Assembly: GCA_002245135.1 (NCBI GenBank)
Contig: NGBS01000602.1
Location: forward strand, 57,958 to 121,957
Reading direction: 5' to 3'
Length of the DNA: 64,000 nucleotides
From: Proteromonas lacertae
Taxonomy: Eukaryota; Sar; Bigyra; Opalinata; Proteromonadidae
Shown here: one piece after another, positions 1-64,000 of the stretch
Layout of the letters: the number at the start of each line of letters is the position of its first letter
Numbering within the stretch: the first letter of the stretch is position 1
Notes under the pieces: model-generated
The model's input: the letters and a program-made list of their open reading frames with translations, nothing else
What the model was told of the DNA's origin: nothing
Databases searched by the model: none
Translations under genes and position numbers: made by a program

Positions 1-2260
1 CCAAGATATTTTACCACCAGGACCATTATAGCTTGCATAACCCATTACAGATTTAATGGCATTTATATCATAAGAATATACAATATTAACTGCATTTGCT
101 AGTAAGAATATTTGACTATAACTAATAGCCATATTTGAAGTAATAACTGGATCTTCACCATAAACATCTTTTAGCTTTTTTCTTAATATATCTGAAGTAT
201 CATCTCTAATTGTATTGAAATAATAACCCATTACATATTGATTTTCAAACTATTACATAATAATCATATATATATATATATATAATACATATGTTTTATT
301 AGAATTAGCTATCATTCTTTCATCTACAGTAAATGCTAATACTGGATATTTCTCAGGATCAAGTTCTTTTCTTTTATAACTTTCAAAGAAAGGAATTTGA
401 TATTCCATATCACATACATCCACTACTAAACACTCAATATTCTCACAACTCTTCAATATACTACTACAAGCTCCTTGGCTTGGCGCAGAATCAGCAAACA
501 TTAGTGAATACTCACCTCTCAATGTTAATCTTTCTTGAGCTATAATATATTTAATTGCACTATATCCTTGTTGACATAACAGTGTATTGCATGTTAATAT
601 AAATATGTTAGTGTATTGCTTAAATAATGTATGAATACCTCTTGATAAATATGTATTGAATGGTATATCAGCATTCATTATATATTTATTACAATATTCT
701 CCTCCTATTGGTGCTATATTGATATAGAGTAAATTCATAAATCCAAAATCTATTAATATATATATATATATATAACACAATCAAATATATACATTGAAGT
801 AGTGTATCAAGATCATCGATTGTTGCATATATTAAAACAGCTGCTATTTTGAACTGACTTGAATATCGAATAAATTGATTTCCAAATTCTATTTTACCCA
901 CTGCAGAGTCAATTAATATTGGAACAATTGGTTTACCCATAACAAGATTCTATATATATATATATAAATTAAATAATAATATACTTCTTTATTTATAGTA
1001 TCAATTGCAGTTAAAACAGCAATCAAACTTTGGCTTGACAAATATCCTTTTTCTTTCAAACCATAAAATGATAATATAATAAACAATCCATCTAATGGAT
1101 AATAGGGAGGAGAATTTAATATATTACAAGTCATATTTATTGGATAACCTGTAATTTGAGCTGTTGGAGTATTTGTTAAATCACCAACAACTATTTCCAT
1201 ATCCTTTTCCAATACTACAGATGCTGTACTATCTACTTTTCCAATGAATATATTACTGATTAAATGATTGCTTTTAAGCAATGTATAAGATATACCCAAT
1301 GATTCAGTAACTTTACCATACAGTTCATAATACAATAGATTAAGTGTCAAACCACTTTTTGCCATATATTTTTGACTGAATAACTCCAACATTTGATATC
1401 TATAAAAAGTATAGAGAAGTAAAGAAATATAAAATATACAATAATATTTCAAATGAACTAAAAGTATATGGAGAACTATAACCCAATCTTGTAGCTAATT
1501 CATCATCATCAATAAATAAAAATTCACTTGCAATATAACTTTTATCATAATCAGCTGGAGTATCCAAGACAGTTTTTCTATCTAAATCAAAATGAATTAA
1601 TTTATAATTATCAGTAAAAATAGCTGTAACATAACCTGCAATATCTGATGCTAGTTTAGGATAAAAGTTATATATAACAAAACTATCTTTACCTATTAAC
1701 GATTTAACTTTCTTCAAATGGTCTTCCACTTCTGTATTTAACGGATCTGTTTTTAAAAATGTAAAATCACCATTATTAGCATATTGAGTTAGAAATACTT
1801 TCAATTGAATATTACACGCATCGTCTGGTCCAAGGATAATATTCTGTCTGTACCTGCTCTTTAACTTGTCAATTACTAAAAATTTCGAATGACAACTATC
1901 AAAACCATAAGCTGTGTGAGATGTGCAAGAAGTGTGTGTAGATGGAGCAATATTTATGGATGCTTGACCATAATCATTAGCTACACTATTTAACAGATCT
2001 GGAGATATGTTTGGCATGTAACTATAAACAAATTGATAATCTCTAGATATGTGTGAATAGGTAGTATTAACCTCATCAATATTCGATTCATCAACGTTTG
2101 CATAATCTACTTCAAATGCTGTTGTCTGTAGGGATGAATATGAGGTACATAAGGTATTAAACATTGTTTTTAAGTTTAAATCTGCATTTATAAATTTCAC
2201 TTTTATTTTGGCTAATGCCAATTCTACTACTATTATCAGCAATATAAATAAATTAAACAT
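1..2260 (-). CDS. Secreted/receptor protein with type-1 periplasmic-binding-protein-like ectodomain (3' part beyond the left edge)
   Basis: The N-terminus is a hydrophobic signal peptide (MFNLFILLIIVVELALA) followed by a long extracellular-looking region. Four GT-AG introns restore one frame: about 1403-1443, 953-987, 763-806 and 250-288, each 35-44 nt and beginning GTAT. The later exons (TAIDTINKENLVMGKPIVPI, then a lobe around GYSAIKYIIAQERLTLRGEY) have the alternating strand-helix pattern of ABC-type leucine/urea-binding proteins and the ligand-binding lobes of class C receptors. The frame is still open at base 1, so a transmembrane or signalling part may lie outside. The gene is divergent from the GT61 gene with about 70 bp between starts. 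The domain call rests on overall pattern and is moderate; signal peptide and exon chain are well supported. Confidence 0.7.
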
Positions 2261-2330
2261 AACGAAATTTTAAATTTTAAAATGAACAAGCTAATATCAA
2301 ACTTTAACAAATTTGAAATTTGAAATTTGA

Positions 2331-3569
2331 ATGTTATCAATATACTTTTTATCAATTATATTATCAATTTCAATAGTAATATGCGATGATAATGTATATT
2401 CTTCCTTTAAACCACATAAAGTATATTCTCATACTCAGACCGTTGAGTATTTGGAGTTTTCTAATGTATGCTTAGGATTAAATCCAAGCAAAAATGTGAT
2501 AATATATTTTGAAAACCCAGAGGAAGAAAGATTTCAGATTTCACTGTTAAAATTATATAGAAGTTTTTTTGAAACTACAAATTTTGTATATAAGTATGGA
2601 TCATTACCAAATACATCCTTTGTACAATCTGAGAATGTGTGGGTGATAAGTCAGTATGTAAAAAGACATATAATTCATTTTATGGAGTTATATATGTCTT
2701 TATGGTTTTATAATAATGAATATGATATGCCTCCAATTGACACACTTATAAATCTTGTATATTTACCAGAGAATGATCTTGATTTTAATTATTTACTATA
2801 TAAACTATTAATAAACAATCTAAAATCCAAAACCAATATCTATGAAACAGTATATATAAACAAAGTATTAAGAAAATATAAAATGTTATGTTTTAAACAT
2901 ATTAATCTATTCTTGAAACATGAAACAATCGGATTATTTACTTGTTTCAGTAATAAGAATGAACATATAAGATTTCGAGATTATATACTTGATGAATTAA
3001 AAATGAAAAGAAAGATCGAATCCTCAAAAATAAGAAGAATCCGAGTTGGATTAATAGTTCGAAATGAAAATGAAAAACTACAAAATCGAAATATCTTAAA
3101 TTTGAATGAAGTATATAGATTAATAAAAGCGAAATGTAAAAATGTAGATGAAATTTCAATAATCTCATTTGAGAAACTAAATCCAAAAGAACAAATTAAA
3201 GAAATAATGAAATACAATTTAATAATCTCTCCTCATGGTTGTTCTTTGTTTAATATGATTTGGTTAATCGAAAGAAAAGTGATGATAATCGAGATATTTA
3301 ATCGATATTTCATAAGACAAGAGTTATTGAAACAATCAATATCATATGAATATCATTATATTCCAATATTTACAACTCAACAGATATATTCAAACGAACA
3401 AGAATATGATTATTATGATAATCCGTTGTATTATATAAAGAATGATTTAATTTGTAATGGATTTGCTTGCCTTGGTATTAGTTTTGATCGAACCAATTAT
3501 GATATATATGTAAATCTTCGAGTTTTATCCTTTAGTATAGATTTAAGTATAAATTATTTAAATAACTAA
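2331..3569 (+). CDS. Glycosyltransferase family 61-like secretory-pathway protein
   Basis: A single-exon protein of 412 residues beginning with a signal peptide/anchor (MLSIYFLSIILSISIVIC). Near residues 290-325 it carries LIISPHGCSLFNMIWL followed by a hydrophobic strand ending IIEIF. This matches the conserved C-terminal motif of GT61 (DUF563) enzymes, in which HGAxLxN is followed by a strand ending in E-x-F. Family members transfer xylose, GlcNAc or similar sugars to glycoproteins in the ER/Golgi; the acceptor here cannot be told. The first ATG in the frame is used and directly precedes the signal peptide. It is divergent from the binding-protein-like gene and shares its short upstream region, which contains direct repeats of TTTGAAA. 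Confidence 0.8.
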   Translation: MLSIYFLSIILSISIVICDDNVYSSFKPHKVYSHTQTVEYLEFSNVCLGLNPSKNVIIYFENPEEERFQISLLKLYRSFFETTNFVYKYGSLPNTSFVQSENVWVISQYVKRHIIHFMELYMSLWFYNNEYDMPPIDTLINLVYLPENDLDFNYLLYKLLINNLKSKTNIYETVYINKVLRKYKMLCFKHINLFLKHETIGLFTCFSNKNEHIRFRDYILDELKMKRKIESSKIRRIRVGLIVRNENEKLQNRNILNLNEVYRLIKAKCKNVDEISIISFEKLNPKEQIKEIMKYNLIISPHGCSLFNMIWLIERKVMIIEIFNRYFIRQELLKQSISYEYHYIPIFTTQQIYSNEQEYDYYDNPLYYIKNDLICNGFACLGISFDRTNYDIYVNLRVLSFSIDLSINYLNN

Positions 3570-3707
3570 TTATCATACTTGAATATTTTGTTATGTGTGT
3601 TAAAATTACAGTTACAGTATTGAGTTTGTGTAGTATAACAAATTATATTCATAAATTAGCAAAATAGAATATCAAACACACAAGCTTTTCATTTTTTAAA
3701 AACCAAT

Positions 3708-6032
3708 ATGAAGCCTATCCAATTTAGTTTGAAGAGTTCAAAATCTTCATCTTTAAGTAAAATGAATCAAGAAAAAATTGCAACATTCGCTTTTGGTAAT
3801 ACCACAAAATCTAAATATCAGGCTGTATTTCATTGAAGTTTATCCTATAGGAAAAAGAAAAGAAAGAAGAAAGGGAGAAAAAAGAATTAGAAGAAGCTAT
3901 GAAACTCTACAAAGACTTTGAAGAAGATAGCTTCAATTTTGTTCCAAAGAAGAAAATAAAAACATCAAACATATTTGATGATAGTTCATCACAGATTAGT
4001 ATAGTTTATTGATGTTAAGTAAAATAATTTAGATGATAATTTTGATGAAAATAAACCACCAGCTCCACCACCTCCTGCAGCTATTAGAAGAGGGAAACCT
4101 AAGTATTATTTTGTATAAGATGTTTATGATAGAAAGAAAATAGATGAATTTCTAGAGAAAATAAAAAATGAACAAGAAAAAGTTGGTAATAAAGATGAAT
4201 ATGATTCGAAAGAAAGGAAAACTAATATGTAAATATAATAAAAAACTACTTTTGTGTAATATATATAATATAGATTTATTATAAATATATCTCGAAGTGT
4301 AACAGAAGATGATTTATATAATTTCTTTTCAAAATATGGAACAATTACTAGTGTAAAAATAAAAGCACCAAAAGATACTGACAGAAAAACAAATGTTGCA
4401 TTTGTTAATTACACCAAGCCAAGATTTGCAGAAATTGCAAAAGCTGAATTAGATGGAAAAGAATTTAGAGTATATTTGAATATCAAAATTATATTTATTG
4501 ATAGGGTTTAACTATAAGAATATCATGGGGAAGAGATCAACCAGATTCTTCAGATAATAACAATTGTTTCTATTTAAAACAATTACATTTTCAAAATAGA
4601 AATTACAAAGGTGAATTATTAGATGATAAAATGATATATGTAAAACCACCAAAGCTCGAAATTAAAAGAAAGATAATCGATTTATTAGCAGAATATATAT
4701 CAAAATGTGGAAGTGTATTTGAAGAGAGAATAATTCAAAGAGAAAGGAATAATAATGATTTTACATTTCTATTGCATGAAGGATCACCAGAAAATCAATA
4801 TTATAGATGGAGAGTTTATTCATTGTGTAATGGTGATAGTTTTTATAATTGGAATACTGAACCATTTCAGATGTTTATAAATGGACCAAAATGGATTCCT
4901 CCTAGTTATGAAGAGATGGGAATGTATATATATATATATATATATATAAATTGTGAAATATATAAATAATATTTATTATTATAGCACACAATCAAAGTAT
5001 GAACATATGAAAAGTCAAGCAATAATGAAATTGACAGATAAAGAATATGAAGTGTTTAGTGATTTATTACTGGATGTTGATTTGACTAGAAAGTCAATAA
5101 GAAATGCGATGGTATATTGTCTTGAACATGCAGAAGCTGCAAGTGAAATTGCTAATATAATTTGTCAAAATACAACAACTACTAATACATCCATTCCTTC
5201 CAAAGTATTATTATTATAAATAAATCTATTAATAGGTTGCAAAGATATATTTAATAAGTGATATATTGTACAATAGTAGTAGTGGTGTAAAAGGTGCATC
5301 AGCATATAGATCAGAGTTTGAAGTATTTTATATTTATATATTTATGTATAGGATCGATTACCTGATTTGTTTGAAGAATTAGGAAAAATATATAGAAATA
5401 TTGATGGGCATTTAACAAGCGTAGGAATGAAAGAAAGAATGATGAATATATTGAAAGTATGGCATGATTGGGGATTATTCCCAACATCGTATATATTAGG
5501 TTTAGAAGCATCTGTATTTTATGATGTATTATTATATTTTTTTCTCTTTTATTTTTTTTAGCCAAATATTGATGCAATTGAACATAGTGATGATTTGCAT
5601 ATTGAAGATATGAATGAAACAAAATTAAAAGGAGAATGTTTAAAATGTGGTATATCAATAGATTCTACACCCAGTGAATTAATACAAAAATTAAATAGAA
5701 ATAGAAGTTACATTAATAGGAAATACGAAAATCAAGATAAAGAGAATGAAAATGAAAAGAAGAAAGGAAAAGAAGAGTATGATATAATGAAAAGTTATGA
5801 AAAGAATGAGAAGAAAACTCAGAAAATAGGAACATGGGTAGAAATGACTAGTGATAACGAAGATGAGCAGCAAACTGAGATAATTCAGACAAATTCTGAA
5901 ATTAATGAAGAAAGTCAACAAAAAGAGAATATAAATACAGAAGATGATGATATTGATGGAGAACCAATAGATAATGATGATATCGATGGAGAACCTATAG
6001 ATGATGAAGACATCGATGGTGAGCCATTGTAA
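3708..6032 (+). CDS. U2SURP: U2 snRNP-associated SURP-motif protein (U2SURP/SR140)
   Basis: About 667 residues after removing nine small introns. Domain order is diagnostic of SR140: a charged N-terminus, an RRM (IFIINISRSVTEDDLYNFFS with a later NVAFVNY RNP1 strand), a SURP module (IIDLLAEYISKCGSVFEERI, then RWRVYSLCNGD), and a CID (from LTDKEYEVFSDLLLDVDLT through VWHDWGLFPTSYILGLEA). The C-terminus is charged and ends in three near-identical acidic DDIDGEPI-type repeats (about 5940-6029). It acts in the nucleus with U2 snRNP and the SF3 complex in branch-site recognition. Introns include about 3838-3863, 3999-4032, 4467-4501 and 4925-4982; the last contains a long TA run. Shorter than animal U2SURP (about 1,000 residues), mainly in the disordered ends. 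Confidence 0.92.
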
Positions 6033-6237
6033 TTTATAAATTTTATATTTTGTGTATTATGTATTTAAAGTTCTTTTTGTTTTATAGTTTAGTTTTTACA
6101 AAATTGTAATACAAAGAAATCTATTTCCAGAATAATGGCTTTCAATAGAATAAAATTCTCTTTTACATATTCTTAACATTAAAATAAAAACATATTATAT
6201 CGATTAATAAAATACATATTCTATATTTGTTAATTTA

Positions 6238-6432
6238 TTAAAAATAACGGTGATCTTCAATAAAAAATGGACAATCACCAGGTTCTCTTTTAAATAAAGT
6301 CTTTGAACCATCAAACATCTGAGGACGTAATATTGAATTAAAGAAATTAATAAAAAGTGATTAAATATATAAAAGAAAAGGATATGATGATGAGTCTTTA
6401 AAAATTCTTTATGATTATCTCTCCAATGTTGC

Positions 6433-6464
<32 letters not shown>

Positions 6465-7324
6465 TATACAGTTCTATGCAAGAATGAAGGTGCATCAACA
6501 CATACTTCTCCTCTTGTTGGAACAGGAATGACTCTCTCAGGAGTATGTGTAATATAATCAAAAGCAGGTCGGTGTGTGATTAGTGGGTTTTCTACTTTAT
6601 CTATATGGAATTCATTTGGCATATCTTTTGATTCTAATGTTTTGGTTAATGAAGTTGAAAAATATCCTTTTCCTCCACCTATTGGTTGAATTTGTGTTTT
6701 TGTTACTTTAAACCATTCTGGAACAATAGGCTCACAACTAATCATAGTATTTGAACTATATAAATCATTATTATTGTTACTTGTGTATGAAGTTGATGTA
6801 GTAGAATATGAAGAGCATGATCTTTGTGATGAACACCTTGATGATGATAATTTACTACCACTTCGACGATTCTGTGGTGAAACATAGGATCCTACTGTTG
6901 TTGGTCTACTATTTTCTGTAATTGAAGGATTAGATCTTATTGAATGGGGTGCAGAACATGTATTTGGTCTTTTTTCTTCATTTATATAATTTATATCTTG
7001 GGTTTCTGAATAGTGAGATGTAAATGCTTCTGTTGGCTTAGCATATGTTGGAATATTATTATGAGATGATCTTACTGATGAATGCTTTGATGAATGGTGT
7101 AATTTATGAGCTGTGTCTGGTAATGAAGTATGAGATTGAGTTCTGGAATTGATATTTGGCATAGTAGGTGAAATAGGTATTTGCTGTGATAGACTTGATC
7201 TGTTTGTTCTGCCAGTTGTTAATCTTGATCTAGTCCTTCTAGAACAATCACGAGAAGAATGTCTTGATATTGGTATATTCAGATTTGGTAATTCTGTTTT
7301 ACTATTTTCTTTATATTCTTCCAT
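6238..7324 (-). CDS. Ser/Thr-rich protein of unknown function containing a U12-type AT-AC intron
   Basis: The first exon (from 7324) encodes a polar, Ser/Thr/Arg-rich and probably disordered protein of about 295 residues with a more conserved-looking end (GGKGYFSTSLTKTLES, then RPAFDYITHTPERVIPVPTR). A 35-nt GT-AG intron made mostly of ATT repeats (about 6435-6469) follows. A second intron, 6327-6385, has no GT donor available and joins in frame only as AT-AC. The last exon reads RPQMFDGSKTLFKREPGDC and ends EDHRYF. I recognise no family. It lies tail to tail with U2SURP and head to head with rotatin, with about 80 bp between starts. Confidence 0.75.
6327..6385 (-). other. U12-type AT-AC intron (59 nt)
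   Basis: Read on the minus strand the intron begins ATATCCTTTT, identical to the U12 5' splice-site consensus, and ends TTAC. It has TTCTTTAAT about 10 nt before the 3' end, close to the U12 branch consensus TTCCTTAAC. The flanking exons join as CAT CAT C|GT CCT CAG in frame. The intron contains no GT dinucleotide on the coding strand, so an ordinary donor is unavailable. Confidence 0.85.
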
Positions 7325-7405
7325 ATTCGATTTTTTGATAAATAACGATCTGTCAATATGACATGTAATATGTCAATTTTACCATATTTTTAAACTCAAA
7401 TTTAA

Positions 7406-10400
7406 ATGGCAGATTTTCAAAGCTCTCCTTCACCTATACAGAAACTAAGTATTTATTTTAATTTATGTTATATCATTTAGATAATCCTATAGCTTCTATT
7501 CGAAGAAGAGCAATTAATAATCTCTATTATAAATGTATTGCTGGATTAATAACTCCACAACAGTTATTAGAACAAACTGATATTATTAGCAAACTTAATG
7601 ATGCAATTAAGATGGAATCTGAAGGAGTAGAGAACTTGCACCTTAGAGAGATAATTGAATTTATAATTAAGTTTAGCCCATTAATAAAATCAGAATTCAT
7701 TCAATCTAATCCAAATATTGAAGTAAATCAACAAAATGAAGCAGTATATTACCCTTCAATTGGAGATAATGATGAGGTGAATGAATCTTCTACATCAAAT
7801 ATAATTGTTGACAATAATGGTTACAATAACAATGACATAGAAGAAGAGGAAATAGTAAATGACATATTTAAATGGAAAGATTGGTATTATGGTTATAAAT
7901 TTCCCAAAATAATGTTGACTAATATGGATCAAGACATATTAATAGAATTTCATACATTGTTGCATACAAAACAAGAATCATTATTCAAAGATTTATCATA
8001 TCTGTTCATTGATTGGATATTGAATGATTATCCACCAGAATTATTCTTACAACAAACTCAAATCATCAACAAACTCATTTTAATAATCCAAAGCCCTGAA
8101 ATTTATTCAAATATTCATTTTTCATTATCCATTCAAATGTTGAGTGAATTATTCAAACATATATCCAAATCTCTTGATAATTATATAAAATACGATCACT
8201 ATACATTAATCACCATACCAAATGAATATGATAATTATACAGATAAAGTTGGTTCGATGTATATTTACAATTATCCAAATGGAAATGAAAGTAGTGGATA
8301 TAGTTTAAGTGGTTGTTCATTTATGATTACTCGTATAATATTACCTTTCCTAAAGAATCAAAATACAGGTGAAATATGTATTAGTTTATTGATATTGTTA
8401 TATGATTTTATATCTGAACCATTTCCAAATGAAAATGAAAGGGAAAATAATGAAAATGGTAATAATGATTCCGTTCTATTAGATTATCAACGATATATAA
8501 CAATTATTGAGGAATTATGTGAATATTTAACTGTAATAGATCCTTATATATTAGATAGCAGTAGGTTTAGTCCATTTTATATTAGTCAAATATTATATTA
8601 TTTATTTACAATATGTAGAAATTTAAGTAGTTTTAATGAAGAGTATATATATTATATTTTTATTTATTATAGTTATTCAAAATATTTTATCAACTCTCCT
8701 GTATTTGAAAAGATGTTAAAAGTAATTGCTTTCAATTCAAATACAGTATTATCACCAGATTTCAATAGAATAATCCCTGTAATCTATCATCCAATGAAAT
8801 TATCAACAATTAATGAAAGTGAAAAAGAAAAGTTACAATTAGGAAATAGTGGTGGTTTTGAAGAAATATTATCATATTTAACTATTAATATTATAAACAA
8901 AGAATTATTGAAAGAATTAAATGAAAGTAAAACTCATAAACAATATATTAATATATTACACAAAATACGTATAAATTTATATATATTATATTATATATTT
9001 TATTTATAGTTTATTATTCTAAAGTTGATTTACAATTTTCCATTAGTTGGAGTAATAATATGAAATGGTATGAAAATATCAGAAAGTTTATTACAATAAA
9101 ACCACTAAGTGAAAAAGATAATAAAATGTTAGTAGAAATATATTCGTTTCTTATTGAAATATATAATGATATTACAGATGATAGTATATTTATATTATTA
9201 TATTATATTATGTTAATAGTTTTATTGGATATTGTTTTTGATTTAAAGAGTGTTATTATTCCAATAGTATATGACTTATTGAATATAAAATTACCTCTAA
9301 CAAATGATGAAGATGATAATAATAATATATTTGATATAAACAATACAGAAAGCTTAGAAAAACATATTCAAGGAACAATAATAAACTTCCAATCAAATTA
9401 TAAAGAATCTTATCCTAAAGAAAACACTTATTTATTTCAATATATTAACAAATTATTCAATTTCATTACAATAATAGTAAGTGATAAAAATCGACCAATC
9501 ATTGATCAAATACATCATACACTTGTATTGGAGTCTAAATTAATCAATTTAAGTAACAGTATAATATATAAAGATAATAATACAACAGTAAACTATTATC
9601 CAATATATTCAAATATACTGTTATTATATTCAAATATTATATATTATTGTGATAAGGTCATATTAGATATAATACAAAATAATATTGTATTATGGTCTGA
9701 AACGGCTATTTTATTATCAGATTATTGTCATATAAACGATGGATTTCAGTGTCATCGATTATACTCAACAAGTTGTGATATTATTTATAATTTAATATCT
9801 AAGAATCTTTTATTGAATGAGATATTTTCAATAGATAATCAATTCAAGTTTATAAACTATTATATTACAGACAGAACTAATCTGATTAGATATAAAGGAT
9901 TTAAATTGATAAGTCACTTAATAATGACAGATTTTGGTAATAGAATAATAACCAATGAGATTCCAATATATGATAATATAATTAATAAATGTGCTAATAA
10001 TATATTACTCTATAGAGAATGTATAATAGTAAAATCAGCTTGTTTAGATGTTCTATCATCATATATAACAATATTAATTAATGAAAAGGATGAGGAAAGT
10101 ATAAAGAAATTTGAAGATTTAATCAGTAATATTTGGTTTTATAAAGTTGTTAATGATACAATAATGACTGATCATTTAGTATCGCCATGTTTCTATTATT
10201 CATTATTAAGATTTATATATAAAGTGATTCAATTGAAAGATGAAAATATACTATATTTATATTCATTACCAATATGGAAAGACATTTTTAACATTTTAAA
10301 TAATTCATTTTATGATACAATCTGGCAGAACGGAATAAAAACATACTTTCCAACTGTGAATTCAATACCTATCACTATATTTGATTTATTTGAATTAGCT

Positions 10401-12160
10401 CATCATTCAATGATTAATAAGAGAATAGTAAGTTATCAATTAACTCAAGGATATTCCTATATTATACTAAATAAAATGAATAATTATGTGGATAATGATT
10501 ATAATATTATTTCAATAAAAGCTCAAATACTGCTGTTGAAGTTATATATGCAAATGACTAAAATTAAACCAGAACTAATTAAGATATATTATATTCAGCA
10601 ATTTGATATTATTACAAATATATACTTAATATTATGTAATAAAATCATTGTATATTACTCTACAATAAATAATGAATATGCAATTGAATTAATAACTCTC
10701 TGCTTCGATATATTATCATTTATTATACCATCTATATCAGATATATCGAAAATATGCAATAGCAATAATAATAGTGTTCTATTGTCAATATTTACACATT
10801 ATATCAATAAAGATCAACCATTTTGTATTCAAATATCTTTATGTAACTTCATATATACATTGTATTCAATATTTCATGAGAATATTGAGTTTGAAATTAA
10901 TGATGATAATAAGCTGAAAATGAATAATTTGTCTGTTACAATAATACAGTTATGGAAGAATATTATTGAAGATTTTCATAATCAATTCAATTCACAAGTC
11001 AAATTAACAAAATTGCCTATATTCAATATATTAATAAAAATATCAAAATCAATTCAAGTATTATCTGAGTATAATATTGTATGTAAATATGAATTATTAA
11101 ATGTATATAATAATAATAATTATATATATATGTATATTATATAGTTTTGTTATTTTGATCAATTTATGTTGGAGTATAAATACTGTTTAGATATTATAAA
11201 GAACAATAGAGAGACTATTAAATTTGATTCAGTATAAATTATATATATATATATATTCATACTTATACTTGTGAATAGATAATTATTCAATATTTAGTAT
11301 TATTATTTCAGAATCTACAGAGTCTTTTCTACAATTTCTACAATGAAAATACTACTCAATTCACATCATTACTATCACTAATAGGTAAAAATATAAAAAT
11401 ATTAATGAAATATTCACCAATCAAAACATATTTGTATTTATTCATTATAAATTATATATCGATGAATGAAAATGCAAGTGAAGATCTATTAGATAACCCA
11501 CAAATATATATATTAGATGTGATTATTAGTGAATTAAAATTATCACTGAATAATGTCAATAATAACAATAGAGTACTATATAAACTGCTTATGAATTTAT
11601 CGTTAAATGATAGATGTTGTTATTACTTTATTAAAAAACATGTCGTTACAGATTGTCTAGAGTTTGTCTTTCCCAAGTCCCATACAGATCTGCCCGATCC
11701 TCAAAAGAGGAATAATATATTAAAAATACTTCAGAATATGAGTTTTAAGAAAGAATGTGCAATAATAATAGTTGATTATAGTAATTTTGCATTTAGAGTA
11801 AAAAATGATTTGAAATCCGAAGATAAAGATGTGATTTCTATTCTATTATTGATACTTAGAAATATAGCAATTCACAAATACAATAAAATGAAATTGTTGA
11901 ATAGTTTTGATATGAATATTTTCTATGAATTATGCCTTTATGAAGATAATGATCTTATTTCAGGTGTTTCGCATTATTTATGGGCTTTATGTCATTTGTA
12001 TCAGAAAGCAGTTGGTGTAGTTACATCTTCAAGGATATATCCATTGTTATCTGATATAGATAAGAAAATCAATGAAACTGAAGGATTAGATATACTCAAA
12101 ATAGGAATAGAAGGGCTATTATGTGTATGCAGTAGTCATAGTCCTAAATCTGACGAATAA
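7406..12160 (+). CDS. RTTN: Rotatin (centriole/basal-body assembly protein)
   Basis: About 1,530 residues across five exons. The first exon (MADFQSSPSPIQKL) joins through a 32-nt intron to NNPIASIRRRAINNLYYK, which matches the rotatin N-terminal armadillo signature (KLxHPxxEIRxRAxxNLxxK). The rest is a long alpha-helical armadillo-like array rich in Ile, Leu, Asn and Tyr. The C-terminal segment (NILKILQNMSFKKECA, LLLILRNIAIHKYNK, GVSHYLWALCHLYQKA) also fits the family. Introns lie near 7448-7479, 8972-9009, 11104-11144 and 11233-11279. Rotatin is needed for building full-length centrioles and cilia, so the organism should have a basal body. Shorter than vertebrate rotatin (about 2,200 residues). 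Confidence 0.88.
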
Positions 12161-12186
12161 ATACAAATATAATACAAAAATATAAA

Positions 12187-12501
12187 TTAATCTAAATCAA
12201 TTTGAAAATTGTTTTTACCTGTATATTGTGCATATTGTCTACTTCTAATTTTTCTTCTTTCCTCTTCTAAAATTGCAACTCTTTGTGGATCTGAAAAAAT
12301 AAAGAAGATACTGATTATACCTGTAGCTGATTCATAACTTCTCTTCTTTTCTTGTGCAATTTTGTAATTTATATAATATTTGTAAAGATAATAACAACCA
12401 ATTGAACCAAACACTATATACCATCCATAAGCCTAATAAATGTATATATTACATGATAATACTTCAAAAAACATCCATATTCGATAAATAAATAGATCCA
12501 T
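12187..12501 (-). CDS. Selenoprotein S/VIMP-like ER membrane protein, short form
   Basis: Three small exons give about 84 residues. The start exon (MDLFIYRIWMFFE) joins AYGWYIVFGSIGCYYLYKYY, a single membrane segment. The YGWYIVF sequence is the conserved membrane-entry motif of SelS/VIMP. A basic-acidic helix follows (DPQRVAILEEERRKIRSRQ), then a short tail. SelS anchors p97/VCP and derlin in ER-associated degradation. This copy lacks the long C-terminal coil and any selenocysteine region. Both introns are about 30 nt; the second ends CAG rather than the usual TAG. Assignment rests on one motif plus topology, so it is probable rather than certain. Confidence 0.65.
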
Positions 12502-12627
12502 TAGTTTAAAAAAATGAAAAAAGAATTATTAAAGTCAAGGCTTGGCTTGGTTGGATTATTAAAATTTAACACAGCTCATAACAATATAATCAAAGTATAT
12601 AAGTAATTAGATAAGATAATGGTTATT

Positions 12628-14143
12628 TCAATCTTGATTTATTGTTAATTTTTTTCTTTTAACAGATCTTTCATTATTTCCTTTGCTTAATGTTTCAACC
12701 TCTTTTTCCAATTCTGTTATCCTTTCAGCTTGTTTTTCTTTTTCTTTTTCTAAAGCAAACATTTTTGTTCTTAATCTACTAATCTTTCTTCTTAACAACT
12801 TATTTTGAGTTCTAACACTATCTAACTCATCATTTGTACAACTGTATGTTTCATAATCATGTTGACAAGGGTTGTCCCATTTTTTTAATTTCAAATCTAT
12901 ATAAATAAATAATAGTGAACAATAACAATACCATCAAGTCTTTCAAGAATTTCTTCAATATCATATTCACATTCTTTAGTATTCTGATATAGTTGGTCTA
13001 CCGCTTCTTCAGGTCTACTATCTTCATCTATTTCTTCATCTCTATTAACACAACAAATATCTGTAACTATTTTAGATAAATGTTCTTGAATATATCCTAA
13101 ACTGCATATATCTTCATTCTTATCACCGACATATACTTTTCTACTTCTGACAGTTTCCTTTATACTGATATAATGGTGTTTATCTTCTTCATTTCCCTCT
13201 TCATCTTCTCCATCACTTTGATCATCATCTTCATCATCTTCATCATCATCTCTATCACTTTTTTCTTCTTTTTCATTACTTTCATCTTCTTTTTCTTCAT
13301 CATCAGTTTCATTATTTTCTTCAACTTTTTCATTTTCATGATTTTCATTTTCTGCTTCCATTTTATCATCTTTTTCTTCTTGTTTTTCATTTTTATCATC
13401 ATCTACTTTTTCTGTAATGTCAACATCATGTAATAAGTATTGACAGTAATCAGATAAATAGAAATGTTTGTTGTAATAGAATATATTCTTTTTACTTATA
13501 TTTCCATGAATAAGATTGTTTGAATGTAAAAGATATACTGAATAACAAATATCATAATATGCATTATATCTGTAACTTCCTTTTCTGCATTTATATTCTA
13601 TTTTCTTAGGTTCATTCTTCTTCTTCTTTTGTGATTTCTTCTTTTTATGATTATTTTCATCATCATCTTCATCATCATCTTCTTCTTCTCTAACATATCC
13701 ACATACAATTCTATGATCTTCTTCTTCTTCTTCCTCTTCTGTTTTCTCTTTATAGTCTTTACTCATCATATTCTCATATATTGGATATATATTTATGTCT
13801 TCAACATCTAATGAACCAATAAATTCTCGCATCTTCAAATAAATATAACCATTTTCTTCTTTTATCATCGAATATTTTACAAGATAGTTATGCTCATCAT
13901 TGATTTTATTAACTACTTCTAAAGCTGACAAATATTCTTGGATCTTTTCTTTTGGTACATCTCGAACATCAATCACCTTCAACACTTCATGCTCGGTACT
14001 TAACTTGTTTTCTATCACGAGGATATACGAAATACCACAACGAGGTGATGATTTTATGATCTAAATAATATATTTGCACCGGAATATACTTTGTATTCGT
14101 CTTTCAAGAAGGATAGTAAATTTTCATCCAATAAATCACTCAT
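12628..14143 (-). CDS. Degenerate protein-kinase-like protein with acidic insert and C-terminal coiled coil
   Basis: Four exons starting MSDLLDENLLSFLKDEYK. The kinase-like core is recognisable from a catalytic-loop equivalent LLHSNNLIHGNISKKNIFYY, where HRD is replaced by HGN, and from LSDYC where DFG is expected. The catalytic Asp is therefore Asn and the protein is probably inactive. A highly acidic Glu/Asp/Lys region of about 80 residues follows, and the last exon encodes a coiled coil with a basic end (RSVKRKKLTINQD). Introns: about 12902-12935, 14012-14035 (24 nt, the shortest in the window) and 14051-14079. The catalytic-loop change matches the pseudokinase-LRR copies elsewhere in the window, suggesting a distant relation. 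Confidence 0.6.
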
Positions 14144-14533
14144 TTTCTAAAGTAAAGAGAAAAAGAACAAATCAAGCCTCAAACCAATAATTTAGTGGTT
14201 TAATAGTAATTTTTTTTATCGTTATTTTAGAAAAGAACCTTCCCTAAAACGTTCACAGAATATGGAAATGATGAATTGAATGAAGTGTTTAAAATATTTA
14301 AAGAAAAGGGGATGGAAACTATATTTTATGAAGCTGTTCTAAAAATACAAACTGAAAATTAATTATTTATAATAATTTATACCTTTATATCTATATTTTA
14401 TACATTAAATGAATGAAAAATTGATTATGACATTTGAAATGTAAAATACATTGATTTGACAAGTATCAAGCTTTTTCATATTTTATCAATTTTAAGACTA
14501 TAGAAATGATAATTAAATCAAATATACATAAAA
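14144..14533 (+). other. Gap between divergent genes with one unexplained open stretch
   Basis: No complete gene is visible. About 42 sense codons run from 14237 to 14362 (reading RTFPKTFTEYGNDELNEVF and ending IQTEN stop), directly after a plausible acceptor (ttattttag). No upstream exon with an ATG could be found, so this may be a remnant or an exon whose start lies in the overlapping gene. CAAGCTTTTTCA occurs at 14467-14478, 55 bp before the next start. Confidence 0.3.
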
Positions 14534-16646
14534 ATGAAGGGTATAATAATCAATCGGCTCAATTATGCTATAATATATCTAAATAGTCTTATTCGAAAAA
14601 TGATAAAGTGTGGATATGGTGATTTGAGAGTATTAGTTGAAAATGAAGAAATGAAAACATTGAAATCATTATTGTGTTGTTGTAATGACACATTTCGAGA
14701 GATTTTAGAAGATAAAGAGTTTAAAGAACCATTAGAGTTATATGAAGGATGTAATAAAGATGTATTTCTGATGTTAGAAAGATATTATGAAGGAAATGAT
14801 ATAAATGTTGAAGATAATAACTGTGTTAAACTGTTATTGATTTGTGTTTGTTATAATGAGAATAGATTGTTGAAAATACTGAAAGAGTATATAATGAAAA
14901 GAATGAATGAAAATGATAAAATGATTGTTGAATTATTGAATGAGAAATACATACTTGAGAATAAGAATTTATTAGAAATGAAGATAGAAATGAATAAATA
15001 TGTAAGCATGAAGAATTATCGATTATTGAATGATAAAATGATAAATGAGATGAATGTGAATAGTATAAAAGAAATCTTTAGTAATGGAGTAATATTTAAT
15101 GGAAATAGAAGTGAATTAAAAGAATTATTGAATGGTTATATGTTAATGAATGCGAAATATTTGAATGAAGAAGAAAATGAAATAATGAAAGAGATAATGA
15201 ACAGAATAAATGAAAATGAAACAAATCAGTTAATAAGATATATCTCAATTCCAAAAATGAAAAATGAAATGATATATGAATATTTGATAGACAATTATCC
15301 AAAAGAAAATGAAGAAATCGAAATGAAAAGTATAAAATATTTCTATTCTATTTTTTAATAGAAGAAGAAATGATTAATCCTAATTTTTTAATGGAAAATA
15401 ATAAAGAGTTAAAAGTATTGTTAGTTGAAGGAAATATGATTATTAAAATGATGGTAATGTTAATGATATATGAAAATGACTTATGTTTAATCTATGAAAC
15501 ATATAAAGAATTATTTGATGAAATATTAAATGAATATAAAATGAATAAATGGAATGATTTTATGAAAAGAAAGAAAAGAAATGAGAATATTTTGAAATGT
15601 TTATTTACATATATGAGAGAAAACGAAAGTGAAATAAATGAAATACTGGATGTAATGGTAGAGAAATGTGGAATGGAAATTGTATATGATATAATTGAAA
15701 ATGACAAAATCTTTTTAAAGCATGGTGAAAACATTAACAATATATATTATTATATTCATAATAGAGGAATTGAAGATAGAGATAATGAATTAATAAATAA
15801 GATTGTAAAAGATGAAAGAAAAAGAATAAGAATAAAATGTATATAAAAGATGTAATGTAATATTGATAGATAGAAGAATAAAAGAATTCGAATATGAAGG
15901 AGAGATATATTTAAACGTGAAAGTATGTTTAATACCAATAGTTGATGTAGATGTAGAAGAATTCTATCTAAAATCAAGTATAAATGTTATAATTGTATTA
16001 ATAGAATTACCAAATGGTTTATCATTCAATAAAGAGACAGGTGAAATTAGTGGATTAACAACTGAATTATATGCAGGCTATTTAAGAATAGTTGCTAAGA
16101 ATATCTGGGATGAAAAAGAATATTCAATAAGATTAGCGATATTTGAAAGTATAAAAAATGAAACTATATTTTATCTTAGAAATTCATTTTATAAAATACT
16201 ATCAATATGATATTAGTGAAGATAAAAGAACAACTCGAAGTAATAGTAGGAATAATAATAAAAGATGTTACTTAAACATTAAGATGGAAAAATCAATCTA
16301 TCACTTCTTTTTCACATTTACATCATTACATTTTAGAATAGGTGCTGTTGTAGAATCATCTAGAATGGAGTATGGCAAAGAAGGAGAATATTGTGAGATA
16401 AATCTTGGCAATAGAATTCAATGGGGTAATATTGGTAAAACTCAAAAAATAGATAAACTACATTTGGATAAATACAATTGTGAAGTAATATTTGATATGA
16501 AGAAAAGAACATTCTCAATTATTGATATATTTAAATGTAATAATGTATTATATACAGATCTTCCAAACAATTTATATCCATATGTAATTATAAACAAGGA
16601 TGTTGATACAACAGTAAATTTATCTGAATTGTTGATTGTGGAATAA
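14534..16646 (+). CDS. BTB-like + putative-Ig (He_PIG) + SPRY-like multidomain protein
   Basis: Four exons join through introns at about 15331-15362, 15840-15870 and 16150-16180. The N-terminus (YGDLRVLVENEEMKTLKSLL, then NDTFREIL) resembles a BTB/POZ fold, followed by a long Met/Asn/Glu-rich helical region like a BACK extension. Around 16010-16060 there is LPNGLSFNKETGEISGLTT, a classical putative-Ig (He_PIG) motif more familiar from bacterial surface proteins and some protists. The last exon (GYxxx-type strands, CEIFDM-like core, LYPYVIINK) is a SPRY-like domain related to those in the 40.7-46 kb gene. The likely role is as a scaffold or ubiquitin-ligase adaptor; this is inferred from domains only. 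A copied fragment of its second exon lies at 46.43 kb. Confidence 0.7.
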
Positions 16647-16834
16647 AATTATACCCTTTAAATACTATTATCTTTATTTTTTCTGAATAAAACATGAATC
16701 ATTACAAACCGCACTAATTAACATAATTGTGATTTATTTACTAACATCTAATATTCAGTACAAATGATATAAGACATTTAAAAATATATTCGTTATCTAA
16801 AGTTTATCCATACAATTTCATCATTTTTGAAAGA

Positions 16835-16907
16835 GCCCGGGTAGTATAGTTGGTTAGTACATTTCGTTGTGGCCGAAATAACCCGCGTCCGAATCGCGGC
16901 CCGGGCA
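16835..16907 (+). tRNA. tRNA-His (anticodon GTG)
   Basis: A full cloverleaf: acceptor GCCCGGG pairs with CCCGGGC (16900-16906). The D arm is GTAT...GTAC with TTGG in the loop. The anticodon stem TTTCG/CGAAA holds loop TTGTGGC with anticodon GTG at 16869-16871. The T stem CCGCG/CGCGG carries loop TCCGAAT. Discriminator base is A and no intron is present. It is followed within a few bases by a T run (gttttttt) suitable for Pol III termination. Its high GC content stands out against the AT-rich flanks. Confidence 0.95.
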
Positions 16908-17035
16908 AGTTTTTTTCTTCTTTTATGTTTTAAATTAAGCTCTATTCTGGTTTGATTTTGAAAAAGACTCGTTATATTTAGTGACTGATATTCAAAAAAA
17001 TAATAAAAAAACAAAAAGAACTCATAATTAACAAA

Positions 17036-17353
17036 TTACTTACCATTTACTTCATAATACAACTGAGTAATAGCATTACAAGCTTCATAGAATTCTACAT
17101 CAGATACTATTAAATATATAACAATATATTAACATACGTGGATGATTTTTAACAATTTCTTTACCAAACTGAGGTTCATCATGTTTTACTTCTTCTTTGA
17201 GTATTTTGGGTATTCCATAAGGTTTATGTCTATCTGGATTTCTTTCCAATGCAATTTGACACAAAAAGGGTAATAATGTTAGTAATCCAATTGTAGCACT
17301 AAGATGCTTGGATACTTGTTTATTAGTGGCTTTTCCAACAAACTTATCAACTC

Positions 17354-17390
<37 letters not shown>

Positions 17391-18505
17391 TATAATATAT
17401 ATACTTTTTTATTCCATTTACTAAATAAGTAACAGTTAATGTAGTATTATAAAAACCAGCTCTTTCAATTGCTTTTGAATAACTATATTCTTGAATACAT
17501 TCAGAGAATGCTTGCGCAAATGTAGTCAAATAAGAACATGGTGTTTTTACTGATTCTATTATATATATATATATATATTATTCAATACTATCCATATCTA
17601 AAGTGCTTTGAAAAACAATTAACTCTTGTTTACATTTCTCTAATAATTGAGTTGATCTTTTAGAACATACACATGGCTAATTATATATATATATATTATT
17701 ATTATTATTATTATTATTATACAAGATGTCTACAATAATAACATGGTTTATTCTTTAATTCATCCAACTCCTGAAATAAACCAACTATTAGATAATAATC
17801 CCTTGATTTGATATTTTTATTGCTTCTTTGTGCCTTTAATTCCTCTATAAATCTTTGTATTAATACTTTTAATTCAATTGAACTATTGTATTTGTTGTAT
17901 TTTAACAAATATTTCACTGGATTTCTTAATGAACGAATATATTCTTGCACACATTCATATTTACATTCATTACAGTTTAAAGCAATTGGAACTATGTTTG
18001 GAGAATATATTTGAAATATTTCTAATATTGTTGATTGTTTTATCTTTTTTTTGATATATAATAGTGTTATCTATTTGGATATATTAATTATTGATTATAA
18101 TACAATTATTAACGGTGAAATTAACTCAGTGTTATTATGATTTTTAGGTTCTATTCCATTCAACCAAGCATATACACAAGCTATTTTTGATTAACTAAAT
18201 AAATAATATACATTTATTATAAATATCATTAAAAATGTCTATTATTATTTGTTCATCATATTGCAAAGCTGTATACAGATCAATGTATGAATCAACATAT
18301 TGCCTTGATTTATCTATCTAAATATATGATAAATATAATAAAATACGCACATTAACATTGATTGCACTACTTGCTTTTCAGTTAACGAATAATTTTGTCT
18401 TATTACCTCCATTTGTTTGATAAAATTGGTCATAGCATAACCATTAATACTTTCCAAAAAACTAAATAGTAGCCGAATGTTTCCATACGTTGTGAGCTGC
18501 TCCAT
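17036..18505 (-). CDS. Multi-exon protein of unknown function
   Basis: Reading from MEQLTTYGNIRLLFSFLESI, at least seven exons join in one frame through introns of 27-60 nt to give about 430 residues. The middle has Cys/His pairs (CYYCRHLPCVC, also LNCNECKYEC) that could bind metal. The C-terminal third (SYSKAIERAGFYNTTLTVTY, LSATIGLLTLLPFLCQIA, NPDRHKPYGIPK) is amphipathic and mostly helical, with one possible membrane-associated segment. One intron is almost pure TA repeat (17349-17400) and another is a TTA repeat. I do not recognise the family. The exon chain is convincing because every join restores the frame, but small errors in splice choice near 18.1 kb are possible. Confidence 0.6.
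17357..17389. repeat. (TA)n microsatellite forming most of an intron
   Basis: An uninterrupted TA dinucleotide tract inside an intron of the minus-strand gene 17036-18505. Similar TA tracts fill introns at about 4925-4950 and 36621-36647. Confidence 0.9.
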
Positions 18506-18699
18506 GATGAGAAAAATGCAAAAATAGAATAGTCTAAATGAAACGAATAGAATTTTAAAATTGATATTTCTTCTATATCACCCCATCTCAAAACAAAAAT
18601 ATTCATGTATATATATAAACAATATTAATTTACACAATATATATTGTTTATCTTCCATATAACTTACAAATTAGCATAATCAACTATAAACAAGTAATA

Positions 18700-19679
18700 C
18701 TAAAATATTATACCATCCAGTAGAATATCATCAGTGAATTTAGCTTCATTTTCAAACTCTTTTAATACAATATCTAACATATCTTCTTTACCTTCACCAT
18801 TAGCAGCAGATTTAAAGCATTCCCTCAACTTATCATATTTCACAAATGACTCTGGAACAGGTAAATCAAATATATAATAAGCACTACCATGTCTTACAGT
18901 TTTAACTGCATTTAATTTCTTCAAGCCATTCAATATCTTAGCATTAGTAGGATGTACAACAGCACCAAATTTCTTAATTCCATTTTGTAAAGCCACTAAT
19001 GATAATCCATATAATAAAGAACTACCAATACCATGTGATTGATATTCATCTATTACTGTCACCGCCCATTCAGCTAGTTCAGGATCATCGTATTCTCTTA
19101 TATATCTACCTACAGCTATACCATTAGATGTTGATAATGGATTAGATGGATCAAATGATAAAACGCAAAAGGCAAAATGATTAACATAATCTAAATGACT
19201 TAAATATTCTAATTGTTCGGGTGAAAATCGTTTGATTGGATGCATGAAGCGAAGAAAGAGAGAATTAGGTGATATTTTAGGAAGAGCTATTATTATTATT
19301 TATATGATAACTATATTATACAATTAACTAAACGAGATTTATCAGAATTAATAACTGGTCTTATTAGTATTTTCATATCTGATGTAAATTGATATAATGA
19401 ACTGTGCTTTGATATAAATTTTGCTTCGGTAACTTTATTGAATATCCTTCCTTCATTAACTATTTCTAAAAGTAAAGTTTGAAGGGCCACTCTCCCACCA
19501 TTTGCTTCACATTGCTCTTCTATTTTCTTAGCCATAGTTTTTATTTGTTTAGATGTGAAACTTAGATCTATTCTTCTAAAATAATCATTCATACCTGGAA
19601 TATTACCTGTTTCTCTTTCTAATAAATAAAAGTGTTTATCTGTATCTGCACCTATTGATAATCTTCTTTTCTTCTGCAT
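18700..19679 (-). CDS. GNAT-family N-acetyltransferase with N-terminal extension
   Basis: Two exons. Exon 1 begins MQKKRRLSIGADTDKHFYLL and ends ILIRPVINSDKSRLVN, the typical first strand and helix of GNAT enzymes. A 37-nt intron then joins SLPKISPNSLFLRFMHPIKR and the core. The acetyl-CoA binding motif A is EYQSHGIGSSLLYGL (a Q/RxxGxG/A variant), preceded by EWAVTVIDEY. The fold is closer to the bacterial Pat/YfiQ-type protein acetyltransferase domain than to histone acetyltransferases, but the substrate cannot be assigned. The first ATG (19677-19679) gives about 310 residues. The N-terminal 100 residues match nothing I recognise. Start chosen as the first in-frame ATG. Confidence 0.8.
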
Positions 19680-19778
19680 AAAAATCAAAAAGAAATAAAA
19701 AGAACAAAAATGGGTTTATGTAAAATCCTTTTTCGATGAATTACCCCAATTCAAGTAACAGTTAGAAAATATTAAATC

Positions 19779-21162
19779 ATGTCTACTGCATCAACTTACA
19801 CATATAAGGAAAAACCTAATATATCTCCATATGCTCCACATACATTTGCTGCAGATTATGCTTTAGGTATACTTCAGAAAGATAATGTAAATGAATAGAT
19901 CATGCTAGAAGATCAAGTACATCTCACAAAGAACCAAGTATATTTGTTTATTTAATAATTCAATAGGCGCACAGACTATATATTTAGAGCAAATAAGATT
20001 TCTCACAAACAGGGTGAAAGAACTTGAAAGAGAGAAAGATGTATATAATATTTGATAATAAGTACAATTAATAGGAAATTTCAACTAATACAAAGACCTC
20101 CACAATTAAGGAATATGAAAGAGGTTTTCACGATGGTTATGACCATTTTAAAGGTGATTTAGTGAAAATAAAAAATGCATTTAAACAATCCACAGAGTTG
20201 TCAACTAAACAGAAGGATAAGATTAAGTCATTACAATCTCATCTACATAAAGCACAGTATTTTTGTGTTATTTAACATTTTTAGTAATGAAATAAGACAA
20301 TTAAAAGATTCAAATAACAAAATTCAAACAGAATTAGCATTATGTAAGACAAATAACATATATGAAAGAGATAATAACATAAAATCATTGATGAAACAGA
20401 ATGAAGATTTAAAGAAAGAAATAAGAAGTTTGAAAGATGAGAATGAGAAGAATAATTACTATCTATTGATGGATACTCAAGAAAAAGAATCACAGTCTAT
20501 AAACACAATAAATCAACTACAATCATTATTACAAGATAAAGATGATGAATTACAAAGAAATGATGAAGTTGATATCTTTTTTGTTAATATATATAAATAT
20601 ATTTTATATGTTAATATCCTTAATTTACATTTTACTTAGGAATATGAATAGACAAATAGAAAGTCTAAAAGATCAGAATGATTCATTAATCCAACAAATA
20701 ACGATGGTTCAAAAGCAGACGGAATTAACTGAAAAATACAAAAGTGATTTTGATGATACAAAATATGAAATAAAGCAGAAGAAAGATGAGATTAAACAAA
20801 AGAAGGAGGAAATAAAGAAATTGACAGATGCTTTAATAGATTCTCAAGAGCATTTTGATAAACTACGAAAAGATTTTGAACAGTTACAGCATGAGAATAT
20901 GAACCTAATGAACGAAATAAAGATAATGAGAGAAGATGCTGAAGCAATTAGAGCTAAGATGGAATTATATGAGACTCAGTCAAGTGTAGAAGTAGAAAAA
21001 CAATACAAAATGAAGATGGAACTTCTTAAAAATGATTATGAAATGAAAATAAGAAAAATGGAGAATAAAATTATGAAATTAGAAACTATATTATCAACAC
21101 AAAGTAATAATACATTTGATATGTCATCATCACTACCTTCATCTCCATATAGACTTTATTAA
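19779..21162 (+). CDS. Coiled-coil protein containing a U12-type AT-AC intron
   Basis: The start exon reads MSTASTYTYKEKPNISPYAP. Four GT-AG introns (about 19871-19902, 19937-19965, 20041-20074 and 20259-20286) and one AT-AC intron (20572-20635) give a protein of about 385 residues. Apart from the N-terminal 45 residues it is nearly all heptad coiled coil (EIRQLKDSNNKIQ, KYEIKQKKDEIKQKKEEIKK, RKMENKIMKLETIL), ending in a Ser/Pro tail. It could be a cytoskeletal, centrosomal or Golgi-tether protein; sequence alone does not decide. The heptad pattern continues across the AT-AC junction (LQRNDEVVRNMNRQIESL), supporting that splice. Confidence 0.8.
20572..20635 (+). other. U12-type AT-AC intron (64 nt)
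   Basis: The donor is ATATCTTTTTT, one base from the U12 consensus ATATCCTTT. The branch site is ATCCTTAAT at about 20616-20624, almost the full TTCCTTAAC consensus, 11-12 nt before the terminal AC. The exons join as GTT G|TT AGG AAT ATG. The only GT donors here (GTTGAT, GTTAAT) are all in phase 0, and no AG acceptor gives that phase in the downstream frame, so a GT-AG solution is excluded by phase. Confidence 0.87.
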
Positions 21163-21293
21163 ATACTTAATTTAGATGTTGTTATGTATATTTTTTACCT
21201 TCATTCTTTTATATGCTAATTTGTTATTATTTAATCACTTTACATATTCACTATAAAAATAATATTAAAAAAAACAAACTAACAAAAATTAAG

Positions 21294-22573
21294 TTATATT
21301 TTTATAATTACACTCTTATTCACACATTTTTTATAAATTTTTATTCTCAATGAAGTTTGTCTTGATATGAAGTTGTTATTAAGTTGAATTACTTTCAGCT
21401 TTGTCAATTTACTTACACTATCAACAAATAATTCTACTCCTTCATCCTTAATCTTATTATCTATTATTAAATATAGTAAAAGAATATATATACATGAAAA
21501 ATTAACATCAGATAAATTAGTCAGATAATTACATTTGTTACAAAAATACTTCATACTTTTATCATCAACCAAATTGTCATTAAGATATAAACAGGAAAGT
21601 AAAGGAATATCTTCAAAATGATTACTTAAACATTTCATACCATATGAATCAATATCATTATCTATAAATGATTTATTATTACTATTATTGTTATATATAT
21701 TATACGTTTCATATACAAATACTTTATATCTTTCAAAGTATAAATATTATCTAATAAATATTCTACTCCATAATTACCTAAATATCCCATATTCAGATTG
21801 ATTGTCATTCTATCATTGGCTTTGTTGTGATTATATGAGGATATTTCATTATCTATTACTTGAATTATCTCATTCTTTATTGGATAATAAACTGAATAAT
21901 ATAATCCTTTACAGTTATTTTTAATTAAATTCTTGATTATTCTACTTCTATACCATGATTCTAAATGTATTTTATCATCTATTTCTAGTCTTATTTCTTC
22001 AATAAGAACTTCATTTGGTTTAGCAAATATCATCTCTTTTAGTAATTGACTATACTTTTCATATTTTAATTTGACCTTTATATCTTCTTCACTCTTTATA
22101 TCTTCAAATACAACTTCTTCTTCTTTTATGTTTATGTTTTTCATCATACAGTAAAAAATCTTACCTATTTTACTAATGTAATTCACATTCTCATCAACAT
22201 TTTCACAATTATACCAATCACTGATAATCATCTCATCATTCTCATTAAATGTGATGTTTGTAATAGAAAGACTAATATTGTTAATTCCTATTGTGTTTAT
22301 CATATTGATTGTATCTACAATATTATTCATTACATCTAATGTTTTCCTCTCTGATAACCTATTGCCCCTTAGTATATTTACTAAATAAGAGATCATCCCT
22401 GTTTCATTTAATTTTATATTTTCTTCTTTTTCATACACGATATTAATGGGATTTAAATAAGGTAGACATAATTTATTAACAATTTTTATCTTTTCTAACA
22501 AATATTTAACTACTTTCTTTTCTAGTTCATCTTTTCTGATAATCTCTTCTTTAACATTCCCTGTAGTTCCCAT
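21294..22573 (-). CDS. Kinase-like/LRR protein of the local pseudokinase-LRR family
   Basis: Begins MGTTGNVKEEIIRKDELEKK and runs through a kinase-like lobe lacking clear catalytic residues (ITFNENDEMIISDWYN sits where the catalytic and DFG segments are expected). Leucine-rich repeats of the ribonuclease-inhibitor type follow (NLNMGYLGNYGVEYLLDNIY, CLYLNDNLVDDKSMKYF, NKIKDEGVELFVDSVSKLTK). Two small introns, about 21662-21705 and 21469-21501, interrupt the repeats and both joins restore LRR spacing. Unlike the copies at 46.9, 54.3, 55.8 and 63.8 kb, no frame break is visible, so this one may be functional. The LRR part probably binds protein; partner unknown. Confidence 0.65.
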
Positions 22574-22771
22574 TATTATTTATATTTTATAATTGCATGC
22601 ATTGGACACTTACACCGAAAGAAAAACACAAAATAAAAAAAATTGATTCAAGCTTTTGAAATTGGCTTGGTTAATAAAAAAACAAACACATACATATATA
22701 CTAATAATAAATAATCTCATGAAAATGAGAGAAAATAAATATACATAATATACACAAATATATGTCATATA

Positions 22772-24768
22772 TCATATCATATCATCTGATTTATTCATAA
22801 TATCAATCTCAATACTTCCAGGAACATTAATAACTCTGTTATTATTATGCAAAGGTGATCCAATAGATAAATTATTCTGTTGAAGTTGAGATACTGAGTG
22901 ATGTTGAAGTTGTTGTTGTGGTGATTGACATTGTGTTTGAATCATTTTCCTATTCTTATTTACAGGTGTTTCATTAAAAGATGAAGATAATAAGGCAGAT
23001 GCTTGAAAAGATAGTTTTATCCTATGTGAACCATTGATAAATATACTTCCATTACCATTATTTGTATATCGAGGAGGAGAAGGAGCACAACTATTATTAT
23101 TAGCATAAGGATTATTACTAACATTGACTTTAGGTGAGAATTCATCATTTTCACTTTCACTACTATCATATTTCTTATTATTATTAGAATTATTCTTTTT
23201 ATCATTTGAATCTGAATTATTATTGATTAATATACTGCTATTATCATTTTTATAATTACTATTGCTTCCCTTCATAGCCATCTTAGTGTTGTTGCTATTT
23301 GTATTAGTTATATTATTCAATGGTTTGGGAGTTAAACTTGAAGTATTAAAACTACAATTACAACCTCTTACACTTCCATTATTATTATTATATATTGTAT
23401 CATTATTTGCTAAATTTGTATTAATAGTTAAATCCATCGGATGATGATGGTTGTGTTGTCTTTGGAATAATGAACTACTTCTATCTCGATAATTAGATGA
23501 ACTACGCAATATAGAACCAGTACCAGATGATGTAGTAGTAGTATTATTATTACCTACTGTATTGTAATTACTGGTATTGGTTGAATACATATCAACCAAT
23601 GATCTTCCTGTATTATCATTTGTAGTTGTATTATTGGTTGTTGTATTGTTTGATTTTCTACTAGTTGATCTGGATTTAGTCAAACTATGTTCGTTATATA
23701 AATTAGTGAATATTTTATGATAGAAATTGCCTTTACTAACTAGTAACTTCTCAGCAGTAAAACAGGTTAAATACTTCAAATTATATTGTATTTTCTGTTT
23801 ATGATGCATTGGTAGATATCTTTGAATCATTATTTCTAATAAATCACTTACATTTATATCTTCAACAGGTGGTGTTAAAGAACCTGGATAATTCCCAGTT
23901 TCATAATCAAAACGGTAATGGTGAGGTAAACCAGTAAATATTCTTTTTATGAACCTTATACATGATTCTGGTGGAAAACGACCTCTGTGGTTGATTTGAT
24001 ATGATTTGATTAAATTGTAATTTAATTTTCTTTCAAAAATTGGAATGTATATATTTGTTGGGATGTACAGCTCAATAATGAACATTTCAAATGAGTACAT
24101 AGGCTCCCATACATGAAATGTCCTAGATATGAAATTATACAACTGATTTAAATTTAAAAAACCATCATGGTTTCTATTCATTCAATATATATAATAGTAA
24201 TATACATATCTAACTTTTCAAACAATTCTTCTGCTCTTAAGTCGAGATAGCACTCATTCGAAAATAATGTTGCCAACTCACAGATGTTTCTCCATGATAC
24301 TTTCTCTGGATTAATATATGATATTGTACACAATACTATAATAATAATAATATAATAGATTCATAGAAAATATACAATAATAATGTAACACTGAAGGAGT
24401 AAACGCAAAAAATATGACAAATTGAAAAAAGTCATTCCAATCCATAGAATTTTCAGCTATACGTAAATAAATACAAAGAAATACGATAGACATCTGTAAG
24501 CTTTGAGAAAAATGGCATTTTTATAAATCTAGGAAGGTGGTATAATTTTGCTTACATCCATTTTTGATACAAACTTGTTACTATAGGAAAGTGATAAAAA
24601 TGTAGTGTAAATACTCTTTTATAATATCAAATTTCTTTCTAAGTAGTTGTACTTCTTTATTGTTTACTATTAAATTAGAATAGAAGCTATACAGTTAAAG
24701 TATTGAGCAAATTTGACTGAATTAGGTGACAGACCATTTTGATCGATTAGTTTTTCGTTACTATTCAT
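22772..24768 (-). CDS. EF-hand family protein, tandem copy 1 (long Asn/Ser-rich tail)
   Basis: About six exons starting MNSNEKLIDQNGLSPNSVKF. The conserved core is MDWNDFFQFVIFF, then WRNICELATLF, then an EF-hand-like loop FEKLDINHDGFLNLNQLYNF split by a 32-nt intron (Asp-x-Asn-x-Asp-Gly). A family segment follows (KSYQINHRGRFPPESCIRFI, SVLLEIMIQRYLP-like helix), and then about 280 residues of Asn/Ser/Thr-rich low complexity. It shares gene structure and core with the next two genes. A calcium-responsive regulator is the natural guess, but only one of the loops looks capable of binding. One 5' exon join (about 24596-24636) seems to use an AAG acceptor and is uncertain. Confidence 0.65.
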
Positions 24769-24942
24769 GGCAGATGAAAATGAAAATTAAGTATTCAGTA
24801 GATCACTAATACACATAAAATAAATAAAACGACCAATTATTTTTTATGTAATTTAGGTTTGACATTTACTCGACAAAAGAAGAAGAAATAAAAATCAAAT
24901 ATACATATTAATTTAAAACTATAATTTACAGTACTTGTACTA

Positions 24943-26280
24943 CTAAATAGAATGATCATCTTCAAAATTAGAGGGATCTATAGTAGATATAACAGCTGTA
25001 TTAATAACTATTGTACTAGTAGAACCTACTTTTATATTATTGGTGTTATTAATTAACGATGAATTTGCAGTTAAAGGATGTTCATCAGAACTGGAAGGGA
25101 ATGATTCCATTGTTAACTTACCTCTACTATCTAAATTAGGTGATTTAGTAGAAAGTGATGCTTTATTTGAATTTCTAGGTAAAGGATAAGGCATAACTCT
25201 AACACTCTTTTTATCAGAGTTTCTTGAGTTACTGTTACTTCTATTTCTAGCAGATATCTCTGCAAATAGTACTTCAGAAGATCCATTACGTCTTGTAGTA
25301 CATCGTGGAGCATTTGAATAAAACATATCAATCTGAAGCAATATAGGATTTGAAGATAAAGGATCAATATTCCTGAGAAAGTTATCATTACTTATACTAT
25401 GATAATTTATATTGAATTTCTTTATATAAGTTGTAACGACGTGACTAAGTGTAATATCTGAAGGTGAACAGCCATAATCGTGATGAGTTGGATTAGGCCT
25501 GCCTAATAGAAAGTTTTTAAGTGACTGTATGCACGGCTGTTTAGGATCTTTACCTTTATGCTGTTTTTGATATTGTTTTATTAATCCAATATTGATCTTT
25601 CTGGTTAATATGTCATAATAGAATGGTAGGAATGTAGAAATTAATTTTACACGAAATGTATAAATTGGTAACCATAATTCTTCTGTAATTTGAACAAATT
25701 GAAATAATTGCCTTAATGACAATAAACCATCTGAATTTACATCCAATCGCATAAATGTCATCTTTATATCATCATTTATTAAATGATCTGTATGTAATAA
25801 AGTTAAAAATTGAATAATATCCTTCCAAGAGATGAATTTTTTATCAGTTCCTGGAAATGAATTAAACAATGCTGTTATTACACCAACAGATGGAGCAAGG
25901 CTATAAAAAACGACTAATTGGAAAAAATCATTCCAATTTAAACCGTGATTTTCTATAAATTATAAATATATTAATCAATCAAAATATATACGGTATGGCT
26001 GGAATATATAGTCATAAAATGGTAGTATTTTCAAGTTCAAACACTTAAGAATGTTATAAGAGTTGATACAATTTGTTCCTTTATATCTAAGATATTAAAA
26101 TTGATAATAATACAATTTCAATTTCTTATATTTTCTTTTTATTGTGTTAACTTCATAGTTACTCACTACAATATAGCTAATTAGATAAATACTGACATAA
26201 TAATTTGCTAATAAAATTGAATCTTTATTAAGATCATTACTATCCGAGACACTGATCTGAGAGGGTGAAATTTCATTCAT
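24943..26280 (-). CDS. EF-hand family protein, tandem copy 2
   Basis: Starts MNEISPSQISVSDSNDLNKD. Small introns near 25959-25997, 26090-26115 and 26168-26195 join short N-terminal exons to NHGLNWNDFFQLVVFYSLAP and then ISWKDIIQFLTLLHTDHLIN. The EF-hand loop FMRLDVNSDGLLSLRQLFQF is well formed. The family segment KQYQKQHKGKDPKQPCIQSL and NPTHHDYGCSPSDITLSHVV align with both neighbours, and a polar Ser/Asn-rich tail ends EDDHSI. Head-to-tail arrangement with copies 1 and 3 indicates local duplication. Confidence 0.7.
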
Positions 26281-26393
26281 TACTCATAGATCTACAAAAG
26301 AAACAATCAAAATGTGAAACAACAAAAAACGAATAAATATTTAAAAATGAAAAAAAGAAATAATAACTATACTATAGTTACAAACATAACAAC

Positions 26394-27785
26394 CTATAAT
26401 ACATTAATAAATCCTTCACCACCTTCATGAGTATCTTCTCCAGAAAGAGTATTCTCAAGACAATCATGAGAAATTCTGTTGTTGATATTGTTCTCTGCAG
26501 CAGCAGCAGAATTGGTCTTATTCATTGATTTATGTGTACTATGTTTTACAACTTGAGATGACATTGTTAAAGAACATCTATACCCAGGTGGTCTAACAAC
26601 TATTAACAAACTATTATTTCTAGATTGATTTGCCTTTAACATAGGTGATGTAGTTACAGATGTTTTCAATATTGATCTTGCTTTAGGAAGTGATTCACAA
26701 CCTGCTTTCATCGACATTGACATTGAACTAGCTCTAGATGTATTATCTTGAGGTTTTACGGGTAACATTGCTCTATAAGTTATGTAATATTTATCAATCT
26801 CAACTATCTCAGGACAAGTACTAAATGAAGATAAATATTTCATAGAAAACCCTTCTTTTTCATATATGAAATTGGATTTGTATTTCTTAATAATAATTAT
26901 TGTAAGATCAGTAAATGATATATCACTTATATCACATTCATAATCATATGTATTGGGATTTGGCTTATTTGTTAAAAAATACATCATTTTTGATCCACAA
27001 CTAGAATCTGGGTATTTTCCTTCATTATGCTCTTTATACTGCTTTATGAGTGGTAAATTCTTTTTACGGTTTAATATTGTTCTATAACATTTGGTCTTAT
27101 ATTCATTTTTCTTTCCTGGAACAGGCTCTGTTGATGTTGGTTGAAGAAAAATCATTATTAAATGAATTCTAAATTTATATAATAACTCAAATATGTCTGA
27201 TGTTTGAGATGCAAAGTTACAGAATTGAACAATACTTAAACAACCATCGTGATTTAAATCAAAGGTTTTAAATGTAGATAGAGTTAATTGATCAATGTAA
27301 CTTTGCTGACCTAGAAGACTAAATAAATGTATCAAATGCTCCCAAGCTACAACCTTTTCGAATGTTGGGAAAGAATTGAAAATCACTATTAAAAATGATT
27401 TATTATATATTATATACTATAAAACACTGCTGGTTGTGGAGCCAAACAGAAAAATATAACGAACTGAAAGAAACTGTTCCAATCCATAGTTACACCATTA
27501 AAAGGTGATAACAAATGATCAAGCAATGGAAATGTATTCAATTTCATTGAAGCTAATATCGTTGTTCGGAATGCACTACAGGTACCATATTTTCTAAACG
27601 TTGTTATAGAACAAAACATACAACACCAGATCAACATATTTCTTGTATATTTCTTTAATGTCATTGTTATTTACTAAAATATATACAGCAAAAACAATAC
27701 AACAAAAGTAACGGGCGAATAATAAAGAGTCTCTGTTCAAATGATTAATATCATCTGTATCATTAATTACTAGTGGTAGTGGCAT
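26394..27785 (-). CDS. EF-hand family protein, tandem copy 3
   Basis: Starts MPLPLVINDTDDINHLNRDS, with small 5' exons joining to MDWNSFFQFVIFFCLAPQ. The exon from about 27386 holds AWEHLIHLFSLLGQQSYIDQ and the EF-hand loop FKTFDLNHDGCLSIVQFCNF. The family segment is KQYKEHNEGKYPDSSCGSKM followed by NPNTYDYECDISDISFTDLT. The C-terminus is Ser-rich and ends GGEGFINVL. All three copies share the motif order W-N-D/S-F-F, EF loop, K-x-Y-x-x-x-H/N-x-G-x-x-P, D-Y-x-x-x-x-x-D-I, which defines a family I do not recognise. Start chosen as the first ATG consistent with the paralogues. Confidence 0.7.
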
Positions 27786-27920
27786 AATATAACTTTATAT
27801 AAATTTCATAACAGACGAAAAATACAAAAAATACACTTTGGGTTTGAACAACCAAACTTTTTAAATCATTTGTAACGAATATTTTTTATATAAAGCTTGA
27901 ATCATGTCAAACATTTAAAA

Positions 27921-28685
27921 ATGAAATTTCCTCTTTTTCTTCTCTTCACAGTTTTTATTTATATTGCATATGCTGAGCAGGATTACTACAAAATCTTAGG
28001 TGTCAAACGTGATGCTACAGAATCTCAAATCAAAAAAGCTTATAGAAAACTGGCTCTAAAAGTACTTTGTTAATTTTCATTTAATAGTACCATCCAGACA
28101 AGAATCCAAACAACAAGGAAGAAGCACAGAAAAAATTTGTTCGAAGTTAATGCTGCTTATGAAATTTTGAGTGATCCACAGAAAAGAAAGACATATGATC
28201 AAGTATATTTATATATTATTAGTTAATAGTATGGTGAAGAAGGATTGAAAGGTCAACAAGGAGGTGGTTTTGATCCTTTTGAAGATTTTGATCCTTTTGA
28301 TATATTTAATCAATTTTTTGGAGAAGCAGGAGGAGGAGGTGGTGGAGGTGGTAATCGTAAAGGTAATTTACATGGCCAAACATACACATTTCATTTTGAA
28401 AACAACGGAGGACAAGAATTCCATTTTCAAGAAGGTGGATTTGATGATGGTGATCCATTTGATTTCTTATTTGGTGGAGGAGGTGGAGGTGGTGATCCAT
28501 TTTTTGGTGGACCATCCAACCCAATTATGGATAGTATATATATTTATATTTCTTTTATTTTTTTAATTCAACTAATTTTATATTTTTCTTACTAGTCTTT
28601 ATTGATCTATTGTTTCTATCTTTAATTTTAATGCTCTTCTGTAGATGCGGATGACTTTGAAGAGATTGAAGATGATAGAAGGTGA
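27921..28685 (+). CDS. ER-type J-domain protein (DnaJ homologue) with a one-base frame break
   Basis: A signal peptide ([18 protein letters not shown]) precedes a J domain: [20 protein letters not shown], then YHPDKN with an intact HPD, then [21 protein letters not shown] Gly/Phe-rich region with two poly-Gly runs and an acidic end ([10 protein letters not shown]) follow. It resembles the front of ER Hsp40 co-chaperones but lacks zinc-finger or C-terminal substrate domains. Introns are 28064-28089 (26 nt), about 28204-28230 and a longer one about 28536-28644. Between about 28128 and 28143 one base too many separates the KKF and EVNAAYE segments, in or beside an A-run. This is an assembly error, a polymorphism or a real break. 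Confidence 0.75.
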
Positions 28686-28919
28686 TTTTGATTTTGACTT
28701 CTTCTAGATATAATATTAGTATAGTGTCTTATAATAATTATGTCTTAACATATATAATGTGTTTAATGCATTTTAAAGAAGAACATTTTTAAAAATTTAT
28801 TAAACTTAACCAGTAAAATAGGTCAAACACTGTATCATAAATTCAAAAAGGTTGATAGATTATTCAGATACGTTGATGGGTATAAAAAAAGTTAAAAAAA
28901 GGCATTTCGGTTGAGCTTT

Positions 28920-30520
28920 ATGAATTTTTTCCCATTCTTTGTTATTTGCGTGGTTCTGTTCCCTGTTGCTATAACAGACGGTTCAGTGGATATGTTGGAC
29001 AAATTTACTAGACTAAAAAGCTACAGCCTAGCAAATCAAAATAACCTTGATCATGATCTTAGTTATGAAAAGAGTATATTCATTTTCTATTACCATTTTT
29101 AATAGTGGACTTGAGTGACTATAAAGCCGACTTATTATTCAACAACAAAAACATGGAACAACAAAACAACTACAGAAGCGTTATTAATAACAGTTCTGAA
29201 GCTCATGCCTATGTACAATGGGTCAATCCATTTGGTAATTTATACTTTGTCTCGAACTTCGAAGAATCACACAATCTTGGTAAAAACGGTGGTGTAATGA
29301 GCTGTGCTACAAATACAAGCACAATTATTGTGAATGTTATAAACGTAGAGGGAAAAATACAATCATACATTCAGAATTTCATTGAGACATTCCCTGCTAA
29401 GGAATTCAGGAATTTAAACTCAATAACGATGACAACTATAGTCTATATACAGGATGAGGATATTAAAGCAGGACCACTGATTAATCCAAGTGATGAAGAC
29501 TACAATCAGCATTTAGACTTAAATTTTCACACAACAAGATGTAATATTATATCTGAGAACAAGGATATGTCATACTTATCATTCAAATATTCAGATTTAC
29601 AAGAACCTGCAGATTTAATTTCACCCATTCTTATGTATATTGAGTTTTTCAAACCTAATTTGATGGGTCACATTAACAGCAAAAAAGACGACATAAATAT
29701 AGTGTGTGAAAATCCAATAACTCACAAAATAACTCAATATTACAACAATGAATTAGAAATATCATTGAAAAACTATCCTAATGAGAGAGTTGAAGTTATA
29801 TTGGATTGTATTAATCTTCAATCAATGATTAGAAACCAGAAATATTCATCAAAATGTGAAACATCATTTTTATTCAATAATGAAGTTAATAAACAAATAC
29901 CTGATGATAATGACATATGCCATTTCTTAGTTAATGCTAATGGTGATTCAGTAGATTATTATAATAGCGAATATTACAATTACAACATTCTTTCTGATGT
30001 AAAAATAGAAAATAAAAACGACAATAATGAGGTGCAATTAATCAGTAAAGATAATAGAGATGTAATTATTGTGGATGATAACTTAACTCCATCACTATTA
30101 GAAGATGTGATAAATAGTAATAGGTTTGAAATATCATACAAGAATAAGATTAGTAAAGAAAGTAAAATGATTATACTCAGGAAATTTCAAGAGAATTTCG
30201 TATATACATTATATGGATTAAAGAAAGATGATAATTATAAAAATGGCAATGATAATAATAAAAATTATACAAATGTTTTGTCTAAGTATGAAAACTTAGG
30301 TAAATATAGAATTAATTCACATTTACACTTATTAACATATGAAATATCTAAATTGGACAAAAATAATTGTCCAGATGTAAATATATTTGGCGATATTAAT
30401 AATAGTTTGCCATTTAACTTACACTATAGTCATTACTTAATTGAATTTAGTAATAATCAAAAAGATTTATTTTGTAAATTAAATAATGAAAGTGATGAAG
30501 ATTCTTTGGATGAAGAATAA
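28920..30520 (+). CDS. Secreted protein of unknown function
   Basis: A signal peptide (MNFFPFFVICVVLFPVAITD) starts a 50-residue exon. A 32-nt intron near 29074-29105 joins MDLSDYKADLLFNNKNMEQQ and 460 further residues. There is no second membrane segment, so the product should be secreted or lumenal. It is rich in Asn and Asp with about six scattered Cys. The middle has beta-like strands (AHAYVQWVNPFGNLYFVSNF, MSCATNTSTIIVNVINVEG), and the C-terminus ends with acidic SDEDSLDEE. No family recognised. Confidence 0.7.
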
Positions 30521-30653
30521 AGTTCATTTATACGTATATATTAATAATATTTTATAAACACATTCTAAACTGTTTTACTTGGGTATATAATAAAATTTTC
30601 TTAATCACATACATTTTTACTAGCTGATCTAAATAACATCAATTAATTATATT

Positions 30654-30851
30654 CTACATATTAAATATGCTGCACATAGTCAAATGTTGTTGAAATTCAA
30701 TAATGTTATTCATTCTTTCATTTGTGATATATGTAATGAGAATTTTATTAACAATGAGAAAAACAACTATGAAACGGCTAGTTAATAAAAAAGAAACCAT
30801 AGTAGCTAATATCACCACCATCACTTCGTAATATAGATGTATACCAATCAC
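30654..30851 (-). CDS. Possible small membrane protein
   Basis: A 65-codon frame beginning MIGIHLYYEVMVVILATMVS, with one strong hydrophobic stretch and a second weaker one (FIVVFLIVNKILITYI). It fills an otherwise empty gap between two convergent/divergent genes. No similarity is recognised and chance is possible in this AT-rich context. Confidence 0.3.
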   Translation of the reverse strand: MIGIHLYYEVMVVILATMVSFLLTSRFIVVFLIVNKILITYITNERMNNIIEFQQHLTMCSIFNM

Positions 30852-30972
30852 ATAAACTCGTATTTATTCTCACAACCTATAAGATGAAGAATTAATAAGA
30901 CTGTAAAGTATTTGGGGGTTGAATTTTTTGGGTGAAACAGATTTTTCAACTTATATTCCTTTTTTTCGTAAG

Positions 30973-32310
30973 ATGTCTGAGTTCCATAAACGGAGCTTAT
31001 CTCAGTCTCACATTAATGTTCGTGTCATCAAAGTTCAAGACAATAATAACTCAAATGAATTAAAAAATAGTCAATCGTCAGATAACTGTATTTACTCAAT
31101 GGTGAAAAAGAAAAGTGAAAATAATATGGGCAGAGGTATTAGATCATTATCATCATATGCTGTACATAAGAAAAATGCTGCATCTTGTGATTTCGAAGAA
31201 TTAGACGAAGAAAAACAATCTAACCTATTGAATATGAATTCTAGTGATTTAGTATTGTCAGGCTCGATAATTTGTACACCAGTGACTACTCCATCACATT
31301 CTTGTCATAATAAATCAGCCTTTAATTTTTCACCAGATACCTCATCATCAGAGCAGACTCCTAAGTTAATAAGAGAGAAAGCAAAGGAATATCGAAAGAA
31401 AAGAGGAAAGAATCTATATTCCACTATAGAAGAGAGTTCCAGTACAGATATACTGAGTAACTCAATACTAGACACAAATATAACATTGCCTCCACCTCCT
31501 ACCTTGGAAAAAGTAAATAGTGATTTAAGCATTGGGAAAATAATAATAGCTCAATCTGTGATTAGAAGACACTTAACAATGAAAAGGATAAAGGATCAAG
31601 AAGAATATAGAGTACGATACCGAACTGTATTAGAAAGAAATTGTGAAAAAGCATACCAAATAGAAATAAAAAGAATTGAAAACCTGTTACAAAGTGGATT
31701 AAAGTGTAAAGAATATGATGAAGCTGTTGAACAAGTTAAAGAATATGTAAATGATATATTAAAAGATCCACTAGATGTTAATGATTATAAAACCAAAGTT
31801 CAATATTTATTTTCATTGTGTGATGAAAAACAACAAGGATGTTTAGAAGAGACACAGTTTTTGGTTTTAACAGAACAAATAATGAAATTATCAGTACCAA
31901 GATCGAGTTATGAGCATTTATTTAATAAAGATAATCAGATATATTGTGATTTTGAAAGGTTTTATCGATGGTTCAATCGTATATATATATATAATATTAT
32001 ATATAGACAGAAAAGAAAAAGGTGTGAGATCTAATGGTTTGTTTAGACAGATTAGCGATTTATTTTCAGAACATAAGTTATACCCTTACATGTATTTATA
32101 TTATTATTATTATTATATGATGATAGGTGTCATATTAAATGCGTTTTACATGAAGAATTAGTCACATCAAAACTGAAACAATATGATAGTAATAATCCTC
32201 CACTTTTTCAATGTCCTATTTGTTGTAAAGTATATGTTAATCCATTAAAATTATCTAAACATATCGTTCAATGTAATTATGATAATTTTGTGGTTGCCAC
32301 TTCAAATTAG
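30973..32310 (+). CDS. IQ-motif + C2HC zinc-finger protein, tandem copy 1
   Basis: Starts MSEFHKRSLSQSHINVRVIK. A Ser-rich N-terminus leads to KEYRKKRGKNLYS, an IQ-like helix (IIIAQSVIRRHLTMKRIKDQ), the family segment CKEYDEAVEQVKEYVNDILK, and an EF-hand-like pair (LFSLCDEKQQGCLEETQFLV). Introns near 31979-32014 and 32093-32127 join a last exon with PLFQCPICCKVYVNPLKLSK then HIVQC, a CxxC...HxxxxC C2HC finger. About 430 residues. IQ helices usually bind calmodulin-like proteins; the finger suggests protein or nucleic-acid contact. The ATG at 30973 is the first in frame. Confidence 0.7.
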
Positions 32311-32654
32311 TTAATATTTATTTAATTAGTACCAATTGATTAAGATATTTTCTAGGTTTTTTATATAACTGTCACCAAAGAATGTTTAGAAAAAAGGCAT
32401 TTCCATAATAAGCCAATATTTTATTATGTAACAATATATCACTTCAATTATTACTTGTGCTTCATAATATATACGTATAATTAAAGTAATGGAACACAAT
32501 ACAACTGCTACACATGTTAATACCTATTTAAAAAATATATGCCACAAATATTTCCAAATTAAAAATATTACCAAGCCAAGCTTTTTTGTCATTGAAGTTT
32601 TTTAATTCAGATATAAAAGAATAAATATAAAAATAATTTGTAAGTAGCAAAGTT
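32311..32654. other. Non-coding gap
   Basis: No frame of note. The plus-strand gene downstream begins at 32655, and CCAAGCCAAGCTTTTTTG at 32571-32588 is one of several AAGCTT-centred motifs found upstream of starts in this window. Confidence 0.4.
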
Positions 32655-33949
32655 ATGCATAAGTTTAGATCAAGCTTAGATAAGCCTAATTTACCTACAA
32701 TACCTTTGTTATCCACTCAGCCGTCACCACACAAGAATCCACATGGTTCACCGACATTGTTAAGACAACAACAACATAAAGAAATGAATTTTTCTCCGTG
32801 TTATGTGAATAACAGTGATTATAGTACATTAAGGAATATTAATAACAGTTTAATTATATCATTTGATGAGACAAGCAACAAAGAGAATGGAGAAAGTGAT
32901 AATAGCATACAGATATCTCCAACTTCTCCATTTTATTCTAGTGAAAGGTATTCAAGATCAATGACTTTATCTGATAATTCATCTACAGAATTAGGAACAG
33001 AAGAGTCAAATATTACAAAAGCTCGAACATCTTTAGCAATAACAAGAAAAAGAGCAAAATTCTATAAACATAAAAGAGGTTCAAGTCTGTTTGCTCCTCC
33101 ATCTCCATTGAGTGACAAAGTGTTAAACTCCGTATCACCTAAAGAAGAAGGAGAAGAAGAAGATGATGATGATGAAGATGATGAAAAGTATATAAGGAAA
33201 GTAGTGATAGTTCAATCTACAGTAAGAAGGTTTTTAGTGTATAATAGAATAAGAAGAATGGAAAGAATGAGAATAAAAGATCGAACAAAATTAGAAGAAG
33301 AATTAAATAATAGATATATTCAAGAGATTGAAAGAATTACTAACGCAATTGAACAACATCTTCCATGCAAAGAATATGAAGAAACTGTGGATTTATTCAA
33401 CCAATATGTGGATGATATAGAAAAAACTGAAATATGTACTGATGATCAAGAAGAAAAATTGAAATATTTATTTTATATATGTAGTGAAGACACATCTAAA
33501 TCATTGAAAATAAGCGAATTTCTTGTCTTAACGAATGAAATAATGAACTTATCAACTCCTGATTATAGTTACATTTTATTATTTCCTGATGATTTATCAA
33601 GAGTAGAGTTTATTCCATTTCTCTTATGGTATAAAACTTCGAAAGAAAAAGGTGTGACACAGAATAATTTTGTATATATATAATAATAATAATACTATTA
33701 ATATAGATAACATCAAAAATAAAGGATATGTTTAAACAAAAAGCATTTTATCCATATATAAATCATATAAAAATACATTTACACACAAAAATAGTTAGTT
33801 CGATGTTGGCTAACTATGACAGACTAAATGAACCTCTGTTTCAATGTCCAATTTGTCATTTAACAACAATGATACCAAAAGATTTATCTAAGCATATAGT
33901 TCAATGTAGATATGATAATATACTTAGTAGAACATCAGAGTTTCAATAA
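32655..33949 (+). CDS. IQ-motif + C2HC zinc-finger protein, tandem copy 2
   Basis: Starts MHKFRSSLDKPNLPTIPLLS. Same layout as copy 1: Ser-rich N-terminus, ARTSLAITRKRAKFYKHKRG, an acidic linker, the IQ-like helix VVIVQSTVRRFLVYNRIRRM, then CKEYEETVDLFNQYVDDIEK and KYLFYICSEDTSKSLKISEF. A 35-nt intron (about 33672-33706) joins ITSKIKDMFKQKAFYPYINH and the finger FQCPICHLTTMIPKDLSK then HIVQC. About 420 residues with no frame break. Confidence 0.75.
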
Positions 33950-34213
33950 TAGATTACAATTAATTTAAAGTATAATATTTATTTCGTGTAGTCAAACATG
34001 ATAGTATAATTTCATATTATTAGATGTTTTTTGTTAGTATTAAATGATCCATTGTATGTGTTTGTTGGTAATTGAACATAAAAAACAAGACATGATTTAT
34101 ATTATCATTTTTTAGTGACAGTATGCAAAATTAGATACTGATTATTTAAGGTCTAATAAAGTGTTTACTGATATGTTTATTATCCCTAAACAAAGCAGAT
34201 TACTATACATTAA

Positions 34214-34807
34214 CTAATATATTAAAATTTTATCACTATCACCGTTATTGATATTATAAAAGAAATTTATACTATATGTAGAATAATGTATTTCCAGGTA
34301 TAATGAGTGATCCATTTGGAAAATTCTAATGGCTGACATGCAATACAAATTTGATCCGCTAAATTGAAAAGTAAACCACACATTTGACTTTTGGTACATA
34401 GATGATTCTGTAGAGGATGGGTCTACTAAGCTAATGCTTGTAGAACCATTATACATAGTTGAGTATCTATTCATATCAACTGCCACGTTATTGGTTCGAT
34501 ACTCATGCGGAACCATTTTTATGTTAGAATTTACTACACTTGTGCTTTTTAAATGATTACTGATGCAACTACTTGTTTTTTTTAGATTTGACTTTAGATT
34601 CTCGTTCTCTGTTTCACGCATTTTACAAATATGTTTCTTTTTCTTGCAAAGACATACAGTACATGTTCTCATTCTTTTTCTAATAAACATCACACTATAA
34701 AAACTGATACTCTTTTTTATCTTTGCCAAAACATGTTGTACGCAACATACATTTACATGATGAGCAGCTAGAAATTTATGAACACCATATATATACTAAT
34801 AGAGCAT
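34214..34807 (-). CDS. Cys-rich small protein, unknown
   Basis: Two GT-AG introns (about 34772-34798 and 34683-34713) join short exons into one frame: MLYYCSSCKCMLRTTCFGKD, then RMRTCTVCLCKKKKHICKM, then a polar region and a hydrophobic-aromatic C-terminus. Seven or eight Cys within the first 45 residues in CxxC and CxC spacing suggest metal binding or disulfides. No family recognised. The join is plausible because it extends the Cys pattern, but expression is unproven. Confidence 0.45.
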
Positions 34808-35730
34808 TATCAAAGAATTTGTCCGTTACGCGAAATAATTGTTACTTATTCAGCATGGATACAGTGAAATCACTACAAAATATAAGAAATATTTTTGCTT
34901 ATTATAATTTAATAGAAATTTTTTAAATGTAATATTAGTATTTTAAAGATGAAGAAAATGAATTATACAAGTTATTAGTATACTTAAATATAAGAAGTAA
35001 AAGGATGATATTATAAAGCAAATAATGTTATTTAAACAACATAAAAATATGCACTGCAGTAGAAATTTCAAATAATAATCTTAATTACAATTATATCCGT
35101 TTCATAAATATCAGTTGTTTGTATGTATTATTGACTGAAATAATATAAAGATATTTTAATTGTGAAAATCAAAACAAATATATTGTTGTATGATATGAAA
35201 TAGAGAAAAAAAACTTCAATACCCTCAAATGAGGATTTTTAAGGTAGGAAAGAAATTTGTTTAATAGAACCAAATAGTATACAATAAGATCGAAAAATTA
35301 CCACGTTACTAGTTTCCTTAAAAGTTTTGCACTACATCTTTTAATTCATCAACTTAGTAAATCTTTAAATAATGTTATACTACTTTCTGTATTTATTGCT
35401 GAATAAAAAATATAAGTATCTTCAGTTATATACCTTGAATCTTACTATAATTAAATACTTGTGTAACACACAAGTATATAAAACTGTAAAATTGCATAAA
35501 AGTATGCGATTATAGTGAATATATGTTCTAAAATCTTGTGATGTGAAGATTTTTATTCTTCATCTTATTAAATGATTTTTATATTTCATTTTTTCTAACA
35601 ATGAAAGCTAACAACAATACACATAAAGAGGCCAACATTTGAAACACAAGCACCTAAAATACGTGTTTATTACCTGAAAACATCGATGAGTTATAGCATT
35701 AAAAACACTAGGCAATTGAGGGTGACCATT
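34808..35730. other. Longest gene-poor gap of the window
   Basis: More than 900 bp with no convincing frame on either strand. It holds several short palindromic AT stretches and TTTCCTTAAAAG near 35322, none with a clear function. It separates the two intact IQ/zinc-finger genes from the decayed third copy, so degraded coding sequence is possible. Confidence 0.4.
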
Positions 35731-35762
35731 GATGAAAATAGTAAACAGTCTTTACTTTTAAG

Positions 35763-36939
35763 ATCATCCCAAAAGAAAATGTACAAGTGAAACATCGACT
35801 ACAAGCGTTGGTTCATTAGGAGTATCATTTGATGATAGCGATGAAGAAGATGATAATAAACAACTTATTAGTAGCACTGAAAATTATTTTACACAAAATA
35901 TTAATCATGCAGTTAGTAACAACAATGTATCAGATAATTCTTCAACATAAAGTGGCGATAAAATAGTTCTGACATATTCTCAATCAGATACTGTTAAAAG
36001 AAGAAAAAGAGCATCATTATATAGAAAATTGAGAGGTGAATCATTATATTCTAACTGAATCACCAGTGGATTTACCCAAAGGATTTGAACATTCCATTTA
36101 TAGTAATGATTACATTATTGAACCTAATGAAAGAAATATTGAAAAGATAATAAAAATACAATCTATAATTAGAATGTTTTTAGTCATGAATAGAATTATA
36201 AATAGAGAAAAAAATCGATTGCAAGGCAGGAAAACATTAGAATCGAAAGCATATATAGCTTATAATAATGAATTACAAAGAGTAAAAATGTTAATAGAAA
36301 AAGGAAAGCCATGTAAAGAGTATGAAGAAGCAGTAGAGATATTACATCAATATGCAGAAGATTTAGATAAAAAAGGAATAGAGGATAAGGCAAGAAGAAT
36401 CAAAATTAGAATATTTATTTTATATATGTAGCGAAGATGAAACAAACACTCTGTTTTTAAATGAGTTTTTAATTCTAACAAATGACATTTTGAAGTTATT
36501 CAACTCCTGTAGTTAGTTATAATATGTTATTTCCAGAAAAGAATAGCAAAATCAATTTAACTAAATTCTTACAATGGTATAAATCATGTAAAAGTAAAGG
36601 AGTTAAAAGAAGCAACATAGTATATATATATATATATATATATATATTCTTACTACTGTAATAATAGATTAAAAGAAAACTATCCTTCTGTTTCTCAAAA
36701 CCAATTACTTATCCATATTTGTATATAATTACTATTATTATTACTTGCTTAGAAAATATATTAAATGTTTATTACTCTCTAAATATGTTACAAAAGCTTT
36801 AGAAGAATTTGATGACTTGCATGAGCCTCAATTTCAATGTCCTATCTGTCACATTACTAATTTAATACCAAAATACATGTCAAAACATATCGTTCAATGT
36901 AAATATGATAGAAATTTGTGTAAAAAAGCTCATACGTAG
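35763..36939 (+). pseudogene. IQ-motif + C2HC zinc-finger gene, tandem copy 3, decayed
   Basis: All family landmarks appear in order but in three different frames. A Ser-rich start (KCTSETSTTSVGSLGVSF) ends in an in-frame TAA near 35949. RRKRASLYRKLRGESLYS then shifts frame at about 36035-36055. The IQ-like helix (IKIQSIIRMFLVMNRIINRE) and CKEYEEAVEILHQYAEDLDK are intact. Further shifts occur near 36395-36410 and 36495-36515, the latter inside what should read KLSTPVVSYNMLF. A TA-repeat intron follows at 36620. The C-terminal finger FQCPICHITNLIPKYMSK is still perfect. Three frameshifts plus one nonsense codon make a non-functional copy the best reading. Confidence 0.85.
36621..36647. repeat. 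(TA)n microsatellite in pseudogene intron
   Basis: Pure TA tract occupying the intron position equivalent to the GTATATATA intron of the intact copy 2. Confidence 0.9.
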
Positions 36940-37077
36940 AGGATAGTTACTATTTGTGTTAATCATTGTTGTTTGGATATAAAATAATACATAATAACAT
37001 TTCATATACATAATAAATGAAAAAAACAATGATCTTGGTTTGAGTAAAGTTTGAGAAATCATTTTAAGATTTTAAAA

Positions 37078-39750
37078 TGAGCAATTACAGTAGTATATAT
37101 GCTACTTTAGTTGTAAAGAAGAAAGAATCATTGTTTTCTCCAAAAAACCTTTCAAGAGAAGTTTTTGCAGGAATCTTGTCGTATTTTTCTTCTTCTATTG
37201 ATAATTGTAGAGTTTTAGCAATTGCAATTAATGGCATCGCTTTAGCTCAAGTGTTTTTTAAAGGTGATATGGCACCGTATGCAATATAGTTTATATTCTT
37301 TAGATACATGGTTAGAGGAGTTCAAGCATGTCTTATTGGGCTTTGTATGAGTTAGATTATGTTATTGTGCTTATAGTTATACAGCAGTTTACTGTGATTG
37401 GTTTTAGTAAATATAAAAACTCAGTAGTTGCAGTTTCTATAGAGACAAGTCCATTTATAGTAGAATCATTAAAGAATATATATGAAAAAATGAAAGGTGA
37501 AAGTGATCAAGCCAAATTAGCCACAACTTTAATAGTATTTGCGATGCAAGCATTATTAGCAGGTATAATATGTGCTATTATAAGAATCTTACATATTGGC
37601 ACAATTGTAGACTATATACCCTATCCTGTAAGAAGTGGAGTATTTGCTTCAGTTGGTTATTTCCTTTACATTTACAATTTTGATTTAGCATATGGAGAAA
37701 GTTTCTATTGGGGCTTATTTAAAGATTATAATTTAGTTTATTTCTTTATACCACATATATTAGGAATTGGCTTATTTATATTCACTAAATTTGTTAAAAG
37801 TCCATATGTTCAACCATTATTTATTATAATTGGAATAATTGTGTTTCATATAATAAGATTGATAGGTGGATGGTCAATCAATGAATTTAGAGATAACTTA
37901 TGGTTTGTGCAAGACACTCCAGTAACTCCATTTTACGAATATTATCAACAAATTCGATTTGGTTTAGTAAAATGGGATTTAATTGCAAATGAAATTCCCA
38001 ATATCTTAGTCGGTGTATTGATTGGACCAGTATTAAATGTATGTTTAAATGCAGTGATGTTAGGATATATGTTAAAGAGAAGTATTGATATTAATAAAGA
38101 AATCTTAAGTCATTCAATTGGTTATTGTTTAATTGGATGTTTAGGTGGATATTGCTCTCAAGCTGGAATGTCGATGACAACTTTACATGTATCAGCAGGT
38201 GGTAATACATGGGTATCAAGTGGTGTAGTTGGGTTAATATTATTCTGTATATATTATTATTATTATTATTATTTATAGTGATGTTTGCATTACATTGGTG
38301 TTTGGTGATAATAGGTTATTTACCTCGTCCAATCTTAGCAGCTGTATTTGTGAATGTTGGTTTAGGCATTATTATTAATACATTCATTGAAATATGGTAT
38401 CAGTTAACTAAAATCGAAGTGTTATTGGTTTTAGTGATATTAATATGTAGTGCTACATTAGGATTTGTATATGGTGTAGTAGTTGGTTTAGTCTTGGCAT
38501 TTGTATTATATATTTACACTACAAGTCGTTCTAATAATGTAACTGCTGAGACAGATGCTACGACATTAGGTAGTAATGTAATTAGACACTTGTACCAATC
38601 GGCACAATTAAATAAATTAGGAAAACATATTAGAGTTGTTCAATTAAGTGGATTCTTATTTTTTGCTTCTAGTTATCAATTGACTACTGATATATTAAGT
38701 AGAGTATTGAAGAAAATGAATATTAAAGATGAAAGTGAAAGTATTACTCATATATCCTTTTTTTATTAGATATTTATATATTATTATTATTATTATTATT
38801 ATCTTTAATTTTATTTCTTTTTTTAAGTTATATTAGATTTTACTAGAACGAATAGTATTGATTCAACAGCTTTTATAGCATTTGTTGAATTATGTGAAAA
38901 ATTAACATCATTAGATGTATTTGTTGGTTTTGTGGTACTTAAACAAACAAGAAGAGAAAGAATGGAAAATATGGTAAAAAGATCATCCGCTAAACCAGAT
39001 TTTTACAAATTCTATTTTTCATTAGATAATGCAATATCTGAATTTGAAGATTCTGTTGCTGAAAGGTTTACTGGATTTGTTATTCAAAATCAAATTCCAA
39101 TCTCACCCAGAATAGAAGATACAAAAGCATTACCTAAATCTTCTACTAAGAAAGTAGATATTAATTGGAAGAAACAAACTCCAATCACAAGGTTAAGATA
39201 TTTAATGAAGATGTTAAGTAATTTCAGTGAACATCCTATTTGTCAATCTATTTTATATGCTATATCTGAAGGATATGCGAAATATGTTATTTTAGAAACA
39301 GGACAAGTTTTATATCGTGAAAATCAATTGTCAAATGGTCTATATTTCCTTATCAATGGTAAAACTTCCTCTTATATAGCTGATGATTTGATTATGTCTG
39401 AGGCTACAACTAGAGAAGGAATAAATATTCTAAGAGTGCCAGATAAAGCTGAATATGAAATGAATAAGTTATGGGTTAATAAATATCCTGGTACTTTTAT
39501 AGGATTAATGCCTGAAAGAGGTGTTATAACTTTGAATGAAGAAACATTGTTAGCTGACAAATCTACATTGTTATTACATCTTGATAGATCTTCTTTAAGA
39601 ACAATGGAAGAAATTGTGCCTGATTTAGTCGCCTCATTTTATTTATACGATAGACTTGTCAGGAGAAGGAAATTAAAGTTTTTGAAAAATAGAATTCGTC
39701 AAAGTAGACAAGAAGATGTTTTGATGGACAGTAGAAAGGGAATGTTCTAA
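37078..39750 (+). CDS. SulP/SLC26-type anion transporter with STAS and cyclic-nucleotide-binding-like domains
   Basis: After a polar start (MSNYSSIYATLVVKKKESLF) come about ten membrane segments of SulP type (VFAGILSYFSSSIDNCRVLA, LVNVLIGPVLNVCL-like helices, GCLGGYCSQAGMSMTTLHVS, GYLPRPILAAVFVNVGLGII). A STAS domain follows (VVQLSGFLFFASSYQLTTDI, then ILDFTRTNSIDSTAFIAFVE), then a Crp-type domain (YVILETGQVLYRENQLSNGL, LYFLINGKTSSYI). About 835 residues. The same SulP-STAS-cNMP order is known from fungal vacuolar/plasma-membrane proteins of the YGR125W type. Introns near 37279-37293, 37345-37379 and 38248-38278 are ordinary. The one before the STAS strand (38741/38752 to 38826/38827) is ambiguous and has a U12-like donor. 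Confidence 0.88.
38741..38827 (+). other. Ambiguous intron with U12-like donor motif
   Basis: Two in-frame solutions exist. (a) GT-AG, 38741-38827, donor GTATTA and acceptor AAG, 87 nt, giving SE-IILDF. (b) AT-AA, 38752-38826, donor ATATCCTTTTTT (perfect U12 consensus), branch-like ATCTTTAAT at about 38801-38809, giving ITH-VILDF. AT-AA termini are rare but known among U12 introns; the AAG acceptor and 87-nt length of (a) are unusual for this window. Confidence 0.6.
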
Positions 39751-39947
39751 TGACTTATCTATACTCATGTATATGTATATATACTATAAAATTTTGTGTG
39801 TGTTTTGGTAATTAAACCTATTCTAAATGAAAAAGAACATTTTTAATATTTAGGGGTATGAAAATTCTTTTTTTTTGTTCCGATTTTTAAAACATTATTT
39901 TTGATAGTTGAATGAAATAAAATATATCTAATTTATATTCAAACTGT

Positions 39948-40184
39948 ATGCAAATATTGGATGAAATAGAATCGTTAAATGCCATATTTTCTTCTCGTAT
40001 ATTTGTCAACATATCTTTGTTGTAATTAGAAGAACTAAACTACGATTTTAATTACATTGCATCATTGAAAGATATTTTAAGAGAAGATAATAAAGATGTA
40101 AAAACTGAGTTTCTTCATCAATTTGATTTATCTCTTAATATGAATGTATTATCACCTGTTACACATGATCTAGAAAGAAAATAA
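39948..40184 (+). CDS. Small two-exon protein (about 67-72 residues)
   Basis: MQILDEIESLNAIFSS is joined by a 33-nt intron (about 39997-40029, GTATATT...ATTAG) to QELNYDFNYIASLKDILRED and on to a TAA at 40184. The product is acidic and helical with no signal peptide. It resembles in size the small subunits of vesicle-tethering or BLOC-type complexes, but there is no specific motif. The clean intron in frame is the main argument that it is real. Confidence 0.6.
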
Positions 40185-40421
40185 TGTTGAATATTAAATA
40201 ATTTATTTATTATTTATGTTGTTATTATTATAGTTAAAATAACACATGCTTGGGGTAGAATGAAAAATGAAATGAACAATATTTTCGCTTGTATTTAGTA
40301 GCTAAAAATTTTTATATCTTATTTTTTTTTAGCAATCAATAATTAAAGTAATTGTCAGCATAAATAAATAAATAATAAACACAAAATATAAATAATATAT
40401 ATAATTAAGTAATTAAAAGAA

Positions 40422-40652
40422 TTATTTGTTAAAATTATTATCTATAAATAATAATACGTTATCAAAGTTATCTATTTTTTTATTTAATAAATAAATAAGA
40501 GTGATAATAATTAATTGTCCATCAAATGAAATATTATTATAATTATTATTAATAAATAAACAAAAATCATGTTTGTTTATTCTATCATACATTAATGAAG
40601 TTAATTCATCATATATACCTGTAATACAGTATTGATCAATTTCATTGATCAT
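40422..40652 (-). CDS. Short hypothetical protein
   Basis: A 76-codon frame starting MINEIDQYCITGIYDELTSL and continuing HDFCLFINNNYNNISFDGQL. It is leucine/isoleucine/asparagine rich, helical, and lies just downstream of the large NTPase gene on the same strand, 40 bp after its stop. The pattern resembles the helices that precede ankyrin repeats in some protist proteins, so it may be a remnant. No function assigned. Confidence 0.35.
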   Translation of the reverse strand: MINEIDQYCITGIYDELTSLMYDRINKHDFCLFINNNYNNISFDGQLIIITLIYLLNKKIDNFDNVLLFIDNNFNK

Positions 40653-40691
40653 ATTGACATTAAAACATTGTTTAATAATAGAAAATTTTCT

Positions 40692-43600
40692 TTATTTAAT
40701 ATCTTCAACAAAAGCGTTTAATTCATCAAATGTAAAACATATTGTTCTTATCTTTTTCTTTGCTTCTTCAAAAAGTTTAGATTTATCAGTTTTATAAGTC
40801 ATAGGTTGAAAAATTTTGGGATATTTAGATATATCTCGATTATCTTTTAATTTTATACTCACTTGGTTATTTGGGCTTATATAAAATAAACCATATGGAG
40901 AATTATTATTAATAGCTGTTTTGTTTTTGAAAAACATTTTATTTAGATTTTGAAGAATCATTATCATTTCAGGTGCTAATGAATGACTCTTTCCAACAGT
41001 AATTTGAATTCCATATGAACCTAGTAATAAATCAATATCGGGGTGATTATGTTTATAATTTAAGTCAATAATTGGAAATTCTTTCTTCTTATAATTAAAA
41101 GTGTCTATTTCTTTCTGTAAATCACCATCATCTGAAACTTTAACTATTTCTTTTTTATCAAAGACAACATATTTATTCTTTTTATCATCTAAGTAATATT
41201 CTTTAATTTCATTAATCAAACTATCATAAAAAGTTTTACAATTCTTCATTAAATATGATATAATTCTTTCATATAATAATCCAGCTAAACTTCCTACTGG
41301 ATTTTCTTTTAATAGTTTTATCATTTTTTCACAACTTTCTTTATCATTTATCTTATAAAGTTTATCACATACCATCTTTTTGACTTCTTCAGATATAAAT
41401 ATAAGACCATTGGATTTTATAATACCATTTTCATCTTCATATGTATCATATATCAATATATTATCATATTCACCTTTTGAAAATGGAGATTTATTTATTC
41501 TTTTTAATATTTCTTCCATTATCACCTTGTTCTTTTCATCATTAATTTCAATATTTATATATTTTTCACTATCTTCATTTTTATAAAAACCAATAATACC
41601 TTTATATAATGGGTATTTTTCTTCATACACTTTTTTCCACTTGTTATATTTATTCTTATTGAAAAATATTTGTGATTCATCAGAATTTATTTCATCACTA
41701 TTTGTAAATCCTTTATATGTAATATCCAGTTCAATTCCATTCAATTTTCTAACTTCAATAAATCTTGTTTCTCCAACTTTCTCTACTTCTTCTTGTGTTA
41801 ATTGAGGTATATACATTATTGATGGAAATCTTTTACTTTGAAATGTTTTATACTGATTCTTGGATGGATTAGCTAATAATATTATCATTTTTGCATCTGC
41901 ATAATCATCTTCACCAATTACAACTTCATCAGAAATTACTATTTGAAATTTATTTTTCTTATCATAATATTCTTTGTTTTTGTAAGGACAGGTTTTTCCT
42001 TTAATTAAATGTAATATACTAACACTTTTACCAAATGTCTTATGAATATATTCTCTAATGATATCAACAAACTTTGACTTTCCTATTCCATTATGACCAA
42101 ATATTAAATAATTTCTTTGGTTATCATTATTAATATTAAAATTTGAAGGGAAAATAATATTCAACATCTTTTTATAACATTCTCTCACCAAAGTAACTTT
42201 ACTATTATGTATATACACTTCCATTTTTGATAAAACTATTCTATTAGTAGTACTTGATGATAATAATGTTAGTGATGGTAATTTCGGTGGTGATGTTGTT
42301 GCTGATGGTGGTGATGATATATTCCATTGTTGCTCATCTTCTTTTTCTATTTCTACTTCTTGTTTTTCTTTTCTTTCCGATTGTTTCTGTTCTATTTCTA
42401 CTTCTTGTTTTTCTTTTCCTTCTTGTTTCTGTTCATTGTTATCATCTTCATCCTGTCCATTATCTTCTTCTTCTTCTTCTTCTTCTTCTTGACTTAATGA
42501 TATAGGAAAAGTATCATAATATTTTACTCTTCTATTTAGTATTATACAACATTTAAACTCATATCTTTCATTCATATTATATTTCTATTTAATTAAAAAT
42601 ATAAATATATGTATACTCTTATAGATTCTTTTATTTTTTCTTGTATTTTATCATCATTCTTAACTTTTTCATTATTCAGAAGTACTTTTATAAATACTCC
42701 ATTCATTATCAAGTCAAAGAAATTATTTTCATCCAATATATAAAACACTGATTGTAAGGAATTTGGAGGATGATAAACTGGAACATATAACTCAGAATTC
42801 ATTTCAAAATTAGAATCTTCATAGTTGAACTCAATCATACCAGTACTTAATTCATATGCTATTATCTGTTTTAATGCCATTCTTCTCATATATATATCAT
42901 TAGTTGATGTATAATATTCTTCAATCTGATGATATTCTTGTTCATTTTTAGGTGGATTAAATTTACATACTATATATCTTTCTACTTCTTCAGAAATGAA
43001 TTTCAATTTTCTTTCTGGTTGTAGTGTCATTCTTCCAACTTCATTATCCCATACTTGTTTTAAATCATATTTTAATATAATGTTAGATAATTCTTTCAAT
43101 TTATCTTTTCCCATATAATCATTCACAAACTGAATATAACCTGTTGTTCCTACTACACTTTCTATTAACTGCTTATAATATTTCCAATAATCTCTATTAT
43201 AATTATTGTTATACAAATAATGGTAATATATTTGTCGAGGTATATTACCATACTTTTCACATATTAGATCAAATTCAGTACCTTTATCAAAATTAATACA
43301 ATATGTAAACCATTCTTCTATTTCTGTTTTATTTAAAGTATCAAAATATAAATTTTTAGTATTGTTATCAATATATGTTTCATGATTTTTAAAATCAGGA
43401 GAACTGATTGATATTACTATATTACTATCCTCAAACTCCTCATTATAAGTATCAACTATTATCAACGAATACTTAATATCATGTGGATTTATTTTGATTT
43501 TAAATAGTATATATTCTCCATTAATATTTTCAAACTTGTATACTTCACCTTGTTTTATATCACCATATTTCTTCCCTTTAATGAAATATATGTTTTTCAT

Positions 43601-45962
43601 CTTTTTACAAGCATCGAAAACATAATAATTAAATCCAATACCTAAATCTTCTTTTACTTCAACATCTTTTATTTCATTAATTTTATCTATTATTTCATCT
43701 TCTTTCTTTTTCATGTCTATTTTTGTTTCATTAAACTCTTTTGTAATTCTAGTAATTTCACTAGTAATTTCTGTTTTTCTTCGTTTATATAATTGTATTG
43801 ATTGATTCATTTTCTTTATATTCACCAATCTGTTTAATATTCTTTCTGTTATTACTCTTTTACATATAACATCATTATCATTTATATTTTTTCTTTTTAT
43901 CCAATTTTTAAATTGATTTAATTCTTTATCATTAATTACTTTTTTAGCATCATTCAAATGAATGATTTCCTCCAAATTCAAATTATTCTTTCCTTCATAT
44001 ATTGTGTTAGTTAAATTTTTATTATGTTTGATTGTCATTTCTTTATCATATATTTTCATTGTATATTTACATCCTTCATGAATGTATAAATCACTATGAT
44101 CAACTTCTTTATCATCTATTGTTTTAATCCTATTAATCTCTTTTGTAATATCTTCTTTTAAAATATTAATAGATTTATTACTTTCTTTTATATCAGCTTT
44201 AAGTTGTTTTATTACAATATTCAAATCAACAATTCTTTTCTCCTTTTCTTTATTCAATTCATTCAGAAATTCTTCTATCTCTTCATTTTCTTTATTCAAC
44301 TGTATTTTCTTCAAATATTCTTTTTCTTCTTCTCTATAATCATATGATAGATTATTCTTTAAAAAGAACAACATGACATATATGAAAGAGGTTTTGCCAA
44401 TACCTGATTGACCTGTAATGACTATGGAATCTATTTCATCACTTGATAAGAGTTTACATATATCTCTAAACATTGAATAGTAACAATCTCTTATGTAAAT
44501 AATATTCTTTGGAAACTGGAATACTTTCACATTGGCTTTTGAGAACTCTAAATATTTTTTTGTTTCACCAATTTCAACAGCATTACTATTTTCATCGAGT
44601 TTAGTAAGTTCAATTATTTTCAAATTATTCACTATTTTAACGAAAGTATCTGGTGAATCTAAGTACTTTGTATTTTCATCATCAAAATATGTTAATAGTA
44701 TTATTAAATCATTTATATCACTATTAGATAAATAATCTTCTTGAATTTCATTTAATAAAAATATATCTTCTATTCTTTCTTTTATTACATTAATATCAAT
44801 ATTTGTTGGATTGGCTTTGATTGATAATAGTTCAGATATCCAGTAATACTTTTCATAGTTGTATATACTACAAATAGTATTTGGCACTTTTATTCCATGA
44901 ATTACAGCTTTACCATCTTCAATATTAATTGCATTAAATAAATGATAATCCTTTTTCTCTATATAATATTCTATTAATTTCACTAAACCTTTTCTATCAC
45001 CAATACTAATACATGGATATATTGATGAAGGTAAGTTTTCATACACTAGTTTTTCAATACCATTTTCCTGTTTAATAAACATTTTCTTTTCATTCATATT
45101 ATATTTCACTTCATATATTTCTCCTCTACTTCCTTGAATTGAAGATACTATTGGTATTGTTTCATCTCCAATTGTATAACCAAAGCTAATATTTTCATTA
45201 CTAACACATTTTATCTCAAAATAGAAATGATAAATTCCACTTTTCTCTTTCATTTCTTCATTTATTTTAAAATAATACTTATTATTACGTATATCTTGAA
45301 ATAACTGATTACACACTACATATTGAATTTCATCCATTTTATTACCACCATTACTGCCATTATTATCATAGCTGTACAATTCATTGATAGACTTTAAGTA
45401 ATTAACTACATTACAACTTTTATCTTGAGTTGTATTAATATCATATTTTCTAATTGTATATCTTTCTATCATAGGTAATGGAAGAATCCAACTGCTTAAA
45501 TATTTAACTGAACCATTTCTAGCACCAATATATGGGTAAACTGTTGTTGCACTAATTCTACATACACTCACTTCTTTGTTATTTCCTTGTCTAATTGACA
45601 TTCTTTTGTTAATCATATCATATATCACTTCATATGTATCTCCTACTGTTGCAACGACAAATGCATCATCTTCACTCATTGAGTCTTCTTTCAGACGATA
45701 ACCAAAACTAATACCATCAGTTAAACCCTCTACTTTGACTTTGAAATGATAAATCTTATTCTCCATCTTTTCGGAGATTAAACAATCTTCTTTAGGAACA
45801 TCTATATTAACGATTTCTGTCATTTCTTCTTCCATACCTTCTTTATCTTCATCTTTATCTTCTCTTTTTCGTTTTTTGGTATTTTTATCTACTTTGTCTA
45901 CATATGTTGACTTTCTCTTTTCTATTAAAAAAGTAATAACATGCAAAAAAAATACCACGCAT
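40692..45962 (-). CDS. Crinkler/RHS-type protein: two SPRY-like domains, two P-loop NTPase modules, nuclease-like end
   Basis: About 1,735 residues in three exons; introns near 45924-45955 and 42577-42608. A basic NLS-like start (KKRKREDKDEDK) is followed by two SPRY-like domains (about 60-170 and 225-350), each with GISFGY/NISFGY and TVYPYI/SIYPCI strands. NTPase 1 has Walker A GQSGIGKTSF (about 505), Walker-B-like LIIVDTY, coiled coils, and a YGNIPRQIYYHYL element typical of RHS/Crinkler ATPases. After an acidic linker NTPase 2 has GHNGIGKSKF (about 1270) and ANPSKNQYK. The end, HPDIDLLLGSYGIQITVGKS, resembles the PD-(D/E)XK-type nuclease of Crinkler effectors. Such proteins are thought to act in conflict or as secreted/nuclear effectors; the role here is inferred. 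No signal peptide is visible. Confidence 0.72.
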
Positions 45963-46427
45963 TTGATCTATTAACAATATTAATTAAAATAATGGCTTTG
46001 AATTAGTTGGTTGATGAGATATGAGCAAAAATAATTATTTCATATAGAAATAACCAATCAAATTGCTCCACGTATAACCAATCAAATTGCAGAATTTGAT
46101 TTTTTGAAATTGTTTTATTGATTTATAGAGAGATGAAGCTTTTTCGTTTCAATTAAATTACAAATAAAATGTAACAATTTAAAATCTCTCTTAGTTGTTA
46201 CAAATTAATGGTAAGATCTTTTTCTACATTCCTAATCAATCATCTCTTTCATTCGATGAATACTTTTTAGGCAGTTCTACTCAACTTGTCTTTACCTGCG
46301 CTATGAGAATTTTTTAACTTTTTTGTAGTTTTCTTAACATTTAGTTAATAAATCGGCTAATAGAGTAGGATCGGCTAAAACCTTCGGTTTTCACTTAGTC
46401 GTCCGTTGGCCAAGCTTCATACTATAT
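45963..46427. other. Non-coding gap with short hairpin and repeats
   Basis: No gene seen. TCGGCTAA occurs twice (46353-46360 and 46371-46378). A perfect 6-bp hairpin AAAACC-TTC-GGTTTT lies at 46377-46391 in locally GC-richer sequence (GTCCGTTGGCC). CAATCAAATTGC also repeats near 46052-46093. A small RNA is conceivable but unsupported. Confidence 0.35.
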
Positions 46428-46545
46428 AATATTTCTATTCTATTTTTAATAGAAGAAATGATTAATCCTAATTATTTAATGGAAAATAATAAAGAATTAA
46501 AAGTATTGTTAGTTGAAGGAAATATGATTAAAATGATGGTAATGT
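46428..46545 (+). pseudogene. Copied fragment of the BTB/He_PIG/SPRY gene
   Basis: About 115 bp nearly identical to 15338-15457: intron end, acceptor and the exon start reading EEMINPNYLMENNKELKVLL then VEGNMIKMMVM, including the tail of the intron (ATATTTCTATTCTATTTTTAATAG). A few indels (GAAGAAGAA to GAAGAA, ATTATT to ATT) distinguish it. A stop follows at once and no other exon is present. A recent DNA-level duplication fits because the intron edge was copied too. Confidence 0.85.
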
Positions 46546-46904
46546 AAATTTAGATAAAGAAATGAATGATATGGGTTTAATGGTGTATTATATTCAATCT
46601 ATTGATTATTAGTTGGGCCGTAATTATAATTTAGTATATTATGTTTGATATATGCAAAAATTAATTAAGATGAGAAGATAAATCTGACAGTTTTTTTATA
46701 TTTGTTATTAATCTAAAATAGTTTATGATTTGAATGTAATTATTCACAAGATATTTAATTATTACGCATAATTCAAATTTTACACACAATTCAACATAAT
46801 AGAAACGACTATATTTTCATAAAGAAAATGCTGAATTATTTCTATGATTATCTGTTGTACTTACCATTTAGTACAGTATATATATGTTTTTTAATATTTA
46901 TAGA

Positions 46905-48357
46905 TAAAAGAGAGGATAGAGAAGAGTAATTATGAAGAAGATTTGGTAGTAGAATGTCAGGGTGATATCAGAATGATTAAAATAATGAATATTAATGGAA
47001 TAATAGAAAAAATGACATTAAAATTCTGTGAGATTAACTCATTGTTGTTAGATTGTTGTGTATCATATGTATATCCTTCTAATGTCTTCCATTTGTATAA
47101 TGAGAGATTTAGAAGAGTTAATTAAAAGTAAATGGTTTTGAAAGATAATGATGTGGTGATAGATAATATAAAGGGTAGTAATGTAGTATATAAAAGAAAT
47201 GGTGAAATGATACTTTGTGATTTATTCTTAAACTCATTAAGAAAAGAAGAAGATATGAGAGTGTATGATATCTACTTTAAAAGTCCTGAACAGTTGAATG
47301 GATTAGAATACAATGAAAAAAGTGTGATATGGTCAATTGGATGTATTTTATATGAGATAATAAATAAGAAATTACCATTTAATGAAGATAATAATGTAAT
47401 GAAAACAATGAATAATATTGTGAGATTTAAAATGTGATGAAATGATGAAAGAAATTGTTGGAAGAATGCTGAAAGCGAAGAATGAAGATAGATTGCGTTT
47501 AACAGAAATGAGAAAAGAAATGATCAAGATAAGTGAGATAATGAAAGATAGAGATAATTATTTGATGATATGTAAAGAAAGAAAAGAAATATTATATGAT
47601 AATGATAACGTAATAGCTACACTTACCATAATATATCCATCAGCATGTTATCTTAAAAGTACTAAAAGAGAACTAATTCGTGATAAATTAATAGAATCTT
47701 ACAATATTGTAGCTAATGAGAGAATCATGTCAATACTATTAATGATGAAGCTATAGAAAGAAGACAATTCAATAACTAATGAATTGGAATTTGTTTAAGA
47801 ATAGATCTGAAAGGAAATAATATCAGAATGAATGAGTTAAAATCAATATGTTCAAAGTCATTAGAAAGTGAGAATTATCCGTTTTTAGAAATGAAATGTT
47901 CATCATGGAATAATGAAGAATTAGAGTATTATTTGAGTTATTGTAGTAAAAAGAAAAGGAGAATCGATGAAAGAAACTATGATTTTTCAATTATATGATT
48001 TAAATATATAATGAAATAGATATGAATATTAATGATTCTCATATTAGATTGATAAAAGAGATTGATTATAATACACTTGATTTATCCAATAATAGAATTA
48101 GTTCTATAGGATTAAAAGAATTAAAGAATGATAAATCAGAAGATATAAAATATAAAGATGATAATCCATATTCATTGATAAAAGGAAATGAAGATAATGA
48201 AAGTAAAACGAGATTAATGAAAGAAAATAAAGAAACTATTTATATAATGAATGAAATGATATTAATATCAGAAAATTATGAAGATAAATTAAAATTTAAA
48301 TCACCTTTAAGAAATTTTTATCAATTAAATCAATTTAATAAAGTAAGCAAATCTTAA
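46905..48357 (+). pseudogene. Pseudokinase-LRR family copy, broken
   Basis: Family segments appear in order across several frames: VVECQGDIRMIKIMNINGII with KMTLKFCEINSLLLDC; VVIDNIKGSNVVYKRNGEMI with LCDLFL; YFKSPEQLNGLEYNEKSVIW with SIGCILYEIINKKLPF; then EDRLRLTEMRKEMIKISEI. LRR parts follow (KGNNIRMNELKSICSKSLES; MNINDSHIRLIKEIDYNTLD). Stops or shifts separate them near 47123, 47437, 47756 and 47797. The catalytic loop reads I-D-N-I-K, so the kinase Asp is Asn, and DFG is DLF. Best read as a decayed gene; some breaks could be sequence errors in A-runs. Confidence 0.75.
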
Positions 48358-48551
48358 TTTTAAATGGTTTTAACGCTAAATGATTAAATACATTGATAGT
48401 TTCTTATTTAAATTTCTCAATATACATAAGAAAGTGAATAACTGTATTGTCCCAAAATCTCAATCTGATTGTGTATAATTTTGTCTTTCATTTCAACTAA
48501 AAAATAAACACTCAAGCTTATATCAAGCAAGTGGAACACAATTAAAGAAAA

Positions 48552-49876
48552 ATGAAAGTTATATTTTTCATTCTATTTGCTTTTGCTGGGGTATTTGCCC
48601 TTAACAATGGATTAGCTTTGACACCTCCCATGGTATATATTTGTTAATTCTATTTTATAGGGTTGGTTATCTTGGGAATGGTATTTTGTCTTTGAATATA
48701 ATATCTTTTAGGTTTAGATGTGAAGTTGACTGCAAAAAACACCCAACTGCATGCATTGATGAGAATTTATTTACTTCAATGATTGATGCTCTTGTTAATA
48801 GAGGATTTTTAAAAGCTGGTTACAAAGTATAAATGTTATGTGATAATATAATAAAATGTAATAGCAAATCAACATAGATGATTGTTGGATGTCTTGGGAA
48901 AGAAACTCAACAGGTTATTTAACAGCAAATGCAACTCGTTTCCCTCATGGAATTAAGTGGTTATCACAATATGCTCATGATAGAAAAGTTGAATTAGGTA
49001 TCTATGAAGATTTTGGAACTAACACTTGTCAAGGATATCCAGGTTCAATGGGATATTTAGAAAAAGATGCAGCTGTGTTTGCTGAATGGGAAACTGATAG
49101 TTTAAAACTTGATGGTTGTTATGCACCAGTATAATTAATTCAATTCTATAATTTAGTTGGAAGCTATGCGTGATGGTTATACCAATATGTCAATTGCCTT
49201 AAATAAGACAGGAAGACCAATCTTATATGCTTGTTCATGGCCAGCTTATGAAGAATCAGCTCCTTTCCCATATTTAGAACAAATCTGCAACTTATGGAGA
49301 CCATACACAGATATAGAACACACATGGGAAAGTTTAAGTGATATAATAAAGCAATGGGGTGATCAACAAACAAGATATCAACCAGCTAATGGTCCAGGTC
49401 ATTGGGTAGATCCAGATATGTTAGTAATTGGTTCAACAGGTGATGGATTAGGTGCAAATGAATATAAAACTCAAATGGCCTTATGGTCAATGTGGGCTGC
49501 TCCATTATATATGAGTCATGATTTAAGAAATACTAGTGATGATGCATTTGCAATTTTAACCAACTCTGAAATAATCGAAATTGATCAAGATCCCTTAGGA
49601 ATTGCTGCTCATATGTATTATCGAGATGCTGAATATGAGATTTGGGCTAGACCATTGTTTAATGGTGATTGGGCTGTTGCTGTGTATAACAAAAGTCCCA
49701 AGAGTATAGATGTTGATTTATTTTTACATGATTGTGCAATTATTGTGAAGAATAGTGCCAGTTTAAGAGATTTAGAATTACATCAAGATGTTGGTACTAT
49801 TAAATCCAATGAATATTTCCATATTAAGAATATTCCATCACATGCAACAAATATATACAGAGTAAAACTTAATTAA
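48552..49876 (+). CDS. GH27 glycosidase, alpha-N-acetylgalactosaminidase/alpha-galactosidase family
   Basis: A signal peptide (MKVIFFILFAFAGVFA) and five exons give 399 residues, close to the family length. Conserved GH27 parts are in order: LTPPMGWLSWEWFRCEVDC, INIDDCW, SLKLDGCYAP (nucleophile Asp in KLDGC), CSWPAYEES, GPGHWVDPDMLVIG (acid/base Asp), MALWSMWAAPLYMSHDLR and EIDQDPLG. CSWPAYE has Ser and Ala at the positions that in animal enzymes separate alpha-N-acetylgalactosaminidase (Ser/Ala) from alpha-galactosidase A (Glu/Leu), favouring the former. It acts in the lysosome/phagosome or is secreted, removing terminal alpha-GalNAc or alpha-Gal. Introns are 28-38 nt at about 48633-48660, 48681-48711, 48829-48867 and 49131-49158. 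Confidence 0.93.
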
Positions 49877-50000
49877 ATAATTGGTATTATGTATTTGTTT
49901 TTATTTATTCGTATAATAAAAATCAAATTGAATTTTTGATTTTAGTGAAAAATATTATAATAGTTTTTAGAGGTTATAATAAAAATCTAAACATTTTAAA

Positions 50001-52695
50001 TTAGAAAATACAACAATATTCAAATCTATTATATTTTCTTTTTTTGACAATCGGTTGTAAATCTTCATCATTATTATTCTTTTTATCATCATAATCTTTT
50101 CTTTTTATCCTTTTCTCAGCTTTACCACTATCATTTTTATTAATTCCATATTCTTTTTTACTACTTTCTATTGATTTATAACTATCACTATGATATTTAT
50201 TCTTACATTTTTTAATTCTTAACAATGATACTTTAAGATTTTCTGGTTCTAACTCCTTTCTTCTATTGTTATTGATTTTATTACAATTAACTGAAGGTAT
50301 GCGCATCGTAAATGGTATTGTTTTATATTGATAACATTTATACCACTTCAGAGATGGATTACTTAATAAAATTACAATATCAGCATTAATAAAATCACTA
50401 TCAAATAAATCAATATTATCACAAATAATCGCTAATTTTCCATTCTGTTTTCCTACCAATTCATCAATTCTCATAAAGATTCCTGTTTCTTTATCTGCAT
50501 AATAACTTTTTCTTTCGCTTGATATATATAGTACATTATAATTCTCATTCTCATAAAACTGATAATGACTAAAATAATAACACAAATAAAAACCTAAAAC
50601 TATTCTTTCAAACTCTTCTTCTCCAAATATTAAATACCTTCCCTTCCCTTTTAAGCTATTATTTATCATATTTATTATCCTTTTGTAACAATCTCTATTA
50701 ATTAAATTATGGTTGTTGATTACCAATTTATCTTTTGATTGATCTACTGTTGTCTTATTTAATAGTAAATCAATATCATTAGCAACACAATAATCATTTT
50801 CTACCAAATAATTGAAGATATTGTTTTTTGGTTTCAGTGTTATTTGGATAGCTTTTTCATTTTCATTCATATTCTCATTTACATCACTCAAAATATATTC
50901 ACCTCCTTTTGAAAATCTAGACTGAATATTCGTATAACTAATAGGTGGTAAAAATTCATTTTCATCACTTTTTTTTAATATTTTTGTTTTTCTACATCTA
51001 AAATATTCATCAATATATTCATCGTTTAATATAAATCCATCTTTAACATATCCATCTCTTTGAATAATCACTTCTTTTATAGTAATATTATCAGTTATTT
51101 CATTTGAAGTATGACTACTATCATGATAATTTTTAAAATTGAAGTTATGCTATATAATATATATATATATAATATAGTATGATATATACATTATATATCT
51201 TTTTATATTCATCATCATTTATTATCAATGAAGAATCATCAAATAATAATTTAAACACACAATCATTAACAGCAAAATCATATCTACCGAAGTAATAATT
51301 TTTAAAGGTGAAAGAGCTTGACTTAAATCTAATATTATCAAATATTCCATTGTAATTAATACAACCTTCATCCAAGTTTTTATATATAGGTTTGTATAAA
51401 GATATATCTTCAACAATTTCTGGATTGTTAGATATAATATATGTGACTAATTCTTTGTATAAATATCTCTTCAATTCAATATCTTCTTCATCTTTATATA
51501 ATCTGTAAAACAAATTTTGAGAAATAAGCAAATCTGAAATCTCTTGGGAAAAACAGTATGAGATACACCACAAAATTCTTCTTGAATTGTATTTTAGATA
51601 TTTTTGAGGTTTGCCATCTTTCAAATTATAATGAAACACTAAATTCATGAATTTATAATCTTTATATTTTTCACTTACCATATATTTTTCAACAAATTCT
51701 TTATGTGTCTCAATTACATTTAAATCAAATAACATTCTTTTATACTCGTCCCAATAATCCTTTTTGTATATATCCCTATATATGTAATGATTGTGAATGT
51801 GTTTGGTATTATAACCATAATCAATCATCACATTTTCATCTACAATCCCAATGTCATAATTTAAGCAGGTCTTAAACCATATTCTTACTTCAACTGGATT
51901 GAAAATATCTAAATATGTTACTTTTGAGTTAGAATCTAAATACTGTTGGTAATAATATTTATATGGATCACTAATAGATATAATTACATTATCAAGACTA
52001 ACATAACCATAACTATCACAAATAATAATTGAATTTTTTACTTTTCCAATATCACAATCATTTAAATGTCTTAATACATAACATTCACCCCTTTTCACAT
52101 ATTTATAAGCCATTGACTCTTCAGATTTTATAAAATATATTTCTCTTCCTTTCAATACATCTTCTTTCTCATTCTTTATATTCATTAACATATAATAGGC
52201 AAATGAACTATTACCATTACCTGCTTGACCAATCACTACAAAATGAGGATTTTCATTCTTTGAAGTCTTTATATCATTCATTATCTCAGTGTATTTCTCT
52301 TTATAACATTCTCTAATGAAGATTCTATTTTCGGGATATTCATTAGTATTTACACTCCTATCAAAAGCCAAAAATCCATTACAAACAGTTAAGCTATTCA
52401 CTAAACATTCAATTACATCTAATGGCTTATCTTTTCTTCTTACATTCACTAAATCATTAACATTCATACCTGAAACAACGTTTTTAATGTCATTAAGGCT
52501 GTACTTTACATTTTTCACATTTCTGTTCAACAAAAAATAGTAGTATCTAGATATTGAATCAATATCAGAAGGAATTATGCTAATTGATGTTGATAATTCA
52601 TTAATAAGTTCCGATATTACTCTATTCATATCATTAAATTCGTTGCTACATATTTTCTTTTGCATATCATATTCTTTAATTGAGCTTATCATCAT
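50001..52695 (-). CDS. Crinkler/RHS-like double-NTPase paralogue with degenerate Walker motifs
   Basis: About 885 residues in two exons joined through a 40-nt intron (about 51135-51174). It aligns in order with the 40.7-46 kb protein from the first NTPase on: RIFIRECYKEKYTEIMNDIK, P-loop equivalent GQAGNGNSSFAYYML, IIICDSYG, ISISDPYKYYYQQYLDSNSK, GYNTKHIHNHYIYRDIYKKD, then module 2 with LKGKGRYLIFGEEEFERIVL, LAIICDNID and VILLSNPSLKWYKCYQYK. The Walker A Lys is lost in both modules (GNGNSS; GEEEFER). The SPRY domains and nuclease-like end are absent; instead a Lys-rich tail (RIKRKDYDDKKNN, VKKRKYNR) ends the protein. The frame is intact, so it may persist as an ATP-independent partner. Confidence 0.68.
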
Positions 52696-53020
52696 AAACT
52701 ATTTTTCAAAATTATATCCGTTTCAATTGTTTCTAATCTATTTTGCAACATTTATAAGATCAATGATTTCATTTACAATCTTCACAGTTATAAAACTCCT
52801 TGCTTGATAATCTGTTACTGTGTTGATTTATATTATAATTCTAACTTGTCTAACATTTATTTGTTTTTTCACATAAATGTAAAGTATTGATGGTTAATAT
52901 ACTTTAGAATAGCATATTCTCTTATTATTGTTGTTATTTATTATGTTAGATAAGAATGTAATTATGTAATGTCAGTTACAAAAAACGACTAAATATTTAA
53001 AAACATCAAACAAGTTTGAA
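52696..53020. other. Non-coding gap
   Basis: Upstream region shared by the minus-strand NTPase paralogue and the plus-strand decayed locus. AT-rich, no frame of note; ATTTAAAAACATCAAACA at 52992-53009 resembles other upstream regions in the window. Confidence 0.4.
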
Positions 53021-53905
53021 AATGTTTTGCTTAAAATGTTTTGAGGATGATATTATTGCCTCATTATTATCGTCTGATACAAAAGCATTTTAGTTATTTT
53101 ATTTTTATAGACAATAAAGATAAAAAAAGAATGATAATGAAGTAGATTATGTTGTGGAACATCAAAGAACTTCAAAATATTTGAATCTTTTAATTTATTT
53201 GAATGAATGAGAATAGAATATTAAGGTTTAATGAAAAGAGCTTATTTCTGTTGGATTGTTCTAAACCACACTATTTGTCTATTTAAAATGTTTCAGATAA
53301 ATATACAAATAGCCACATCAACTGATGGAAGAAGTGTAAAAATATCCACTTTAGAAATTGAAATAGTATAATCTACCTCCAATTCCAGCTGGTTATACTG
53401 GTAGAATAATAAATGGAAGAATTAATGTAAAACTATTTCAGTAACAGCTCCAGATAGAGGTAATAGAGTTTATACAACTTATTATAGAACATCATTCACA
53501 GGAAATGCGAAGAAAAGTACACAGGAAGTATTATATGTTAAGAAATACTGGTGTATATACAATACCATTTCCTAATTATATATATATGGCTGATGAAGTG
53601 ATTTAAATTGATGCTTTAATCAACAGTCGAGTAAATCCAAAAAGTGATAGAAGAAAAAAATGTTATGAACAAGCTTGTAATTTAGGTTATTGTTTAGAGA
53701 AACATAATTATGGATTATTATTAATGAATAGTAAAGAATGAATTAAGTGAAAGAAATGTATATAAGTCAAGCAGGAGTTATTCATTTAGAGAAAAGTCTA
53801 AAATTATTTCAAGAAGCAGCTGATGAAGGAATAGAAGATGGTAGAAGGTGGTGATGATGATAAATGGTGTTTAATAAAGTAGTAAAAGTATTTGTTATTG
53901 TGTTT
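53021..53905 (+). pseudogene. Decayed gene with Sel1-like remnant
   Basis: Starts with MFCLKCFEDDIIASLLSSDT and an acceptor at about 53110, then breaks repeatedly. Recognisable pieces are INIQIATSTDGRSVKISTLE, PPIPAGYTGRIINGRINVK, SVTAPDRGNRVYTTYYRTSF, and NPKSDRRKKCYEQACNLGYC followed by LEKHNYGLLLMNS. The last part has the spacing of a Sel1-type repeat (A..G....NYG). Stops or frame changes occur at least every 150 bp. The original family is unclear. Confidence 0.6.
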
Positions 53906-54000
53906 GGTTTTTAAGATAGCATCTACTGCTGTTAAAATAAAAATATTTCAAAATAAAAACTCAAATTGAAACGACTAATAATTTTGAAACAAATCGGTTA

Positions 54001-55164
54001 TGAAAATGTCATTCTTAAAAAGAGTAGTGAGAGGTGTATTAACTGCATTATTATCATCGAAAATACATGTATTTTAAAATCTTTTTATCTAATAGCCAGA
54101 AGAAATAAATGGTGTGAAATAATAATGTTGGAATAAAAGAAAAGAAAATACTGAAATTTTTAGAGATTAGTTCAATATTGTTAGAGTGTTGTAATTCATT
54201 CCTATATCCATTTGGAACCCCCAAATTCGGGTATAATACGATCATATTAAGTCATTTGTAAGTGGTTATATTTGTAGTATAATAAGTGGTATATGTAACA
54301 TATTGATGATATTAAATTAGTATGATGTAGTTATAAGTAATTTGAAGAGCTCTAATGTAATATATGAAAGAGAGGATGATGTATATGATAATGTAAAGAT
54401 GTGTGATTTATTGGTTGATAATTTGAGAAGTGAAAATGAAGATATAAAAATATACAATATAAATTATCAAAGTCCAGAAGAATTAAATGGGCTAGAATGT
54501 AATGATCGAAGTGTGATTTGGTCAATTGGTTGTATATTATATGAAATAATCAACAAGAAATTGCCATTTTCAGAAGATGATGATATGAATAAAACAAAAG
54601 AGAATATACTGAGATGTAATTACAATTTAGACAACGAATGTGATGAAATGATGAAAGCAATGTTATTAAGAATGTTAATAGTAAACAATGAAAATCGAAT
54701 AAGTTTAAAAGAGTTGAGAAAAGAGATGATAAAGATGAGTGAGATAATAAAAGATGAAGAAAATGTTTTAATGATATATAAAGAGAGAAAAGACTTATTC
54801 TTCAATAATGATAATGTAATAGTAAGCCTTCCAATCACGTATCCAAAAGAATATTATATTCAAAGTGATAAATGGAAATAAATTCGAGATGAATTGATGA
54901 AATATTACAATAATAAACCAAATGAAAAAGTGTTGGCAATACTAATGATAATGAAATTATACAAAAAGGATAGATCAATAAGAAATAAATTAAAGTTTCA
55001 GATTAATCATAAATGTAAAGAAAGAAAAGAATGTAGATTAGATGAAATGATATTTTATATAAATACTAGTTGTGAAGATAAAGAAACAGTGATAGTCATT
55101 TCATATTGTGTTTGTATATGTGATGAAGGAATTGAATATTTGTTCAGAATATTGAAACTATACT
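54001..55164 (+). pseudogene. Pseudokinase-LRR family copy with in-frame nonsense codon
   Basis: Begins MKMSFLKRVVRGVLTALLSS; the N-lobe region is broken near 54110-54320. The C-lobe is continuous: VVISNLKSSNVIYEREDDVY, MCDLLVDNLRS, YQSPEELNGLECNDRSVIW, SIGCILYEIINKKLPFSEDD, then the LRR linker. At 54879-54881 TAA interrupts the same frame (reading IQSDKWK stop IRDELMKYYNNKPNEK), and translation would continue to VISYCVCICDEGIEYLF. Catalytic Asp is Asn (I-S-N-L-K) and DFG is DLL. The single clean stop suggests recent inactivation, or readthrough. Confidence 0.75.
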
Positions 55165-55297
55165 GAATATTTGGAAATTAACAAATGTAAATATGGAAGA
55201 AACAATTTGAAGCTTTCTGGACCAATTTTATTCTCTATTTCAAAATAAAATTATTTTTTAGAATATTAAATACCATAAAGATCTATATATTTTAATT

Positions 55298-56640
55298 TCA
55301 TGGATGGAATTGATTTAATGAATGATTCATAAAAGTCAGAATCAGCTTCAAATCTTGATAAATATAATTCTTGGAGATTTGATAATTGCAAAAATAATGA
55401 TCCAAATAATGTTTGGTATCTTTTGGCATAATGTTACTAACTAAATAAGTAAAAATAGTTAAAACTATACTGAATTCAAGTTTTGTCGCATTAAGTACTC
55501 TTAATATTTTGAATAAATAATTTATTCCTTCATTAGATAAACAATAACATCTTGAATCAATGCAGATCATTTCACTACCATCTCTATAATTACTAATATT
55601 AAATATCATCTTATCTAAATAACTATCTTTATCTTATATACATTGATCATGATGAATTTGATATTTCAGCTATGTTCTTATTGATTCATCTCTTTTGTAT
55701 ATTTTCATCATCAATAAAAACCCCAATGTTTCTTCCTCGGGTTTATTATTGTACTTTTCTATCAACTTATCTCGAATTACTTCTTCCTTTTTATCATTAT
55801 TCAGATAATATTCATTGGATACATAATTGAAAGTGTAACAATTACATCATCACCACTATATAATATCTCTTTTCTTTCTTTATACATCATTAAATAACTA
55901 TCATCATTTCTCAACGTTTCACTTTTCTTTATCATTTCTTTTCTCAACTCTTTTAAACTCAGTCTATCTTCATTTTTCGTTTTGAACATTCGATCGATCA
56001 TTTCTTTCATCATTTCATCACATTTCTTATCAAAACTACTATATTTACATCTCAGAATATTCTCTTTAGTTTTATTCATATCATTATCTTCTGAAAATGG
56101 TGATTTCTTGTTTATCATCTCATATAAAATACAGCCAATTGACCAAATCACACTTCTTTCATTACATTCTGATCCATTCACTTCTTCTGGGCTTTTGAAG
56201 CAAACATCATACAAACTCATATCGCCTTCTTTTCTAAAACTATCAACCAATAAATCACATAGCTTTATTCTCTTGTTTTCATATACTACATTGCTACTCT
56301 TCAAATTATATATCTTTAAATCCTTTTCATTCAATATCATCAATATGTCACATATGTCACATATCATACTACAAATATAATCACCTGAAAGTGAGTCACT
56401 TTTTATAGTCTCTTTTAAGCCATGCATATAATAGTTTCTTTCTATTATCATCGTATTATCTCCGCTTAATTGTGTTTGTAATGGATAAGTGAAGGATTGA
56501 CAATCACAAAGTAAAGAATTCTTCTCTAAGAATTTTAATACATTTTTTTCTTTCATCCATTCAACATTTATCATCTTTACCATCATTTGCACATCATTAT
56601 CATTGATTATTATGAAATCCACTTCATTATCATTTCTTGT
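55298..56640 (-). pseudogene. Pseudokinase-LRR family copy, frameshifted
   Basis: From about 56640 the frame reads DFIIINDNDVQMMVKMINVE and covers the whole kinase-like part: ICDILMILNEKDLKIYNLKS, SNVVYENKRIKLCDLLVD, FKSPEEVNGSECNERSVIW, SIGCILYEMINKKSPF, LSLKELRKEMIKKSETLRND. A missing base at about 55815-55822 (after IMYP) shifts the frame to SNEYYLNNDKKEEVIRDKLI, and a TAG near 55655 stops it before a last LRR piece (MICIDSRCYCLSNEGINYLF). The kinase-like half is the best preserved of the broken copies. Catalytic Asp is Asn (IYNLKSSN) and DFG is DLL. Confidence 0.75.
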
Positions 56641-56670
56641 TTCTTTATCTAGTATCTATTCATAAATTAT

Positions 56671-57516
56671 ATGATGAATCATTCATTAACGCTATATTGT
56701 AATATGTATATGTATTGCTTTTTCAGATTATATCAAATGTTGTATGATCGATTATTACAAGTGAAAGAATGTAGTAAGAATAGAAAAGTAGATGAGAATT
56801 CTAGAAGTATATATATTTTTTATTATATTATAGTTGAAGAGCAAGTATTATTCAAATTACATGATAGAAATAGCAGCAGATTATTATATGAAGATTATTT
56901 AACTTATTTGTATGGTTTAATTGATGAATCTTATGAAAATCAACAAGTAGTTGATGAATGTAGAGGTTTATTTGGCTTAGAATGTAATAAAATCGGCATG
57001 TTTGATCGATTATTAACGCAATTCTTAAAACATTTAAAATACTTCTCATCTGATGAAATGTGCTTGAAACTTCGAGCTTTACATTATCATGAATACAATA
57101 AAGAATCATTCAATATTACATCATATCAATCTAATGTATTATATCTATTAAGTGAATTAAAAGGAGATTGTATTAGAATTGATTTTTGTAGAGAAAATGA
57201 AAATAGTTATGAATGTTGGACTAATACAAGATATTGGTATGTTGGTACGCCTTCACATAGTGATTCTAAGTTATATAAAAGAGAAGGTGATTCTGCATTG
57301 TTGCAACCATTAAAATCAATTATTAAAAAGATTGAAAATCCTACTTTAGATACTGATGAGATTTCAATTCCATATTTGTTTAGAAATAAACGTGAAGGAT
57401 TGAAAAGATCTGCGTATACACTTGTTGAAGATGGTTTACAATATCAGAAAGATAGTTATGTAATGGGTTCTGAAGATTATATGGTGAGATTAAAGAAGAA
57501 GAGAAAAACTGATTAG
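56671..57516 (+). CDS. Sin3 C-terminal domain protein (N-terminally truncated Sin3 homologue)
   Basis: The frame LTLYCNMYMYCFFRLYQMLY with DRLLQVKECSKN matches the start of the Sin3 C-terminal domain (N-N-x-WY-xFFRLHQ-x-LY-x-RL). A 27-nt intron (about 56810-56836) joins IEEQVLFKLHDRNSSRLLYE, then YLYGLIDESYENQQVVDECR with GLFGLECNKIGMFDRLLTQF. A basic end (VRLKKKRKTD) follows. About 270 residues. Full Sin3 is a scaffold of over 1,000 residues with PAH domains for histone-deacetylase complexes; none of that is upstream, where a pseudokinase copy runs on the other strand. Either a truncated duplicate or a stand-alone gene; a longer 5' part with distant exons is not visible. Confidence 0.75.
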   Translation: MMNHSLTLYCNMYMYCFFRLYQMLYDRLLQVKECSKNRKVDENSRSIYIFYYIIVEEQVLFKLHDRNSSRLLYEDYLTYLYGLIDESYENQQVVDECRGLFGLECNKIGMFDRLLTQFLKHLKYFSSDEMCLKLRALHYHEYNKESFNITSYQSNVLYLLSELKGDCIRIDFCRENENSYECWTNTRYWYVGTPSHSDSKLYKREGDSALLQPLKSIIKKIENPTLDTDEISIPYLFRNKREGLKRSAYTLVEDGLQYQKDSYVMGSEDYMVRLKKKRKTD

Positions 57517-57612
57517 TTATGTTTATAAAAAAATATATAAAATTACCTTTCTATTATATTAACAAGTAAATAAACAAACATATACTAATTGTTGTGTTGA
57601 TTACTGGGAAAA

Positions 57613-59092
57613 TTAATCATTTTTCTGTCTAACTAAATAATAATCTTTATTATTAACTTTATAATTGATTCTAATACACGGAGAGTAATAATTCATTCTT
57701 CCCAATATGAAATCTCTTAATGCCAAGCCTAATCCAACTGCTGGTACTACTTTCAATGTAGTTACTCCCAAACCGTGATAAAAACCTTTCCAACCAGCTT
57801 CTTTATAAATATATTTCACTAATTTAACGAATTTTGAAGGTATGTCAATTTCTTGATATTGACTTTCTAAAAAGGCTGGATGAGACAATTGCATATTTCT
57901 TGATATTAAACCACAACATAATAACTTAGGAAATGAAGGTTCCCATAATTCAAAGGTTTTATATCTTAATAAATCTTGAAATGATTGTTGAATTGATACA
58001 AACATTCCAACTGATAATAATGAAGGAAACAAACCTTTATACAAGCCTTTAAAACCTTCTTCCATTCTTATAGTCTTAATTGCATTAATCATACCATCAT
58101 AATACATCCTATTTCTGCCTTGTAATGCTAAACGAGATCTAACTAAATCCATTGGATAAGTTATTAATGTGGCAGTTAAACCTGATAATCCACCACACAG
58201 TAATCTGATTGGTAGATTACTTTGACCATCTTTTATACCAAATAATTTCAAATAAATTGCATAACTCCATGTTACACATCCATTAAATGGTATTACTTTT
58301 ATACAATTGGTTAAATTACCTGCATATAATCCTCTTATTCCATCTCTCAATAATATTTCACTAAAAACTGATTTGATTGGTTCTGAACCTGATATTTGTA
58401 CATTTATTCTTATTACATCTAAAGGAGCAGTGATACAACGAGAAATTAACCCAGAAACAGCACCAGCAATAAAAGAATATGAATAAGAAGTTGGTACAAC
58501 AGTTGGAACTCCCATGTCAAAATATCCTTCTAATACATCTCTTATTTTAACAGAATTATTTAAAGAATATAAAGGTATTTTGTAGTAAGTGATTGGAAAT
58601 TTAGTGAAAAATGTTAAAAATTCTTCTTTCGTTAAGAATGTGTTTGAATTCTTTTGAAATGGAAAAATGGTAGTGATTATGTTTCTCAAATCATTATGAG
58701 ATATTGTCGATCCTACTGATTTTAGTAATGAGTATATCTGTGTATCTGATACTACTCCTCTTTTCTTTGCATCTATTTCATCGTAAAGAACTGAAGCAAA
58801 AGATTGACGAATTAATGTTATATACTCATCATAATCTGTTTTTTCAGGAACATCAACTACTCCAATGTCTATTCCAGCAGATTTTAAAGATTCTGCTAAT
58901 TCTTCTTTCGATAAATAACCATCACAATCTTCATCATGTTGTTCAAATATTTGCTCTATTCTTTCATCGGTAGATAAATACAGCCACCATCGTATTCTAA
59001 ATCATATATATATTGCTATACATATATTTTTGTTGATTTGGTCTAAACTTATCTAACCAATTTAAATTTGTATATTTTGCTAGAATTGGCAT
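57613..59092 (-). CDS. EF-hand mitochondrial carrier (ATP-Mg/phosphate carrier-like, SLC25A24 type)
   Basis: Two exons (intron about 59007-59031) give 484 residues, near the usual length. The N-terminal half carries EF-hand-like segments (FEQHDEDCDGYLSKEELAES; LYDEIDAKKRGVVSDTQIYS; SNTFLTKEEFLTFF). The carrier half has repeat 1 FIAGAVSGLISRCITAPLDV with IRINVQ and repeat 2 LCGGLSGLTATLITYPMDLV with RSRLALQ. Repeat 3 (LLCCGLISRNMQLSHPAFLE) lacks the PxD/ExxR signature, but its second helix (GWKGFYHGLGVTTLKVVPAV) is normal. It should sit in the mitochondrial inner membrane and exchange adenine nucleotides for phosphate under calcium control. Confidence 0.87.
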
Positions 59093-59206
59093 CCAACTGT
59101 AAAGTTTATATGCAAAAGTATATATGCTACAAATTAGAATAAAGAATTATGTATTTAAATGGTAAATTTGACATTTTTACTTAGAGTAAGTTCTTTTTTG
59201 CATTCT

Positions 59207-60301
59207 ATGGAAGAAAGCACACAAACAATGCGACAAAGGAGCTTTGACTCCGAAAGAAATCCAGATGAAAATGTAGAATTTGCATCAATGAGAAAGCCTG
59301 AAATAGTATTTAAGTAGAATTAGATTGAATAGACATCTATCAATGAGTTACAACCTGATCCATCCAAAGATAAAGGCAATATAATTCTATTATTAATATT
59401 ATACACACTACAAGGAATTCCAATGGGACTTGCTGCTAGTATTCCGTTGATATTACAAAAGTATCATATAACATACACTGATCAAGCTGTATTTTCAAAT
59501 GTATCTTGGCCTTACAGTATGAAGTTATTATGGGCTCCAATTGTTGATTCAGTATTTGTGAAATCTTATGGAAGAAGAAAGAGTTGGATAATTCCAGTCC
59601 AAATGATAGTGGGTTTATTATTAGTAATATACTCTTTCCGAATCAATTCTTTACTAAATAACTCTGAAGGACCTTATATTTACACTTTAACAATTTTATT
59701 CTTTGTTTTATATTTTTTAGTTGCAACTCAAGTATAATTAATATAATATAATATAATATATAATATATATATATGAAATAGGATATAGCAGTGGATGGAT
59801 TAGCAATTTCAATTTTAAGACCCGAAAATAAAGGATATGCTTCAACAACAAATGCAATTGGTCAAACAGTTGGTTATTTTATTAGTTATGCTGTGTTTTT
59901 GGCATTTAATAACGCTGATTTCTGTGATTATTTCCGTTCAACTCCAATCCATAAAGTATAAATATAAATTTAATAATTTATAAATAAATAGCCATTTTTC
60001 GATTTATCTAGTTTTATGTTACTTTGTGGAGTTGTATTTATAATAGTTACATTATTGGTAAGTGGAATGAAAGAAAAAGATGAAATAGAAAATGAGATTC
60101 CAAATGTGAAAGAAAGTTACAGTGAAATAATGGGAGTAATAAAACTAAAGAATGTTTTAATATTGTCATTAGTGTTAGTGACATTTCGATTAGGTTTTTG
60201 TGTAGCTGAAGATGCATTTATGTTGAGATTAATTGAAATTGGTATTCCTGAATATCATGTAGCAATGATTGGAGTGTTTTATTTTCCAATAGAAATATGT
60301 A

Positions 60302-60333
<32 letters not shown>

Positions 60334-60999
60334 ATAGTTATAACAAGTTATGTAAGTAAATACACCTCTGGTCCAGAACCTTTCAAATATTTCTTATTTG
60401 GATATATATTAAGATTATTTATGAGTTTGAGTTATGTGATAATTCTTCAAATAATGCCTAGTAGTGTAGTTAGTAGTTCACTTTGGAAATATTATATATT
60501 GATCTTACCATTTTTTATATTTCATCGAATAGCTTGTAATATAATGTTTGTTAGTAAAGTATATATACTTATTATTTCTTCTATAATTTATAATAGATGG
60601 CATTTTTTGCGAAAGTATCTGATACTAGAATTGGTGGCACTTATATGACATTATTAAACACTGTAGCTAATTTAGGAAATCAATGGAATTCTGCTCCAGG
60701 ATTATATTTTCTTGATAAACTAACAATCAAATCTTGTCATTTGTATTATTACTATTATTATTATTATTATATATAGAAGTAATGGTGAAGTGAATGATTG
60801 TAAAGGTAAAATATTATATGATAATTGTATAAAGAATAATGGAAAATGTATAATGGAAAGAGATGGTTATTCAATTCTGAGTTATATGTGTTTTATATTT
60901 GGTTTATTATGGTATTATAAAATGAAAAATCCAATAAATGAACTTCAAAAGAGTTCTGAAGAATCTTGGAGATGTAAGCAAACAGAAAAGAAATTATAG
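59207..60999 (+). CDS. SLC33A1: Acetyl-CoA transporter (SLC33A1/AT-1 family)
   Basis: Seven exons, about 525 residues (human 549). Start MEESTQTMRQRSFDSERNPD, intron, then ILLLILYTLQGIPMGLAASI with PLILQ, SWPYSMKLLWAPIVDSVFVK, YGRRKSWIIPVQMIVG, QDIAVDGLAISILRPENKGY, ASTTNAIGQTVGYFISY, FRLGFCVAEDAFMLRLIEIG and GGTYMTLLNTVANLGNQWNS. These are the family hallmarks across about 11-12 membrane segments. It carries acetyl-CoA into the ER/Golgi lumen for lysine and sugar O-acetylation. All introns are 27-45 nt: about 59310-59336, 59733-59780, 59957-59989, 60301-60338, 60558-60597 and 60743-60776. Several are TA or ATA repeats. Confidence 0.93.
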
Positions 61000-61376
61000 A
61001 AATGTATTTCTTAATTTTACTTAATATTTTATTATTATTATATTGTATGTTTTTAATGAGGAAAGTAAATAATAATAAAAATAATAATTTATAAAATTTA
61101 AAAGAAATCAATTGATAATTCTTACTCATTTAATTCATTTCCTGATTGATTTATCTTTCTTATAGAATAATAAACTTTCAATCTTTCTATAAAAGTATTT
61201 AATCCCTTTTCACTTAATTTAACATTAATACAACACACATTTCACTTATCATATTACTTATATTATCGTAATTACTAAAGTGGATTGTTTATGATACTGC
61301 AGTTAATAAAAGAAGAATAAAATGAATATATTTATTTTTTATTAAGATTATTTAATATCATAAAAATTAATACTTC
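61000..61376. other. Non-coding gap between convergent genes
   Basis: 3' region between SLC33A1 and the LRR locus. AT-rich. A short run resembling LRR-family sequence on the minus strand near 61150-61270 (SIRKINQSGNELNE-like, broken) may be a degraded repeat. Otherwise nothing seen. Confidence 0.35.
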
Positions 61377-64000
61377 TTACTTTACTTCTTCTTTCATTCC
61401 ATCAATTTTCATTATTTTAACAAATGAAAATGCATTTAAAAATGATTTTAATACTGATTTATCAATATTTTCTTTTACTGTTATTGATAATTCTTCTAAT
61501 CTATCAAAATCTCTATATTTTCTATCATCAATCTCAATTCTCTTTCATTTAATATATTTCCAGATAGATTAATATTATCTAACCATTTATGATCTTTTAA
61601 ACTTTTTATTAACATTTTAAATCTTTTCTCACTCATTCCAATATCTATAAAAATACACATATATATTATATTCTAATAATACTTGAAAGATTTAATCTTT
61701 CACAATCAATAAATATATATAAATTGTTACATATTATTTCCATTTCTTTATCTCCAATTATATTATTATGTATGAAAATCTTTTTAAATCCATCTTTTCT
61801 CATAGACTTTATTAATTCTTTCAATCCTTTATAGCTTATGTGATTATTGGATAAAATAAGAGCTTTATAATCAATCTTTTTAATTTTTGAAATATGAGAA
61901 TCATTAATATTCATATCTATTAATTAGATATTACTATTATATACTTGAAAAATCATGGTATCTATTATCATATCTTTTCTTTTTTATGCAATAGTTCAGA
62001 TAATATTCCAATTCTTCATTTGTCCATGATGAACAGTTTATTTGAATGAATGGATATTCTTTTTTTTCTAAAGATTTTGAACATATTGTTTTTTAATCCA
62101 TTCATTCTGATATTATTTCCATTTAAATAGATTGAACGGTAATATCTAATTGAGGGTATTTGGTTGGTTAACAGTATTACACTTTCATCATCTATTGAAA
62201 TATTACTCAAATTCAACTCATCATAATATATTAATCTATTTAAATTGTTTAATAACAGTTTCAATCCAACATTACCTATTGGATTGCCTATTAAACAACA
62301 TTAAATATCAATAAATACTCTGAATGTGGTAATTTCGTACATTACACACTACTTTCATGTAATTCATCAAAGACTCCATTCCAACTGAATCTATATTATT
62401 GTCACTAATATCAAGCAACCTTAACTTTTCAATCTTCTTTAAACCATCTAATAAGTATTTTAATCCTAATGAAGATAATCCCATTTCTATTACATAACAT
62501 TATATTATTATACTTGTACAATATAATCTCCAATCATCTTCATAGTATTTTAATAAATCTAAGTGTGGAGATAATACTTTCATTCCTTCATCTCCTATTT
62601 CATTTCCATATAATTCAAGATATTTAAGGCTTGGTAATGAAGACAAATTGTTAATCAGAATTTCTACACTTTTATATGTTAGTTTATTATCTAAATAATT
62701 GTAAAAATATCAAAATTATACTACTCAAATGTAATTTATTTACTTTTTTCAACTCATTTGATCTTAATAAAATAAACGATTTGAAACAAACGTCATCTAT
62801 TCCTAAATTGCTCAGATTTAGTATATACCAACCATCATCGTTGATTATGATGTACTTCATCAACTCTGTAATTTCTTTATCAACAAGTAATTCTTTACTT
62901 TCATTAAAATTAAATTTTATCTTTGAAATAGGAAATTTGGAGAGTAATGCTTTAAATCCTTTTGAATGAATATTTCTATTACCTACAATATCTATTTTCT
63001 GAAGATTTGGATATCTATTCAATTCTTCTGATAATAATAGCATCGATTCATCATTTAAATTCATTTTCCCAAGATTCAAAACATTATATTTGTTGATCAA
63101 TAAATGTAAATATGGAAGTAATAATTTGAATCCATTTTCACCAATTGGATTGCCTATTTTGAATTATAAAAACAGTGATTAATGTATACATGTTAAATCT
63201 ACATATTTCAATTTCATGAATGGAATTGAATTTCACAAATGATTCAACGAAATAATGAGTTAAATAACATTCCCTTATATCTAATATTTGTAGATTTAAT
63301 AATTCTGAAAATAATGATCCAAACAAAGATTGATGTTGAATTTGAACTTTTATAAAATAACCTAATTATTATATAAATAGAAATTATTAAAAATATACTG
63401 AAAAATAATTTTGATGGATTGACAAACTTCATTATTCTAAAAAATAACCAATTCCTTCTTCACAGAAACAAATATATTCTGAATCAATCCAGATTTTTCT
63501 TTATCATCTTTATCAAAGTGAATACTGAATATCTTTTCATCTAAATAACATTCTTTCTTTCTTTACATTGGTGATAAACTTGAAAATTCAGTTTATCTTC
63601 TATGAAATTATCTTTTTGTATAATTTTATCATCAATAATATTGCTAATATTCTTTCGCTTGTTTATGATTGTACGATTTCATTAAATCATATCCAATTCT
63701 AATCCTTTTATAATTCTCAAGATAAAATTCTTTAGGTAACAATGTCACAATCTCAACATCATTATTGTATAACATTTCTTTACTATCTTTACACATCACT
63801 ATACTATTATCATCATCTCTCAACATTTCACTCATTTTCATTATCCCTTTATTCAGCTCTTTTAAACTCAGTCTATCTTCACTTCTCACTTTCAACACTC
63901 TTTCAATCATTTCTTTCATCAATTCATCACATTCTACATCAATACTGTATTTACATGTGAGAGTATTGTTTATTGTTTTCATTACATTATCATCTTCATT
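61377..64000 (-). pseudogene. Pseudokinase-LRR family locus, long LRR part, with frame breaks; runs off the right edge
   Basis: From the right edge: C-lobe end DVECDELMKEMIERVLKVRS with EDRLSLKELNKGIMKMSEM, a shift near 63640-63660, a further shift by 63550, then a long array of ribonuclease-inhibitor-type LRRs. Examples are VLNLGKMNLNDESMLLLSEE, LHLSNNKLTYKSVEILINNL, LRLLDISDNNIDSVGMESLM, LNLSNISIDDESVILLTNQI and ALILSNNHISYKGLKELIKS. Four or more 28-40-nt introns (near 62694-62724, 62487-62513, 62286-62316, 61919-61946) still join in frame. Further shifts lie in an A-run near 62095 and at about 61525-61545. Either a gene decaying from both ends or an intact gene with homopolymer errors. The final residues read KIDGMKEEVK. 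Confidence 0.65.

Follow-up and report, generated by a model that had tools for sequence, protein, structure and literature searches.

Introduction

In human cells, 24% of the minor introns are of the AT-AC type and 69% are of the GT-AG type, and the protein CENATAC promotes the splicing of the minor introns with AT-AN ends (PMC8280824). Among the non-canonical terminal pairs of animals and plants, which together account for about 4% of the minor introns, AT-AA is the most frequent (PMC10639083). For the protist Blastocystis ST1, 346 minor introns were reported in an assembly of 16.5 Mb (PMC5608401).

Here we analysed a window of DNA from Proteromonas lacertae, by which we mean the whole stretch of 64,000 nucleotides, in which the frame of a gene is interrupted by 64 bases. 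Its sequence signals make it very probable that this interruption (20572-20635) is a real minor-type intron. It adds a new member to a class already known, the U12-type introns, and by the motif searches described below it would be one of several hundred introns that form a lineage-specific A-type class.

Results

The interrupted gene lies on the forward strand (19779..21162, ATG at 19779, stop codon at 21160-21162) and encodes a coiled-coil protein of 398 amino acids in a model that was built by hand and checked by translation. Four GT-AG introns were placed in this model, with lengths of 32 nt (19867..19898, phase 1), 29 nt (19938..19966, phase 1), 34 nt (20041..20074, phase 0) and 28 nt (20257..20284, phase 2). 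The fifth, of 64 nt and in phase 1 (20572..20635), was assigned as a minor A-type AT-AC intron from the frames and from the genome-wide pairing of donor and branch signals. If unspliced, the upstream frame reaches a stop at 20637-20639, and excision of the 64 bases restores the frame to give the product ...DELQRNDEV|VRNMNRQIESL... of 398 residues. A protein database search returned no relative of this protein at E <= 0.001, which places the 20571/20636 junction beyond a homology test. Elsewhere in the window, on the minus strand (57613-59001), lies a gene for an EF-hand mitochondrial carrier, whose metagenome relatives are 88% (P0001) and 63% (P0002) identical and whose sole named match listed is from Acytostelium (29%).

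The letters and coordinates of the intron given by the first-pass annotation were all confirmed, including its length. The donor ATATCTTTTT (20572..20581) fits the U12-type donor form RTATC(C/T)TT and is the most frequent donor form in both sets of introns that we fetched from the genome. The branch-site element TCCTTAAT (20617..20624), complementary to the intact GUAAGGAA of U12, is close to TCCTTRAY and ends 11 nt before the 3' end of the intron, which is the terminal AC at 20634..20635.

We searched the draft genome (50,220,264 bases in 1181 contigs) for paired donor and branch motifs, with the reversed pattern as control. The pair ATATCYTT-N20..50-TCCTTRAY gave 89 matches versus 52 in the control over 50.2 Mb, a weak excess by itself, and ATATCYTTTT-N20..50-TCTTTAAY gave 318 versus 7 over the same 50.2 Mb. 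The latter count indicates that TCTTTAAT is the usual branch element and TCCTTAAT a minority form, so that the branch site of the intron, described in the first-pass annotation as near-perfect, does not deserve this name in its own genome. TCTTTAAT can be read as a C-to-T variant, which would retain a G.U pair with the intact U12 sequence. When the list of the 89 TCCTTRAY-pair rows was read by eye, 63 started with ATATCYTTT and ended with TCCTTAAY, about 46 of them distinct. The signals of the class are a donor ATATC(T/C)TTTTT and a branch element TCTTTAAT, less often TCCTTAAT; a T at donor position +11 is found in 60% of set 1 and in 90% of set 2 of the fetched introns (see below).

Since the matches include near-identical copies, we put the distinct introns carrying both signals of either pair (318 matches plus the 63 TCCTTRAY-pair rows, in 50.2 Mb) at a few hundred. 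Near-identical minor-intron-like stretches occur in one group of seven copies (contigs C70, C119, C120, C512, C713, C1122 and C1123) and in another of five (C302, C352, C751, C809 and C857); these are possibly mobile or duplicated genes that carry a minor intron. On the 122-kb contig that holds the window, five candidates with T-rich donors were found, namely the introns of the window at 20572 and 38752 and those at L009 269, L010 8763 and L011 7562, of which the one in L010 is ambiguous. In 120 kb of contig C1066 there was none, which suggests that two minor introns in 64 kb are partly due to local chance. The expectation that this would be a high density was not upheld: minor introns are present in the hundreds, yet beside the 346 in 16.5 Mb of Blastocystis ST1 the density alone is not exceptional and sets no record.

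For the GT-type, the pair GTATCYTT...TCCTTRAY gave 104 matches versus 42 in the control, and almost all of the listed rows belonged to a small number of repeats. Within this list we noticed a high-copy element with GTATCTTTCACAATTATACCCATTGG...TCCTTAAC, which is present on about 80 or more contigs and looks like repeated coding DNA, and, among the listed rows, a near-identical pair on C619 and C620 with a short T-run. In a loose test on a 242-kb sample, eight A-type sites, five of them with T-rich donors, and no G-type site were obtained. GT-type minor introns thus look rare in this genome, and its minor introns are likely to be exclusively A-type, as far as a genome-wide test of the GT-type with the TCCTTRAY branch only can tell. 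A count of major introns by joining of open reading frames yielded 588 sites with the real signals versus 774 in the reversed control.

Three of the four minor snRNAs were found in the genome search above their Rfam cut-offs: U12 with 56.9 bits, U6atac with 81.5 bits and U11 with three matches of 61.7-63.4 bits. The motif CCATAAA stands upstream at -60 (U11), -58 (U12) and -63 (U6atac), and U6atac has in addition a TATA-like stretch near -30, which argues that the three are real genes. U4atac was not found over the genome, either with the Rfam model or with two pairing patterns, the first of which gave no match and the second four versus eight in the control, none of them convincing. CENATAC/CCDC84 is present with two collinear matches. 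A search for the CHHC finger of U11-48K gave eight matches, and one prokaryotic control genome also matched; the best of them lies within a frame of 427 amino acids that we read as TRM13-like, which does not confirm U11-48K. The U12-type AT-AC reading proposed in the first-pass annotation stands as the best one and is backed by U11, U12, U6atac and CENATAC in the genome, with U4atac as the piece that was not found.

The U6atac gene (L002 1501-1615, G000:C1066:116605-116719) differs in the part that pairs with the donor. The box AAAGGA is replaced by AGCCGA, so that, across the donor-pairing stretch, the AUGAAAGGAGAG of the Rfam consensus has become AUGAGCCGAGAG, and two further changes (GU to CG) are located near the 5' end. 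Complementarity to the donor via the canonical box is absent, which concerns the machinery of the genome and not the signals of intron 20572-20635. U11 retains AAAAAGGG as well as AAAAAGGGC, which is complementary to the T-run of the donor. Donors matching the altered box (TATCGG...TCCTTRAY) were not enriched genome-wide with this rarer branch form (14 versus 27 in the control).

Duplex energies for the genome's own donor were -4.1 kcal/mol with its own U6atac, in other registers, and -3.3 kcal/mol with its own U11, and hence they do not show a stronger binding of U11. With human U6atac the same donor gave -4.8 kcal/mol, and the canonical human pair gave -7.1 kcal/mol. Taken by itself, the altered box forms a fold with GGUU at -3.3 kcal/mol, where the human equivalent gives 0. 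From the retained and the altered letters we infer that it is chiefly U11 that reads the donor past +5, and that U6atac would retain at most the pairs U4-A and C5-G or bind in a shifted register, for which GAGAGA with UCUUUU is a possible candidate.

The AGCCGA gene was the one match in the draft (1181 contigs), for which the best 46 of 1832 candidates were scored, so we allow for some chance that it represents a pseudogene or results from an assembly error, and that either the assembly or the search missed a canonical copy. We consider this unlikely, since the gene matches the 126-position model at full length with 81.5 bits, ends in a T-run, and has the common upstream element at -63 and the TATA-like stretch near -30; a canonical copy should moreover have outscored it.

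The 3' ends of the introns were examined in two sets. Set 1 comprises 40 introns, namely 39 of the 40 fetched TCCTTRAY-pair loci and the window's own 20572-20635; it omits L041 (contig end) as well as C576, C830, C1005:72464 (looked less intron-like), C1155:375648 and C1160:218094. Set 2 comprises 21 introns, the first 20 listed of the 318 TCTTTAAY-pair matches and the window's 38752-38826. Both flanking frames were clear for 34 introns of set 1 and for 15 of set 2, together 49 of 61, and the other 12 were set aside.

Of the 34 frame-clear introns of set 1, 29 had AC or AA in frame at a distance of 7-14 nt downstream of the branch, as against 7 and 5 in the two wrong frames. Taken singly, AA was in frame in 20 (wrong frames 4 and 3), AC in 11 (4 and 2) and AG in one (6 and 3). 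Set 2, searched 7-17 nt past the branch, had an in-frame AC or AA in 14 of 15 introns (wrong frames 6 and 5), a weaker contrast, with AA in 12 (6 and 2), AC in 3 (0 and 3) and AG in one (5 and 1). Over both sets and 7-17 nt, AC or AA was in frame in 43 of 49 introns (AA only 29, AC only 11, both 3), compared with 15 in the first wrong frame (11, 3 and 1) and 11 in the second (6, 5 and 0). Six frame-clear introns had neither in frame; five of these also lacked AG and one had AG only. By these counts AA is in excess, and more so than AC, and some single calls are due to chance. Among the hundreds of minor introns of this genome, AA thus seems to be a more frequent end than AC.

Several products spliced with AT-AA ends could be compared with known proteins. 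Gapless alignments were obtained for L054 to AKR6D1 and Kv beta 2 (135 and 134 residues), for L060 to AKT1 (114 residues) and for L082 to glycine decarboxylase (136 residues), and L052 aligns to TTLL7 with a gapless junction and one gap elsewhere. The other minor intron that our analysis supports in the window belongs here as well, since its end is AA and not AC. This intron of 75 nt (38752..38826, forward strand), with the branch TCTTTAAT at 38802-38809, interrupts the STAS domain encoded by a gene that resembles sulfate transporters (SLC26). Its spliced product matches Pfam STAS with 4.3e-10 and gives a gapless alignment to prestin over 66 residues (E 0.002), and with an AG end the frame fails.

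The AT-AA ends might still be an artefact, if the true ends were AG or another dinucleotide, or if the junction lay one base further on both sides. A joint shift by one base is invisible to frame tests, and AA is common by chance in AT-rich DNA, as its sole occurrence in 11 and 6 of 49 introns in the wrong frames illustrates. In the correct frame, however, AA alone was found in 29 of 49, in-frame AG showed no enrichment (1 versus 6 and 3 of 34; 1 versus 5 and 1 of 15), and the AA-spliced products align to known proteins without a gap. L082 (GGPH|AGFF) and L060 (QY|GAEI) retain their conserved residues, as seen by eye, only with AT-AA. An artefact is accordingly improbable.

Some apparent families of genes were noted among the fetched loci. 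L027 (AT-AT) and L031 (AT-AA) are paralogues by eye, with the intron at the identical place; in Pfam, L031 had only a sub-threshold C2 match and L027 none. L025 and L056 look like paralogues, with ISV common to both after the intron, and are without an in-frame AC or AA; an AT-AT end at a distance of 8 nt from the branch would be compatible, and L025 is among the introns with unclear frames. L028, L032, L058 and L010 (8763, minus strand) are membrane-protein genes, by eye of one family, with a similarly placed minor intron; the one in L010, whose branch is very near its donor, has an ambiguous end.

For ALTERNATIVES at the locus, GT-AG pairs that stay in frame number 46 up to a length of 300 nt, the shortest of 67 nt, and the assertion that every GT-AG alternative was excluded had therefore been made too strongly. 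AT-AC pairs that keep the frame are also numerous (186 of at most 300 nt), so that AT...AC ends alone are uninformative here. The heptad repeat was said to continue across the join; one core position is common to both sides, and the profile correlation is 0.31 in register versus 0.83 at a shift of four residues, which does not decide the matter, so that this claim was overstated.

A longer GT-AG major intron could span the break, with 20610-20676 (67 nt) and 20568-20676 (109 nt) as examples among the 46 frame-keeping pairs. None of them comes near the 28-34 nt of the host gene's other four introns, which have GTAT donors, and a full match to GTATNT is seen in none; their donors read GTTAAT, GTTGAT or GTCTAT, their lengths are at least 67 nt, and the perfect donor-branch pair at 20572-20635 would have to be a coincidence. 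We regard such an intron as very improbable. Two separate genes, with the stop of the first at 20637-20639 and the start ATG of the second at 20644, would be suitably placed as well, but there would be no intergenic space, a coiled coil lies on both sides, and the break coincides with the full set of minor-intron motifs, and this reading too is very improbable. With high confidence, the signals mark 20572-20635 as an A-type (AT-AN) intron that would be removed by the minor spliceosome.

Discussion

Both the splicing of intron 20572-20635 and the snRNAs involved are what we infer from its letters and from the snRNA genes. U11 would pair with the donor through C5-G and U6.G and then through its A-run with the T-run, and U12 would pair with the branch element. 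U6atac, with its altered donor box, would presumably take over from U11, and the intron would end at the AC that follows the branch by 11 nt.

Overall, our data hint at a minor spliceosome that has been re-tuned towards A-type introns and tolerates AA ends, and the signals of this lineage together with its U6atac would represent a new variant of the minor system. We propose only tentatively, as a possibility that falls somewhat short of being probable, the complete form of this reading, in which the lineage is essentially A-type only, AT-AA is its commonest class, U11 is the main reader beyond +5 and the U6atac box has been lost without a matching class of donors.

The helix between U6atac and the donor is thought to be needed for minor splicing in human cells. 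If the re-tuned reading is true, minor splicing works without it. AT-AA minor introns have so far been known as rare exceptions; a genome whose commonest minor introns seem to be of this type would offer a natural experiment on the 3'-end requirements of the minor spliceosome, and would bear equally on CENATAC-dependent AT-AN splicing and on the loss of the U6atac-donor helix. In such a lineage, annotation that is confined to GT-AG, GC-AG and AT-AC ends would break many genes. In the open-licence literature, we found no report of a genome with AT-AA as the commonest minor class.

Like the U12-type AT-AC introns of animals and plants, those of P. lacertae start with AT, have a donor and a branch element complementary to U11 and U12, and keep a short distance from the branch to the end. 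They differ in that the donor is mostly ATATCT and not ATATCC, that the branch is mostly TCTTTAAT, and that AA ends are commoner than AC. Blastocystis is likewise rich in AT starts and short introns, with major introns of about 30 nt (PMC10639083, PMC5608401). In contrast to P. lacertae, 77% of its minor introns are AT-AC (196 of 253) and all four snRNAs have been reported, and the available parts of these two sources make no mention of AA ends as the commonest class in Blastocystis (PMC10639083, PMC5608401). Physarum polycephalum resembles P. lacertae as a protist with many minor introns and changed signals, but its minor introns number more than 20,000 (PMC8329584), compared with hundreds in P. 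lacertae.
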